NCBI GenBank assembly: GCA_025060325.1
Contig: JANXBW010000031.1
Location: 1 to 48,770, forward strand
DNA: 48,770 nucleotides
Direction of reading: 5' to 3'
DNA from: Thermoguttaceae bacterium
Lineage (GTDB): Bacteria > Planctomycetota > Planctomycetia > Pirellulales > Thermoguttaceae
Position numbers and translations under genes: made by a program. The notes under the pieces are model-generated. The model had not been told where the DNA came from. It searched no databases and worked only from the letters and a program-made list of their open reading frames with translations. Within the stretch, counting starts at the first letter, position 1. Each line of letters begins with the position of its first letter. Positions 1 through 48,770 of the stretch are shown here, in pieces.

Positions 1-170
1 CAAGGCAAAGGTCACGGTGCTAAACGACCGGCTGTTGTTGCCTAAGCACCAACATCCTGCCTTTCTGATGGCTGAATTGCTCTAACTTTGGGTGCCATGT
101 TTCGGCTAATGCATAGGCGGAAATTGTTTTTTGTCTAATAGGTGATTGGGCGAAGACGACCCGGCTTGCT

Positions 171-1736
171 CTATTGGCTTGGCGGTATGATGCCCACCGG
201 ACCGTCGGGACTTCCCCAGCGGACCCGAGGACCGTCAACTATCGTAGGGGGATCAGGTGCTACCTGGGACCTGTCGACCAGGATGGACCAACGGGCATTT
301 ACGCTTTCCGGAAAATCTTCTCGGAAATGACACCCGATGGTTGTGCCGCCACGAAGTATGGCCTGATAGTCACCGTCTGCGACCCCTGCAAATTTGTGGA
401 TGAAACTGCAGCCCACAAAGCGGAAGCCCTGTCCGGAGCACCAAATGCTACGGCATTGATTTGCGCGGAAGACGCATTGCTCGAAGGTAACATTCCGCAA
501 ATTGCCGTTAAGTTCTGCCAGGAACTGGCCGTAGGGCTGGCGGCCATCTTCCCAGGGAAGATCTTCAAAGGTGCAGCGGACCCACCGAGTGGCCAAGGCC
601 TGATCGTCCGAGCCGTAGGCGTGGACAATACTCCCATGAAACATACAATCCTCGTAGACAAGCCCGGGCTTGGCGCTCCAGGCGCTCCAGCTCGTCACAC
701 CCCAAAAGAGGCAGCGGACAAACCGGCTGTAACCGCCGTCACCACTGTCGGCAACCATCCCGCAGCCGATATTGTTTACGAACTCGCATTCCTCGAAATA
801 ACCGTCCCGGCAGATAGATTCTTCGGCCTCGATGTCCACGCCAGCTCCCGGAGCGGAGGCGAAAGGTTTACCTCCGTTGAGTGCTCGACCTGTGTGCCGA
901 AACTTACAGCGATAAGCACGAAGGCCTCGGCCCCCCACCCACGATAGCCCCTGCCGGCCGTTATATTCAAAGACGCAGTCAGTCAATATGTGCGGCGTGG
1001 CCGGATCGCTTTCCTTAAGCTGATAGTAGGCGATCATTATGCCATCAAGGGGATGGTGGTGACTGTGCACGCGGTCAATCCACACATGCGAGCAGTTATG
1101 GAGAAAAATTCCCGTACCAGGGAGTTGCCGACCTGTGTCCCCGTACTCTCCGCCGATAACGAGGTTGGTTACATTACCGTCTAGCTCCAAATTTTTGATC
1201 CACACATTTTGACTGTGACCTATATCGAATATATTTGCTACGTGAGCCGCGTATCGCCAGTCGACAAAAGGCATCTTCTCGGCCTGGAAGGGTTCACCCG
1301 TGTCCTTATCAAATGCTCCGAAACGGAGACCGGCAGCTCGGCGGATGATAGCTTCGTTGCCCTCCACGGAGAGAAATTTGAGGTTTTTGATAGCAAAGAT
1401 TGGTTCTGTTTGGTAGTACGGATATTGGCCCGGCGTGTGGTATTGCCGGCCGACAATGTAAGTTCCGGGCGGGATAATCAACGTTCCCCCACCAGCCTGC
1501 TGGAGAAGTTCTGCTGCCTTTTGAAATGCCGCGGTATCATCCGACTGACCATCGCCTTTTGCGCCACAGTCCGCCTTTAAATCAACGCGAGGGTATCGGG
1601 AAGCTAGCGCCTCGCTCGGCTTGGCCGAGGTTTCGTCCAGTACACCGCAATAAACAAAAGCGGCGGAAGCAACCACAATGCCCACGAGTTCGAGGATTGT
1701 CACCACACCAACCAGACCTGTGGGGAAGCTTCTCAT
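171..1736 (-). CDS. Exported right-handed beta-helix (pectate lyase superfamily) protein
   Basis: A 521-residue protein. Residues 8-30 form a signal peptide or membrane anchor, so it acts outside the cytoplasm. From about residue 50 it carries the Pectate_lyase_3 entry motif (DCGAKGDGQSDDTAAFQKA followed by GGTLIIPPGTY), then a long run of beta-helix rungs in which short strands end in N, C or G and paired 'C.F' units repeat (CVFEYN, CKFRHT, CEFVNN, CLFWG, CMFHG, CTFED, CVFRAN, CSFIH). Family members bind or cleave polysaccharides; the actual substrate cannot be read here, and no catalytic residues are obvious. The ATG has an AGGA eight bases upstream. A second protein of the same fold lies near 15.4-17.2 kb, which suggests a carbohydrate role. 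It might also be a non-enzymatic surface protein. Confidence 0.8.
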   Translation of the reverse strand: MRSFPTGLVGVVTILELVGIVVASAAFVYCGVLDETSAKPSEALASRYPRVDLKADCGAKGDGQSDDTAAFQKAAELLQQAGGGTLIIPPGTYIVGRQYHTPGQYPYYQTEPIFAIKNLKFLSVEGNEAIIRRAAGLRFGAFDKDTGEPFQAEKMPFVDWRYAAHVANIFDIGHSQNVWIKNLELDGNVTNLVIGGEYGDTGRQLPGTGIFLHNCSHVWIDRVHSHHHPLDGIMIAYYQLKESDPATPHILTDCVFEYNGRQGLSWVGGRGLRAYRCKFRHTGRALNGGKPFASAPGAGVDIEAEESICRDGYFEECEFVNNIGCGMVADSGDGGYSRFVRCLFWGVTSWSAWSAKPGLVYEDCMFHGSIVHAYGSDDQALATRWVRCTFEDLPWEDGRQPYGQFLAELNGNLRNVTFEQCVFRANQCRSIWCSGQGFRFVGCSFIHKFAGVADGDYQAILRGGTTIGCHFREDFPESVNARWSILVDRSQVAPDPPTIVDGPRVRWGSPDGPVGIIPPSQ

Positions 1737-2003
1737 TGACTTTATCCTGGAACCCTTGACCTTTTTTGTTTATGAGACAATACTAGGTGTCGACTTTCCC
1801 TTAGTCGCCTAACGGCAGTCTGTCTTGCCGGATACTTCCCTAGCGTGGTGTACACGGCGCCGAGAAAGAAAAAAGCCAGGAGCTTATTTTAGTCGTGTTG
1901 GGGAAATTACTCAAAAGGTTTGAGGATGACAGGAAGGGTCGGTGTCCTGGTCGGGAGTGCGAACATGGGTGGTGGTCACCTTAATCATGGGCAGGAGGCA
2001 AAC

Positions 2004-2519
2004 GTGCCCGATCTTCACCGGCAATCGGCTCCGGAGAAGCTACGCTGTGCGGTGATTACGGTGAGCGATACCCGGACAGTGGAGACTGATCGGGGCGGTG
2101 CGATCGCCGCGGGTTTGTTGGAAGAGGCAAAGCACGTTGTTGTGCACCGCGCCATCATTCCCGATGATCGCGAGCGGATTCGGCAGGAAGTCTTTTGCCT
2201 ATTTGAGCGGGGTGACGTTGACGTGGTTTTGTTGACAGGTGGGACGGGGCTGTCTCCCCGCGATCAGACGGTCGAGGCAGTGGAGCCGCTTTTCACGAAA
2301 TCTTTACCCGGTTTTGGCGAGCTCTTCCGCATGCTCAGTTTCCACGAGATCGGCCCAGCGGCCATGCTCTCCCGCGCTTGCGCGGGTGTTATCGGTCGCA
2401 TGGTGTTGTTTCTTCTTCCCGGATCACCCGGCGGCGTCAAGCTCGCTTTGGAGCAACTGATCCTCCCTGAGCTAGGTCATATTGTTTACGAATTGCGGAA
2501 GGGTATGGCCACTGCTTGA
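2004..2519 (+). CDS. moaB: Molybdenum cofactor biosynthesis protein MoaB/MogA family
   Basis: A 171-residue protein of the MoaB/MogA molybdopterin-binding fold, which acts in molybdopterin adenylylation during molybdenum cofactor synthesis. Visible motifs: AVITVSDTRTVETDRGG near the N-terminus, then the substrate-binding TGGTGLSPRDQTVEAV and the LPGSPGG stretch near the end, the usual MoaB order. The start is taken as GTG 2004 because AGGAGG lies five bases upstream and the length then fits the family. The frame stays open to a TTG at 1920 (199 residues), but that extra 28-residue leader does not resemble the family. No other moa or moe genes are in the window, so it stands alone, next to a convergent floA. 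Confidence 0.9.
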   Translation: MPDLHRQSAPEKLRCAVITVSDTRTVETDRGGAIAAGLLEEAKHVVVHRAIIPDDRERIRQEVFCLFERGDVDVVLLTGGTGLSPRDQTVEAVEPLFTKSLPGFGELFRMLSFHEIGPAAMLSRACAGVIGRMVLFLLPGSPGGVKLALEQLILPELGHIVYELRKGMATA

Positions 2520-2619
2520 CAGCAAAGCCATGGCACGCGCCCAGAAAGAGCGAGCACGGCCCGGTTTAAACGGATCCCTCTTTAATCCTTTGCGTTTAGC
2601 AGTAAGGGAGGGACTAAGC

Positions 2620-2646
2620 GGAAGGAAGTTCCGGCGGCTTCCTTTC
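2620..2646. terminator. Hairpin between convergent moaB and floA
   Basis: A nine-pair stem (GGAAGGAAG against CTTCCTTTC, one G-U pair) with a nine-base loop sits in the 185-base gap where moaB and floA converge. It has no long T run on either side, so it is only a possible bidirectional terminator. Confidence 0.35.
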
Positions 2647-2704
2647 TGGCATGGTTGGTAAACGTATTGGCGACATCGGAGCTGTCGAAAAACAGGGGGT
2701 GTTT

Positions 2705-3712
2705 TTACACATTCCCCGATCTAGAGGACGGCTCCGCCGGGGACGGGCTAGCATCGCTCCCCACGGTCAGCCGCCCACGGCGGAAAGATTCGGCCAGGGC
2801 GAGCGGCACTTGGGCTTCCGCGAGGATCCGCTCGGCCAACATGCGGACCACTTCGGCACGGTTTTCCGCCTCCTGGGCGACCGCCAAGGCACGGAAGCGT
2901 TCGGCCCGGGCGTTGGCCACCTGCATATCTGCCTGGGCCTGTCGTTCACGAAGTCGCGCGCCAATATTTTCGCCAACGTCAATATCAGCAATGTCGATCG
3001 ACACAATTTCAAAAGCGGTCTGACTATCCAATCCGATACGAAGCACGGCCTCGGAGATGCGGTCGGGGTTTTCCAGGACTTCCTTGTGGCTGGGGGAGGA
3101 GCCAATGGCCGTGATAATCCCCTGACCCACCCGGGCGATAATCGTCTCTTCGGTTGCTCCGCCGATAAGCCGCTCCAAATTCGTCCGCACGGTTACCCGG
3201 GCGCGTACACGAAGTTCAATTCCATCCCGAGCAATAGCGCTTAAGAACTCTGGCTCGCCAGGCCGAGGGGCTGGGCAGTCGATCACTTTTGGATGCACGC
3301 TCGTGCGGACAGCATCGAGCACATCCCGACCTGCCAAATCGATGGCAGCCGCCTGATCAAAGCTGAGCTTGATTCCGGCCCGCTTGGCGGCAATTACCGC
3401 TTGGATGACCCGCCGCACCTTGCCCCCGGCAAGGTAAAGGCCTTCTAGGCGGCTTGTGGTGATGCCCGTTTCGCGCTCTGGTCCGAGCCCTGCCTGGACG
3501 GCCATAATTTTGCAGTCGACAATTTCTTTGGCGTCCACACCGCGGAGACTCATCCCGATCAGACTGAGCATGCTCACATTGGCCCGGCACATGTAGGCGC
3601 GGAACCATAAAGGCCCGTGGATCCACAGGATGATCCCCACCAACACAAGGAGGGCAACGATCACCAGCAGGAGGGCAATCGTAGGGGCACTGAGGGTAAT
3701 TGACCCGGGCAC
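2705..3712 (-). CDS. floA: Flotillin-like membrane scaffold protein FloA (UPF0365)
   Basis: A 335-residue member of the FloA flotillin-like family, which forms membrane foci (functional membrane microdomains). One membrane segment lies at residues 8-30 ([17 protein letters not shown]), followed by [10 protein letters not shown], the SPFH-like region with [13 protein letters not shown] and [12 protein letters not shown], and a C-terminal Ala/Glu/Arg-rich helical part ([32 protein letters not shown]) typical of flotillins. The start is taken as GTG 3712: GGAG lies seven bases upstream and the length matches the roughly 330 residues usual for FloA. The open frame continues to a TTG at 3778 with no good ribosome site. 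In many bacteria floA sits beside an NfeD-type gene; none is seen here. Confidence 0.93.
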
Positions 3713-3807
3713 CGATGATCTCCGATTCACAAAAGTTCGATCGAAATGATTACATGCCGGTCTGTCGACCGTGCACAAATGCGTGCTCTACCCGCTGCCA
3801 AAGCCGT

Positions 3808-5799
3808 TTACGGTTTGGGATGGGAACTGGCTTTTGCCACTCGGTCCTGGAGCTCCTTGTAGGCCACCTGGAGGAGCGGATGGGAAGGTTCGCGCCGAAG
3901 CGCTTCTTCCAGGGCTTTGAGCGCCCCTTGGACGTCCCCAGTCATTTCCCGGACAGCACTTAAGGCGAAGTAATTCTGCGGCGTGGGTGCAAGCAGGACT
4001 GCCTTTTCGGCAAGTGCCGGGGCATCTTCCAGGTGCTGACCGTACTGCACAGCCAAGTCAACAAGTGCCACGTACGGCTCTGGGGCTTGCGGAGCGAGGG
4101 CCGCCGCCTGGCGGTAAGACTGTTCCGCCTCGCCGAAAAGGCCCAAACGTTTCTCCACTTCCCCTTTGCGGAACCAATGGCCGGCCAGGGGGGATGGTTG
4201 ACGAACAATTTCTCGCCATTGTTCGTGGGCTTCGGGGAGGCGCTGTGCCCGTTCGTAAAAATCTGCCAAAGCCAGCCGGCAGTCAATTGTCTGCGGGGCA
4301 ATCGCGGCACCTCGGACCCAGTGAGCCTCGGCCTTACGCAGATCGCCGAAACTGGTGTGGACATTACCGGCTGCTAGATGATAGTTTGCGGCCAACCGTT
4401 GCTGAGTGGGCAGGTCCTGATACTGTCGGCTCCGCTGGCGGTCAGCCTCCATGTCCTTTTCCTTAAGCTCTGCGAATTTGCTCCGCCACTTCTTGGCTTC
4501 CTCCCTTTGCCCTAGGCGCGTACACACGATGGACAGGGAGTGATAGGCGGCCGTGTAATCTGGCTCGAACTCAATGGCAGCCAAGTGGGCTTTCTTGGCC
4601 TCTTCCAACTGCCCCATTTGAAGCAGGGCTTGACCCAGCCAGTAATTGCTGTCTCCGGCCTTTGGGAACTGAGCCACATAGGTACGAGCGGCGACCAAGG
4701 CTTCCTCGATCTTATTCTGACGCAGCAAAACGTCAACAAGAAGGCTGTGGGAATGCCCCGCATACGGATCGAGCTGGACTGCCTTTCGGAGATAATGCAC
4801 GGCGTCGTCTAGTGCCTCTCGCCGAGCCGCTAACCACCCAAGTCCGTTGTAAGCGGGAGCAAAATTGGGATTAAGTTCCAGGGCCTTTTGCCAAAACTTT
4901 TCCGCCTCCGCGTGTTTACCTTGGCGATTATGGAGCATGGCGGCCAGGGCAAGAGGTTCCGGCCGATCCGGCAGATCTTCAATCAGATGCTCGCAAACAA
5001 GAAAGGCCTCGCGATTCAGCTCTTCGGCCGTTTGCGGCAACTGAGGCGGGAGCCGCAGCAGCTCGGCCGCCTTCTGGAGGCGGACCTCCCAGGATTCAAC
5101 CGTGGCCGTCCCTGAGGGCGGTACCTTTCCGCCGGGTGCCGCCGACGGGTCGATCCGGCCGGTTATGGACGGCGAGTTTTCCTCCGCGGTTTGTTCCTCG
5201 GAAAATGGCGTGGATGGGGCAAGTGCCCTCATCCGGGCATAATGCGCATAAAGTTGATCCCAAAAAATGGCAAGGCCGATAGCACCGGCTGCCAGCCCTG
5301 CCAGCGTAAGACCCCAAAGTGTGATGTACACGCTCAGCCGTGTGTCAGACATTTGAGGCTGGGGGACTGATTCCGCCCACCAACTGGACGACTCGCCGGA
5401 CGGTGCGTTGCCCGGGGGCACTGCCAAATCTAACGAGCCGGGTGAAGCTTCAGATGGGTCGGAGCTTGTCCGTTCGTCCCTACGGTCGTGAACGATCCCT
5501 ACGACCCGGCAGATCTCTTCGTCCGACAACTGGGGCGGCTCCGACTTGGCGGGTGGTGAAGCGGTAGCTTCAGGGGAAGTCGCAGCCTGCTGGCTTGCTA
5601 GGACCCGTTGTTCGGCAGGGGCTGATTCGCATTGTGGTTGAGAGTTTTGGCTGGATGGCCCCACTTCCGACCTTGGGCTGTCGGCGTTAGAAACAGATTC
5701 TTGCGCCTGATCCGAAGTGAAACTAGATTTTCCGTTAACGGGATCGTTGACGGAGTGTGCAGGTTGGCAGTGGCGAACTTCCTCGGAAGGGTTTTTCAT
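3808..5799 (-). CDS. Membrane-anchored tetratricopeptide repeat protein
   Basis: A 663-residue protein. Residues 1-155 are Ser/Pro/Glu-rich, low in complexity and probably disordered. One membrane segment follows at about 158-180 (ITLWGLTLAGLAAGAIGLAIF), then a linker, and from about residue 270 to the end a series of 34-residue TPR units (e.g. EKFWQKALELNPNFAPAYNGLGWLA, AVHYLRKAVQLDPYAGHS, AKKAHLAAIEFEPDYTAAYHSL, ALKALEEALRREPSHPLLQ). TPR arrays act as protein-protein docking scaffolds; the partner is unknown. The start is taken as ATG 5799; the frame is open to a TTG at 5865 but that start has no better ribosome site. The gene lies 93 bases from floA in the same direction, so co-transcription with this membrane scaffold is possible. 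Confidence 0.82.
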   Translation of the reverse strand: MKNPSEEVRHCQPAHSVNDPVNGKSSFTSDQAQESVSNADSPRSEVGPSSQNSQPQCESAPAEQRVLASQQAATSPEATASPPAKSEPPQLSDEEICRVVGIVHDRRDERTSSDPSEASPGSLDLAVPPGNAPSGESSSWWAESVPQPQMSDTRLSVYITLWGLTLAGLAAGAIGLAIFWDQLYAHYARMRALAPSTPFSEEQTAEENSPSITGRIDPSAAPGGKVPPSGTATVESWEVRLQKAAELLRLPPQLPQTAEELNREAFLVCEHLIEDLPDRPEPLALAAMLHNRQGKHAEAEKFWQKALELNPNFAPAYNGLGWLAARREALDDAVHYLRKAVQLDPYAGHSHSLLVDVLLRQNKIEEALVAARTYVAQFPKAGDSNYWLGQALLQMGQLEEAKKAHLAAIEFEPDYTAAYHSLSIVCTRLGQREEAKKWRSKFAELKEKDMEADRQRSRQYQDLPTQQRLAANYHLAAGNVHTSFGDLRKAEAHWVRGAAIAPQTIDCRLALADFYERAQRLPEAHEQWREIVRQPSPLAGHWFRKGEVEKRLGLFGEAEQSYRQAAALAPQAPEPYVALVDLAVQYGQHLEDAPALAEKAVLLAPTPQNYFALSAVREMTGDVQGALKALEEALRREPSHPLLQVAYKELQDRVAKASSHPKP

Positions 5800-6013
5800 T
5801 TCCCATTCCCCGTCTGCAGATAAGAAAGTTTGATTGGGCCGCGAACGTATCCTTGAGTTTGTCAAGCCGCGGCAGATCTTCGCCAGAGCCTAAGGGGCCG
5901 TTTGTACGTTGAAGTCGGAATATTAGTTCCGTTGCTTGCGGCCGACCATTGTCCCATTATAATGCCAGACCACTTCCCGCTGGCGAAAGTCGCGTTAGCC
6001 GGAGGAGCTTTCT

Positions 6014-7369
6014 ATGCCCACACAGGATCCGGGGATTCGCAAAGTCATTTGGTCGGAAGTCCTGCCCTGGCTATTGCTGTTTCGAGTCTTTCGGATTGCC
6101 CGACGCGTTCGGCTGCTTCTCTTGGCGACCGCGGCAATAGTAGTCACCGCTGGGGGATGGGCGATCATTGACGCCCTATTTCATGGGGTTGGCGGCCTTC
6201 TCCCAAGTGGCAGTAGCGGCGGAGTGGCCTCGTTGGGGTTGGACCTCCTTGTCCCGGATCGGCCAAGTCTTGAGCACTGGTTAGAGCATCGGCCGACTGG
6301 CGCAACACTACTTGACCGGTGGCCGGATCCAATTTTCGGCACTTGGGAACAGTTTTCCCGGCCGTTGATACGACTTGTGACGGGTCAACCCTCGCTGGTG
6401 GAGATGGGCTTTTGGATTCTGGCTGGGCTGTGGGCCATTGGGGTTTGGGGCTATTTCGGCGGGGCTATTTGCCGAACTGCGGCGCTTGCCCTTGCCCGGG
6501 ACGAATACATCACGCTTCGGGATTGCTTAGCTCATGCCCGCAAAAAATGGTTGTCCCATCTAGGGGCACCTCTTGTCCCCCTCGTTCCGGTGGTGTTGGC
6601 GGTAGTCGGGCTGGGGGTTATGGGTTTGCTCCTTCGGACCGATTGGGGGGCCCTGATTCTGGCTTTGATGTGGCCGATCGTGCTGATCGTGGGGCTGGGA
6701 GTGGTCTTGCTGGGGGTGGGGGTTCTTTTGGGTTGGCCCTTAATGTGGGGAACCCTCGCCACGGAGAATGCCGACGCTTTTGACGCCGTGAGCCGGAGCT
6801 TCTCTTACCTTTTTCAGCGGCCTCTTAATTACTTGTTTTACGCGATCGTGGCTGGGTTATTTGGGATTATTTGCTGGTTGGTAGTTGCGAATATTGCGGC
6901 GGCGACGGTGTTTGTGTCCGCTTGGGCCGTCGACTGGGGGGCGGATCTTGCCCGCTGGACGACTGCCACCCTACCCGTGCGGCGGAACGTGGAAAGTATG
7001 CTGGTGGCCGCAGGCAAATTGACGGCGGTGGGCTTTGCAGCTTCCAACCTCCTAGGCTTTTGGAAGGCTTTGGTGAAGCTTGTGGCGATGGCCTTCCTTT
7101 ATAGCTACTTTTGGACGAGTGCTTGTGCTATTTATCTCCTTCTGCGTCGGGATGTCGACGCGACTGAAATCGAGGAGATTTACCTAGGCGATCGGCCCAC
7201 AGTTAGCTTGCCGGAGATTAAACCGCCGGAAGCGAAGGCCCCGGCGCCTCCACCTGTCACCGCCCGAGCCGTAGGAGTGGAGTCGCCGGCAGCTCCCCCG
7301 CCGCCTCCGCCAGTGCAGAAAGCGGCTTCTACCACCGAGGGGGATACAGGCAAACCTGCTGCCACCTAG
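6014..7369 (+). CDS. Polytopic membrane protein of unknown function
   Basis: A 451-residue protein with roughly six hydrophobic segments: about residues 35-55, 130-155, two to three closely spaced ones in 185-245, one in 280-300 and one around 350-370. The C-terminal 50 residues are Pro/Ala-rich (APAPPPVTARAV, then PAAPPPPPPVQ) and probably face the cytoplasm. No catalytic or transport motif is recognised. The ATG at 6014 has GGAGGA seven bases upstream, a strong ribosome site. It is divergent from the TPR gene across a 214-base gap. It may be a planctomycete-conserved membrane protein, but I cannot assign a role. Confidence 0.75.
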   Translation: MPTQDPGIRKVIWSEVLPWLLLFRVFRIARRVRLLLLATAAIVVTAGGWAIIDALFHGVGGLLPSGSSGGVASLGLDLLVPDRPSLEHWLEHRPTGATLLDRWPDPIFGTWEQFSRPLIRLVTGQPSLVEMGFWILAGLWAIGVWGYFGGAICRTAALALARDEYITLRDCLAHARKKWLSHLGAPLVPLVPVVLAVVGLGVMGLLLRTDWGALILALMWPIVLIVGLGVVLLGVGVLLGWPLMWGTLATENADAFDAVSRSFSYLFQRPLNYLFYAIVAGLFGIICWLVVANIAAATVFVSAWAVDWGADLARWTTATLPVRRNVESMLVAAGKLTAVGFAASNLLGFWKALVKLVAMAFLYSYFWTSACAIYLLLRRDVDATEIEEIYLGDRPTVSLPEIKPPEAKAPAPPPVTARAVGVESPAAPPPPPPVQKAASTTEGDTGKPAAT

Positions 7370-8260
7370 ATCGGCGCTTTCAGCACGGATCGTTGCAGGT
7401 CTAATTCGGCTCCCGTCGTGGGAGTTATCCCATTCTGCTTGGCTCTTCGTCCGTTTGACCCCTTTTTACCTCGTGAGAAAATTGCCGAGCCACACCTGGG
7501 CCCGAGCTCGGTCCTTTGTCCCCTTGTCGCCGAGTAATTCGGGCCAATCGGCACCTTTTGCGAGCTTTTTGCCTTCGGCCTTTTGGGGGACGCCTCGCTA
7601 GTCCACCGTTTATCCGCGCGGGGCTCAATGGTCCGGACTGGGGCCAGGTGGTTCTCCGCTTTTTCTGATTTCTCTGAGGAGGCCCTCCTGCGCAGCTCCA
7701 GTCCCAGTCACTTTGGGGGCCCTTCCTTGCTCTCGGTAAGCAGCCGACATACCAGCCTGCCAGAATGGCAGCTCGCTGAAGCAGGTTTGGTGGTAAGCCC
7801 GTCTTGGGTAGCGGGTCCCGCTCCCCAAGTATCGATTGCAATTGCAGTTGCGATGGGACGCCATCCGGGAGGATGAGCTTGGCGCGCAGGTTGCTCCCAC
7901 TGATGGCAAAGCTTGGCTGGTAGCCGCTTTGGCAGATCGGGCGATATTGCTTGGCCCCAAGTAGGGGCCTTTGTAGTGCTTCGTTGTGATCCTTTAAGCC
8001 CCGTTAATAGACCAACCATGGGGGCCTCCGGGGCATAGCCCGACATCCGCGTGGACTTTATGCTCCGAGGCCGTTCAAGTCGGAGTTGTTCTTGGCCCTA
8101 CCGTTTGGCCGGCCGTCGGACGGGCCGACCGAGTGCAGGAGGATCTGTAGACAATTCTGGCCAGGTATCTGTGGCGGTAGGCTTTGGGAAGTTTTTGAGA
8201 GAAATTGGGCTTTGAGAAGTCTTTAGGGGAATTGCGTAAGATCGGTGGAGGCTAGTTCGT
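7370..8260. other. 891-base gap without a convincing gene
   Basis: Several overlapping open frames exist on both strands (up to about 138 codons), but they are rich in Pro, Arg and Ser, contradict each other and match no family I know. A small hairpin, CTCCC-GTCGT-GGGAG at 7410-7424, follows the membrane-protein gene by 40 bases without a T run. The promoter of groESL must lie near the right end. No CIRCE element (TTAGCACTC-N9-GAGTGCTAA) is present before groES. Confidence 0.5.
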
Positions 8261-8587
8261 ATGGCAAAAAAGAAGGCGGAAAACGAGAACACCAAGCAGC
8301 TCAACATTCAGCCTATCGGTGATCGCGTTCTGATCGAGCGGGAATCTGCTGAGGAAAAGACCGCCGGCGGTATCGTTCTGCCGGACACAGCCAAGGACAA
8401 GCCTAAGCGTGGCAAAGTGATCTCGGTTGGTGAAGGCCGAATTCTTCGCGACGGTACTCGGGCACCGTTCCAAGTGAAGGTGGGTGACCGGGTGCTCTTT
8501 AGTGCTTATGCAGGCGAGGAGTTCAAAATAGACGATCGCGAGCTGCTTCTCATGCGGGAAGATGACATTTTGGCGATCATCGAGTAA
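8261..8587 (+). CDS. groES: Co-chaperonin GroES
   Basis: A 108-residue GroES (Cpn10), the heptameric lid of the GroEL folding chamber in the cytoplasm. Motifs: [27 protein letters not shown], where the mobile loop (KTAGGIVLP) contacts GroEL, and [32 protein letters not shown] at the end. It has an N-terminal extension of about 13 charged residues ([13 protein letters not shown]) compared with E. coli GroES. The ATG has GGAGG about ten bases upstream (ggtggaggctagttcgt). groEL follows after 195 bases, longer than in most bacteria; co-transcription is likely but a separate groEL promoter is possible. Confidence 0.97.
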
Positions 8588-8782
8588 TGCCGGCGTAGCA
8601 GCGAAGTTGCTCTGGGTGAGTTGACTTCACGTCGATTTGGTTAGATAGCTAACCCGGCTGTTTACACAAAGACGTCGGGATTAGGTTTGAAATTTCTCGG
8701 CTCCGTATAACAGGGAAATTGAAAGCGTTAACTTGGGGCGTTTTTCGGCGGAACACCATCGGGAATAAGGAGTGGACAAGCT

Positions 8783-10390
8783 ATGGCGAAGATGATCGCT
8801 TTCGATCAGGAAGCTCGCGAGGCTATCCGTCGCGGCGTGGCCAAGTTGGCCCAGGCGGTCAAGGTGACCCTCGGGCCGCGTGGTCGGAATGTGATTATTC
8901 AGAAAAGCTTCGGCTCGCCGACGGTGACCAAGGACGGGGTGACGGTGGCCAAGGAAATTGACCTAGAAGATCCCTACGAAAACATGGGTGCCCGGTTAGT
9001 CCGCGAGGTGGCATCCAAGACAAGTGATGCTGCCGGTGACGGGACCACCACGGCCACCATTTTGGCCGAGGCAATCTTCCTGGAAGGGCTCAAGGCTGTT
9101 GTCTCCGGTGTCAACCCCGTGATGCTGAAGCAGGGGATCGAAAAGGCTGTCGAGGACGTCTGCGAAAAGCTTAAGAAAATGTCGATCCCCATTAAGACCA
9201 CGAAGGAAATGGCTCAGGTGGCGGCCATCGCGGCCAACAACGACATGGAAATTGGCGAGAAGCTGGCCGAGGCGATGGACAAAGTGGGAAAGGACGGGGT
9301 GATCACCGTTGACGAAGGGAAGGGTCTGGGGATCGAAATTGAGCTCGTGGAGGGTATGCAGTTTGACCGCGGCTACCTGTCGCCTTACTTTGTCACCGAT
9401 CCCCAGACAATGCAGTGCGTGCTAGAGGATGCGTACATTCTCATCCATGAGAAGAAGCTTTCCAACGTTAAGGATTTGGTGCCGCTCCTCCATGCCGTTG
9501 TCAACGCCGGGAAGCCGCTCTTAGTTATCGCTGAGGATGTGGAAGGTGACGCTTTGGCCACCCTTGTTATCAACAAGCTAAGGGGCGTGATGAAGTGCTG
9601 CGCTGTTAAAGCCCCTGGCTATGGCGACCGGCGCAAGGCTATGCTCGAGGACATTGCCATCCTTACCGGTGGTATTGCCCTCTTTGAAAGCCTCGGCCGC
9701 AAGCTGGAAAACGTCACCCTGGCCGAGCTTGGTCGGGCCAAGAAGGTGGTTGTTGACAAAGACAATACTACCATCATCGAAGGTGCCGGCAAGAGTTCGG
9801 AGATTAAGGCTCGGATTGAGCAGCTGCGGCGTGAGATCGAAAACACCACGAGCGACTACGACCGTGAAAAGTTGGAAGAGCGTGTGGCAAAGCTGGCCGG
9901 CGGTGTGGCCAAGATTTTGGTCGGCGCTGCCACCGAAAGTGAAATGAAGGAGAAGAAGGCCCGGGTTGAGGACGCCCTTCATGCGACTCGGGCGGCCGTG
10001 GAAGAAGGTATTCTGCCGGGTGGTGGCGTGGCGCTATTGCGGGCGGCTATGCAGTGCAAGCCCAGTGGTCTAAGCCATGACGAAGAGATCGGTTATAACA
10101 TCGTGTTGCGGGCTTGCCGTTATCCGCTGACCCAGATTGCTGCCAACGCCGGCAAGGACGGCACGGTCATCTGCGAGAAGGTGGCCGAAATGGACGGCAA
10201 CATGGGCTACAATGCCCTGGAGGACCGGTTCGAAGACATGGTGAAGGCTGGGATCATTGACCCCACGAAGGTCACGCGAACCGCTCTCCAGAATGCTGCC
10301 AGCGTGGCCATCCTGCTCCTGACTAGCGAGGCCCTTGTGGCCGAGAAGCCCAAGGAAGAAAAGGAAGGCCACGGCAATCACGAGCACTGA
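8783..10390 (+). CDS. groEL: Chaperonin GroEL (Cpn60)
   Basis: A 535-residue group I chaperonin, the tetradecameric ATP-driven folding cage that works with GroES. Hallmarks: [14 protein letters not shown], the ATP-site motif [36 protein letters not shown] in the apical domain, and [15 protein letters not shown] near the end. The usual GGM-repeat tail that fills the cavity is missing; the protein ends in a short charged, His-containing tail ([12 protein letters not shown]). Such tails are common in additional GroEL copies of multi-chaperonin bacteria, so this may not be the only GroEL in the genome. The ATG at 8783 is preceded by AAGGAG at 8767-8772. Confidence 0.97.
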
Positions 10391-10646
10391 TTGCCAGGAG
10401 CAGGGCCACCCAATAACCGGTGAAGCGGCGCCGTCTCGGCCCCGGATTGATGGCTTGTAATCTGGAGCTATAAGTCAAGCGTAGCTTGTTAGTCAGGGAT
10501 GCGCCTTGTGTCGAATAGTTGACGCTTGTGCGCGAAGCCGCGTGCGTGAAAATAGGTTTGCAACTCGACAAGACTACGCGCGAAGCCTGCGGCAGAGTAG
10601 GAGGCGGTAACCGCGGGAGTTGAAAAAGTAGGATCGGCGGGGATTT
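10391..10646 (+). ncRNA. Possible structured RNA or 3' UTR after groEL
   Basis: The 256 bases between groEL and the terminator are GC-rich and contain nested complementary segments: CAACTC (about 10560) pairs with GAGTTG (about 10618), enclosing a GCGGT-AACCGC hairpin, and the string GCGCGAAGCC occurs twice (near 10531 and 10578). This is compatible with a long structured 3' UTR or a separate small RNA ending at the terminator. It does not match tmRNA, RNase P RNA, 6S or SRP RNA signatures that I know. Confidence 0.3.
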
Positions 10647-10680
10647 AAGGCCGGTACTTGCCGGCCTTTTTCTTTTTTGG
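10647..10680 (+). terminator. Intrinsic terminator of the groESL transcript
   Basis: A perfect eight-pair stem (AAGGCCGG / CCGGCCTT, loop TACTTG) at 10647-10668 is followed by a T-rich run (TTTTCTTTTTT). It lies about 260 bases after the groEL stop codon and is the first strong terminator downstream. Confidence 0.85.
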
Positions 10681-11546
10681 GGGTTAACCCGAACATAGAA
10701 ACAGGCTACGCTTCAAACGGTTGTTAACCTTCTTGCCGAAAAAGGGGCAAGTATGTCGACTCGTCGGCTACTCCCAACCGCAACGAGGGCTTTCTGGCTG
10801 TGGACCCGTTGTCAGTCGATCACGCCTTCGAGCAGTTTTTTTTCGGCAGCTTGAAAACCTGGTTTCTGCTCCAAAGGAATAGGGCGCAAAGCGCTTCCCG
10901 GAGGGGGACATGGGGCTGGTAGGTCGCAGGATTGATCTTGCAGTTCGGGCGGAAGTGTCTATTGGAAGCGTCGAAAACTTTCCGGCGAGGGAACTTCAAC
11001 AGGGACCCCGCGGCAAAGCGACAAAGGTCCCAGCAAGCTATGCCGCCCCTTTCTAACGGCTCGCGGATCCCGATGCGGATGCTGGGGGGCCCTCGTTTCA
11101 AGATACTAAGGGAGCACAGGGGCCAGCCTCAAGCTGGAGAAGTTATCGAATTAGTTGGACAAAAGATCAAAGACAAACCTGACGCATACGAGCGGCAACC
11201 ACAACCTTCTATTCCGCGCCTAGTTCGCTCGTGGGCCAGGGTCAGGTGGTGTCGCTTGGATTTGAAGGAGGAAGGCTTGATCGGATTGGCCGCGAGGGAT
11301 GTGGGCTGCTGCCGCCTTTGACCGAGAGACACTGGTGCACAAATTCCAGGCCGAAGCATGGGGCCAGCTGCCCCCGACTCCGATTGACCCGGCGTAGTGG
11401 TCAGGTCTATTCGTCGACAGCGCCCGCGCGTTGCTCTCCCCAGAGTAAGCGAGTGGTAACCAGCCGGTCTTTTCGACCGGTATGCTGGGGATGACAAAGC
11501 TCTCGATGACATTCTGCGCTTTTAATTGTTTACTCCCTTTCATGCC
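10681..11546. other. Gap without a convincing gene
   Basis: About 870 bases between the groEL terminator and the URO-D-like gene. Conflicting open frames occur on both strands (longest 10932-11321 on the plus strand, 129 codons), all basic and Pro/Arg-rich with no recognisable fold. No tRNA or repeat was seen. It may be decayed coding DNA, but nothing proves this. Confidence 0.45.
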
Positions 11547-12656
11547 TTAGCCAACGGCGCGATAAGCGCGGACTTTTTCGGCAACCCGATTGGCCTCCTG
11601 GATTCCCGGAGCGTCGACCACGTGATAAAGTACCCCGCCAGGAAGCTCTCTTTTCTGAAGGCGTTGACAAAACAGGTCCCAGGGAACTTGAACCACCAGC
11701 GGGAGATCACCACTTATCTTTTGCAGTCGAGGAAGTTCGTCCACAGCCGGCGGCCAACCTCGGTCATCGCCCAGGAAGATCGCCTTTAACCCCGGCACAG
11801 TGACCACCGCTTCCAGCAGATGTCGTCCGTTGCCGTGGAGATGAAGGACACCACCATCAAAGTGGGAAAAAATCTTTTCTAGCACCGGCCGACCCCATTG
11901 TTCAAAATGTTCCCGCCGAGTCATGTGAAAGGGATCGACACTCTCGGAAATCACTCGGCCGGGGACCCATTGCACCATGTTGCTTGCGGTGCCTCCTACA
12001 AGAAGCGGCACATGTTGAAAAAAGGCTTGCTGCACGGCGAGGTTAACCTCGAAGGCAAGATCGAACGCCCTCCGGACCCACTCGGGGTCCTCGTAGAGAA
12101 GGATATAGCTTTGGCTGGCCCCAACAAGCTCGAAAAGAAAGTTCATGCCGTTAATGAGAATGAAATGACTGATGGCAAATCGGCCTTCTGCCCTGGTTCG
12201 GAAGGCTTGCAACCAGGAGATGTATTGGCGAAACGCATCGGAGGACTGATCAAACCGGAGTTCATCAAGTTCGGAGCGGTCCCGGAGGATCGGATGTACC
12301 ATCGAGGAGATCCACCCGTTCTCCGGGTGGGCCATGTACTGAGGTTTGCCCCCTACCAGCGCTCCGTAAAGACCCTGATCAAATTCACTGAGGTAGGCTG
12401 CCGGAATCGAATCGTCTTCCAACGCGGAGCGCTCTTTCAGGTGTTTTTCCCAGAAATTCAGCCGGTCTTCCAAATTTGGCGGTTCGCAATATCCTGGCGG
12501 ATATCGCTCGGCAAACTCCTCCAGTGCCCGAGTGCGCACGACAAACACCGCGAAGATTTCATCCGGAGCCTGGCGGCCAAGCCAGTGGCCAAGCCGTGTC
12601 AACGTTTCGCGGAGGTGCGGCTTAAATTCAAGCTGGGCGCCTTCGGCACAGTCCAT
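11547..12656 (-). CDS. Uroporphyrinogen decarboxylase-like (URO-D/MtaA-CmuA superfamily) protein
   Basis: A 369-residue protein with the layout of the wider URO-D superfamily, which includes heme-pathway HemE and the methyltransferases MtaA and CmuA. Visible: VHPILRDRSELDELRF, an ISHFILINGMNFLFELVGASQSYILLYEDPEW block, SESVDPFHMTRREHFEQWGRPVLEKIFSHFDGGVLHLHGNGRHLLEAV with a conserved His, and a C-terminal half of alternating strands and helices as in a TIM barrel. The HemE N-terminal 'RQAGRY' motif is absent, so a heme role is unlikely; a corrinoid- or other methyl-transfer role is possible but unproven. Planctomycetes carry many such paralogues. The ATG at 12656 is chosen; the frame is open to a GTG at 12707. 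Confidence 0.72.
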   Translation of the reverse strand: MDCAEGAQLEFKPHLRETLTRLGHWLGRQAPDEIFAVFVVRTRALEEFAERYPPGYCEPPNLEDRLNFWEKHLKERSALEDDSIPAAYLSEFDQGLYGALVGGKPQYMAHPENGWISSMVHPILRDRSELDELRFDQSSDAFRQYISWLQAFRTRAEGRFAISHFILINGMNFLFELVGASQSYILLYEDPEWVRRAFDLAFEVNLAVQQAFFQHVPLLVGGTASNMVQWVPGRVISESVDPFHMTRREHFEQWGRPVLEKIFSHFDGGVLHLHGNGRHLLEAVVTVPGLKAIFLGDDRGWPPAVDELPRLQKISGDLPLVVQVPWDLFCQRLQKRELPGGVLYHVVDAPGIQEANRVAEKVRAYRAVG

Positions 12657-13176
12657 ACTTGCCCTTTCTTTGCCCAAGCGGTTAAAGCGGGCGGTCGTCC
12701 CCCACACTTCTGGCCAGTTGGATGAGCGCAGAATAGCGGGGACCCACCCCGGCCGTGACCTGACTTGCTTTCTTAGTTGACGCGCCCCTTAGGCATTCCC
12801 CGATTGCAAGCGGTGGCTCTTTTTTGGATTCTTCCACAGAGCTTGCCTAGCACATCCATTTTGCCCATGCCATCAGGTCGTGCCAACAAAGGATGGGCTT
12901 GAGCGGGCAAAAATCGCTTGCCGATTGGCAGAAAAGACGGAGAACCGCGCCTCGGCCCGGGGTGGGCGCGCCTTTTTTGGTGGCAAGGATTTCTGTTTCC
13001 GGTCCTGAAGCAAAAGCCAATGAAGGCGCAAAGTTTACCCGACCGCTAACGCCCCACTTAGACTACGCAGGGAGCCCATCGGCGGCCGAGTTGTGCCCCC
13101 TTTGCCAACTGAAGATCGGCCCGGCCAACCGGCGTCGCCATCTACAAAGTTTCAGCCGCGCTATTGGCACCGAGTT
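12657..13176. other. Divergent promoter region without a gene
   Basis: About 520 bases between the divergently read URO-D-like and ExeA-like genes. Both promoters should lie here. The open frames seen (for example 12893-13180 on the plus strand) resemble nothing and partly overlap the start of the ATPase gene. No clear operator was found. Confidence 0.4.
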
Positions 13177-15102
13177 ATGACCGACGTAACTGTTCGGGAC
13201 AATGCCGCAACCAAGTGGGAAGGGGAATGGCTTGAGTGGTTTGGACTTCGCCGACGGCCATTCGTAGCCGTTCCTAGCCCGGAGCATTATTGCCCGCTTG
13301 AGCCGATTGAATCCGGCCGGCAGAACCTTGTCCGAATGATCCGCCGGGGGGAAGGGGCCGGCTTAGTCGCGGGGCCACCAGGCACTGGCAAGACCCTTTT
13401 GTGCCAACTTATTGCCCGAGAGCTCGCCAGCGATTTTGCGGTGGTCTTGCTCTCCGGAGGAAGGATTGATTCGCCGAAGGCCCTTTACCAAGCCATCCTG
13501 TTTCAACTGGGGCTAACTTTCTTCGGTTTGGACGAGGGTGAGCTGCGGATTGCCCTGGAGGCATATCTCCAGGGGGGAGATCTGCCGGAGTTTCTGACCA
13601 AAAGCCCGCGTGCTAAGTTACCGCCGCGCCCGGTGGTGCTTCTAGTGGACGAAGCGCATGGCCTTCCGCTACGGATTCTTGAGGATATCCGTACGCTTAC
13701 CAACGTGGTCCAGGAGGATTGTCCTCGGGGGCATGTCATCCTCTCCGGCGGCATGTTGCTGGAAGATCGCCTAAGTAGCCCCCGGCTCGAGGCCTTCGCG
13801 CAGCGGATTGTCGTCCGCGTTTATCTTCAGGCTTTTACCCGGCCCCAGACCGAGGCATTCCTCCGGCATCAGTTGGCTTTTGCGGGGGGGGATCCAGATA
13901 GAATCTTCTCTGCCGATGCGATTGATGCGGTCTACCGAGCAAGTGGCGGCATTCCGCGTTTGGTCAACCAGATCGCCGACCACGCGATGTTCCTGGCCTT
14001 TGCCCACGGCAGAAAGCAGATCAATTGGCAATTGGTGGAAGAAGCTTGGAGCGATCTGCAGCAGCTGCCGGGACCGTGGAATGACTCCCAGCGGCGTGGC
14101 GAGCGCCCGAGTATCATCGAATTTGGACACCTCAGCGACGAGCGGGAAAACCGGACGGACCAAACGGGCCGGGTCGTGCCATTCCTTCGGGTGGCGCATC
14201 CAGAGTCCGGGACGGAACAGTCGCTTTTGGAAAAATTTGACGAGCTAGAAAAGGCGGTTGAAAGCTTGGCCACTGGCGATAGAGGGGGGGATGTCGCCGG
14301 TCCCGCTGTAGATCACCTGTGGCCAACCACGGGCGCTGAGCGGTCAGATGAAAACGGTGGCCGGCATGGGTCAGTCCTGAGCGGGCACAGTATTGTAGTG
14401 GAATTTTCGCCTCCACCCAATCCGTTCACGGAACCATTCGACACGGAGCAAAATGTGAATCTTTGGCATGTTGACTATATTTGCCGACAACGATTCTGGA
14501 CATTTGTTGAGTTCCTCCGAGGTTGGAGTGGACCAGGGGATATGGGTTGCGCCGGGGCCAGCTGGTGGAGCCGCTTTGAGGCCGAGGATACGGACGAATT
14601 TATCTTCCCTGCTCCCCTGGCTGAACTTAACCCTGACTCACCGCTGTGGATTTATTCGACGGCAGACAATCTCTTGCGGAGCGCAGCCAAATGGTCGCTC
14701 ACGAATATGCCGGCAAGCCGAGGCAAAATCCTCTCGGCCTCGGGCTCCTGGGTGATTGAAATCCCACTTCTTTGTCCACCTGTGAGGGACGAAACGGAAC
14801 TTGTTTACGATGAAACAGTGGGCTTGTACGAGCCGGCTCACGCAGGCCCTGCCCTTACCCGGGTCATCGTTGCTTGCGGATTAGCCTTAGAAGCCGACGA
14901 CGAACATCGGCCAGTTAGCGGCACCTCTGGCAAAGAGCGCGGCGGTCGGACGGCGCCATCTTTCCGGATACCTTGGTGCGAGGAAGCTGCAGCCGAAGAG
15001 CAAGCGGCCGCCCCACCGGCCCCGGTACGTCGGGTGGCATCTGTGCAAGCAAGTGGACCAATTCGCCAGCGAAGCGTCCCTTGCCACTCAAGGGCTGGCT
15101 AA
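13177..15102 (+). CDS. ExeA/GspA-like AAA ATPase with unknown C-terminal half
   Basis: A 641-residue protein. Residues 19-320 resemble the ExeA/GspA family of AAA ATPases: WFGLRRRPFVAVPSPEHYCPL at the start, Walker A GPPGTGKT at 66-73, Walker B VVLLVDEAH at 153-161, an ILSGG sensor region, and the ASGGIPRLVNQIADHAMFLAF motif of this clade. ExeA works with ExeB in type II secretion and binds peptidoglycan; related ATPases occur in transposition modules. The rest (about 330-641) is acidic, Pro/Gly-rich and not recognised; no membrane segment or peptidoglycan-binding repeat is visible. The start at ATG 13177 has only a weak GAG upstream; the frame extends to GTG 13093. It stands alone, with no secretion or transposase genes nearby. 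Confidence 0.78.
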   Translation: MTDVTVRDNAATKWEGEWLEWFGLRRRPFVAVPSPEHYCPLEPIESGRQNLVRMIRRGEGAGLVAGPPGTGKTLLCQLIARELASDFAVVLLSGGRIDSPKALYQAILFQLGLTFFGLDEGELRIALEAYLQGGDLPEFLTKSPRAKLPPRPVVLLVDEAHGLPLRILEDIRTLTNVVQEDCPRGHVILSGGMLLEDRLSSPRLEAFAQRIVVRVYLQAFTRPQTEAFLRHQLAFAGGDPDRIFSADAIDAVYRASGGIPRLVNQIADHAMFLAFAHGRKQINWQLVEEAWSDLQQLPGPWNDSQRRGERPSIIEFGHLSDERENRTDQTGRVVPFLRVAHPESGTEQSLLEKFDELEKAVESLATGDRGGDVAGPAVDHLWPTTGAERSDENGGRHGSVLSGHSIVVEFSPPPNPFTEPFDTEQNVNLWHVDYICRQRFWTFVEFLRGWSGPGDMGCAGASWWSRFEAEDTDEFIFPAPLAELNPDSPLWIYSTADNLLRSAAKWSLTNMPASRGKILSASGSWVIEIPLLCPPVRDETELVYDETVGLYEPAHAGPALTRVIVACGLALEADDEHRPVSGTSGKERGGRTAPSFRIPWCEEAAAEEQAAAPPAPVRRVASVQASGPIRQRSVPCHSRAG

Positions 15103-15376
15103 GCTAGAGTCAGTCGCCGCCTACTTGTCTACGAATGTCAAGTCCTGCCCGGCGGCCTGAGGCGAGTCTCTTGTGGCCATGAGGGTGGCGCCGCGCCTCT
15201 GGGAAGAGCTGATCCGCCATCAGAGGAGAAAAATCGGGGGACTACTTTTTGCCCTGTTTTGTAGCCGAACTGTGAGAAACCCATCCAGAGGTTTCTGGCC
15301 AGCAATTTGTTGGCACCCAGCCTATGTTCCTGCGGGCCGGCGGAAAGAGCCATCCAGGATTTGGAAACGACTTCCA

Positions 15377-17182
15377 CTACGGAGGTGGTGGGGCATTAAG
15401 CAGGATCGGATCTTCCGGCATATTTTGGCCGGAAAGGCTGCGCGCTGTGACGGAGAATAGTTGAATTCCTAACACGCGCTGGTCTTGGGATCGTGGGTCT
15501 GTCTCCGCCGGGATCCATCCGGGGCCACGAAGTTCCAAAATCACCTCCGGCTGCGGACCGGCCTTTAAGCGGAAGCTTGTTTTGCCGGGCGCCAAATCGG
15601 CAGCCTTTTCGTTGTCTTTGTAAACAGCAAAACTTTTTGGGGGAAGATGCCGCGGAATGGCAGCTTCCAACTCCAGTTGGTATTCCTCGTTAGGACAGAC
15701 CGGAAGCAGAACAAGTGACCGAGGCCCGCTCCAGCGGAACGGTCGTTGATCCTTTTCCGGCCCATGCCACAAAAGGAGAAATGGAGAGTCGCCCTCCCGG
15801 CCTACTTCCAAACGGTAATGACGCCGGACGTTTTCCGGGAGCAAATCCTGAGGAGACGGCGGCACGCCGGAGATTGTCGTGCGAGCGGGGGCGTTGTTGT
15901 CGATAAAAGTCCGACCCGGCGTGTGCATGCCCAAAACCAGGACCCTTGCCACTTTAGGGCCAATCCGCAAATGCCACCGGCTATCCTGGCGAAAGGTACA
16001 GGCAAAGACCGAGGTGTGGCCGGCTAGAAGATCAATCGCTGGGGCGCCCCGCTGAGCCACATCCCACTCGCAAAAATGACAACTGTTAAGCACCAATTGG
16101 CCGGCCTGACTTTCCATCACCACCGCCCGGTCAATCGGGCCCCAAAAGGAGCAGTTGACGAGGCTTACTAGTCCGATGACCTGCGGCTTGATTTCCACCG
16201 TTATTGCTTCCCGGCTTGTCCACCGGCCGACAAACTCTCCGTTTGTGATTAGAAGTCCCGGCGGCTGACATTGCTCGATAACCACAGCCCGTTCGCAGCA
16301 ATCGGCCCCGATACCAAGGAAATTGCCGTTGGGGCTACCATGCTTACTTTGGGTGAACTTGTACCCCACCCCGTAGCCAAAACAAAAGGTATTGAGCACG
16401 TACTGCCAATCGGTGCGAGCAAATTCGAATGCCACCCCGTTAAGGTTGATCCACTGGCAAAGGGGATCCTCTGGGCGATAGTGGACACCGAAGGGCCAAA
16501 AGTGGACGTTTTCAATCCGCCCAATGTCGTAGCATTCATCCACGTAGATACCCCGCCATCGAGGATAGCCCATTACGTTGCGCACAAGATGCCTTCCAGC
16601 CCGGACGAGCCGAATCGCCTCATACGGGTTTAGAAGCAGGCAATTGTCGATGCACACATTGTCAACGCCTTCAGCCAAAAGACATGGCGGATAAGCTTCC
16701 GGCGGGACACGAGAATTGTCAACATCCGGATAGGCAATGACCAACCCGCTCACCGAGGCATTATGCCCCGCCAAGCGGATAAATGGTGGTGCCGCCGGCT
16801 CGGCCCGGCCACTTGTGGCCAGGAGCACTGAGCCGGAAAGCTCATCACTTCGCCCCCAGCGTGTTGTCGGGGCAAAGCGGTAGATCCCCTCTAGGCGGAC
16901 ATTGCCAGGGACAGACAGTGTGCCCCCGATGCGGTACTGCCCGGCCGGAACGAATACTATTCCCCCGCTTGCCCGCCCGGCCGCATCGAGCGCCTTTTGA
17001 AAAACCGCAGTATCGTCCGTCCTTCCGTCGCCAAGTGCCCCCAAGGTGCGAACGTTCCAAACGCCAGGTTGATCACCTGCCAACGTGGTTTGCCCCAGAG
17101 CTCGGAGTGGCAGGCCGATACTCAAGGCTAATCCGGCTAGCTTGATCACAACAAGCTTGGCTAATCCGTGGGTACATGCCAT
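15377..17182 (-). CDS. Exported right-handed beta-helix (Pectate_lyase_3) protein
   Basis: A 601-residue exported protein. The N-terminus has a hydrophobic signal (LVVIKLAGLALSIGLPLRALG) ending before residue 35. Next comes the domain opening VRTLGALGDGRTDDTAVFQKALDAA followed by GGIVFVPAGQYRIGG, the hallmark of Pectate_lyase_3 proteins (phage tail-spike/GH28-like beta helices). The middle contains repeated short rungs (CIDNCLLLNPYEAIRLV, LVNCSFWGPIDRAVVMES, LNSCHFCEW, VFACTFRQD). The last 150 residues look like a separate beta-rich domain. The likely role is binding or cleaving an extracellular polysaccharide. GAGG lies nine bases before ATG 17182; a GTG directly in front (17185) is equally possible. 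It is the second such protein in the window. Confidence 0.82.
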   Translation of the reverse strand: MACTHGLAKLVVIKLAGLALSIGLPLRALGQTTLAGDQPGVWNVRTLGALGDGRTDDTAVFQKALDAAGRASGGIVFVPAGQYRIGGTLSVPGNVRLEGIYRFAPTTRWGRSDELSGSVLLATSGRAEPAAPPFIRLAGHNASVSGLVIAYPDVDNSRVPPEAYPPCLLAEGVDNVCIDNCLLLNPYEAIRLVRAGRHLVRNVMGYPRWRGIYVDECYDIGRIENVHFWPFGVHYRPEDPLCQWINLNGVAFEFARTDWQYVLNTFCFGYGVGYKFTQSKHGSPNGNFLGIGADCCERAVVIEQCQPPGLLITNGEFVGRWTSREAITVEIKPQVIGLVSLVNCSFWGPIDRAVVMESQAGQLVLNSCHFCEWDVAQRGAPAIDLLAGHTSVFACTFRQDSRWHLRIGPKVARVLVLGMHTPGRTFIDNNAPARTTISGVPPSPQDLLPENVRRHYRLEVGREGDSPFLLLWHGPEKDQRPFRWSGPRSLVLLPVCPNEEYQLELEAAIPRHLPPKSFAVYKDNEKAADLAPGKTSFRLKAGPQPEVILELRGPGWIPAETDPRSQDQRVLGIQLFSVTARSLSGQNMPEDPILLNAPPPP

Positions 17183-17333
17183 CACTTAGGTCCTCTCGCG
17201 CATGGGCATCCGCTTGCCGGGGCGGTCAAGCCGGGGAGTCACCTTCCGGCTGCGGTTTGGCCAAGTTTACGAAAAAACGGGAATGTTAACAGGGGTGGGA
17301 CACATGCGAAATTGTTTTCGGAATACCCCCGGC

Positions 17334-18392
17334 TTAGGCCACTTGGGCAACGAGGGAAGTTTCTGGCGTTGTGGCCGGCTCCAACGTTTTGCCCACCGCC
17401 TCGGCTACCCGCCGGCAAAGAGCCATGAGCTCTTCAAATTGCTGGAACGTCAGGGATTGAAAGCCGTCGGAAAGAGCGTGTTCCGGATCCGGGTGTACCT
17501 CGATGATAAGGCCATCGGCACCGGCTGCCACGGCCGCTGCTGCCATTCGGGCCACCAAACTTGTATGGCCGGTGCCGTGACTGGGGTCTACTACGACCGG
17601 CAAGTGTGTTCGCTCGTGGAGAGCTGGCACGGCCGACAGCGACAGCGTGTATCGTGTATGATCCTCGAAGGTGCGAATGCCCCGTTCGCAAAGCATGACC
17701 TGGTAGTTGCCGGTGTTGAGGATGTACTCGGCAGCAAGGAGGAGTTCGTCCAGCGTGGCGGCGGGACCTCGTTTCAGCAGAATGGGTTTGCCGGTCTCGC
17801 CGGCCGCCTCGAGAAGCCGGTAATTCTGCATGTTCCGGGCACCAATTTGGAGGACGTCCGCGTATTTGGCGACCAAAGGCACATCGCTCGGAGTGAGAAC
17901 TTCGGTGACAATTGGCAGGCCGGTTTCTTCTCGGGCAAGAGCGAGGATCTCTAGGCCTTTTTCCTTTAGGCCTTGGAAGCTGTAAGGACTAGTCCGGGGT
18001 TTGAAGGCCCCGCCCCGCAAGGCGTGTGCCCCGGCGGCTTTAACGGCCCGGGCTGTAGCCAGTGTTTGGGCCTCGCTTTCCACAGAACACGGCCCGGCGA
18101 TTATTCCTAAATGGGAATTCCCCACCCGGAGTGGCCCCACTTGGACGACTGTCCGTTCCGGTTTCGCCTCCAAGCTGGCGACCTTGTAGGGCGCCAAAAT
18201 GGGAATGATTTCTTCTACCCCTGGTCCGCTGGCCAGGGACTGCCGATGTTCGCCGCGTTCATCGCCAATTACCGCAATTACAGTCCGCTCGGTCCCATAT
18301 AGAGGGACCGGTCTTAAGCCCTCCTCCTCAATCCGACGGATCATGTGTGCAATTTGGTCAGGCGTAGCGCCGCGTTTCATGACTACAATCAT
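17334..18392 (-). CDS. aroF: 3-deoxy-7-phosphoheptulonate synthase (DAHP synthase)
   Basis: A 352-residue DAHP synthase that joins phosphoenolpyruvate and erythrose 4-phosphate in the first step of the shikimate pathway. Residues 1-75 form a ferredoxin-like regulatory domain ([18 protein letters not shown]), as in the Thermotoga type. The barrel follows with [10 protein letters not shown] (PEP site), [56 protein letters not shown] and [11 protein letters not shown] with the metal-binding His. The start is ATG 18392, with AGGAG seven bases upstream. Other shikimate genes, aroDE and aroK, lie 8-12 kb away on the other strand. A leader of at least 138 bases with an intrinsic terminator precedes the gene. 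Confidence 0.96.
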
Positions 18393-18969
18393 GGTTACAC
18401 TCCTCTTTCTGCTAGGAGCCAATCCTCAATCAGGACGTCTGCGCCATCGCTACAGCTGGAACACCCACCGTAAGTTCCGCAAGGGGTAGCTCTTAAGGGT
18501 CCTCCGAGGCCTCGCGGGCAACAAAAACGAAAAGCCCCGGAAACCTTCTCCAGGTCCCGGGGCTTTCAGATTGCTTACTTATTTTCCGATTTGTTACTTA
18601 CTTGAGCGGCTACGCAATCTTTCCGGCCCCGCGACCTGGCGGGCTAAAGTAGAACCGGAAATACCGCGCAACCGCCCACGACATAATCTTCGAAATCTCC
18701 GTATTTCGGTTTCGATCCCGGAAGTTTGAACCTTTGAGGCCGAGCTTACACCGACCTCACCGCATTATTTTCGGTTACTCCCATTGCGGAATCAAGTATT
18801 TCCCGTGGGTTTTTCCAAAATGGTTGCGGTAGTTATCCAGCCGAGTGTTGCAGCTCTGGGTAGCTGCTTAATCGGCCACGCTCGCGATTACTCCCTACTC
18901 TGGCCTAGCCCGGGGAGCGACACCTTGCCGGGATCCTCGACCTGCACCACGCGGCGGCCGGCATGACCT
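18393..18969. other. Long leader between the heparinase fusion and aroF
   Basis: A 577-base gap read toward aroF on the minus strand. It contains the terminator at 18517-18567 and, directly in front of it, a seven-base inverted repeat (AGATTGC / GCAATCT at 18568-18574 and 18614-18620) whose loop carries two copies of AAGTAAG. No convincing leader peptide rich in Phe, Tyr or Trp was found. No gene is seen. Confidence 0.5.
18517..18567 (-). terminator. Intrinsic terminator or attenuator upstream of aroF
   Basis: On the minus strand a perfect ten-pair outer stem (AAAGCCCCGG / CCGGGGCTTT) with an inner ACCT/AGGT pairing is followed by the T-rich run TTTTCGTTTTTG. It ends 125-140 bases before the aroF start codon. 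It could end the upstream heparinase transcript, about 400 bases away, or attenuate aroF. Confidence 0.8.
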
Positions 18970-21636
18970 CTAGTCAGCCTTTCGTCGCAGGAGGATCATC
19001 CATGCCAAGGCTCCTCCCCCTGGGGCGTCTCGCCGATCAAATCGGGTCTCTCGGAGCATTGCGATCTCAAAATCACGGGAAAAATCTTCCCGAATTTCTT
19101 CTTCGCTTACGCGCGGCGGACCGCCTGTCCCGACCTCTCTAGCATTGCCGGCTAGGATCAGCGCCACGCTGCCGGGCCGGGTAAGTTGCCGGAGCGTTTG
19201 CACATATTCCTTGGCACTGGTTCGCCTGACTCCATGATAACAGCCTCGATCGTATACGAGATCAAAAGTGCCCAGGTCCGGCATGCGTAACACGTCGGCC
19301 ACCAGAAAGCGAACCTTGACGCCTTCCTTCTCCGCCGTAGCTGCCGCTCGGGCGATCGCTGTGGGGGAAATGTCAACGGCAGTTACATCGAAACCTTTGC
19401 CGGCCAAGAATCGGGCATCGTGTCCCAGTCCACAGCCGAGCTCAATCGCTCGTCCCGGTCGGAGAAGTCCTTGCTCAACCGCCTCAACCAATTGGCTAGC
19501 AGCTCGGCCGACGTCCCAAGCGGGTCGACTTTCTCCGCGGTAGGCGCTATCCCACCTGGCAAGAAGGGAGAGCCCTTCCGGCGTGTATGGGAGGATGCCG
19601 GAAGCCCATGGGCGCCGCTCCAGGACAACTTCCCCACCTTCGGCGACTCGCACCCAGCCAGCACCTTGATGTGCGGGCGGAAGTTCCAACTGGTAGGTCC
19701 GACCCGCCGTTTGGATCTCCACTCGCGCATTGCCAGAATCGTCCACATTCCAATCAAGCTTGAGCTCGGCCGGGGATTGATCCACACCCTGGACATGAAG
19801 CACGGTGAGAAATCGTGCCGGTTGGCCGGTTGGGGCTTCGATCGCCAGTTGCCAGGTTTCCTTCTTCCGGTCGGTGAACTTCCGTGGACTCACACGGATC
19901 TCCCCACGGGCGGGAAGCAAGCTCCGTCCAACTAGCCGGCTGCCGCCGTTGTCGGTCGAAAATTGTCTGTCGTTCACAGATGGCCGATTGACGGAGTGCA
20001 TGAGCCACGAGATCGGCTGTTCCTTCCCCGCTGGTTCGACCCAGTCATCGATGACGAACGTACGGGGCTTAAGGAAGATAAATCGCCGCAGGAAAACAGG
20101 CGAAGGACTCTCCGCCGGATTGCTAGCGTATGCTAACCCGGCGTCGCCGACTGCATAGGTGAAGAGCTGATTCTCCTCGAAGGCCACGATCCTCCCCGTA
20201 TCAAATGGGCTACCTTTCTCGATAGGTCCGAAGAAGCGCCGCGGATCGGTGCGGAACAATCGTTGGCCATTTCCAATAAGCAGGGTATTGTGCCAATGTG
20301 TTTCTTTGGCCCCGTAGCCGCCGGCATCGATCGCAAGCTCATCGCTGTGGCTAATCAGAAAGCTATTTTGGTCACTGTGTTGATGACCGGCATAATATGG
20401 TCCACAGACAAAAAGTGCCCACACGGCATCGTCAGTCCAGTTGCTCCGTGTGGCCACCCACCCGATACCGCTAAACAGGGTACCAGTGGGCAAAGTCTCT
20501 GGACTTGTGGGCTTGACGGCCGGGTCATACCAAATGACAAGCGGCCAGCCGCGGACCGGATGGCCCGGTGGCACTTGGGACAGCGCCCACTGGGCAAGGC
20601 CGTCGCGGTATCGGTTGGCAAGGAGAACAAGTAGCGCCGACTCCTGCCAACCCCACGGGGCCGGCGTACGAATATCGGCCACCGGCGCCATCGACCGGTC
20701 ATGAGGTCGTGTACAGTAAACAAGCCACCGTGCCGCCCCTCGCAGGCCCGGTGCAGCGGCAAAAAGATTTTCCCCGGTGGCCGTCCGCCAAGCTTCCAAT
20801 TGATGGGCCAGTTCGTAAGCAAAAAAGCTAAAGTAGGCCATTCCCTCGTGCCATCCGCCGTCACCGTTACCGCCGACCTGATTCACGGTGGGCAGAAAGT
20901 GCTTCTGAAGCAGTTCTTCCGATTCGGCCAGTAGCTGGGATGCTTCCTGAGCAAATTCCGGCTCATGAGCAAGCGTAAGCGCCGCGTAAACAAGCGGGCC
21001 GTATTGAAGATAGACCTGATTGTTGTAATCACTATGCCGATAAGCCTGTTTGAGAAGTTGCGTCAGGTGAACAATTCGTTGCCCTAATTGACGTCGCTCT
21101 TCAGGGGTAAGGTCATCTACTAGCCAATCGTAGGCCAGCGAAAGCGCCTTAAGCATCCTGGGCCGCGTCCAATGATCACCCTCGGCCTCCCGGAAAAATT
21201 CTAGGTATTGGCGGATCCGGGAAAGGAGCTTGGGGTCGCGATTCTCCACCAAATACACAACCAGAACCGTGCACAACTCATCCGGGGTGATCCACAAATT
21301 TTTGTTCATCCACTGGCCGTAGGCAAATTCCCGCATCCTCTGATAAGTTTCCTGAACAAGAGGGATTGAGGCCGTGCGCTCCCGAAGTTGTTCGACCTGC
21401 CCGGGCGAAAGGAAAAGACGCGGCCGTTCGCGGCGGACCTCCGCAGCAAAAAGCTGCGAGGCCATGAGCACAATAAGTGTACAAGGAAGGACAGCGCTAA
21501 GGAGTCTGGTTCCCCTTGGGGCAGGATTCTTGGCAGCTCGTGTATCAAATCGCCCGCAAAAACTCCCGCTCAGACGAAAGGCGTGGACTATTCTGCCGAC
21601 AAACCCTCGGCCATGCGGGGAAATGTGCCTTTCCAT
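18970..21636 (-). CDS. Heparinase II/III-like lyase fused to a SAM-dependent methyltransferase
   Basis: An 888-residue two-part protein. A long basic N-terminus with a hydrophobic stretch at about 45-65 (LLSAVLPCTLIVLMASQLFAAE) predicts export. Residues 70-330 are an alpha-barrel like that of heparinase II/III lyases (GNGDGGWHEGMAYFSF), and 360-680 the beta-sandwich with the metal/active-site motif GHQHSDQNSFLISHSDELAIDAGGYG. Residues 690-888 are a class I methyltransferase: motif I IELGCGLGHDARFL at about 731, then VTAVDISPTAI and FDLVYDRGCYHGV, closest to the TPMT/TehB type. The open frame is unbroken through the junction. A SAM enzyme attached to an exported lyase is unexpected, since SAM is cytoplasmic. 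ATG 21636 has AGGAG eight bases upstream. Confidence 0.85.
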   Translation of the reverse strand: MERHISPHGRGFVGRIVHAFRLSGSFCGRFDTRAAKNPAPRGTRLLSAVLPCTLIVLMASQLFAAEVRRERPRLFLSPGQVEQLRERTASIPLVQETYQRMREFAYGQWMNKNLWITPDELCTVLVVYLVENRDPKLLSRIRQYLEFFREAEGDHWTRPRMLKALSLAYDWLVDDLTPEERRQLGQRIVHLTQLLKQAYRHSDYNNQVYLQYGPLVYAALTLAHEPEFAQEASQLLAESEELLQKHFLPTVNQVGGNGDGGWHEGMAYFSFFAYELAHQLEAWRTATGENLFAAAPGLRGAARWLVYCTRPHDRSMAPVADIRTPAPWGWQESALLVLLANRYRDGLAQWALSQVPPGHPVRGWPLVIWYDPAVKPTSPETLPTGTLFSGIGWVATRSNWTDDAVWALFVCGPYYAGHQHSDQNSFLISHSDELAIDAGGYGAKETHWHNTLLIGNGQRLFRTDPRRFFGPIEKGSPFDTGRIVAFEENQLFTYAVGDAGLAYASNPAESPSPVFLRRFIFLKPRTFVIDDWVEPAGKEQPISWLMHSVNRPSVNDRQFSTDNGGSRLVGRSLLPARGEIRVSPRKFTDRKKETWQLAIEAPTGQPARFLTVLHVQGVDQSPAELKLDWNVDDSGNARVEIQTAGRTYQLELPPAHQGAGWVRVAEGGEVVLERRPWASGILPYTPEGLSLLARWDSAYRGESRPAWDVGRAASQLVEAVEQGLLRPGRAIELGCGLGHDARFLAGKGFDVTAVDISPTAIARAAATAEKEGVKVRFLVADVLRMPDLGTFDLVYDRGCYHGVRRTSAKEYVQTLRQLTRPGSVALILAGNAREVGTGGPPRVSEEEIREDFSRDFEIAMLRETRFDRRDAPGGGALAWMILLRRKAD

Positions 21637-22149
21637 ACGCTGTACTCCTTCGTGCAGAGTTGTTTACTTTCTGCGCTTCCGTCCCGATCGAACGAAGAAA
21701 AAAACCCCTACACCGGACACACCCCCCGGGCTGGTCCTCCTTGCAGGTCGCGCCGATTATTCACGAGCGAAATCCTGAAGGCAAGAAAGGCTTGCCTTTT
21801 GAACCAGGCAAAGTGGGACCGAGCATCGCGTCTGAGCGATGTGGCCAAAAGTAGCCGGAGTACCAAGCGTTACGACCACTTTGGCACGAGGAGTCGAGGC
21901 TTTGCTCTAGAGGGTACCGATGGCAATAGATTCGGCTTGGTGTCAAACCGTAAGCTAGATTTGGGAGGGGATGGTCTTTCCGAAAAGGCCACGGCATATC
22001 TCCCGGCCAAGAGGGTCGGCGAAAGTTGCTGCCTGAGGACGCGGTGGGATCGACAATTTTCTTTCGGGCGGACCTGCGGCCAAAAGGAGGCGCCCGGGAG
22101 GCCCTCTGCCTGTTGACAATTAGGGATTATCTTCGTGGGAGGTATCGGG
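21637..22149. other. Divergent promoter region
   Basis: A 513-base gap between the divergent heparinase-fusion and PilZ-like genes. The overlapping open frames on both strands look like chance frames. It should hold both promoters; no operator-like repeat was recognised. Confidence 0.4.
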
Positions 22150-22617
22150 ATGCTTATTTTTGAGCTGAGTCGGCGGCAGATGATCGTCCGCAATTTCCTC
22201 CGGCGACTGCTAGATGTTACATGTCCGACCCTTCCGCCGCTTGAAGGTGAGCGCCGCCGCGAGGAAAGGATCCAGCGGGTGATCCCGGTGTTGATCATTC
22301 CCTGGGAAAAAGACGGACCGGTTGTCGACGAGGCAGGGTTTGGCCTCACGAAGGATTTCGGCGATTGCTCTGTAGCCGTTATTCTGCCCCAGCCCTTTAA
22401 GGCAGTTGAAGCGGCGCTAGGTGTGTGGCTTGAGGGCCCGAATTATCTGCGGGGCACAGTGGAACAAAACTCCCCCATTGGCGGGGGATTTTGGCAAATC
22501 GGACTTGTCCTGGAGAGGATGATCCCGGTCGGCGACTATCCGGCCCTAGAGAAACTTGCAACTCTTGCCAGCCGACTGGTGCCGCGGAAAGTTTCCGAGC
22601 CTGCGGCAGTCAAATAG
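22150..22617 (+). CDS. Small PilZ-like protein, function unknown
   Basis: A 155-residue protein. Residues 1-25 form a basic helix (MLIFELSRRQMIVRNFLRRLL) and residues 45-135 a beta-rich domain (IPVLIIPWEKDGPVVDEAGFGLTKDFG, VAVILPQPFK, FWQIGLVLERMIPVG) whose strand order resembles PilZ-type beta barrels. The RxxxR...D/NxSxxG cyclic-di-GMP motif is not clearly present: an RREER lies before the barrel, but the second part reads GFGLTKDFG. It may therefore be a PilZ-like protein that no longer binds the nucleotide. The start at ATG 22150 has GGGAGG seven bases upstream and is preferred over GTG 22135. Its role is unknown. Confidence 0.6.
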   Translation: MLIFELSRRQMIVRNFLRRLLDVTCPTLPPLEGERRREERIQRVIPVLIIPWEKDGPVVDEAGFGLTKDFGDCSVAVILPQPFKAVEAALGVWLEGPNYLRGTVEQNSPIGGGFWQIGLVLERMIPVGDYPALEKLATLASRLVPRKVSEPAAVK

Positions 22618-22790
22618 CTGGCCAACAGGCGCTCGCTGTGGACCGACGTAAACGCGCATACGCGGCCGAGATTATTCAAGGCGTTGTTGACTTTTCTGTG
22701 TGCGCAGGAAGCGAGCCGTCGGCATATATCTAAAAGCTTTGCCTGCGATGTCAGGACTCAATGACGCAATACCTCCGCGCAGAGGGCCTC

Positions 22791-24392
22791 TTACGCGGGC
22801 GGTTCCAAATCGGGGCGGACAGTTTGACCTTCAGTAGCCACCCTTGCTCGCGGTCCATTTGCTAAGTGATTAAATGCCGCGCACCCCAAGTTCGCGTACA
22901 TGTAATAATTGTCCCACCACTCATCCAGTCGCCTAAGCGCCGATCGAAGGTCATAAGCCTTGTAGATGATTTTTTTATGTCCTTCGCTCCCATGTTTGTG
23001 GCCAGTTACTGGGCTTAGGGAAGCCCAGTTGCTTGCAGACTCAATCGAAGCAACTGGGGCTTGCTGTACCTGGCCATTCCAACCGGCAGTCTCTTCCGCG
23101 GCGGCGTATGAGAGTTCCCGAGTTTCGATCAATCTTTTCTCCGCCAGCTTGCGAAGGGCATCGTCAATCTCGAAGTCGACCTCCGCTAGACCGAACTGTT
23201 GGGTCAACCATTCTTCGGCCAATTGGTCGATGTCTTCCGCGGAAAGGTCGCGGTCGCTGTACTTGTAGAGGATGTAATAGGCCAGTAGGGCCTCCTTAAC
23301 TTCCTCAGCCTCAGCGGTTGCTAATAACCGTGCCACCGCTGCCAAATTACTGGCCACAAGCTTGTGATAGAGATTGGCCCCTAAACGTTCCATGTAGCGG
23401 ATGCGGCAGCTGATGAAGTTCCTGATCGCCGCGATTGCCGCCGTCACGCACCCTGTTAACACAGTGAAGAAAAGAATGGGATTGATTGCCGCCGCCATGA
23501 CCAGCCGCATAAACGACGTAATCACTGTAGTGATCATCGACACGATGATCTGAATCTTGTCCCATAGCCGGATCCGCACGCGGATCTCCGGCGACGTCAT
23601 CTTTAGCTCTTCGATGTACACGTCTTTGAAGAGCTTCAGCAGCACCTGGTCAGGGGCGGGTTGGATTACCGATGGCGGAGGCGTCGTTTGCTTAGCGGGA
23701 AGTCGAACCAAGACTGCAATGCGGGCAAATTGCCGCCGCTTTGTGCGGAGGGGGAAGAAGGAAAACCACGGCTGGTATGGTTCCACCCATTCCCGCACCC
23801 CCCGATAGTAAACATCGATGTCCTTAAATCGCGACAGATCGACAATGACCCGCACACCCCAGGGGTTCTCGGCTTCAAGACAGCGTTCTAATTGTTGACG
23901 GGATAGCTTAGTGTAATTACTGCGGATCAGCACCTCCTCGAGTGCCCTCCGGAAATCGTGGAAGTGCTGCTCCAGTTCAGGCGGGGTAAGCGATTTAAGT
24001 GGCAGGGTGTCCCTGTCGGGATTAAACGGGTCGAAAAGTTCCGACAGTTTCTCAGCCGTTTCCAAGAACTCAAAATGGAAACGGGCTTGCAAAAGGCACG
24101 CAAGCCGGCGGAAGTCTTCCTTTTCGTCCGGGAGAAGATCCGGGTCGGCGGCGATCCGCTCCACTAAGGCGGGAACCTGAACGGGGATAAACCGCTCCCG
24201 GCCAACCAGAAATTCCAGTTTACGAGATGACCAAAGCACGAAGATGCCCTCTTTCTGCGCAGTTGGAAAGATATTTTCGCGGCGGCCCCCCGGACCTTCG
24301 TAATTCCCAGCTGCGTGCGGGCCGCGCAAGCCCCTCCACCTAAGCCCGCTCACGCGAAATCGTCGGCGGAAGCCGACCGCGGGCAGCTGCAT
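22791..24392 (-). CDS. DUF3754 (TMEM143-like) membrane protein
   Basis: A 533-residue protein of the DUF3754 family, which also includes eukaryotic TMEM143. Visible: the N-terminal family block ERFIPVQVPALVERI, SNYTKLSRQQLERCL, VYYRGVREW, the central KLFKDVYIEELKMTSP, and two closely spaced membrane segments at about 285-335 (IIVSMITTVITSFMRLVMAAAINPILFFTVLTGCV), followed by an acidic soluble C-terminal region (ALLAYYILYK..LSAEDIDQLAEEWL, KRLIETRELSYA). No enzymatic motif is seen and the function of the family is unknown. The ATG at 24392 was used, but the first 45 residues are poorly conserved-looking (RRRFRVSGLRWRGLRGPH), so translation may begin further in, around the GIFVLWSSRKLEF segment. 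Confidence 0.78.
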   Translation of the reverse strand: MQLPAVGFRRRFRVSGLRWRGLRGPHAAGNYEGPGGRRENIFPTAQKEGIFVLWSSRKLEFLVGRERFIPVQVPALVERIAADPDLLPDEKEDFRRLACLLQARFHFEFLETAEKLSELFDPFNPDRDTLPLKSLTPPELEQHFHDFRRALEEVLIRSNYTKLSRQQLERCLEAENPWGVRVIVDLSRFKDIDVYYRGVREWVEPYQPWFSFFPLRTKRRQFARIAVLVRLPAKQTTPPPSVIQPAPDQVLLKLFKDVYIEELKMTSPEIRVRIRLWDKIQIIVSMITTVITSFMRLVMAAAINPILFFTVLTGCVTAAIAAIRNFISCRIRYMERLGANLYHKLVASNLAAVARLLATAEAEEVKEALLAYYILYKYSDRDLSAEDIDQLAEEWLTQQFGLAEVDFEIDDALRKLAEKRLIETRELSYAAAEETAGWNGQVQQAPVASIESASNWASLSPVTGHKHGSEGHKKIIYKAYDLRSALRRLDEWWDNYYMYANLGCAAFNHLANGPRARVATEGQTVRPDLEPPA

Positions 24393-25050
24393 CGCCCCAT
24401 TATAGTCAGCTGGTGGTCCCTAACACTCTGAAGGCAATTAAGGGCGTAAGGCCACGGAAACTTGCTTCCTGGGGCCGCTCCGCATCAGTCCCGGTGTGAG
24501 ACAGGTTCGCGGAGCGTTTTGCTGTGAGCTCCCTAGAAGCCGGTGGGGTACCTTCCACGAAGATTCCCAAATACTTACGCGAAGAACTTGCGATGAATAG
24601 TAAAGTCAGTTAATAACTGATTTTCGGCGGCAGCCGGCGCCGGAACCGGTCACCCCAATCTATTCCAAAACGTAAACCCACAAACGAGGCAAGTTACGGC
24701 CCCAGGGGGAACTACTCGGAATCCTGCCGGCAAGCACACTCCTCGCAGCTAACTTGGTGAAGAGCTAAAGCTTTTCAGTTGCAGAAAGCTATCGAATTAC
24801 GAGTGTTTGTGCAGCGGCGGTGCGGAAGCCGGTCCAAGGGAAAACCCGGAAGCCGACCGGCGAGTGATTGCAAACGATTCTGAGGCTGAAACCCGCGTGG
24901 CTCAAGCAGCCAGGGGCTAACCCCACCGCACTAGCTAAACGTGGTGCCGAAGGGCGCCAGGTTCGAAGGGTGATCCACCGGCCGTGCTTTCGGAGCTGAT
25001 TGGGGCCCCGGCTTCGCAAAGGTGCAGGCATTTCAAGACCAGGTTTGTGA
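24393..25050. other. 658-base gap without a convincing gene
   Basis: Nothing here resembles a gene; a small 80-codon frame on the minus strand (24789-25031) is Arg/Pro-rich and unlike any family. A 15-base palindrome, TCAGTTAATAACTGA, lies at 24606-24620, about 215 bases upstream of the DUF3754 start, and may be an operator. Confidence 0.45.
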
Positions 25051-25557
25051 TTATCGGCCGGAATTTACTCCCCCGGTCTGAGCCGAAAGCCCGATAGCCC
25101 CATTCCAACCGGGCGGTACCGGAGGTGCCAAAGACGTCTGATGCTTCTCAAGTTTGTCGTTCTCTGAGTTATCCTGGGTGAGCCGAGCTATGTGCTGCTC
25201 GATCACCGGGAACTCATGCAGGCCCACAAGTCTGATCGCCCGCCACCGCTGCCCCACCCGGCGGAAAAGGAAGAGCTGCGGGATCGGCCCTTCCCCGACT
25301 AGCTGCTGGCCCACCTTCGGCTCGCGGTCAATGTCGACCGAAACGAAGGCCACCTGTTCCTGGTACTTCTTTCCACCCAACCGCGGGGCTATTTCTTGTT
25401 CCATGATTCTGCAAGCCGGACACCAGGCTGCCCCAACCAGGACAACCAGCGGTCGATTCTTGGTTAGGGCAAGCTGATAAGCCTCGGCATAACTCAGGGA
25501 ACGACTTTGCCCAAAAAGGCTGGGGATGACAAAAACTGCGATTAGGGGCGAGCACAT
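25051..25557 (-). CDS. Exported thioredoxin-like protein
   Basis: A 168-residue protein. A short hydrophobic leader (LIAVFVIPSLFGQS) precedes a thioredoxin fold: SYAEAYQLALTKNRPLVVLVGAAWCPACRIME, with the redox pair WCPAC at 45-49, then VAFVSVDIDREP and GEGPIPQLFLFRR with the cis-Pro. It resembles the 'thioredoxin family protein' type of planctomycetes with a DsbD-gamma-like active site, probably acting as a periplasmic disulfide reductase or metal-related chaperone. The tail after residue 135 is unstructured. The start is uncertain: the minus-strand frame stays open to 26052 (333 codons), but the extra part is Pro/Arg-rich and looks non-coding, while ATG 25557 has only a weak ribosome site. 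Confidence 0.75.
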   Translation of the reverse strand: MCSPLIAVFVIPSLFGQSRSLSYAEAYQLALTKNRPLVVLVGAAWCPACRIMEQEIAPRLGGKKYQEQVAFVSVDIDREPKVGQQLVGEGPIPQLFLFRRVGQRWRAIRLVGLHEFPVIEQHIARLTQDNSENDKLEKHQTSLAPPVPPGWNGAIGLSAQTGGVNSGR

Positions 25558-26236
25558 GGGGGGCGTGGAATCGTGTCTGACGTCCTGTGCGGGATTCGAA
25601 AGCAGATCTCCGTCTCTTTGCCAGGCTTTTTGGCCGAAGGCTTTGGTCGGAAGGCTTGATTTCAGGCAGAACACTTTGACCCGGCACCACCTACTCCGTC
25701 GGAGGGCTAAAGTTACCCCGAAATTTGGCCATGGACTGGCCAACAAGGTGGTGTCCGGTGCATCCGGCGGGTGGTTCTCGGCGTTTTTCGGCAAAAATTT
25801 TCCCACCTCCTTGTGGGTTGTCAACTGTTTTCCGTCCGGGCAGTTTGTGCCGGCTGATGAAGGAGCCGGTGGTTGTTCGAGTGGGGGAGTAGTTTTACAC
25901 GGAGGCGAGTTTGAGGTCCGGGCTCTCCCTTTCGCCCCTCGAAAGGGGCCAGGCAAAACCACAGTCAACCGCCCGAGAAGCCCTCCTGCATTGCCACGCG
26001 GCAGACCTAGATGTCCTTTCCTACCATGGCCCTGGAGGCAAAGTTTAACCAAGCGGAAGCCGCTTCGAGACCGGAATCATTCTTTTGGGCATCAATTTCG
26101 GCTATGATACGCAGCGCCGCAGAACCGAAACGTATTTTGCATCGGCCATGGCGATTCCCCCGCTCGGGAACTGTCGCGTGACCGTCGACGGAAGATGGCT
26201 CGGTAGCTTATCTGTGTCTTATGAGCCAAAGGGCTT
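25558..26236. other. Divergent promoter region before aroDE
   Basis: A 679-base gap between the thioredoxin-like gene (minus) and aroDE (plus). Long open frames run on both strands (plus 25526-26107, minus to 26052), but both are low-complexity Pro/Arg/Gly-rich translations and cannot both be real. The promoter of the aroDE operon should lie at the right end. Confidence 0.4.
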
Positions 26237-27730
26237 GTGAAGATGATCTGTGTTAGTATTGCCCGCAGCCAACACCAGGCGATGATCGACACCCACCGAG
26301 AGCTTGTCGCCCAAGGCGCCAGGTTAGTGGAGTTGCGGCTGGATTATTTGGCGACGGCTCCGGATTTAAAGCGGTTGTTGGCCGATCGGCCTTCGCCCGT
26401 CATCGTGTGCTGTCGCCGGAAACGGGACGGGGGCATGTGGGCAGGCTCAGAAGAGGAGCGGCAGATGCTCCTTCGGGCGGCGATTGCCGACGAAGTGGAA
26501 TATGTGGACTTAGAAGAAGACATTGCCCATCAGATCCCCCGCTTTGGCAACACTAAGCGCATCATTAGCTTTCATGACTTTCGTAAGACTCCGGACGATC
26601 TTCAAGCGATCTATGATCGAATGGCCCAGCTTGACCCGGACATTATCAAGATTGTCACCATGGCCAATCACCCGTGTGACAATTTCCGCATTTTGCGTCT
26701 GGTGGCGTCTGCGAAAGTGCCGACCATCGGCTTTTGCATGGGGGAAATGGGCATCCCTTCGAGGATCTTGACGCTCAAATTTGGGGCTCCGTTTACATAT
26801 GCAGCGTTTTCCGAGGAGCGGATCCTTGCGCCCGGTCAACTCAGCTTCCGCCAAATGAGAGAGATCTATCATTGTGAGCGGATCAACCGCGACACCGAAG
26901 TTTACGGTGTTATTGCTGATCCCGTTGGCCATAGCCTGAGCCCTCTTATCCACAATGCGGCATTCCGCAGGTATGACCTCAATAAGGTGTATGTTCCCAT
27001 TCGTGTGCCGCGGGAAGCTTTACGGCAATTCCTGGAAGAAGCCCCGGCCATGGGCATCAAAGGCCTCAGTGTGACCATTCCCCACAAAGAAGCAGTCCTC
27101 GAGAAGTTGACAATGGCCGACAGCGCTGTCCGAGGTATTGGTGCGGCTAATACGCTTGTTTTTCAAGACGGCGAAGTTTACGGTTACAACACCGATTACC
27201 GGGCAGCTATGGATTGTTTGCATGAAGCGCTGGGAATCCCCACCGATCAAGAATCGCCCTTTGCCGGGAAGAAGGCACTGGTGCTGGGTGCCGGAGGTGT
27301 TGGCCGGGCGATGGTCTATGGGCTTGTCCGACGCAAGGCGGAAGTGTACGTGACCGATGGTGATGACGCCAAAGCCCGGCATCTGGCGGAACAATTTGGC
27401 TGTCGGGCACTTGAATGGAACCGTCGGTACGCCGTTCGGCCAGATATCCTAATAAACGGCACACCGGTGGGGATGCATCCCAATGTTGACGAAACGCCTT
27501 ATGATGGTCGGCATCTTCAAGCCGGTATGCTCGTCTTTGATGCCGTGTACAATCCGGAGAACACCCTTCTTATCAAACAAGCCCGCGAAGCCGGCTGCAA
27601 GGTCATCACCGGGGTGGAGATGTTTGTCCGCCAAGCTTGCTTGCAATTCAAACTATTTACGGGCTTGGAAGGTCCTGCCGCCTTGATGCGTGAGGTTATT
27701 AAACGAGCGATTTCGCCGGTCAAAATGTAG
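26237..27730 (+). CDS. aroDE: Bifunctional 3-dehydroquinate dehydratase / shikimate dehydrogenase
   Basis: A 497-residue fusion of two consecutive shikimate-pathway enzymes. Residues 1-215 are a type I dehydroquinase (ICVSIARS, LVELRLDYL with Glu33/Arg35, SFHDFRKTP with His113, DIIKIVTMAN with the Schiff-base Lys138, and LAPGQLSF). Residues 223-497 are a shikimate dehydrogenase: YGVIADPVGHSLSPLIHNAAF, VTIPHKEAV with catalytic Lys284, GAANTLVF, NTDYRA, the NADP-binding VLGAGGVGRAMVYGL, and NGTPVGMHPN. The enzyme converts 3-dehydroquinate to shikimate. Such AroD-AroE fusions occur in plants and some bacteria, including planctomycetes. It heads a run of five plus-strand genes. GTG 26237 or ATG 26243 may be the start; AAAGGG lies just upstream. 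Confidence 0.95.
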   Translation: MKMICVSIARSQHQAMIDTHRELVAQGARLVELRLDYLATAPDLKRLLADRPSPVIVCCRRKRDGGMWAGSEEERQMLLRAAIADEVEYVDLEEDIAHQIPRFGNTKRIISFHDFRKTPDDLQAIYDRMAQLDPDIIKIVTMANHPCDNFRILRLVASAKVPTIGFCMGEMGIPSRILTLKFGAPFTYAAFSEERILAPGQLSFRQMREIYHCERINRDTEVYGVIADPVGHSLSPLIHNAAFRRYDLNKVYVPIRVPREALRQFLEEAPAMGIKGLSVTIPHKEAVLEKLTMADSAVRGIGAANTLVFQDGEVYGYNTDYRAAMDCLHEALGIPTDQESPFAGKKALVLGAGGVGRAMVYGLVRRKAEVYVTDGDDAKARHLAEQFGCRALEWNRRYAVRPDILINGTPVGMHPNVDETPYDGRHLQAGMLVFDAVYNPENTLLIKQAREAGCKVITGVEMFVRQACLQFKLFTGLEGPAALMREVIKRAISPVKM

Positions 27731-27784
27731 CGCGTGGCCGACCTGCGTTGGCTCGGGCTGTGGTGCGGAGACTGAAAGAAAAGC

Positions 27785-28897
27785 ATGATTCGACGAATTT
27801 ACGTCGACAACTATAAGTGCTTAGTGAATTTTGAACTGAAGCTACAGCCGCTGACGGTTTTGGTAGGACCCAATGGAGCTGGCAAAACCGCGGTGCTGGA
27901 AGTTCTCGCCGCTCTTAGAGAGCTCTTGCGGGGCCAGGTTCGTGTAAACGATCGGGCGGCTTTTCCCGCCAGTTCGCTTACCCGTTGGCAGAACCGCCGT
28001 CAACAGGTTTTCGAACTAGAAGTGGGGATTCAGGGGAGTGTGCTGCGCTATCGGCTAGTAGTAGAGCATGATCCCCCAGAACGAGGACGCATCCTTGAAG
28101 AGCGCTTAGACACTGAAGGAAAGCCGCTTTTTTTATTTCGCGAAGGAACGGTCCAGCTTTACCGCGATGATCACACCGAAGGGCCTGGTTTTCCCGCAGA
28201 CTGGAGTTGGTCGGATTTAGCTCGCGTGCCTCCGTCCAAAGATAACCGAAGGCTTGTTGCCTTCCAGGAATTTATGCGTAACTTAACGATTTCCTCGTTT
28301 ATACCGATGAATTTTCGCGCTGAGTCGCATCGCGAAGAGCCTAGCTTGTCTTTCGATGGGAGTAATTTTGCTTCGTGGTATCGGCACTGCCTTCAGGAGG
28401 CGCCCTCGCGGATAGCCGACCTGCAAAAGCGGCTGGCGGAGGCGATCCCAGGGCTTCAGGCAATTAGGTTGGAGAAAGTGGGGGCAGAGGCGCGGGCATT
28501 TAAGATTGCTTTTGCCGATCCAGCCGGCCAATACGAATTATGTCTTGACGAAATATCGGATGGTCAACGAGTCCTAGTAGCTTTGTATACGTTGCTTGAG
28601 TTTGGCGATTTGATTGGGTCGGCGATGGTGCTAGATGAACCGGACAACTACCTCGCGCTTGCCGAAATTCAGCCTTGGCTCATGGAGCTTGTCGATCGGT
28701 GTGGCACAGTCCGGCTACCGCTGGTAATCATTTGTTCCCACCATCCGGAGGTCATTGACTATCTAGGGCCCGACCATGGCGTTTACCTATGGCGCGATTC
28801 CAACGGTCCTACTCTACATAGGCCTTTGCGCGAGGCCATTGGCCAAACAAGCCAACGCTGGTCTGAGATTCTGGCGCGCGGGTGGCAAGAGACATGA
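27785..28897 (+). CDS. ABC-type ATPase of the AAA_21/OLD-like family
   Basis: A 370-residue SMC/RecF/OLD-like ATPase. Walker A GPNGAGKT lies at 28-35 after the typical opening RRIYVDNYKCLVNFELKLQPLTVLVG. The C-terminal part has the ABC signature region LDEISDGQRVLVALYTLL, Walker B AMVLDEPDNYL, and an H-loop in VIICSHHPEVIDYL. Such ATPases pair with TOPRIM nucleases in the OLD, Gabija and PARIS anti-phage systems, but many AAA_21 proteins have other roles. Its stop codon overlaps the start of the next gene by ATGA, so the two are translationally coupled. It starts 54 bases after aroDE. Its neighbours suggest a two-gene defence-like module placed inside the aro operon. Confidence 0.85.
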   Translation: MIRRIYVDNYKCLVNFELKLQPLTVLVGPNGAGKTAVLEVLAALRELLRGQVRVNDRAAFPASSLTRWQNRRQQVFELEVGIQGSVLRYRLVVEHDPPERGRILEERLDTEGKPLFLFREGTVQLYRDDHTEGPGFPADWSWSDLARVPPSKDNRRLVAFQEFMRNLTISSFIPMNFRAESHREEPSLSFDGSNFASWYRHCLQEAPSRIADLQKRLAEAIPGLQAIRLEKVGAEARAFKIAFADPAGQYELCLDEISDGQRVLVALYTLLEFGDLIGSAMVLDEPDNYLALAEIQPWLMELVDRCGTVRLPLVIICSHHPEVIDYLGPDHGVYLWRDSNGPTLHRPLREAIGQTSQRWSEILARGWQET

Positions 28898-29451
28898 GGC
28901 GGGTTACGGTTGTTGTTTTGTGCGAGGACCAGCAACATGAAGTTTTTGCCCGCCGGTTTCTCAAGAAGTTGGGTGTCGGTCCGAGGGACCTCCGGATAGT
29001 TGGGATCGTGCCGGGTAAACAATCGGCTGAGCAATTCGTGCGGGAAAACTTTCTCAAGGAACTTCGGGACTACCGGCGGATGGCAGCGCGAAAGGCCACT
29101 GCACTTGTAGTCTTGATGGACGGGAATACCCATGGCCCGGCCGAGCGACAAAGGCAGTTAAGAGAGGCTTGCTCCGGGCACGGGGTGGAATGGATCCGAC
29201 CTCGGGAAAAGGTTTTACTGGCCTTTCCTACCTATCGAATCGAAAATTGGTTCTCCTACCTCGATGGCAAGGAAGTCCCGGAGCATGAACGATGTCCGAG
29301 ACTAAAGAATCCTAGCGATTGTCAGCGGCATGTGGATCAACTGTGGGAAATCTGCCAAAGCCGGCAATTGCCTGCGGATATGCCTGAATCCTCGCGTCGT
29401 GTTTGCGTGCGGTTTGACCGGCAGTCCTGGAGGGATATGAGCAAGTCATGA
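28894..29451 (+). CDS. TOPRIM-like (DUF4276/DUF4435-type) partner of the ATPase
   Basis: A 185-residue protein. It begins like a small TOPRIM domain: RRVTVVVLCEDQQHEVFARRFLKKLG with acidic residues at 11-12, then ALVVLMDGNTHG with Asp76 in the DxN/DxD position, and FPTYRIENWFSYLDG with Glu117 in the IENW motif found in DUF4276-like and RloB-like proteins. TOPRIM partners of AAA_21 ATPases usually cut nucleic acid or form gating complexes. The exact family is inferred from these motifs, not confirmed. ATG 28894 overlaps the ATPase stop codon (ATGA), and the stop codon at 29451 overlaps the aroK start in the same way. A GTG at 28882 is also in frame. Confidence 0.72.
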   Translation: MRRVTVVVLCEDQQHEVFARRFLKKLGVGPRDLRIVGIVPGKQSAEQFVRENFLKELRDYRRMAARKATALVVLMDGNTHGPAERQRQLREACSGHGVEWIRPREKVLLAFPTYRIENWFSYLDGKEVPEHERCPRLKNPSDCQRHVDQLWEICQSRQLPADMPESSRRVCVRFDRQSWRDMSKS

Positions 29452-29978
29452 ATCTTGTGCTTATTGGCTATCGCGCGACTGGTAAAACAACACTTGCCCG
29501 GCTTTTGGCCGAGCGATTGGGTTGGCAGTGGGTTGATGCCGATGTGGAGATTGAGCATCGGGCGGGCAAATCGATCGCGCGGATTTTTGCCGAGGACGGT
29601 GAGCCGGCCTTTCGCGACCTTGAGGCAAAGGTCATCGCCGATCTTTGTGCTCGGGATAAGCTCGTGATCGCCGCTGGGGGTGGTGCCCCAATGCGCCCGG
29701 AAAATCGGCAGGCGATGAAGCAATCGGGCAAAGTGATTTGGCTTCAGGCCAGTCCTCAAACCATTTATCAACGCATGTATTCGGATCCCACCACGGCCGA
29801 GCGTCGCCCCAATCTCACAGCACGCGGGGGTTTAGAGGAGATAATCGAGCTTTTGTCCAAGCGCGAGCCAGTCTATCGTGAAACAGCTGATTTTACTGTC
29901 AACACGGAAGGCCGACCGCCGGAGGTCTTGGCCGAGGAGATCCTGTCCGCTCTTGCCCCGTGGCTACAAGGAGCCTAG
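29448..29978 (+). CDS. aroK: Shikimate kinase
   Basis: A 176-residue shikimate kinase that phosphorylates shikimate at the 3-hydroxyl with ATP, the fifth step of the pathway. Motifs: NLVLIGYRATGKTTLARLLAERLG (P-loop GYRATGKT at 7-14), DADVEIEHRAGKSIARIFAEDGEPAFRDLE (substrate site), VIAAGGGAP, VIWLQASPQTIYQRM and the LID element RRPNL. Its length is typical. The ATG overlaps the stop codon of the TOPRIM-like gene. It works downstream of AroDE in the same operon; AroA, AroB and AroC are not in the window. Confidence 0.95.
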   Translation: MNLVLIGYRATGKTTLARLLAERLGWQWVDADVEIEHRAGKSIARIFAEDGEPAFRDLEAKVIADLCARDKLVIAAGGGAPMRPENRQAMKQSGKVIWLQASPQTIYQRMYSDPTTAERRPNLTARGGLEEIIELLSKREPVYRETADFTVNTEGRPPEVLAEEILSALAPWLQGA

Positions 29979-29981
29979 CCC

Positions 29982-31304
29982 GTGGATGCAGCGGCATTCT
30001 TTTGGGGAGGTGGCTGGCTCCTTCTCGGAGGACTAGGTCTTTGCGTCGGGGCACTTGTCAACTGGGCTGTTTACGAATTGGCGTACAATCGTCGCCCAAT
30101 AAGCCCTTGGTCCCCGGGGCGCCGGGGACCTGTTACTTGGGCCGATCGTGTGCCAGTTTGGGGTTGGCTGAGACTCCGACGGGAGGAATCAACGTGGGGA
30201 AAAGGGTTTTGGATTCGTCCGGCGGGGGTGGAGGCGGCTTGGGCGGTCGCATTACCGGCTCTTTATTGGTGGGAGGTGGTCGTTGGCGGCGTTGATTTTG
30301 CCAGCCAGCCGGCCGATCTTGCCACACTGCATGTCCGCTTTGCCTTCCACGCAGTTCTCTTTACTTTGATGACAGCCGGCTCGCTTATTGACTTGGACGA
30401 AAAAACCCTGCCGGATGCCATCACGCTGCCTGGCACATGGCTTGGTCTCTTACTGGCCGCCCTCTATCCGTGGGCCCTTCTCCCCGATTTGCCCCGAATA
30501 CCTTTTGAGGATCGCTTGGAAGCAATACTCTCGGGGCATTTGTCAACTGCCGAAATTATTCGCGACCTGAGGAGCGATTATCGCTTCTTGCATGCTGCCT
30601 CCCCATACCCGTGGCCTTTTGCCCTGGAAGGTGCCCCCAATGGTCCTGCACTTGCACTTGGGTTATCGCTGTGGTGGTTTTGGTGCTTTGCACTCATGGA
30701 CCGGAGGTGGCACGGTCGGCTCGGCTTGCGGCGCGCATGGCGGTACTTTTGCGCTCGGCTTGTAAGAAGTCCGGCATCGCATTTTGCCTTCGCCATGGGG
30801 CTTGTCGGCTCGCTGGGGATTGTGATCGTGTGGACTGTGGGGGGCGAACGATGGCGGGGACTTTTGTCGGCTTTGATCGGCTTAGGAGCCGGGACAGCTC
30901 TTGTGTGGGGTGTACGCCTTTTAGGAGGTTGGGCACTTGGCCGGGAGGCAATGGGATTTGGTGATGTGGTTCTGATGGCCCTCTTGGGGACAGTTGTCGG
31001 CTGGCAAGGAGTGCTGATTATTTTCTTTGTCGCGCCGATAATTGCACTTGGTTTCGGCATTGTCCACGCTATTTTGCGGCAGGGGACGGTTATTCCCTAT
31101 GGCCCGTTCTTGTGTTTGGCGGCCGGATGTGTGATCCTCTCCTGGGGCAGGCTTTGGCCGGAGCTTACTCCTATTTTCCGTTTGGGCTGGGTGTTGCCCT
31201 TGGTGCTGAGCGGATGTCTTTTGCTCCTGCCCCCACTTCTTGTAGTTGTGCGATTGGTTCGGGAAGTTTTGGAAGCGCTGCTCATCAAAGACATCCGTGA
31301 TTAA
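29982..31304 (+). CDS. Prepilin peptidase (A24 family, leader peptidase)
   Basis: A 440-residue membrane protease that cleaves and methylates prepilin leaders. It begins with a hydrophobic segment and VGALVNWAVYELAYNRRPISPWSP, the family's N-terminal region. The catalytic aspartates lie in SLIDLDEKTLPDAITLPG (137/139) and in the GFGD motif (325-328, MGFGDVVLMALLG). The zinc-binding Cys motif of classical type IV prepilin peptidases is missing, so the methyltransferase function may be reduced. Multiple transmembrane segments. A24 enzymes process the GFTLVELLVVI-type leaders seen at 47.3 kb. GTG 29982 has AAGGAG eight bases upstream and follows aroK by three bases. Confidence 0.88.
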   Translation: MDAAAFFWGGGWLLLGGLGLCVGALVNWAVYELAYNRRPISPWSPGRRGPVTWADRVPVWGWLRLRREESTWGKGFWIRPAGVEAAWAVALPALYWWEVVVGGVDFASQPADLATLHVRFAFHAVLFTLMTAGSLIDLDEKTLPDAITLPGTWLGLLLAALYPWALLPDLPRIPFEDRLEAILSGHLSTAEIIRDLRSDYRFLHAASPYPWPFALEGAPNGPALALGLSLWWFWCFALMDRRWHGRLGLRRAWRYFCARLVRSPASHFAFAMGLVGSLGIVIVWTVGGERWRGLLSALIGLGAGTALVWGVRLLGGWALGREAMGFGDVVLMALLGTVVGWQGVLIIFFVAPIIALGFGIVHAILRQGTVIPYGPFLCLAAGCVILSWGRLWPELTPIFRLGWVLPLVLSGCLLLLPPLLVVVRLVREVLEALLIKDIRD

Positions 31305-31337
31305 TCAACAAAGCGCAATTCCCGCCTTTGCCCAAAA

Positions 31338-32414
31338 CTACCCGCAAGTGCTCCCCGAGGCAGGCGAAGCTAGGTGTCCCCTATTCGGAGAGGGAGCCTC
31401 GTCGGCGTCGGTGTAGACGAAAACTGGTCGTCCCTTTTCAGATTGGGCATGTCCGGACCTTTTGGTCCGCCACCAAACCCAAAAGGTGGCAAGCGCTGCC
31501 AAGCCGGCAGCTGCCGAAAGGATATAGGGCAGGGCTTGCCGTGGGTCTGGTTGAACAATAGGCGGCCGCTGGTTCCAGCTAATAGTCTTGGCCAGGATAA
31601 GCGGAGCACGGCGTACCTTTCCGTCCGCCGCGACATAGGTTGTTATCTTGAAGAAATATCCGACTACCTCGGCTCGCTCCTCTATGGTCATGCCCAGGGG
31701 AAATTCTGCCGGTAGATCGATTGCCCAGACGGCCACGGGGTCTGCCGGATGATCGTCCACTTGAAGCCACAGTTGATGATAATGATCGAGGCCCCACGGG
31801 TTTTTCGGCGGTCGGACGCGGTGGGCCCGGCGAACGGTGCCGGAGGTCTTCACTAGTCGGCCCCGATAGACATGTGGTTGCCCCATCAGTTGGAGGTAAG
31901 ACACGGGGGTGATTGCGCGGGTGATAACCTCTGTATACGAAGCGGCATCCAGCAGGGCAAATAACTTAAGCCAAGCTTCCCATTCGGAGGGCACTACGCG
32001 ACGATTGTCCTCAACCCCGGAGAGAGAGATTTGCTCGGGAAGCTCTTCTGCCGGGACACGACTTTGTCGATTAATAAGCTCGGCAGAGTTCTGCTGGCCT
32101 CCCGCGGCAGTGTCGCCCAGCCTTGGGATTTCGGCTTTTCTGTCAACGAAAGCCGCATCCTTTGGCTCGCTCGATGGTGGAGAGGCATCCGCTTTCGATT
32201 GCGATCCGCCGGTAGTTACCCCCTGGATTGAGCCGTGGGGTCGGGACTCCTGGTCGGATGGATAGACGACGGGCTTCTCCTTTTTTGTAAACAACGCCTC
32301 GAGCCCGGCCGCTAGCACACCCAAGAGAATAGCTAGGGCGATAAGCTTAAGGTGGAATACCGGGCGAAAATAGGGGATACGCTTACGTTTTCTGCGGAAA
32401 TTAAGTGCGGGCAT
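31338..32414 (-). CDS. Membrane-anchored protein of unknown function, OB-like middle domain
   Basis: A 358-residue protein. A membrane segment at about 22-45 (HLKLIALAILLGVLAAGLEALF) follows a strongly basic N-terminus (FRRKRKRIPYFRP). A low-complexity linker (SQSKADASPPSSEPKDAAF) follows. Residues 135-285 may form a small beta-rich domain: HVYRGRLVKTSGTVRRAHRV, LWLQVDDHPADPVAVWAIDLP, IEERAEVVGYFFKITTYVAADGKVRRAPLILAKTI, the pattern of an OB-like barrel. A second membrane segment (LPYILSAAAGLAALATFWVWW) lies near 295-315, with an acidic tail. It converges on the prepilin peptidase across 33 bases. No known family was recognised. Confidence 0.65.
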   Translation of the reverse strand: MPALNFRRKRKRIPYFRPVFHLKLIALAILLGVLAAGLEALFTKKEKPVVYPSDQESRPHGSIQGVTTGGSQSKADASPPSSEPKDAAFVDRKAEIPRLGDTAAGGQQNSAELINRQSRVPAEELPEQISLSGVEDNRRVVPSEWEAWLKLFALLDAASYTEVITRAITPVSYLQLMGQPHVYRGRLVKTSGTVRRAHRVRPPKNPWGLDHYHQLWLQVDDHPADPVAVWAIDLPAEFPLGMTIEERAEVVGYFFKITTYVAADGKVRRAPLILAKTISWNQRPPIVQPDPRQALPYILSAAAGLAALATFWVWWRTKRSGHAQSEKGRPVFVYTDADEAPSPNRGHLASPASGSTCG

Positions 32415-32722
32415 GGCTTACGCTACTTTTCAGAGTGAGCGCTTAATAAATGGACGCACCATCTCCCATCCCCAATTTGATTCTAACCCTTTGGGTGGGA
32501 GAGTGGTCGATTTTTCGCTAGCTTTTGGGGAGAGTCGGGAGTGACCGGGACCGGCCGGCACGTGCCAAACGGGTGCCATTCCGGAGAGGCTCTCCACAAA
32601 ATGATAGTCGGCCGGACTAAGGAAGTCCCTTGCCGGTTGGGGGGAAATTCTTCTCGGCCGGTGGTCTTGCTATAAGCGAGTAGAGTTGGGCCGGTAGATA
32701 TGCGGCGTTGGTCGATGGCGGG
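32415..32722. other. 308-base gap
   Basis: A nine-pair stem (CTCCCATCC at 32463-32471 against GGGTGGGAG at 32493-32501, one G-U pair) lies here without a T run. The region should carry the promoter of the OB-like gene and the 3' end of the transporter gene. No gene seen. Confidence 0.4.
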
Positions 32723-33889
32723 CTAAGTGGGTTGCTGCGATGCGGGCCGATTGTTTTCTTGGGTGGCGGTGTAGCCCATCAGCAGCACGCCAGCCAGCGT
32801 CAGCGCCACCCCCAGGATGAGCCAAAAGTTCACAGCTTCCCCAAAGAGAAGAACGCCGGCCAGGGCACCAAAGGCCACCTGTGTCGCGTTGGCCATATTG
32901 GCGTAAAGCACCCGCGTCATTTGATACCCTTTGGTGATGGCGGCAAAACCGGCAAGATTGGCCACGCCGGAAAGGATCATAAACACAAGAAGACGGCTTT
33001 CCAAAGGTGCCGAGTTCCCCAGCGCGTTGTGATACACGATGGGGCCTAGCCCGATCACTCCCATGAGTGTCACGAGAAATACGGTTGATTCAACGGTCGC
33101 CCCCTGCAATCGCGCCCAGCGGATGGCGATGCCTAAAAGGGAGTAAATAATTCCTGCCCCGCAACAAGTAAGAAGTGCCAAAACGATCCAGCCAGCATAA
33201 ACCTCCTGTGACTCGAAATCGGGCTTTTGGGCGGCACCGGACGGCGGAGATTCTTGCGGGGATTTTCCCGGGGACTGGGCAGAGGGGCTTTCGCGCGATC
33301 CCTTCAAGCCCGCTTCGTCGACAGCCGACTGCGGGGCTGAACTTTGCGCCTGTTGAAGACTGAGGTTAAGCGAAATAATAGCCAGCACCACCAATACGAC
33401 CGCCGCGATTGCCTGCCAGGAGATACGTTCTGCCAACAGGAGGAAGCCCAATATAGCGCTTGATCCAAGCATCGCGGCAAAGATCGTGGGACTGACCACC
33501 GCAAGTCCAATGATCCCGAGTGCCCACTGTTGACCTAAGTTGGCCCCCAGTTGCACGGCCAGACCAATGGCCGCAAGCACCGCCACCACCCTGGCGCTAA
33601 CAAAAACGCGTTGGCCCCTCACCCATTGCCAAAGCAGGATCGGCAAAAGCGCGACGACCGCGACCAATTCTTTAACGAAGATGACAGTCGCCGGACTAGT
33701 GCGCACTCCGGCCAGATAGCGTAGAGAGATATTGGCCGCCGTGTAAAAAACCGCCGCCATCAGGCAGAAGCTAAGGCCGAGAAGCTCCCGGCTTTGGGGC
33801 GGAAGCACATGACCCGTGCTCGGCTCGCTTTGTACAGCCGAGCCTGTCGCAGGGCCACTTTTTCTTCGGAGGGTTTCTTGAACCGACAT
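32723..33889 (-). CDS. DMT-superfamily (EamA-like) transporter
   Basis: A 388-residue inner-membrane transporter with about ten hydrophobic segments arranged as two similar halves, the mark of the drug/metabolite transporter superfamily (FVKELVAVVALLPILLW in half one; VLYANMANATQVAFGALAGVLLFGEAVNFWLILGVALTLAGVLLMGY in half two). EamA-type proteins export amino acids, nucleotide sugars or other metabolites; the substrate cannot be told. A hydrophilic Ser/Pro/Gln-rich linker of about 45 residues joins the halves, longer than in most members. ATG 33889 is used; a TTG at 33913 is also in frame. Confidence 0.85.
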   Translation of the reverse strand: MSVQETLRRKSGPATGSAVQSEPSTGHVLPPQSRELLGLSFCLMAAVFYTAANISLRYLAGVRTSPATVIFVKELVAVVALLPILLWQWVRGQRVFVSARVVAVLAAIGLAVQLGANLGQQWALGIIGLAVVSPTIFAAMLGSSAILGFLLLAERISWQAIAAVVLVVLAIISLNLSLQQAQSSAPQSAVDEAGLKGSRESPSAQSPGKSPQESPPSGAAQKPDFESQEVYAGWIVLALLTCCGAGIIYSLLGIAIRWARLQGATVESTVFLVTLMGVIGLGPIVYHNALGNSAPLESRLLVFMILSGVANLAGFAAITKGYQMTRVLYANMANATQVAFGALAGVLLFGEAVNFWLILGVALTLAGVLLMGYTATQENNRPASQQPT

Positions 33890-34556
33890 ATCGATTTGCA
33901 ATTTTCCTGGCAAATGGACGACACCGGGGTGGGAAAGTCCGGTGATGGCCTCCCTCGGTCACCGCCCAATACGTTTGGCGGTTAGAAACGCCGGGGAGAA
34001 ATCCCGGCTTTTTCACGAAGCGGCGGTAAGCTTGCCCTTTCCGTAGCTTGGCCAGCTCGGCGAAAGTGGGCTTATTCTACGCAGCGATTAGCGAGGACAG
34101 AAAGGGGTTGGCCTCCAGCCGCTTTGAGGAACCTCTACCTTTCCGGCCCGGGCAGACCAGCTTCTGGAGGGATGGGTCCTCGCAGGAGGCCCCGATTTTG
34201 CCGAAGGTATGCTTACCATCTCCGAGCAAAGTCGCCCAAAAAGTGGGGCCCAAGGGGCACGAGGTCGTTCAAGTTTATAATGCTGGCGAATCCTTTCGCT
34301 TGAAAATCAGGATCGCGCTTTCCGCGAAGAGAGCATCACAGTCGCAATCCGTGGGGGAGTCTTCCGGTGGGAAATCGGCCTGGAAGCTGCCTGTAGTCGC
34401 TTGGGAAACTCGCCGCGCCCATAAGCGGGTGGATTGCCAAACTCAACGTATGGGGGACGGCTGAGATTCCGGCCTTTGGAAGCCGAGAATCACATGCCGG
34501 TTTCGTGTTAGCTTGGTCGGATCAGGAAAACATTCTGCTTGGTCATCATAAGCATT
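33890..34556. other. 667-base gap without a convincing gene
   Basis: Between the divergent DMT transporter and rtcA. A plus-strand frame of 138 codons (34048-34464) matches nothing and is rich in Ser, Arg and Lys. Both promoters should lie here. No operator was identified. Confidence 0.4.
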
Positions 34557-35621
34557 ATGCCTGCCACAGACGACATCATCACTATCGACGGTTCAGCCGG
34601 GGAAGGGGGCGGGCAAATCCTTCGGACAGCCCTCGGTTTGTCCATGGTCACCGGGCGGGCATTTCGGATCGAGAAGATTCGTGCTCGTCGACCAAAGCCT
34701 GGCCTGGCAAGGCAGCACCTGGTGGCCGTCTCTGCCGCCGCCACTATTTGTCAGGCGGAGGTTACGGGTGCTTCCTTAGGCTCGCAGGAGCTGGTGTTCC
34801 GGCCCGGGCGGGTTTGCCCAGGGAAATATTCTTTCGACATCGGCACTGCGGGAAGCACCAGCTTGGTCATCCAAACCATCTTGCCGGCCATTCTGATGGT
34901 CCCGGGTCGGTGGGAAATCGAGCTCATCGGCGGGACCCACAATCCGCTTGCGCCACCCGTGGACTATCTCCAGAAGACCTTCTTGCCGATCCTCAAGCGG
35001 ATGGGTGCCCAGGTGGAGGTGGAACTCCTCCGGCCTGGTTTTTATCCGGCCGGCGGTGGCCGGGTGGTCCTGCGAGGTAGGGGGTGCGAGACACTCCGGC
35101 CAGTGGAGCTTTTGGAACGGGGCGCACTCCGGCGGCGCTTGGCTTGGGCAGCTGTTGCCAATTTGCCACCGCACATTGCCCAGCGGGAAGTGGATACCCT
35201 TTGCCAACTCCTTGGCTTTGCCCCGGCGGAGACAGCGATACGGCGCTGGGAAGCGTTCGGACCGGGGAATGTCGTGGCCGTGGAACTTGAGTTTGAAAAC
35301 ATCACCGAGCTTTTCTGCAATTTTGGGGAGCGAGGCAAACCGGCGGAAAAGGTGGCGGAAGAACTTGCGCGGGAGGTTCGCCGCTACCTGGCTACCGAGG
35401 CCCCAGTTGGAGAACATCTGGCCGATCAGATCCTCATTCCCCTGGCCTTAGCCGGCGAGGGAAGATTTCGCACCCTGAGCCTCTCAAGCCACGCCCAAAC
35501 CAATATTGAGATCATCAACAAATTTCTTTACATTTCTTGCGAAGTAATTCCGGTGGGGGAAGATACTTACGAAGTTCGCCTATCCCGAGAGGGAAGCCTC
35601 CAAGATCCCGCGACATGTTAA
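34557..35621 (+). CDS. rtcA: RNA 3'-terminal phosphate cyclase
   Basis: A 354-residue RtcA, which turns RNA 3'-phosphates into 2',3'-cyclic phosphates using ATP through an AMP-His intermediate. Motifs: IDGSAGEGGGQILRTALGLSM, IRARRPKPGLARQHL, PGKYSFDIGTAGSTSLVIQTILP, GGTHNPLAPPVDYLQ, RPGFYPAGGG, and near the end APVGEHLADQILIPLAL with the nucleophilic His at about 287. All the main family blocks are intact. The start is taken as ATG 34557; a TTG at 34539 is also open. In E. coli rtcA sits with rtcB under RtcR control; here neither is next to it. An unlinked RNA-repair or tRNA role is likely. Confidence 0.95.
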   Translation: MPATDDIITIDGSAGEGGGQILRTALGLSMVTGRAFRIEKIRARRPKPGLARQHLVAVSAAATICQAEVTGASLGSQELVFRPGRVCPGKYSFDIGTAGSTSLVIQTILPAILMVPGRWEIELIGGTHNPLAPPVDYLQKTFLPILKRMGAQVEVELLRPGFYPAGGGRVVLRGRGCETLRPVELLERGALRRRLAWAAVANLPPHIAQREVDTLCQLLGFAPAETAIRRWEAFGPGNVVAVELEFENITELFCNFGERGKPAEKVAEELAREVRRYLATEAPVGEHLADQILIPLALAGEGRFRTLSLSSHAQTNIEIINKFLYISCEVIPVGEDTYEVRLSREGSLQDPATC

Positions 35622-35974
35622 GCCGGTCTTGAAGACGAATCAAGGAGGCGGGAACTTCACTTGCATGCAACTGCTTTAAGCGTTGGACCCGCGGCGGGAG
35701 AACACGGGGAAGGCCGTGGTGTTATGTCCGAACTTACTTCTGCTTTGTTGTGACCCTCTGTAAAGCCAAGTCAACAGCGGCACGACATGGGCACTTGGGA
35801 AGGCAAGACCGCTGTTAAAGGCCGCATCCTGCCCCTTTTCCAAAAACCTTGCCGGTGTTATGCTCTTTAGCTTTTGGTGTCGCCTAGTCTTCGTCGAAAG
35901 GTATCACTGGTGAGGTGTGGGGCTGGTTAGTCTGTCGGTCTGTATGGCTTGGGCTACGCGAGGACAACTCGAGC
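35622..35974. other. 353-base gap
   Basis: Between rtcA and the SDR gene on the same strand. No gene, tRNA or clear terminator was recognised. Confidence 0.4.
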
Positions 35975-36724
35975 ATGGAACTTGAGCGAAAAGTGGCGTT
36001 AGTTACCGGGGGGACGCGGGGGATCGGTGCAGCCACGGCCTGTTTGTTGGCCGCTCGTGGTGCCGAGCTTGCCATCGTCGGTCGATTTGCCGACGAGGAA
36101 GCTCGGGCCACTCAGGCAAAAATCGAGGAGCGGGGGCGAAGTTGCCTCCTTATTACCGCCGATATGGGTAAACCGGAAGATTGTCAACGGGTGGTCCGCG
36201 AGACGATAAACTGTTACGGCACCGTGGATATCTTGGTCCACTGCGCTGGAGGCCTTGTGCCGGGCGGCCTCCTCCAGGTTGAGCCGGAGGTCTGGCACCA
36301 CGCCTTCAATGTCCACGTCCATGCTGTTTACTATCTTTGCCGGGAAGCTATCCCGGAAATGATTAAAAAGCGCGAAGGAGCGGTAGTGTTGATCTCTTCG
36401 GTGGCCGGGATCCGCGGCTTGCCGATAAATCTTCCCTATCAAGTCGTCAAGGGAGCCTTGCCCCAGTTTGCTCGTGCTTTAGCCCGGGAATTCGCCGATT
36501 ACAATATTCGAGTTAATTGTGTTGCTCCGGGAATTATCCGTACACGATTTCATGCGGGTATGAGCCCAGAGCAATACCGGCACAACATCGAAAACCGTAT
36601 TCCCCTTCATCGCGAGGGTACACCCGAACAGGTAGCCGAACTGATTTTGCAATTAATCACGAACGATTACATCACGGGCGAAACTTTCGTGATCGACGGC
36701 GGCCTCACTATGCGGATCGCGTGA
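35975..36724 (+). CDS. SDR-family oxidoreductase, FabG-like
   Basis: A 249-residue short-chain dehydrogenase. NAD(P)-binding motif VTGGTRGIGAATACLLAARGAE at the N-terminus, then ADMGKPEDCQ, DILVHCAGG (NAG-type), ISSVAG with catalytic Ser, and the YQVVK active-site Tyr-x3-Lys. The C-terminal blocks IRVNCVAPGIIRTRFHAGM and ETFVIDGGLTMRI are typical of FabG-like 3-oxoacyl-ACP or glucose dehydrogenase-type reductases. The substrate is not clear from sequence. The start at ATG 35975 keeps the cofactor motif close to the N-terminus; the frame is open to 35915. It has no obvious operon partner. Confidence 0.88.
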   Translation: MELERKVALVTGGTRGIGAATACLLAARGAELAIVGRFADEEARATQAKIEERGRSCLLITADMGKPEDCQRVVRETINCYGTVDILVHCAGGLVPGGLLQVEPEVWHHAFNVHVHAVYYLCREAIPEMIKKREGAVVLISSVAGIRGLPINLPYQVVKGALPQFARALAREFADYNIRVNCVAPGIIRTRFHAGMSPEQYRHNIENRIPLHREGTPEQVAELILQLITNDYITGETFVIDGGLTMRIA

Positions 36725-36992
36725 GCTTGGCTTTCGGATGCAGAGTTAATTTACATCTGTCTAAAGATGGCTTACGCCTGTCTACCTGGAACCGACAGAA
36801 ACCCCGGTTGGGCGACGAAGCCTACCGTTCCACAAAACCGGCATGGTTGTGATCGAGCTCGCCTCGATGATTTGGCCGAATAGCTTTCTTGTCGCCAAAT
36901 GCGTTGTTCGGCCAGTACCTACATCGGGTGCGTCCCGGACAACAACAGCCACTGTTGCTGCCACACAAATGAACACACTCAGTCAGGGCCGT

Positions 36993-38483
36993 CTACGCTC
37001 TAGGGGGAAGCCTGAACAGCTTTCTCCACCACGGGCGGTGAGCCCAGCGAAGTTGGTCGCGGAGCGAGCTTAATTGGTTTTCCAAAAAGGCCAGCTGTTG
37101 TTCGGCGAGTTGCTTTTGCGTTGTCAGTTCGCTAAGCGACATTTCAAGGGCGCGAATCTGATCGGTGCGCTCATCAAGCTGCATTTGCATCTGGCGTTCG
37201 CGGAGTGAGAATTGCTCTTCCGCCCGCAGGCATTCGTTCTCCAGCTCCTCGAGCTGGGCTTGTAGTCGCTCAATTTCGGCAGAAAGCTCGGCTACGCGAT
37301 TGGTGAGACGCTCGTTTTGCTCTCGCAACTGGCCAAACTCGTCCGGTTCTTCCCCGGCCGGGCGGCCAGCTTCTTCCAGCACCTCCAGTGGCACAAACTC
37401 CTTGACCTGCTCCCTAAATTCGGCAACCCGGCGGCCGGGCAGGTCTCGCTCGTATTCATCATGCCGCAGGTAGATCAGGCAGACAAAAACTTTGTCGCCT
37501 TGCACAAACCCGGCGACTCTCTCGGGCTGATGGGGAAGCTTGTAGACTTGGAGGTCGGTACCGGAAAAAGAGTGTAAATGAGCGTTGCGCCATAACGGAT
37601 CTTGAAGTAACGTCAGGAAGTTCCTCAGCCGCTCCCGAACGTCTCCCCGACTCTTGTCGTAAACTTCCTTTGCCATCGGCGAAAGATGGATATGCTTAGT
37701 ATCTATCACCCATTCTTGAACGAACATCTCCCCCAAGCCCGAGAGCGTCACGTAGTCTTTCTCGTCCCTTTCAATGAGCGGCTCAAACCAAGCCCGGTCC
37801 TCGTACATGAGGCCCGGGATCTCGCGAAAGAACTCTTCCGCTGGGAGTATTTTCGCATTTAATAATCGCTGCAGTGCCGTCCGGCCCTGAGCCAATAGCT
37901 CGTAGTTGAAGTGAAGCGGCAACGGAGGTAGCCGAATAAGTGTGTTGCTATTTTCGAAAATGTACACAACCTCGATACGCCACATGAGGCCAAATAGAGT
38001 AAGGTACGGCACTACCGCCTTAAAACCTCCTGTGGCATCGAGCAGTACTTTGCGGTTATCCGGGTCCTTTTCCCGCCAGGCGACGCACTTTTCTTTGAGG
38101 ATTTCAAAAAGATGCCTTATCCCCTCCCGCCGAAAACGTTGGGCATCGCTCACCTGGAGCCCCCAGACCTGTTTTGTTTCGACATGGACCCTCAATTCTT
38201 GCCTCAAAACTTTTTCTAGCGCTTCAGCGGCTTCTTTCCCTGAATTGGTCTGAGTGTGGAGCAGAATGACTTCGTCGCCCTGCGAGATTCCCAGGCGGGA
38301 AAGGCTGTTTGTTTCCGCGGACAATTTGGCCAGAAACTCCTGCTGGCTAGCGGCTTGGCTTTTCAGTGCCGCAACAAATTGCTGTAGCAACGTGTATGTG
38401 GAAAGCTTGCGCGCCTTATTCCCGAGAAATCGCTGGGCATTGGTTTGGATAGAGATACCGGTGGTACACACGATTCGCTTCAT
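36993..38483 (-). CDS. CARF-like protein with RelE-like domain and coiled coil (candidate CRISPR ancillary effector)
   Basis: A 496-residue protein. Residues 1-190 resemble the CARF-like APE2256/Csm6-type family of type III CRISPR ancillary proteins: MKRIVCTTGISIQTN opening, QGDEVILLHTQTN, and the motif LLDATGGFKAVVPYLTLFG (about 147-165), which in that family contacts cyclic oligoadenylate. Residues 191-265 look like a short winged-helix-like linker (YVTLSGLGEMFVQEW). Residues 268-347 match a RelE-like fold (SPMAKEVYDKSRGDVRERL, then SGTDLQVYKLPHQPERVAGF, then VFVCLIYLRHDEYERDL). Residues 383-478 are a coiled coil, ending in a Trp/Arg-rich tail (RPWWRKLFRLPPR). CARF-RelE fusions such as Cami1 are signal-activated ribosome-dependent RNases. 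ATG 38483 is chosen for the CARF start; the frame is open to GTG 38621. Confidence 0.8.
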   Translation of the reverse strand: MKRIVCTTGISIQTNAQRFLGNKARKLSTYTLLQQFVAALKSQAASQQEFLAKLSAETNSLSRLGISQGDEVILLHTQTNSGKEAAEALEKVLRQELRVHVETKQVWGLQVSDAQRFRREGIRHLFEILKEKCVAWREKDPDNRKVLLDATGGFKAVVPYLTLFGLMWRIEVVYIFENSNTLIRLPPLPLHFNYELLAQGRTALQRLLNAKILPAEEFFREIPGLMYEDRAWFEPLIERDEKDYVTLSGLGEMFVQEWVIDTKHIHLSPMAKEVYDKSRGDVRERLRNFLTLLQDPLWRNAHLHSFSGTDLQVYKLPHQPERVAGFVQGDKVFVCLIYLRHDEYERDLPGRRVAEFREQVKEFVPLEVLEEAGRPAGEEPDEFGQLREQNERLTNRVAELSAEIERLQAQLEELENECLRAEEQFSLRERQMQMQLDERTDQIRALEMSLSELTTQKQLAEQQLAFLENQLSSLRDQLRWAHRPWWRKLFRLPPRA

Positions 38484-39128
38484 TGGAAGGTTCCCTTTGT
38501 AAATCTGAAAGTGGCGAAGAGCGTTGACGAATTGTCGCCCGCTTGCTTTTAAGGCAGAATAGCCAATGTATGAGAAAGTCCACAATAACCGCACAAATCG
38601 CCAGTTAGTATTCGCCAGCACCCTTGGCCAGGAGTTTCGCCTGTCACAGAGGGGGGACGGCAGTTTGAGCGACCGCTACCCGCAAGCAGAGGGAGTTTCG
38701 GCTCTCACAGAGGGGGGACACCGCGCACCGCCTGTGTCGCCGCCGCGCAAACTTTGGGCGCCGCGAAAGGACACTGTCCCAGCTTTGCAAACGATCTTGG
38801 CGCACTTTCCGGTGGGCGGCCGGAGAAACAATTACGCTTTCCGCCCGTGTCGCGTCTACAGCTCCGCCCTCGGGGGCTCCGAAAGCTCTGCGGCCAGGAG
38901 TTTCCTGATTTACTTGGGACCACCTGCTTACGCCAGACGACTATGTGGGTAGTCCACCTCTTTCAGTGACCTGGCCGAGGCTCCTGGATTTTTCCTTACA
39001 CCAAGGGCCCGTTTGGCCCCAAGCAAACCAAATCCGCCCGGCGGGGAGGGCAAAGGACATTGACCTCCGTACCCTCCTGAGAGGGAACAAAGTTAATCCG
39101 GTTTCCTAACGTTGACGAATAATTGGGC
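38484..39128. other. Upstream region of the CARF gene
   Basis: A 645-base gap holding the two-repeat CRISPR-like element (38631-38719), the likely promoter of the CARF gene, and a partial repeat-like sequence (GGCCAGGAGTTTC at 38892-38904, also found at 38626-38638). No gene is convincing here. Confidence 0.45.
38631..38719 (-). CRISPR. Two-copy CRISPR-like repeat, possible remnant array
   Basis: A 28-base repeat occurs at 38631-38658 and again at 38692-38719 with 26 of 28 matching bases, separated by a unique 33-base stretch. On the minus strand it begins GTCCCCCC, has a short inner palindrome (CTGTGACAG or CTCTGTGAGAG) and ends in GAAACTCC. A 28+33 layout and a GAAAC end resemble CRISPR repeats. 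Only two copies exist and no cas1/cas2 are nearby, so it may be a remnant, a mini-array or a regulatory repeat. The CARF-effector gene starts about 150 bases away. Confidence 0.4.
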
Positions 39129-40454
39129 CTATACCTCTAGTTTCCAGGGCTCGCGGTATTTCTTGGTCACCAACGCATTTGCATCGGGATCATCGATAAC
39201 TTGTTCTCTTTCCGCGTCCCAACGGATCTTGCGTCCCACCAGGTAAGAAATGTTGAGCAGGTGACCCGGGTTGGTAGCCCAATGGCCAATGAGTGCGTTG
39301 GCCTCGGGTTGTTTACGTGTACGCACACACTGCAGGAAGACCTCCACATGGGCCTTGACACTTTCTAAATGTACATCGCCCTTGAAAATATTCGGCACCT
39401 CTTCAACCACCTCGCCCAACTTGCGACCGCCGCGGGCCTCCGCGTAGATGGTGTAGCCACTTCGGTCAAGGAGCATCGATGCCTCCGTGCCGAAGAAGCA
39501 CTTGGCGTGGGACCGGTGCTCCTTGCGACAACCACCCCGGAACGTGTACTGGAGAAGGAAGCCCTTCTTTGCCACGGGACCAGGCGGGTATTCCAGGATG
39601 CCAACAAAGGTATCCGGCCATTCGATGTTAGTGGGCTCAAAGCACATAAACCCACCCATGGCCGTGGCAGCCACCGGCGCGTAAATATCCAGTGCCCAGT
39701 GGACGATGTCGTAGTGGTGGACAGCCCAATCGACTTGCCAAGCGCCACCATAATCGCGGAACCAATAATGGTAGCGATATCGGTTCGGGTTATAGGGGAC
39801 TTTGGGCGAAGGCCCTAACCAAAAATCCCAGTCGAGTTCCGGGGGCGGATCGCTGTCCGGCGGATTACCCATGCCAGGATAGAGATAGTCGAAGTCCCAA
39901 ACCTTCACCTCGGAAATTTCCCCAAGCTTTCCGGCGCGGATGGCTTCCACCGCCTGACGGTAGTGCGGCCAGGATCGTTGCTGTGTACCAATTTGGACAA
40001 TGCGGTTGTACTTCTTGGCAGCTTCCACAACAGCCCGGCCTTCGCCGATGGATGTGGCCACCGGCTTTTCTAGGTAAACATCTTTGCCGCGTTGACAAGC
40101 GTGAATGGTGGGCAAAGCGTGCCAGTGCCCGTTGGTGGCCACGATGACGACGTCGATGTCTTTATTGTCTAAAAGCTCCCGGTAGTCATGGTAAGCAAGC
40201 ACGTGATCGCCGCCGGCGGCTTTCCGAGCGTTTTCCCGCTTGATGGCGTGGACATCGCTTACGGCAATAACCCGGACACCTTCGCAAAGTTGATGTGCCC
40301 GCATAACCGTAAGCCCCTGACCACCGCATCCGATAAGCCCGACGTGGATCGTCTCGTTAGGGCCGGGCTGAGCTTTTGCTCCTGCGGCATAAGTTTGAGC
40401 CACAGCCACCGTTGCGGCCGCTGTTTCCAAAAACTGTCTTCGCGAGGCCTTCAT
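39129..40454 (-). CDS. Tat-exported Gfo/Idh/MocA family oxidoreductase
   Basis: A 441-residue NAD(P)-dependent oxidoreductase. The N-terminus is a twin-arginine signal (SRRQFLETAAATVAVAQTYAAGAKA), so it is exported in folded form with its cofactor. Then the Rossmann motif VGLIGCGGQGLTVM, DVHAIKRENARKA, VIVATNGHWHALPTIHACQRGKDVYLEKPVA (the family's EKP motif), QIGTQQRS, and a C-terminal substrate domain with a HHYDIVHWAL motif. In planctomycetes such exported paralogues are numerous and act on sugars. The ATG has AGGAGGAG upstream. It is divergent from the large glycosidase-like gene, suggesting a linked role in polysaccharide or sugar processing. Confidence 0.92.
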   Translation of the reverse strand: MKASRRQFLETAAATVAVAQTYAAGAKAQPGPNETIHVGLIGCGGQGLTVMRAHQLCEGVRVIAVSDVHAIKRENARKAAGGDHVLAYHDYRELLDNKDIDVVIVATNGHWHALPTIHACQRGKDVYLEKPVATSIGEGRAVVEAAKKYNRIVQIGTQQRSWPHYRQAVEAIRAGKLGEISEVKVWDFDYLYPGMGNPPDSDPPPELDWDFWLGPSPKVPYNPNRYRYHYWFRDYGGAWQVDWAVHHYDIVHWALDIYAPVAATAMGGFMCFEPTNIEWPDTFVGILEYPPGPVAKKGFLLQYTFRGGCRKEHRSHAKCFFGTEASMLLDRSGYTIYAEARGGRKLGEVVEEVPNIFKGDVHLESVKAHVEVFLQCVRTRKQPEANALIGHWATNPGHLLNISYLVGRKIRWDAEREQVIDDPDANALVTKKYREPWKLEV

Positions 40455-40965
40455 GATGCTTCTCCTCCTGTTGTCAAAGGGTGGCTAAACCTGATCCGAC
40501 GCAACGTGCACGACTATCACCTTTTGCCCAAAAGCAAACTACTAGTTTAGATCGCCTGCACAATCTAGATCGCAGCTCCGACTTGTTCACCTCTTGAGAG
40601 ATGTCATCGTCATTTGGCAACACAAGCACTCTACCAGCTTGCCGCATTTCCTTGTAAGCCGGTCGCTTCTTGGGAAAGATCTTCTTACTCGGCCACGTGC
40701 GCCTTACGTCAACAGGGGCCTATTCGTGCCCAAACTGTTGGATTGCGCGATCGTGCGGCAACTTTTCGGTGGGTTGTCGCCGTTTGATTATGCCCGAATT
40801 GTACCATCGGCTTGAGGCGGAATCATCACTGGGCGAAAATGGTTGGGCAAAACCCACGGCCTGGGTAATTCCAAAAGCTTCGATCCACTGCCGAAGCAAA
40901 AACGTCTCCCGGTGGTTTTGCTCGGCTGGGACGGGTACGGCATGGAGTGCAGAAGGAGCAAAGCG
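40455..40965. other. Divergent promoter region
   Basis: A 511-base gap between the Tat-exported oxidoreductase and the large glycosidase-like gene. The plus frame is open back to 40843 but lacks a good ribosome site there. Both promoters should be here; no operator is recognised. Confidence 0.4.
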
Positions 40966-43900
40966 ATGACTACAAGTCGGATTGGATGGGTGGTCCTGTG
41001 GGTCGGATTGTTGCTTGGTGCGGGGCTTTTGCCGACGGTGTCTTTCAGCGGGCAGAGTGAGGAGGAGCCGGTGGGCAAACGGCCGTACGAGATGGACTGG
41101 GCCAATCGCTACGAGGATACGCGGGCTCCGCTTGTTGACTTTGAGGATCTTGCTGGGTGGACGGTCGAATGCCGGGATGCGGAAGCCTCGTGGGAGCGAT
41201 CGCGGCGGGAGCAGCTATGGGGCAAATACGTGGGTCGACTTAGTTACCGAGGCAAAGGTCCCCGACCGGTGGTAGTGATTCGGCCTCCGGAACCAATTCG
41301 CTTTGCTGGGCCGGTCGACTGTGTCAACGTTTGGGTTTACGGTAACAACTGGGCGTGGATGCCCGATCCTTCGACCCCGCAAGTTCGATTGGCCGTTTTG
41401 CTGCGGACTCCGGAGGGCAAGCCGCTTCGGGCGGAACTTGGTGCTGTCTACTGGAAGGAATGGTTTCTCGTCCACACTAAGTTAACTGCGGAGCAAGCAC
41501 GTCAGCTTGATAACGGGGGTGTTGTGGAGGGGATTGAGGTAGCCGGCGGAACAAATCCGGAAGACCGCGTTATTTATTTCGACAATCTTGCCCTCTACCG
41601 AGAGGAACTTCCACCCTTGGAATTTGCGCCGAGACCGCGCCGGCCTATCACTTTGCCGGAAGGCCAAACGGTAGGCACGAACACGGGGCCCGGGGTGCTC
41701 CCTTTTCCTACTCGCGAGGAGACCATCCTGCCCGACCAATTGACACCATCGTTCCGGACAGAGCTTGTAGCCGGGGACGGTGAATTTCGCTTTTGTTATC
41801 AGGGCGAGGACGGCACGCTCGTTTACATTTACCGCCCTGCCGAAGGCCATTGGGGTGATTGGACGGTGGAGTGGAACGGCCGGCTCCGTTTTCGGCCCAT
41901 GGTGGGTGGGGGTGTTCGCCTGCGACAGCCGGATGGTAATGTGGTCGATCCGAGCTACGAGTTGCGTTCCTGCCGCATGCAGGATGAGGCGGTAGTCTCT
42001 GTGTGGACGATCCGGGCTGGGGAGGTATCGGGCGAGGTCGCGTACACCTTTCGGCTGTGGCAAAAAAGCTTAGTGATCGACGTGATTTGCCGCGGCGGAA
42101 TTGTGGGGGAAGTTACTTTCGGCCGGGCGGAGGGCCTTCCTCAACCGAGGCTAGTGACTTTGCCTTATCTCACGTGCGACCACCAGCGACCGGCGGTAGT
42201 GGTTGCAGGCCCGGCGGATGCCCCGATTTTTATGCTGGGGCTTGTGGATTATTATCGCTCCAATGCGTCAGCGCTTTTTGCTGTCAACGAGCTCGGTGAT
42301 GCTCAGGTGCGGTTCAATGGAGGGAGTCGTTATCTGGCCAAAACCGATGGCACACTTAACGATTGCTTTGAGCGGATCTTTTTGACGATTTCTCCCCGTT
42401 TTGAGGAGGTGCTGCCGAATATCCCTAATCCTAAGTCTCCGTGGATGCATGTGACCGGTGAGCGGGTGTGGCGGGCACATGGTGCCTCCGATCGCAACCG
42501 CGATTATGAACTGTGGAAACGAATTGCCCGATTAGGCATGCGAAAAATCGTGGTAACCGATCACGAAACCGGTTGGCGCGACGGTGGCGAGAGTTTTACG
42601 CTGCGGACTCGGGCAGCCCCGGGTAAAGGCGGCGACGAAGGCCAGCGCTGGTATAGCCAAAAAATGCACGAGTTGGGATTCCTTTACGGCATCTACAACA
42701 ATTACACCGATTATGCCCCTGTTAACGAATTCTGGGACGAAGACTGCGTGACAAGGACCCCCGATGGCAATTGGCGCCGGGCCTGGCCGCGTTGTTATAA
42801 CCTAAAGCCAGCCCGCGCCGTGGAATTCGAAGCCAAATTGGCCCCCATTATTCAGGAAAAGTTTCACCTTACCACCGCTTATTGCGATGTCCACACAGCG
42901 GTCCGACCGTGGGATTATGTGGATTATGATGCCCGGGTGCCGGGGGCGGGAACCTTCGCCGCCACTTTCTACGCTTACGGGGAAATTATGCTTAGCCAGA
43001 AAGCTACGTGGAATGGGCCGGTTTACAGCGAAGGCAATAACCACTGGTACTACTGCGGTTTAACTGATGGCAACTATGCCCAGGATCAATTGGCCCGGTT
43101 GGATATTAACCCTTGGCTTGTGGACTTTGATCTGCGGAAGCTCCATCCCCTTTGTTGCAACTTCGGCATGGGCAACCTGGAGATGTTTTACCCTGCCGGC
43201 CGCGGGGAGCTTAGTCAACAAGCCGCTTTGGACCGGTTCTTGGCGGCCACGCTCGCCTTTGGCCATACCGGGTTCCTCGTGCTCGAAGGCGGTTTGGCAA
43301 ACGCGGTACGGAGTTACTACGGTGTGCAGCAAGTCCACGCCCGGTACTCACAAGCAGTTGTGGAGGAAATTCTTTATCACGATGGCTCAGGAGGGATGCT
43401 TCCTACGGGAAAAGCGCTCAGTAGTGGGGCTTACAAGCGGTCCCAACTTTATGTGAGGTACAATAATGGTCTTCAGCTGTGGGTCAACGGGCATACGCAG
43501 GACAATTGGCAACCGAATGGACTCCCGGTTACGTTGCCGCCTAATGGCTGGTATGCCAAGGGAAAATTTTCCGATGGCGAGCTTTTGGCATTCTCCGCCC
43601 TGTGGGATGGCGAGCGCGTGGACTATGTTGACTCACCAGAGTATCTTTACGCCAACGGGCGCGGCAAGCTAACCCGTTTGCCAAAAGTAATCTGCGATGG
43701 TCAAATTGTGCTTTTACCGGAAAGGAATGGAACCTTTGAGCTTATCCCACTTTCGTGCACGACAATGGCTGTGGACTTAGGCGGCCGGAGTGCCCAAGCA
43801 ATTGCCTTGGGCGAGGATCCTGCCACAGAACTTGGCGCTGCCACGGTCCGCTTGAGCCGGAACTTTGTGTTTATCGAGCCTAAAGACGGTGCCTTTAGTT

Positions 43901-44877
43901 ATCGCCTGATACCGGCGGAGCCATCCGGTGAGCCACTTTCCTCGCCCCGCGAGAAAGCTGTCCCCGGGGAGAGTGTTCCCATCCACGGCCAAGGTCTTGC
44001 CGAATGGATCATCCCTCGAGATGCCAAGCCGGGGAGCCTCGTCTGGCTTACGGTAGGCAATCGCCATCTTCATTTTCTAGTGGTACCGCTTGTCGACACA
44101 GAGCTTGTCGTAAACAAGGATGACTTTCGGCTTCGCCTCCGGTCCCACTTGGGTAGGCCTGCCACATTCCGGGTGAGCTTGCAAGAGCAAGAGCTTGATT
44201 GTCAACTTTCCCCGGAAACGTGGAGCCAGTTTGATATCCCCCTTAAGCCGCCAACCGTAGAGGGTTTACATTCACTTGCCCTTGAAGTGAAAAGTGATGG
44301 CTTTGTGCACCGTGAATCGTGGATCTTGTCGGCAAGCCGGCAAGCGATTGAAATATCGCCATTTCCCGCGATCCAGGCGAAAAGACAAATCTTGCGGGGT
44401 AAGGAGGAGCCTATTGACGTGGCCTCGGGTGCTTTCGTCACGGAGGAGCAAGTTCGCTGCGGGGGAGTGGAGAAAGCGGCGTTGTACATGCATCCGCCTT
44501 ACCGGAAGGGCGTTGGCTGCGTGGCAGCTATCACCGAGCCGGTCCGGCTGCCGGCGGAATTGCCCGCGGTTCTCCGTTGCTTGGTGGGTAAGGGCGATGG
44601 AAGCGATCCGGGCGACGGGATCCTGTATCGGGTGTTTGTGCTCGACTCAGCCGGTCATCAGGAGCTTTTAGGCGAAAAACACCAAAAGGAACATGCCTGG
44701 TCTTCGTGGGAGCTGGATCTCAGCCGATGGCAAGGTAAGGAGATTCGCTTCAAACTTGTTGCCGACGTGGGCCCAGCAGGCAATTCCGTGGGGGATTGGG
44801 CGTGCTGGGCGGATCTTAAGATTCAGTCCGCCAGTCCTCAGTGGGTGTATACGTTAAAAAGGGAGAAGTCCCAGTGA
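40966..44877 (+). CDS. Large exported glycosidase-like protein
   Basis: A 1303-residue protein with a Sec signal peptide (SRIGWVVLWVGLLLGAGLLPTVSFSG). Residues 45-215 are a beta-rich domain (FEDLAGWTVECRD...). Residues 290-510 are a second beta-sandwich. Residues about 510-830 look like a TIM barrel resembling GH101/GH36-type glycosidases: WKRIARLGMRKIVVTDHETGWRDGG, LGFLYGIYNNYTDYAPV, AYCDVHTAVRPWDYVDYD with Asp641 and VYSEGNNHWYYCGLTDGNYAQD with Glu689, a possible nucleophile and acid/base pair. The C-terminal third contains further beta-sandwich domains and ends in a carbohydrate-binding-like region (YMHPPYRKGVGC to CWADLKIQSA). The assignment to a CAZy family is inference. ATG 40966 has AAGGAG seven bases upstream. 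Confidence 0.75.
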   Translation: MTTSRIGWVVLWVGLLLGAGLLPTVSFSGQSEEEPVGKRPYEMDWANRYEDTRAPLVDFEDLAGWTVECRDAEASWERSRREQLWGKYVGRLSYRGKGPRPVVVIRPPEPIRFAGPVDCVNVWVYGNNWAWMPDPSTPQVRLAVLLRTPEGKPLRAELGAVYWKEWFLVHTKLTAEQARQLDNGGVVEGIEVAGGTNPEDRVIYFDNLALYREELPPLEFAPRPRRPITLPEGQTVGTNTGPGVLPFPTREETILPDQLTPSFRTELVAGDGEFRFCYQGEDGTLVYIYRPAEGHWGDWTVEWNGRLRFRPMVGGGVRLRQPDGNVVDPSYELRSCRMQDEAVVSVWTIRAGEVSGEVAYTFRLWQKSLVIDVICRGGIVGEVTFGRAEGLPQPRLVTLPYLTCDHQRPAVVVAGPADAPIFMLGLVDYYRSNASALFAVNELGDAQVRFNGGSRYLAKTDGTLNDCFERIFLTISPRFEEVLPNIPNPKSPWMHVTGERVWRAHGASDRNRDYELWKRIARLGMRKIVVTDHETGWRDGGESFTLRTRAAPGKGGDEGQRWYSQKMHELGFLYGIYNNYTDYAPVNEFWDEDCVTRTPDGNWRRAWPRCYNLKPARAVEFEAKLAPIIQEKFHLTTAYCDVHTAVRPWDYVDYDARVPGAGTFAATFYAYGEIMLSQKATWNGPVYSEGNNHWYYCGLTDGNYAQDQLARLDINPWLVDFDLRKLHPLCCNFGMGNLEMFYPAGRGELSQQAALDRFLAATLAFGHTGFLVLEGGLANAVRSYYGVQQVHARYSQAVVEEILYHDGSGGMLPTGKALSSGAYKRSQLYVRYNNGLQLWVNGHTQDNWQPNGLPVTLPPNGWYAKGKFSDGELLAFSALWDGERVDYVDSPEYLYANGRGKLTRLPKVICDGQIVLLPERNGTFELIPLSCTTMAVDLGGRSAQAIALGEDPATELGAATVRLSRNFVFIEPKDGAFSYRLIPAEPSGEPLSSPREKAVPGESVPIHGQGLAEWIIPRDAKPGSLVWLTVGNRHLHFLVVPLVDTELVVNKDDFRLRLRSHLGRPATFRVSLQEQELDCQLSPETWSQFDIPLKPPTVEGLHSLALEVKSDGFVHRESWILSASRQAIEISPFPAIQAKRQILRGKEEPIDVASGAFVTEEQVRCGGVEKAALYMHPPYRKGVGCVAAITEPVRLPAELPAVLRCLVGKGDGSDPGDGILYRVFVLDSAGHQELLGEKHQKEHAWSSWELDLSRWQGKEIRFKLVADVGPAGNSVGDWACWADLKIQSASPQWVYTLKREKSQ

Positions 44878-45596
44878 GGAGGCTAGGGCGCGCAGAGGGA
44901 GGCCAGATTCGTAAACTAAACTGGACCGAACGGCACGAGAGTGTTCGGCTTCGTCACCGAGAGCGATTATTCCCCGGAAAAATTTCGGCCTCTTGAGCGA
45001 TGCGATCGTTGACCAAGTTGGCTTCGCGGTGGATGGGCTGGCGGGGAGGAAGGCTTGGAGCTAGCCTTGCCAGGGAACCGCATTGGAAAGCGGAAGCTGC
45101 CAGTGCCGCAAGCACCTCCTCATTGTTTGTCGAGCAAAAGCCGTGGCCACTCCTAAGAAAGCAAAAGAGCTTGGGCCGGCCCCGTGACTTGGGAGCGAGA
45201 CTTTCTTTATCTCGATTCCTTGGCAAATCCGGTCCAATAGCTTGACCAAAGTTATTTTCGCAAGCGGGGCTTAAACTTTGATGGGCCCGCGCTCGGCAGG
45301 GTCCCGGCAAACGCGAATCATCCCGCTTTAAGCCCACGAGGTTCGCTTTTCCGGGCCGAAGCTACGCAGTTGATAGTTCGCCACCGAAAGCACTCAACTA
45401 CTGGCCGGCGCCGCGCTGCCTGTTGACCAATTGCTCATCCGAACCGGGGCGAAGGGCTGCCTTCCGCATCGGTTCCGGAAGCCAAAGGCAAGCTTGCCGG
45501 GATTGTTGACTTGCTATCTGACCATTACCTCAGGCAATGGCTCGGAGTCACAACATCAGGTCTTTCCGGCTTGCTTGATAAACCGGGAGCATGTTG
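44878..45596. other. 719-base gap with paired inverted repeats
   Basis: No gene is convincing (a 127-codon minus frame at 44954-45337 matches nothing). Two overlapping inverted repeats occur: GGGCTTAAA (45267-45275) with TTTAAGCCC (45327-45335), and AAGCGGG (45262-45268) with CCCGCTT (45322-45328). They cannot pair at the same time, so the region may form one of two alternative hairpins. Confidence 0.45.
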
Positions 45597-46037
45597 TTAG
45601 GGGGTCAGGTCGAAGTTCGCCTCAGTCGTGCCCCCTGCCGGTACATTAAAGGTCAGCTGAGGGTTGAGAGGGTCTAGAAACTTGGCTGGGATCGGTGACT
45701 TTGTCTTGGCAGGGGCCTGAGTTCCGGCAGCCTCCACGACGGCCAATTGGGCCGGGTCTTCGACTTCGGCGCCACCGGTACTGAAGTACACTTGATTTGT
45801 CCCAGCTAGCGCACCGTTTTGCAGCTGATACCGGCCGTCCGAGTCGGTTTTTCCTACACCGATTGTCTTTTTATCAGGCCCGATGAAAAACACCGCCACA
45901 TTGGCCACCGGTCGCCCTCCGATTGTCACCCGGCCGGAAACCGGCACTAACTTCGGCCCTGATTGTCCACATCCCGCCGCCCAAAAAACAAGCCCTATCA
46001 CCGCAAAGCCAAAGGCGCAAAACCCAAATCGGTTCAT
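45597..46037 (-). CDS. Small lipoprotein, carboxypeptidase-regulatory-like
   Basis: A 146-residue lipoprotein. The signal peptide ends in the lipobox AAGC (GLVFWAAGCGQSGP), so it is anchored to a membrane. A small beta-sandwich follows: VSGRVTIGGRPVANVAVFFIGPDKKTIGVGKTDSDGRYQLQNG, the pattern of the CarboxypepD_reg/transthyretin-like domains that planctomycetes often encode beside DUF1559 proteins. The function is unknown. It lies downstream of the DUF1559 gene in the same direction after 237 bases and may be co-expressed with it. Confidence 0.85.
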   Translation of the reverse strand: MNRFGFCAFGFAVIGLVFWAAGCGQSGPKLVPVSGRVTIGGRPVANVAVFFIGPDKKTIGVGKTDSDGRYQLQNGALAGTNQVYFSTGGAEVEDPAQLAVVEAAGTQAPAKTKSPIPAKFLDPLNPQLTFNVPAGGTTEANFDLTP

Positions 46038-46274
46038 CGGCTCCTTGCTCCGGCGAAGTTATGTCTAATCCTTTGGTCTTAACTTACTTGGTTTCGGAAC
46101 TTTGATTGTGGACTTTAAGTGGGCCAGCACTTGCGGCTTACTCAACCGGCTCGGCCCCAAAGCCACTTCAGTCCGCGGATTTGCACCACCTGCTCGGAAG
46201 GTAACTGGCAACAGCGCGGATGGTGAAACAATTGCGCCAAGCTTAGGTCGGCTAAGTAAGGGAGCCCGTCCCTA

Positions 46275-47312
46275 TTAAGGTAGTTGCACGGCGTTACCGT
46301 CGCGGATGTAAGCGACCTGGCAGAGCAAAAGGTAATCGATCGTTTCCGCGATAAATCGGACCGATCCGTCGGCTAAGCAGAATTGCACCCCGCCGGGGTG
46401 AGCACTATTGAAAACCCACGCGTGCGAGCCCGGAACGATAGCGCCAGAGCTGGAGATATACGTTTTGGCGTTAAGCTGGAAATTGTTCTGCTGAATAGCT
46501 GAAAAGCTGATTGAGGACGTTCCCGAGCTGGACACACGGCCGTGGCAACATGTGTAAACGCCGCTTAGGCCCCATGGGCCATACCAGAAGCTGTTCTTAA
46601 TTCGCTCACCGCCGAGTCCCTCGCCCACCATCAGGGTATTGCTTGTGCCGTCGGTGATGGAGCTTATTCGGGCTGCTCCGTTGTTGCCGAACACTCCCTG
46701 GCGGACATCGGCATTGTAGGTGTCATAACGGCCGTGCACGTCCACAAATTCGCCGGAAGAAAGGAAGTAATTGATTCGGTGGACACCGTTTGGTGGGGCA
46801 AGGTAGTAGGGGGAATTGTTCCTGGCCGCTTCGAACTTCTCCCCTAAGGTGGGAGCCGAAGGACATTCCAGAACCGGCAGTCTCGTGGCCATGCCGGGGG
46901 CATTACGTGTGTCTGAGCCAATCACAGGCAGCCCGTTGGGATTAGCCCGGTTGAAGCATTGCCGGTAATCGAAGCTGCTGGCCAATGCCTGCTGTTCAAT
47001 AAACGGCAAGATCAACACCCAACCCGGTGTATTCAGCACGCCCGGAAGCACCCAGCTACTAGGTGTGCCGGTTGTGGTGTAGCCGGGATTGATCATCGCC
47101 GGGGGGAACGTCTGGTAGGTGTCGTGGTAATTGTGCAAGGCAAGCCCGATTTGTTTTAGGTTGTTAGAGCACTGCGAGCGGCGTGCCGCCTCCCGCGCCG
47201 CCTGCACCGCAGGAAGGAGAAGCCCAATTAGAATCCCGATGATGGCAATTACCACGAGTAATTCCACCAGGGTGAAACCCTTACACCTAGAACAGCGTAC
47301 TACGGACCTCAT
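46275..47312 (-). CDS. DUF1559 pseudopilin-like protein
   Basis: A 345-residue protein with a type IV prepilin-like leader: a short basic start, then GFTLVELLVVIAIIGILIGLLLPAVQAAREAARRSQCSNNLKQIGLALHNYHD, the DUF1559 hallmark. A prepilin peptidase such as the one at 30 kb would cut before FTLVE. The C-terminal half has the conserved HPGGVQFCLADGSVRFI motif (H-x9-DG). DUF1559 genes are strongly expanded in planctomycetes; their role is not settled, possibly surface or pilus-like structures. ATG 47312 has AAGGAGGG upstream, which decides the start; the frame is open to 47366. Confidence 0.93.
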   Translation of the reverse strand: MRSVVRCSRCKGFTLVELLVVIAIIGILIGLLLPAVQAAREAARRSQCSNNLKQIGLALHNYHDTYQTFPPAMINPGYTTTGTPSSWVLPGVLNTPGWVLILPFIEQQALASSFDYRQCFNRANPNGLPVIGSDTRNAPGMATRLPVLECPSAPTLGEKFEAARNNSPYYLAPPNGVHRINYFLSSGEFVDVHGRYDTYNADVRQGVFGNNGAARISSITDGTSNTLMVGEGLGGERIKNSFWYGPWGLSGVYTCCHGRVSSSGTSSISFSAIQQNNFQLNAKTYISSSGAIVPGSHAWVFNSAHPGGVQFCLADGSVRFIAETIDYLLLCQVAYIRDGNAVQLP

Positions 47313-48194
47313 GGCAATTACTCCCTCCTTCAACGACCTTACCGATCCGCACATTTTTGACGGCAAACCCAGACAAGTGTCTTGCCGCCTTCCGCCGCGG
47401 AGACTTCTACGAGGGGACTTCCCAGCTTAAGGGCGTTTTGAGACTCCCACCACGCCACATCTACTGGGCCAGTGAAGCGATTGTGACTTGCCCCGGTATG
47501 CTCTGCGGGCGGCAGAATTTGACGCGAAATCTCTCGTCGGTGGTGAAAAAAGTGCCTCCTCGAAAAGGTCGTGTAAACCTTACCACACAACAAACAGCCT
47601 CGCACCTATGTGACTAGAGGCCAAAAAGCGCCTCGGCGGAGCCCACTAGTCGCTTCTCAGTGCCAAATTTTAATGCGTAGTTTTGTCACGTCAATAGTCA
47701 CTTTGCGACAAATGCGTTACTTTTTTGCGACAAAATCCACGATCCACTGCAACTTAGCGGAAAGAACCTGGTTTAGAAGTCCTTGCAAGACGAGGGGAGA
47801 GATAACGACGAGCGCCTAGGAGCCCGGCCTTTAGCAGGGGGACGAGTTGACCGGTCATTTGATGACGATGTGCAGCCAGGGTAAATCCAAACTTGCCCTT
47901 GTGTAAAAACCTAATCCTTGCTGTTTTGGGCCTGCCCGGGAATCCCTTTAAGCAAGGTCCGTCGCACGCCAATTAATCCGAGTGTGGTGACCGGATCCTT
48001 GGTTTCATCCTCTTCCTGGCGCGCCACGTCACTTACGCCTGTTGACGTCTTCCTGGTCCGGCTACGGATTTGAGGGCGTTGAAATACCAGCGGACAATCG
48101 CCAACAGAAAACCTTCCTGTCCAATTTTCAGGACAGATTGAACCCCGGCGTCGGGCATCCGCGGGGGGATTTGCCTTGCGGGGGAACGGCCGGC
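47313..48194. other. 882-base gap with a repeated 11-mer
   Basis: Upstream region of the DUF1559 gene. It holds two copies of TTTGCGACAAA, at 47702-47712 and 47724-47734, spaced 22 bases apart on the same strand, inside an AT-rich stretch, about 390 bases upstream of the DUF1559 start. No gene is convincing. Confidence 0.45.
47702..47734. repeat. Tandem TTTGCGACAAA sites, possible operator
   Basis: Two identical 11-base direct repeats with start positions 22 bases apart, two turns of the helix. A TTTTGTC at about 47690, the inverted form of GACAAAA, lies 12 bases to the left. The arrangement fits a transcription factor binding side by side on one face of the DNA. The factor is unknown. Confidence 0.35.
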
Positions 48195-48383
48195 CTATCG
48201 CTTTACTGCTTCTTTGGCCTGCCGGGCAGCTTCGGCCGCTTCCGCTGCGCCCACCGCTTGATCTTCCTGCCGCACCACCTCCGGGTTAGCCGGCTCTGGA
48301 GCGCTTAGTTGGCGGGGGGGTTCACCACAGCCCAACAAAAGCCCTATGACCACTGTCAACACAAAGGTGCATGTGGTTCTCAT
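48195..48383 (-). CDS. Small lipoprotein of unknown function
   Basis: A 62-residue predicted lipoprotein: FVLTVVIGLLLGCGEPP with the lipobox LLGC, followed by a short Pro/Glu/Ala-rich tail (AVGAAEAAEAARQAKEAVKR) that looks helical. ATG 48383 has GGAG seven bases upstream. It follows the truncated DUF1559 gene at the window edge in the same direction and belongs to the planctomycete pattern of small lipoproteins beside DUF1559 genes. Confidence 0.72.
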   Translation of the reverse strand: MRTTCTFVLTVVIGLLLGCGEPPRQLSAPEPANPEVVRQEDQAVGAAEAAEAARQAKEAVKR

Positions 48384-48454
48384 GAGTCGCTCCCTCAATT
48401 TCCGTTAACTAGTGCTAACAAGTTGATACTAATGTGGCTAGGGTCAATCGTTAT

Positions 48455-48471
48455 AAGTTTACGGTAAACTT
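48455..48471. repeat. Palindrome overlapping the DUF1559 stop codon
   Basis: AAGTTTAC-G-GTAAACTT, eight-base arms around one base. It overlaps the stop codon of the truncated DUF1559 gene and lies 72 bases before the small lipoprotein gene. The one-base centre suits a protein-binding dyad more than an RNA hairpin. Confidence 0.4.
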
Positions 48472-48770
48472 ACCGACTCGCCGTCATGGGTTAAGCTGAG
48501 CGCCCGAAACACTCCAGCATCAACCGTAAACGGGATGAGCCGGACTGAGCCATCGGCCAAGCAAAAATTGGCACCGCCCGGATGACTCGACCCAAAGTAA
48601 GGATGCCAGCGAGCCCAGCTTCGGCCACCTAAATCGGTGATGGACGTCCACGCACCATCGGGCATGGTAATATCCACAGGCGACGGGGCCGATCTATCGG
48701 GAATGGGAGGCAGTCCGTAGGCCAATCCCGCCGTGTTGACCGCCGCCCCAAAGCGAATGACATCCTCGTC
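48459..48770 (-). CDS. DUF1559 protein, C-terminal part (cut by window end)
   Basis: The last 103 residues of a DUF1559 protein. The frame is open from the very last base of the window inward, so the gene begins outside. It shows the typical end: RWHPYFGSSHPGGANFCLADGSVRLIPFTVDAGVFRALSLTHDGE, with the H-x9-DG motif. Together with the gene at 46.3-47.3 kb it forms a pair of pseudopilin-like genes separated by a small lipoprotein gene. Confidence 0.9.
   Translation of the reverse strand, partial: DEDVIRFGAAVNTAGLAYGLPPIPDRSAPSPVDITMPDGAWTSITDLGGRSWARWHPYFGSSHPGGANFCLADGSVRLIPFTVDAGVFRALSLTHDGESVSLP

Follow-up and report, generated by a model that had tools for sequence, protein, structure and literature searches.

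The PARIS system consists of an ABC ATPase, AriA, and a TOPRIM protein, AriB, encoded by separate genes in one cassette. The accessible text of one report describes AriA hexamers that hold AriB and release it on binding of Ocr or similar proteins, after which the freed AriB cuts tRNA (PMC12409363). The published detection rule for PARIS calls for an AAA_15 (at least 32) or AAA_21 (at least 27) ATPase and an adjacent DUF4435 protein (at least 27), and the available part of the same source reports PARIS to be functional in cells that have neither type I RM nor BREX (PMC9122126). PARIS has also been found inside a BREX locus, in Salmonella D23580, where the portion of the account at hand records no PARIS defence with the phages tried (PMC11341690). 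OLD proteins have been sorted into classes, with PARIS proposed as class 4, as outlined in the accessible part of that work (PMC10568477). OLD-ABC ATPase-nuclease modules, with TOPRIM-linked pairs in the lead, are described in the available sections of a further report from BREX loci and their kin, in at least 1242 taxa (PMC12839542). A different role is described, again in the text accessible, for the class 5 OLD protein Cran1, an archaeal OLD-type ATPase with a TOPRIM nuclease that is essential, acts in the cell cycle and is apparently not defensive (PMC12796447).

A gene pair of this general kind lies within a shikimate operon of a Thermoguttaceae bacterium, in what we call the window, the whole 48,770-nucleotide stretch of DNA analysed here. 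The pair is a divergent addition to a known kind of defence module, and its location is the unusual part. The first gene of the operon, aroDE (26237..27730, forward strand, as are all genes of the operon), encodes a fused type I 3-dehydroquinate dehydratase/shikimate dehydrogenase (Pfam DHquinase_I 7.2e-55, Shikimate_dh_N 7e-24). It is followed by a 54-bp spacer (27731..27784), by a 370-aa OLD/Rad50-type ABC ATPase with a putative sensor role like that of AriA (27785..28897; ATG at 27785, stop at 28895-28897), and by a 185-aa TOPRIM-like protein, the putative nuclease effector in an AriB-like role (28894..29451; ATG at 28894, TGA stop at 29449-29451). Shikimate kinase, aroK (29448..29978, ATG at 29448; Pfam SKI 1e-47), and a prepilin peptidase of the A24 type (29982..31304; Pfam Peptidase_A24 2.5e-13) come next. 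Both genes of the pair are intact, full length and co-oriented with aroDE and aroK, and the ORFs and the two ATGA overlaps, at 28894..28897 between ATPase and small gene and at 29448..29451 between small gene and aroK, are as the first-pass annotation had described them. The last base of aroDE is 27730, and with 54 bp separating it from the ATPase, overlaps are limited to the two downstream junctions.

That annotation had also called the pair translationally coupled to the operon. The overlaps are real, whereas coupling of the pair to aroK is something one may infer from them, and the ATGA at aroK is part of that gene's own ATGAAT start, which both congeners in the data set (G001 and G002) possess without the pair. 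This ATGA is thus the natural aroK start rather than something the cassette brought. At its very C-terminus the window small protein has a few residues without counterpart in most relatives, and on the simplest reading the inserted small gene ran on into the aroK start. The order aroDE-aroK-peptidase is also kept in relatives that lack the pair, and the cassette is probably expressed together with the aro operon.

The ATPase is well defined by its motifs. In an alignment of 77 of 81 ATPases (alignment A4, with L137, L140, L148 and L168 left out), the invariant or nearly invariant residues include those of Walker A, GPNGAGKT (residues 28-35, 27866..27889; G28, G31, G33 and K34 in 77/77), the ABC signature, SDGQR (residues 258-262, 28556..28570; S258 and R262 in 76/77, G260 in 77/77), the Walker B region, MVLDEPDN (residues 281-288, 28625..28648; D284, E285 and N288 in 77/77), and the H-loop, SHHPE (28736..28750; H319 in 77/77), which bears out the four motifs named at first pass. 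The protein scores above the Pfam thresholds of AAA_21 (65.4 bits, 1.2e-17) and AAA_15 (44.2 bits), and none of the relatives found exceeds 54% identity to it. Its AlphaFold2 model (pLDDT 93.4) matched PtuA best in Foldseek (3.3e-14), with Rad50 and OLD (TsOLD) also matched, and the first rows of a VIA-align search were SMC/Rad50 heads (Z 21.3-22.0, 281-292 residues, rmsd 3.1-3.5). With Walker A, signature, Walker B, H-loop and a predicted Rad50/SMC-like fold, it has the properties of an OLD-type ABC ATPase.

Assignment of the small protein is harder. Pfam gave no match at E 1 for the window protein, and a profile search of solved structures with its family returned nothing under E 0.3. Its AlphaFold2 model (pLDDT 92.5) has a TOPRIM-like order of strands and helices, with E11 following strand 1 and D76 following strand 3. 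An alignment of 66 of the 69 small proteins with placed starts (alignment A3, with L128, L140 and L148 left out) shows E11-D12, at the position of the TOPRIM glutamate (28924..28929), to be present in 66/66 each, as are D76 of the D76-G-N78 motif at the TOPRIM DxD position (29119..29127) and E117 of a conserved IExW motif (29242..29244). Foldseek returned no match under E 0.001 for the model and so lends TOPRIM no support by itself. The best VIA-align row was the OLD TOPRIM domain 6nk8 (Z 7.3, rmsd 4.2, 146 aligned), a middling value on a scale where Z below 8 is suggestive at most; a second OLD TOPRIM domain accounts for three of the first nine rows (6njv, 6njw, 6njx; Z 5.9-6.2), and the OLD TOPRIM entries are mixed with unrelated Rossmann-like folds. 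Taken together, motifs, predicted topology and VIA-align are suggestive of a TOPRIM protein. AriA and AriB were not among the best rows of the Foldseek and VIA-align searches, which excludes nothing.

How closely, then, does the pair match a named system? The ATPase satisfies its part of the PARIS rule, whereas the small protein lacks the DUF4435 match, so the pair is not PARIS by the published definition, and kinship to AriB lacks sequence support. At E 0.1 the 66 small proteins matched 20 Pfam families; DUF4276 appears weakly in 9 of the proteins and DUF3226 weakly in 7, and DUF4435 is absent. The label "PARIS-like" holds as an analogy, for the two separate ABC ATPase and TOPRIM-like genes in one cassette, and not as a class assignment.

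In the PADLOC collection the ATPase scores highest with HEC-01A (2.6e-30, residues 2-342), ahead of the PDC-M25A, AriA and mad3 models among 111 families. One HEC-01B model matches 38/66 small proteins with E values of 0.1 or lower, down to 1.7e-06, while the window small protein alone reaches only E 0.025; one PDC-M38B model matches 22 of the 66 and mad4 matches 11. The candidate pair HEC-01A and HEC-01B reportedly stems from a preprint of Payne and colleagues, and HEC-01 was not found by name in a literature search. Likeness to MADS is confined to single proteins: the ATPase matches mad3 (PADLOC 1.4e-15) and scores 63.1 bits against the NCBIfam MAD3 equivalog, far from the cut-off of 420, the small protein matches mad4 weakly (0.035), and no MADS operon was seen adjoining the pair, which is accordingly no MADS member. 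None of the papers listed by a literature search on MADS was relevant. Elsewhere in the window an 888-aa protein (18973-21636, reverse strand) matches MADS mad2 over residues 693-859 (PADLOC 1.6e-21), probably through a shared domain rather than as part of MADS.

The two genes travel together. The small protein was matched in 9/296 genomes of the order, each time with the ATPase beside it, and ATPase relatives at 38% identity or more are found in 5 further genomes of the 119 in the family. Searches of named bacterial and archaeal genomes gave 246 ATPase relatives, the best 80 of which (a selection of best matches, not a random sample) span many phyla at 41-54% identity. In 76 of these 80 the small gene lies directly downstream of the ATPase, which is more pairing than chance would give. 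The two genes overlap by 4 bp in 49/69 pairs in which both starts could be placed, the window included, which makes this internal overlap a common cassette feature. In L100, L109, L121 and L143 a further 4-bp overlap joins the small gene to the ORF that follows, provided that the starts, which were chosen mechanically, are correct; the next protein has a guanylate-cyclase domain in L109 and an aldo/keto reductase domain in L121, and no Pfam match in L100 and L143.

A tree of the 77 ATPases requires 28 changes of phylum label, against a minimum of 17 for 18 labels. This agrees with transfer between phyla, although binning errors and paralogues can add changes. The labels are nevertheless more clustered than in any of 200 shuffles (mean 46.9 changes), so inheritance within phyla matters too. 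Consistent with foreign origin of the window copy, as the favoured reading below would have it, the ATPase has the lowest GC3 and the poorest codon fit of the 23 window genes; the codon fit of the small gene is ordinary. No relative of the pair was confirmed in viral contigs, none was found in phage records at E 1e-10, and only 2/72,556 plasmid records matched at E 1e-20, with 27-28% identity.

The question of whether the pair belongs to the shikimate operon can be addressed directly, by the comparison of aroDE-aroK spacing in relatives that the first-pass annotation had proposed. In 37/119 family genomes, picked by hand, aroDE and aroK share a contig and follow each other in order; genomes in which the two genes fall on separate contigs or one of them is unmatched were left out, as were G026 and G075, where the genes share a contig but lie far apart (G026) or on opposite strands (G075), and two of the 37, G021 and G030, have partial aroK matches. 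The gap is 8-421 bp in 35/37, both congeners included: 317 bp in G001, with an aroDE 90% identical to that of the window, and 111 bp in G002, with an aroDE 76% identical. Neither tblastn nor blastn found a trace of the pair in G001 or G002. Larger gaps among the 37 are limited to the window (1720 bp, holding the pair) and G035 (1950 bp). The pair is thus an insertion between aroDE and aroK in the window lineage, the site being empty in 35 of the 37 testable genomes.

In G035, which belongs to another genus of the family, the junction is occupied by a 608-aa gene (L076 3030-4856, reverse strand) with SLFN_AlbA_2 (Schlafen) and HATPase_c_4 domains; it has a weak relative (28% over 194 aa) next to BREX genes in L096. 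That one junction holds two different cargoes hints at a tolerance for inserts, and two cases are no proof of a hotspot.

These comparisons weigh heavily against a housekeeping role, in which the pair would regulate or protect shikimate synthesis genes or some other core function, in the way that Cran1 serves the archaeal cell cycle. The pair does sit co-oriented inside the operon, with a stop/start overlap with aroK and intact ORFs, and the existence of an OLD protein with an essential and apparently non-defence function, as far as the accessible text of PMC12796447 describes it, is why we keep the idea at low weight. Cran1, however, is described there as one two-domain protein that is archaeal, conserved and essential, whereas the window pair is a scattered two-gene cassette. 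Furthermore, the pair is absent from the other 36 testable junctions, G035 having a different gene there, and its relatives lie elsewhere: tblastn at E 1e-5 found no aroDE, aroK or peptidase relative in the best 80 loci, nor in the pair-holding loci of the order's other genomes, and no aro genes lay near the pair in the stretches of those genomes that were read. A candidate reading in which the pair is conserved at the aro site, which the first-pass annotation had named as refuting its case, was rejected on the same grounds, relatives having the junction without the pair and the pair without aro genes. A housekeeping role tied to the shikimate pathway, one of two readings left open at first pass, is therefore disfavoured, and we regard it as very unlikely. 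The other, a defence cassette inserted without breaking the operon, is supported by the empty sites, the patchy occurrence in the order and the BREX genes or fragments beside some relatives.

BREX genes (PglX, PglZ or BrxL) adjoin the pair at 7/80 of the best loci. The pair lies between pglX and pglZ-brxL in L111, L156, L157 and L174, and between pglX and pglZ with other genes intervening in L120; what remains of the cut contigs L096 and L097 agrees with this pglX-pair-pglZ order. Six more of the 80 carry fragments of BREX genes only (L098, L099, L100, L101, L105 and L110). In all six the end of pglX lies just upstream of the pair, and the start of pglZ lies just downstream in L098 and, more weakly, in L110. 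The fragments were detected with PglX-tail and PglZ-head models built from the BREX-bearing loci, which match these models by construction, whereas fragments and controls stood outside them. Support is good for L098 (tblastn 9e-34), L099 (4e-12), L101 (2e-27) and L105 (9e-11). It is moderate for L100, which only the model picked up (1e-06), and weak for L110, with tblastn values of 1e-04 and 1e-05. Only 1/392 control segments, taken 2.5-6.3 kb away, fell under E 0.05, and that one holds the intact PglX of L120 itself. Excluded from the BREX-linked count were L095 and L114, with a short PglZ-start-like stretch seen by eye, and L108, with a weak PglX-like match about 6.5 kb upstream. By these tests 67/80 of the best loci have no BREX link, and several of them adjoin ordinary genes.

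In L098 a lone intact pair lies between a pglX tail and a pglZ head (7492-9933) in the manner of a BREX fossil. L120 (7800-9800) has, in addition to full pglX and pglZ matches, a stray PglZ-head fragment upstream and a stray PglX tail downstream, an arrangement that looks like the duplication of a segment. The nearest neighbours were also searched with PADLOC: 144 ORFs were picked mechanically, 7 longer than 900 aa and, by hand, 3 overlapping the small gene were dropped, and among the matches listed for the remaining 134 one PglX and one PglZ model have 4 matches each, PDC-M32A, mad3 and HmaA two each, and several other defence models one or two. Some relatives are therefore embedded in or beside BREX operons, as is PARIS in Salmonella and as are the TOPRIM-linked OLD-ABC modules described in the accessible text of PMC12839542, which are the same type of gene pair. 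The window copy differs from those modules in its biosynthetic operon and in having no BREX neighbours, and it is thus no BREX accessory by position.

The window pair might still be an orphaned BREX accessory, once lodged between pglX and pglZ, that lost its BREX locus and then moved into the aro operon; this is compatible with the favoured reading of an acquired defence cassette. The pglX-pair-pglZ loci and the lone pairs with fragments speak for it, as does the membership of L098 (the Thermogutta-labelled record G113) and L097 (G062) in the window's own family. Against it, no recognisable PglX or PglZ trace remains at the window junctions, the upstream spacer being free of a PglX tail. The window genome (95.6% complete, in 89 contigs) yielded no PglX or PglZ of this type either; models P0005 and P0006 were used for that search because PF08665 is too narrow for BREX, as the PglZ on contig C637 of G062 escaped it and was detected by P0005. 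In the ATPase tree the window protein is a long branch (0.71) without a supported place inside a BREX-linked clade. The congener G002 has a BREX-type locus with PglX-like and PglZ matches (contig C167, about 10.5-15.8 kb), yet neither protein of the pair has a match in that genome. A move is also needed on top of BREX loss. An earlier impression from identity values, that the window copy descended from a BREX-embedded one, was not upheld by the tree. Given the tree placement, the genome free of PglX and PglZ and the clean junctions, we treat a BREX origin of this copy as possible and go no further; the full scenario, with loss and relocation, seems to us rather doubtful.

A less active fate for the insertion also has to be considered, that of a decaying passenger, inserted once, now catalytically dead and neutral, and kept in place since its loss would have a polar effect on aroK. 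Residue 78 of the small protein is D in 64/66 and N only in the window and L117, so the window protein may have little TOPRIM activity left, or none. The poor codon fit seen for the ATPase points the same way, as does at least one relative with a broken ATPase. That relative, L094 in G052 (7895-9031, reverse strand), has an in-frame TAA near residue 78 of the ATPase and an open small gene adjoining it, a copy that is possibly decaying; its ATPase was left out of alignment A1 for the stop. In the window, however, both ORFs are full length and the other counted motif residues are intact despite an ATPase identity of 54% at most to any relative. This makes a dead passenger improbable.

The reading that we favour, and hold to be probable, is that of a horizontally acquired two-gene defence cassette, an OLD-type ATPase with a stand-alone TOPRIM protein, that was inserted between aroDE and aroK and would act by PARIS-like abortive infection. 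By analogy with PARIS and OLD, a mechanism with the ATPase as sensor of infection and keeper of the TOPRIM protein is likely. The ABC ATPase would assemble and hold the TOPRIM protein inactive until it senses a signal of infection, which may be an anti-restriction protein of the phage. Once released, the TOPRIM protein would cut nucleic acid and halt growth, so that the phage fails. PARIS needs neither type I RM nor BREX in the cell, so an orphan pair could suffice by itself.

The surroundings in the window offer little other sign of defence. The first-pass annotation had named shikimate genes and a prepilin peptidase as the only neighbours, which is correct for the immediate ones, although a 542-aa gene about 7.5 kb downstream of the pair (36996-38621, reverse strand) encodes a CARF-RelE protein of the Csm6-like type (CARF domain; CARF-RelE/Csm6 in PADLOC, 2.7e-50; Pfam Cas_APE2256, 2.4e-24). 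This is the only recognised defence-type gene nearby besides the pair. A crude test for a CRISPR array in the window found no 20-mer present three times. Nothing on point was among the papers listed by literature searches on defence inserts in housekeeping or planctomycete settings, which is no proof of absence.

A broader scheme can be sketched, which we offer as speculation of low probability. ATPase-TOPRIM guard modules might outlive BREX and settle autonomously in core operons, with the start codon of the next gene serving as stop, so that their loss harms an essential gene; the aroDE-aroK junction would be such a landing site, with this pair as cargo in one genus and the Schlafen-AlbA_2 gene in another, and a DxN TOPRIM protein would possibly be de-toxified, allowing constant expression.

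What is striking about the pair is its position in a core biosynthetic operon and, in relatives, the occurrence of lone pairs that still carry fragments of BREX. The six of 80 loci that retain the end of pglX, one or two of them with the start of pglZ as well, provide a handle on how such pairs persist after the adjoining BREX genes are lost. The window pair also makes possible a direct test of whether a TOPRIM family without DUF4435 acts like AriB. Its locus shows that a PARIS-like cassette can occupy a core biosynthetic operon, a place where searches based on defence islands would miss such pairs.
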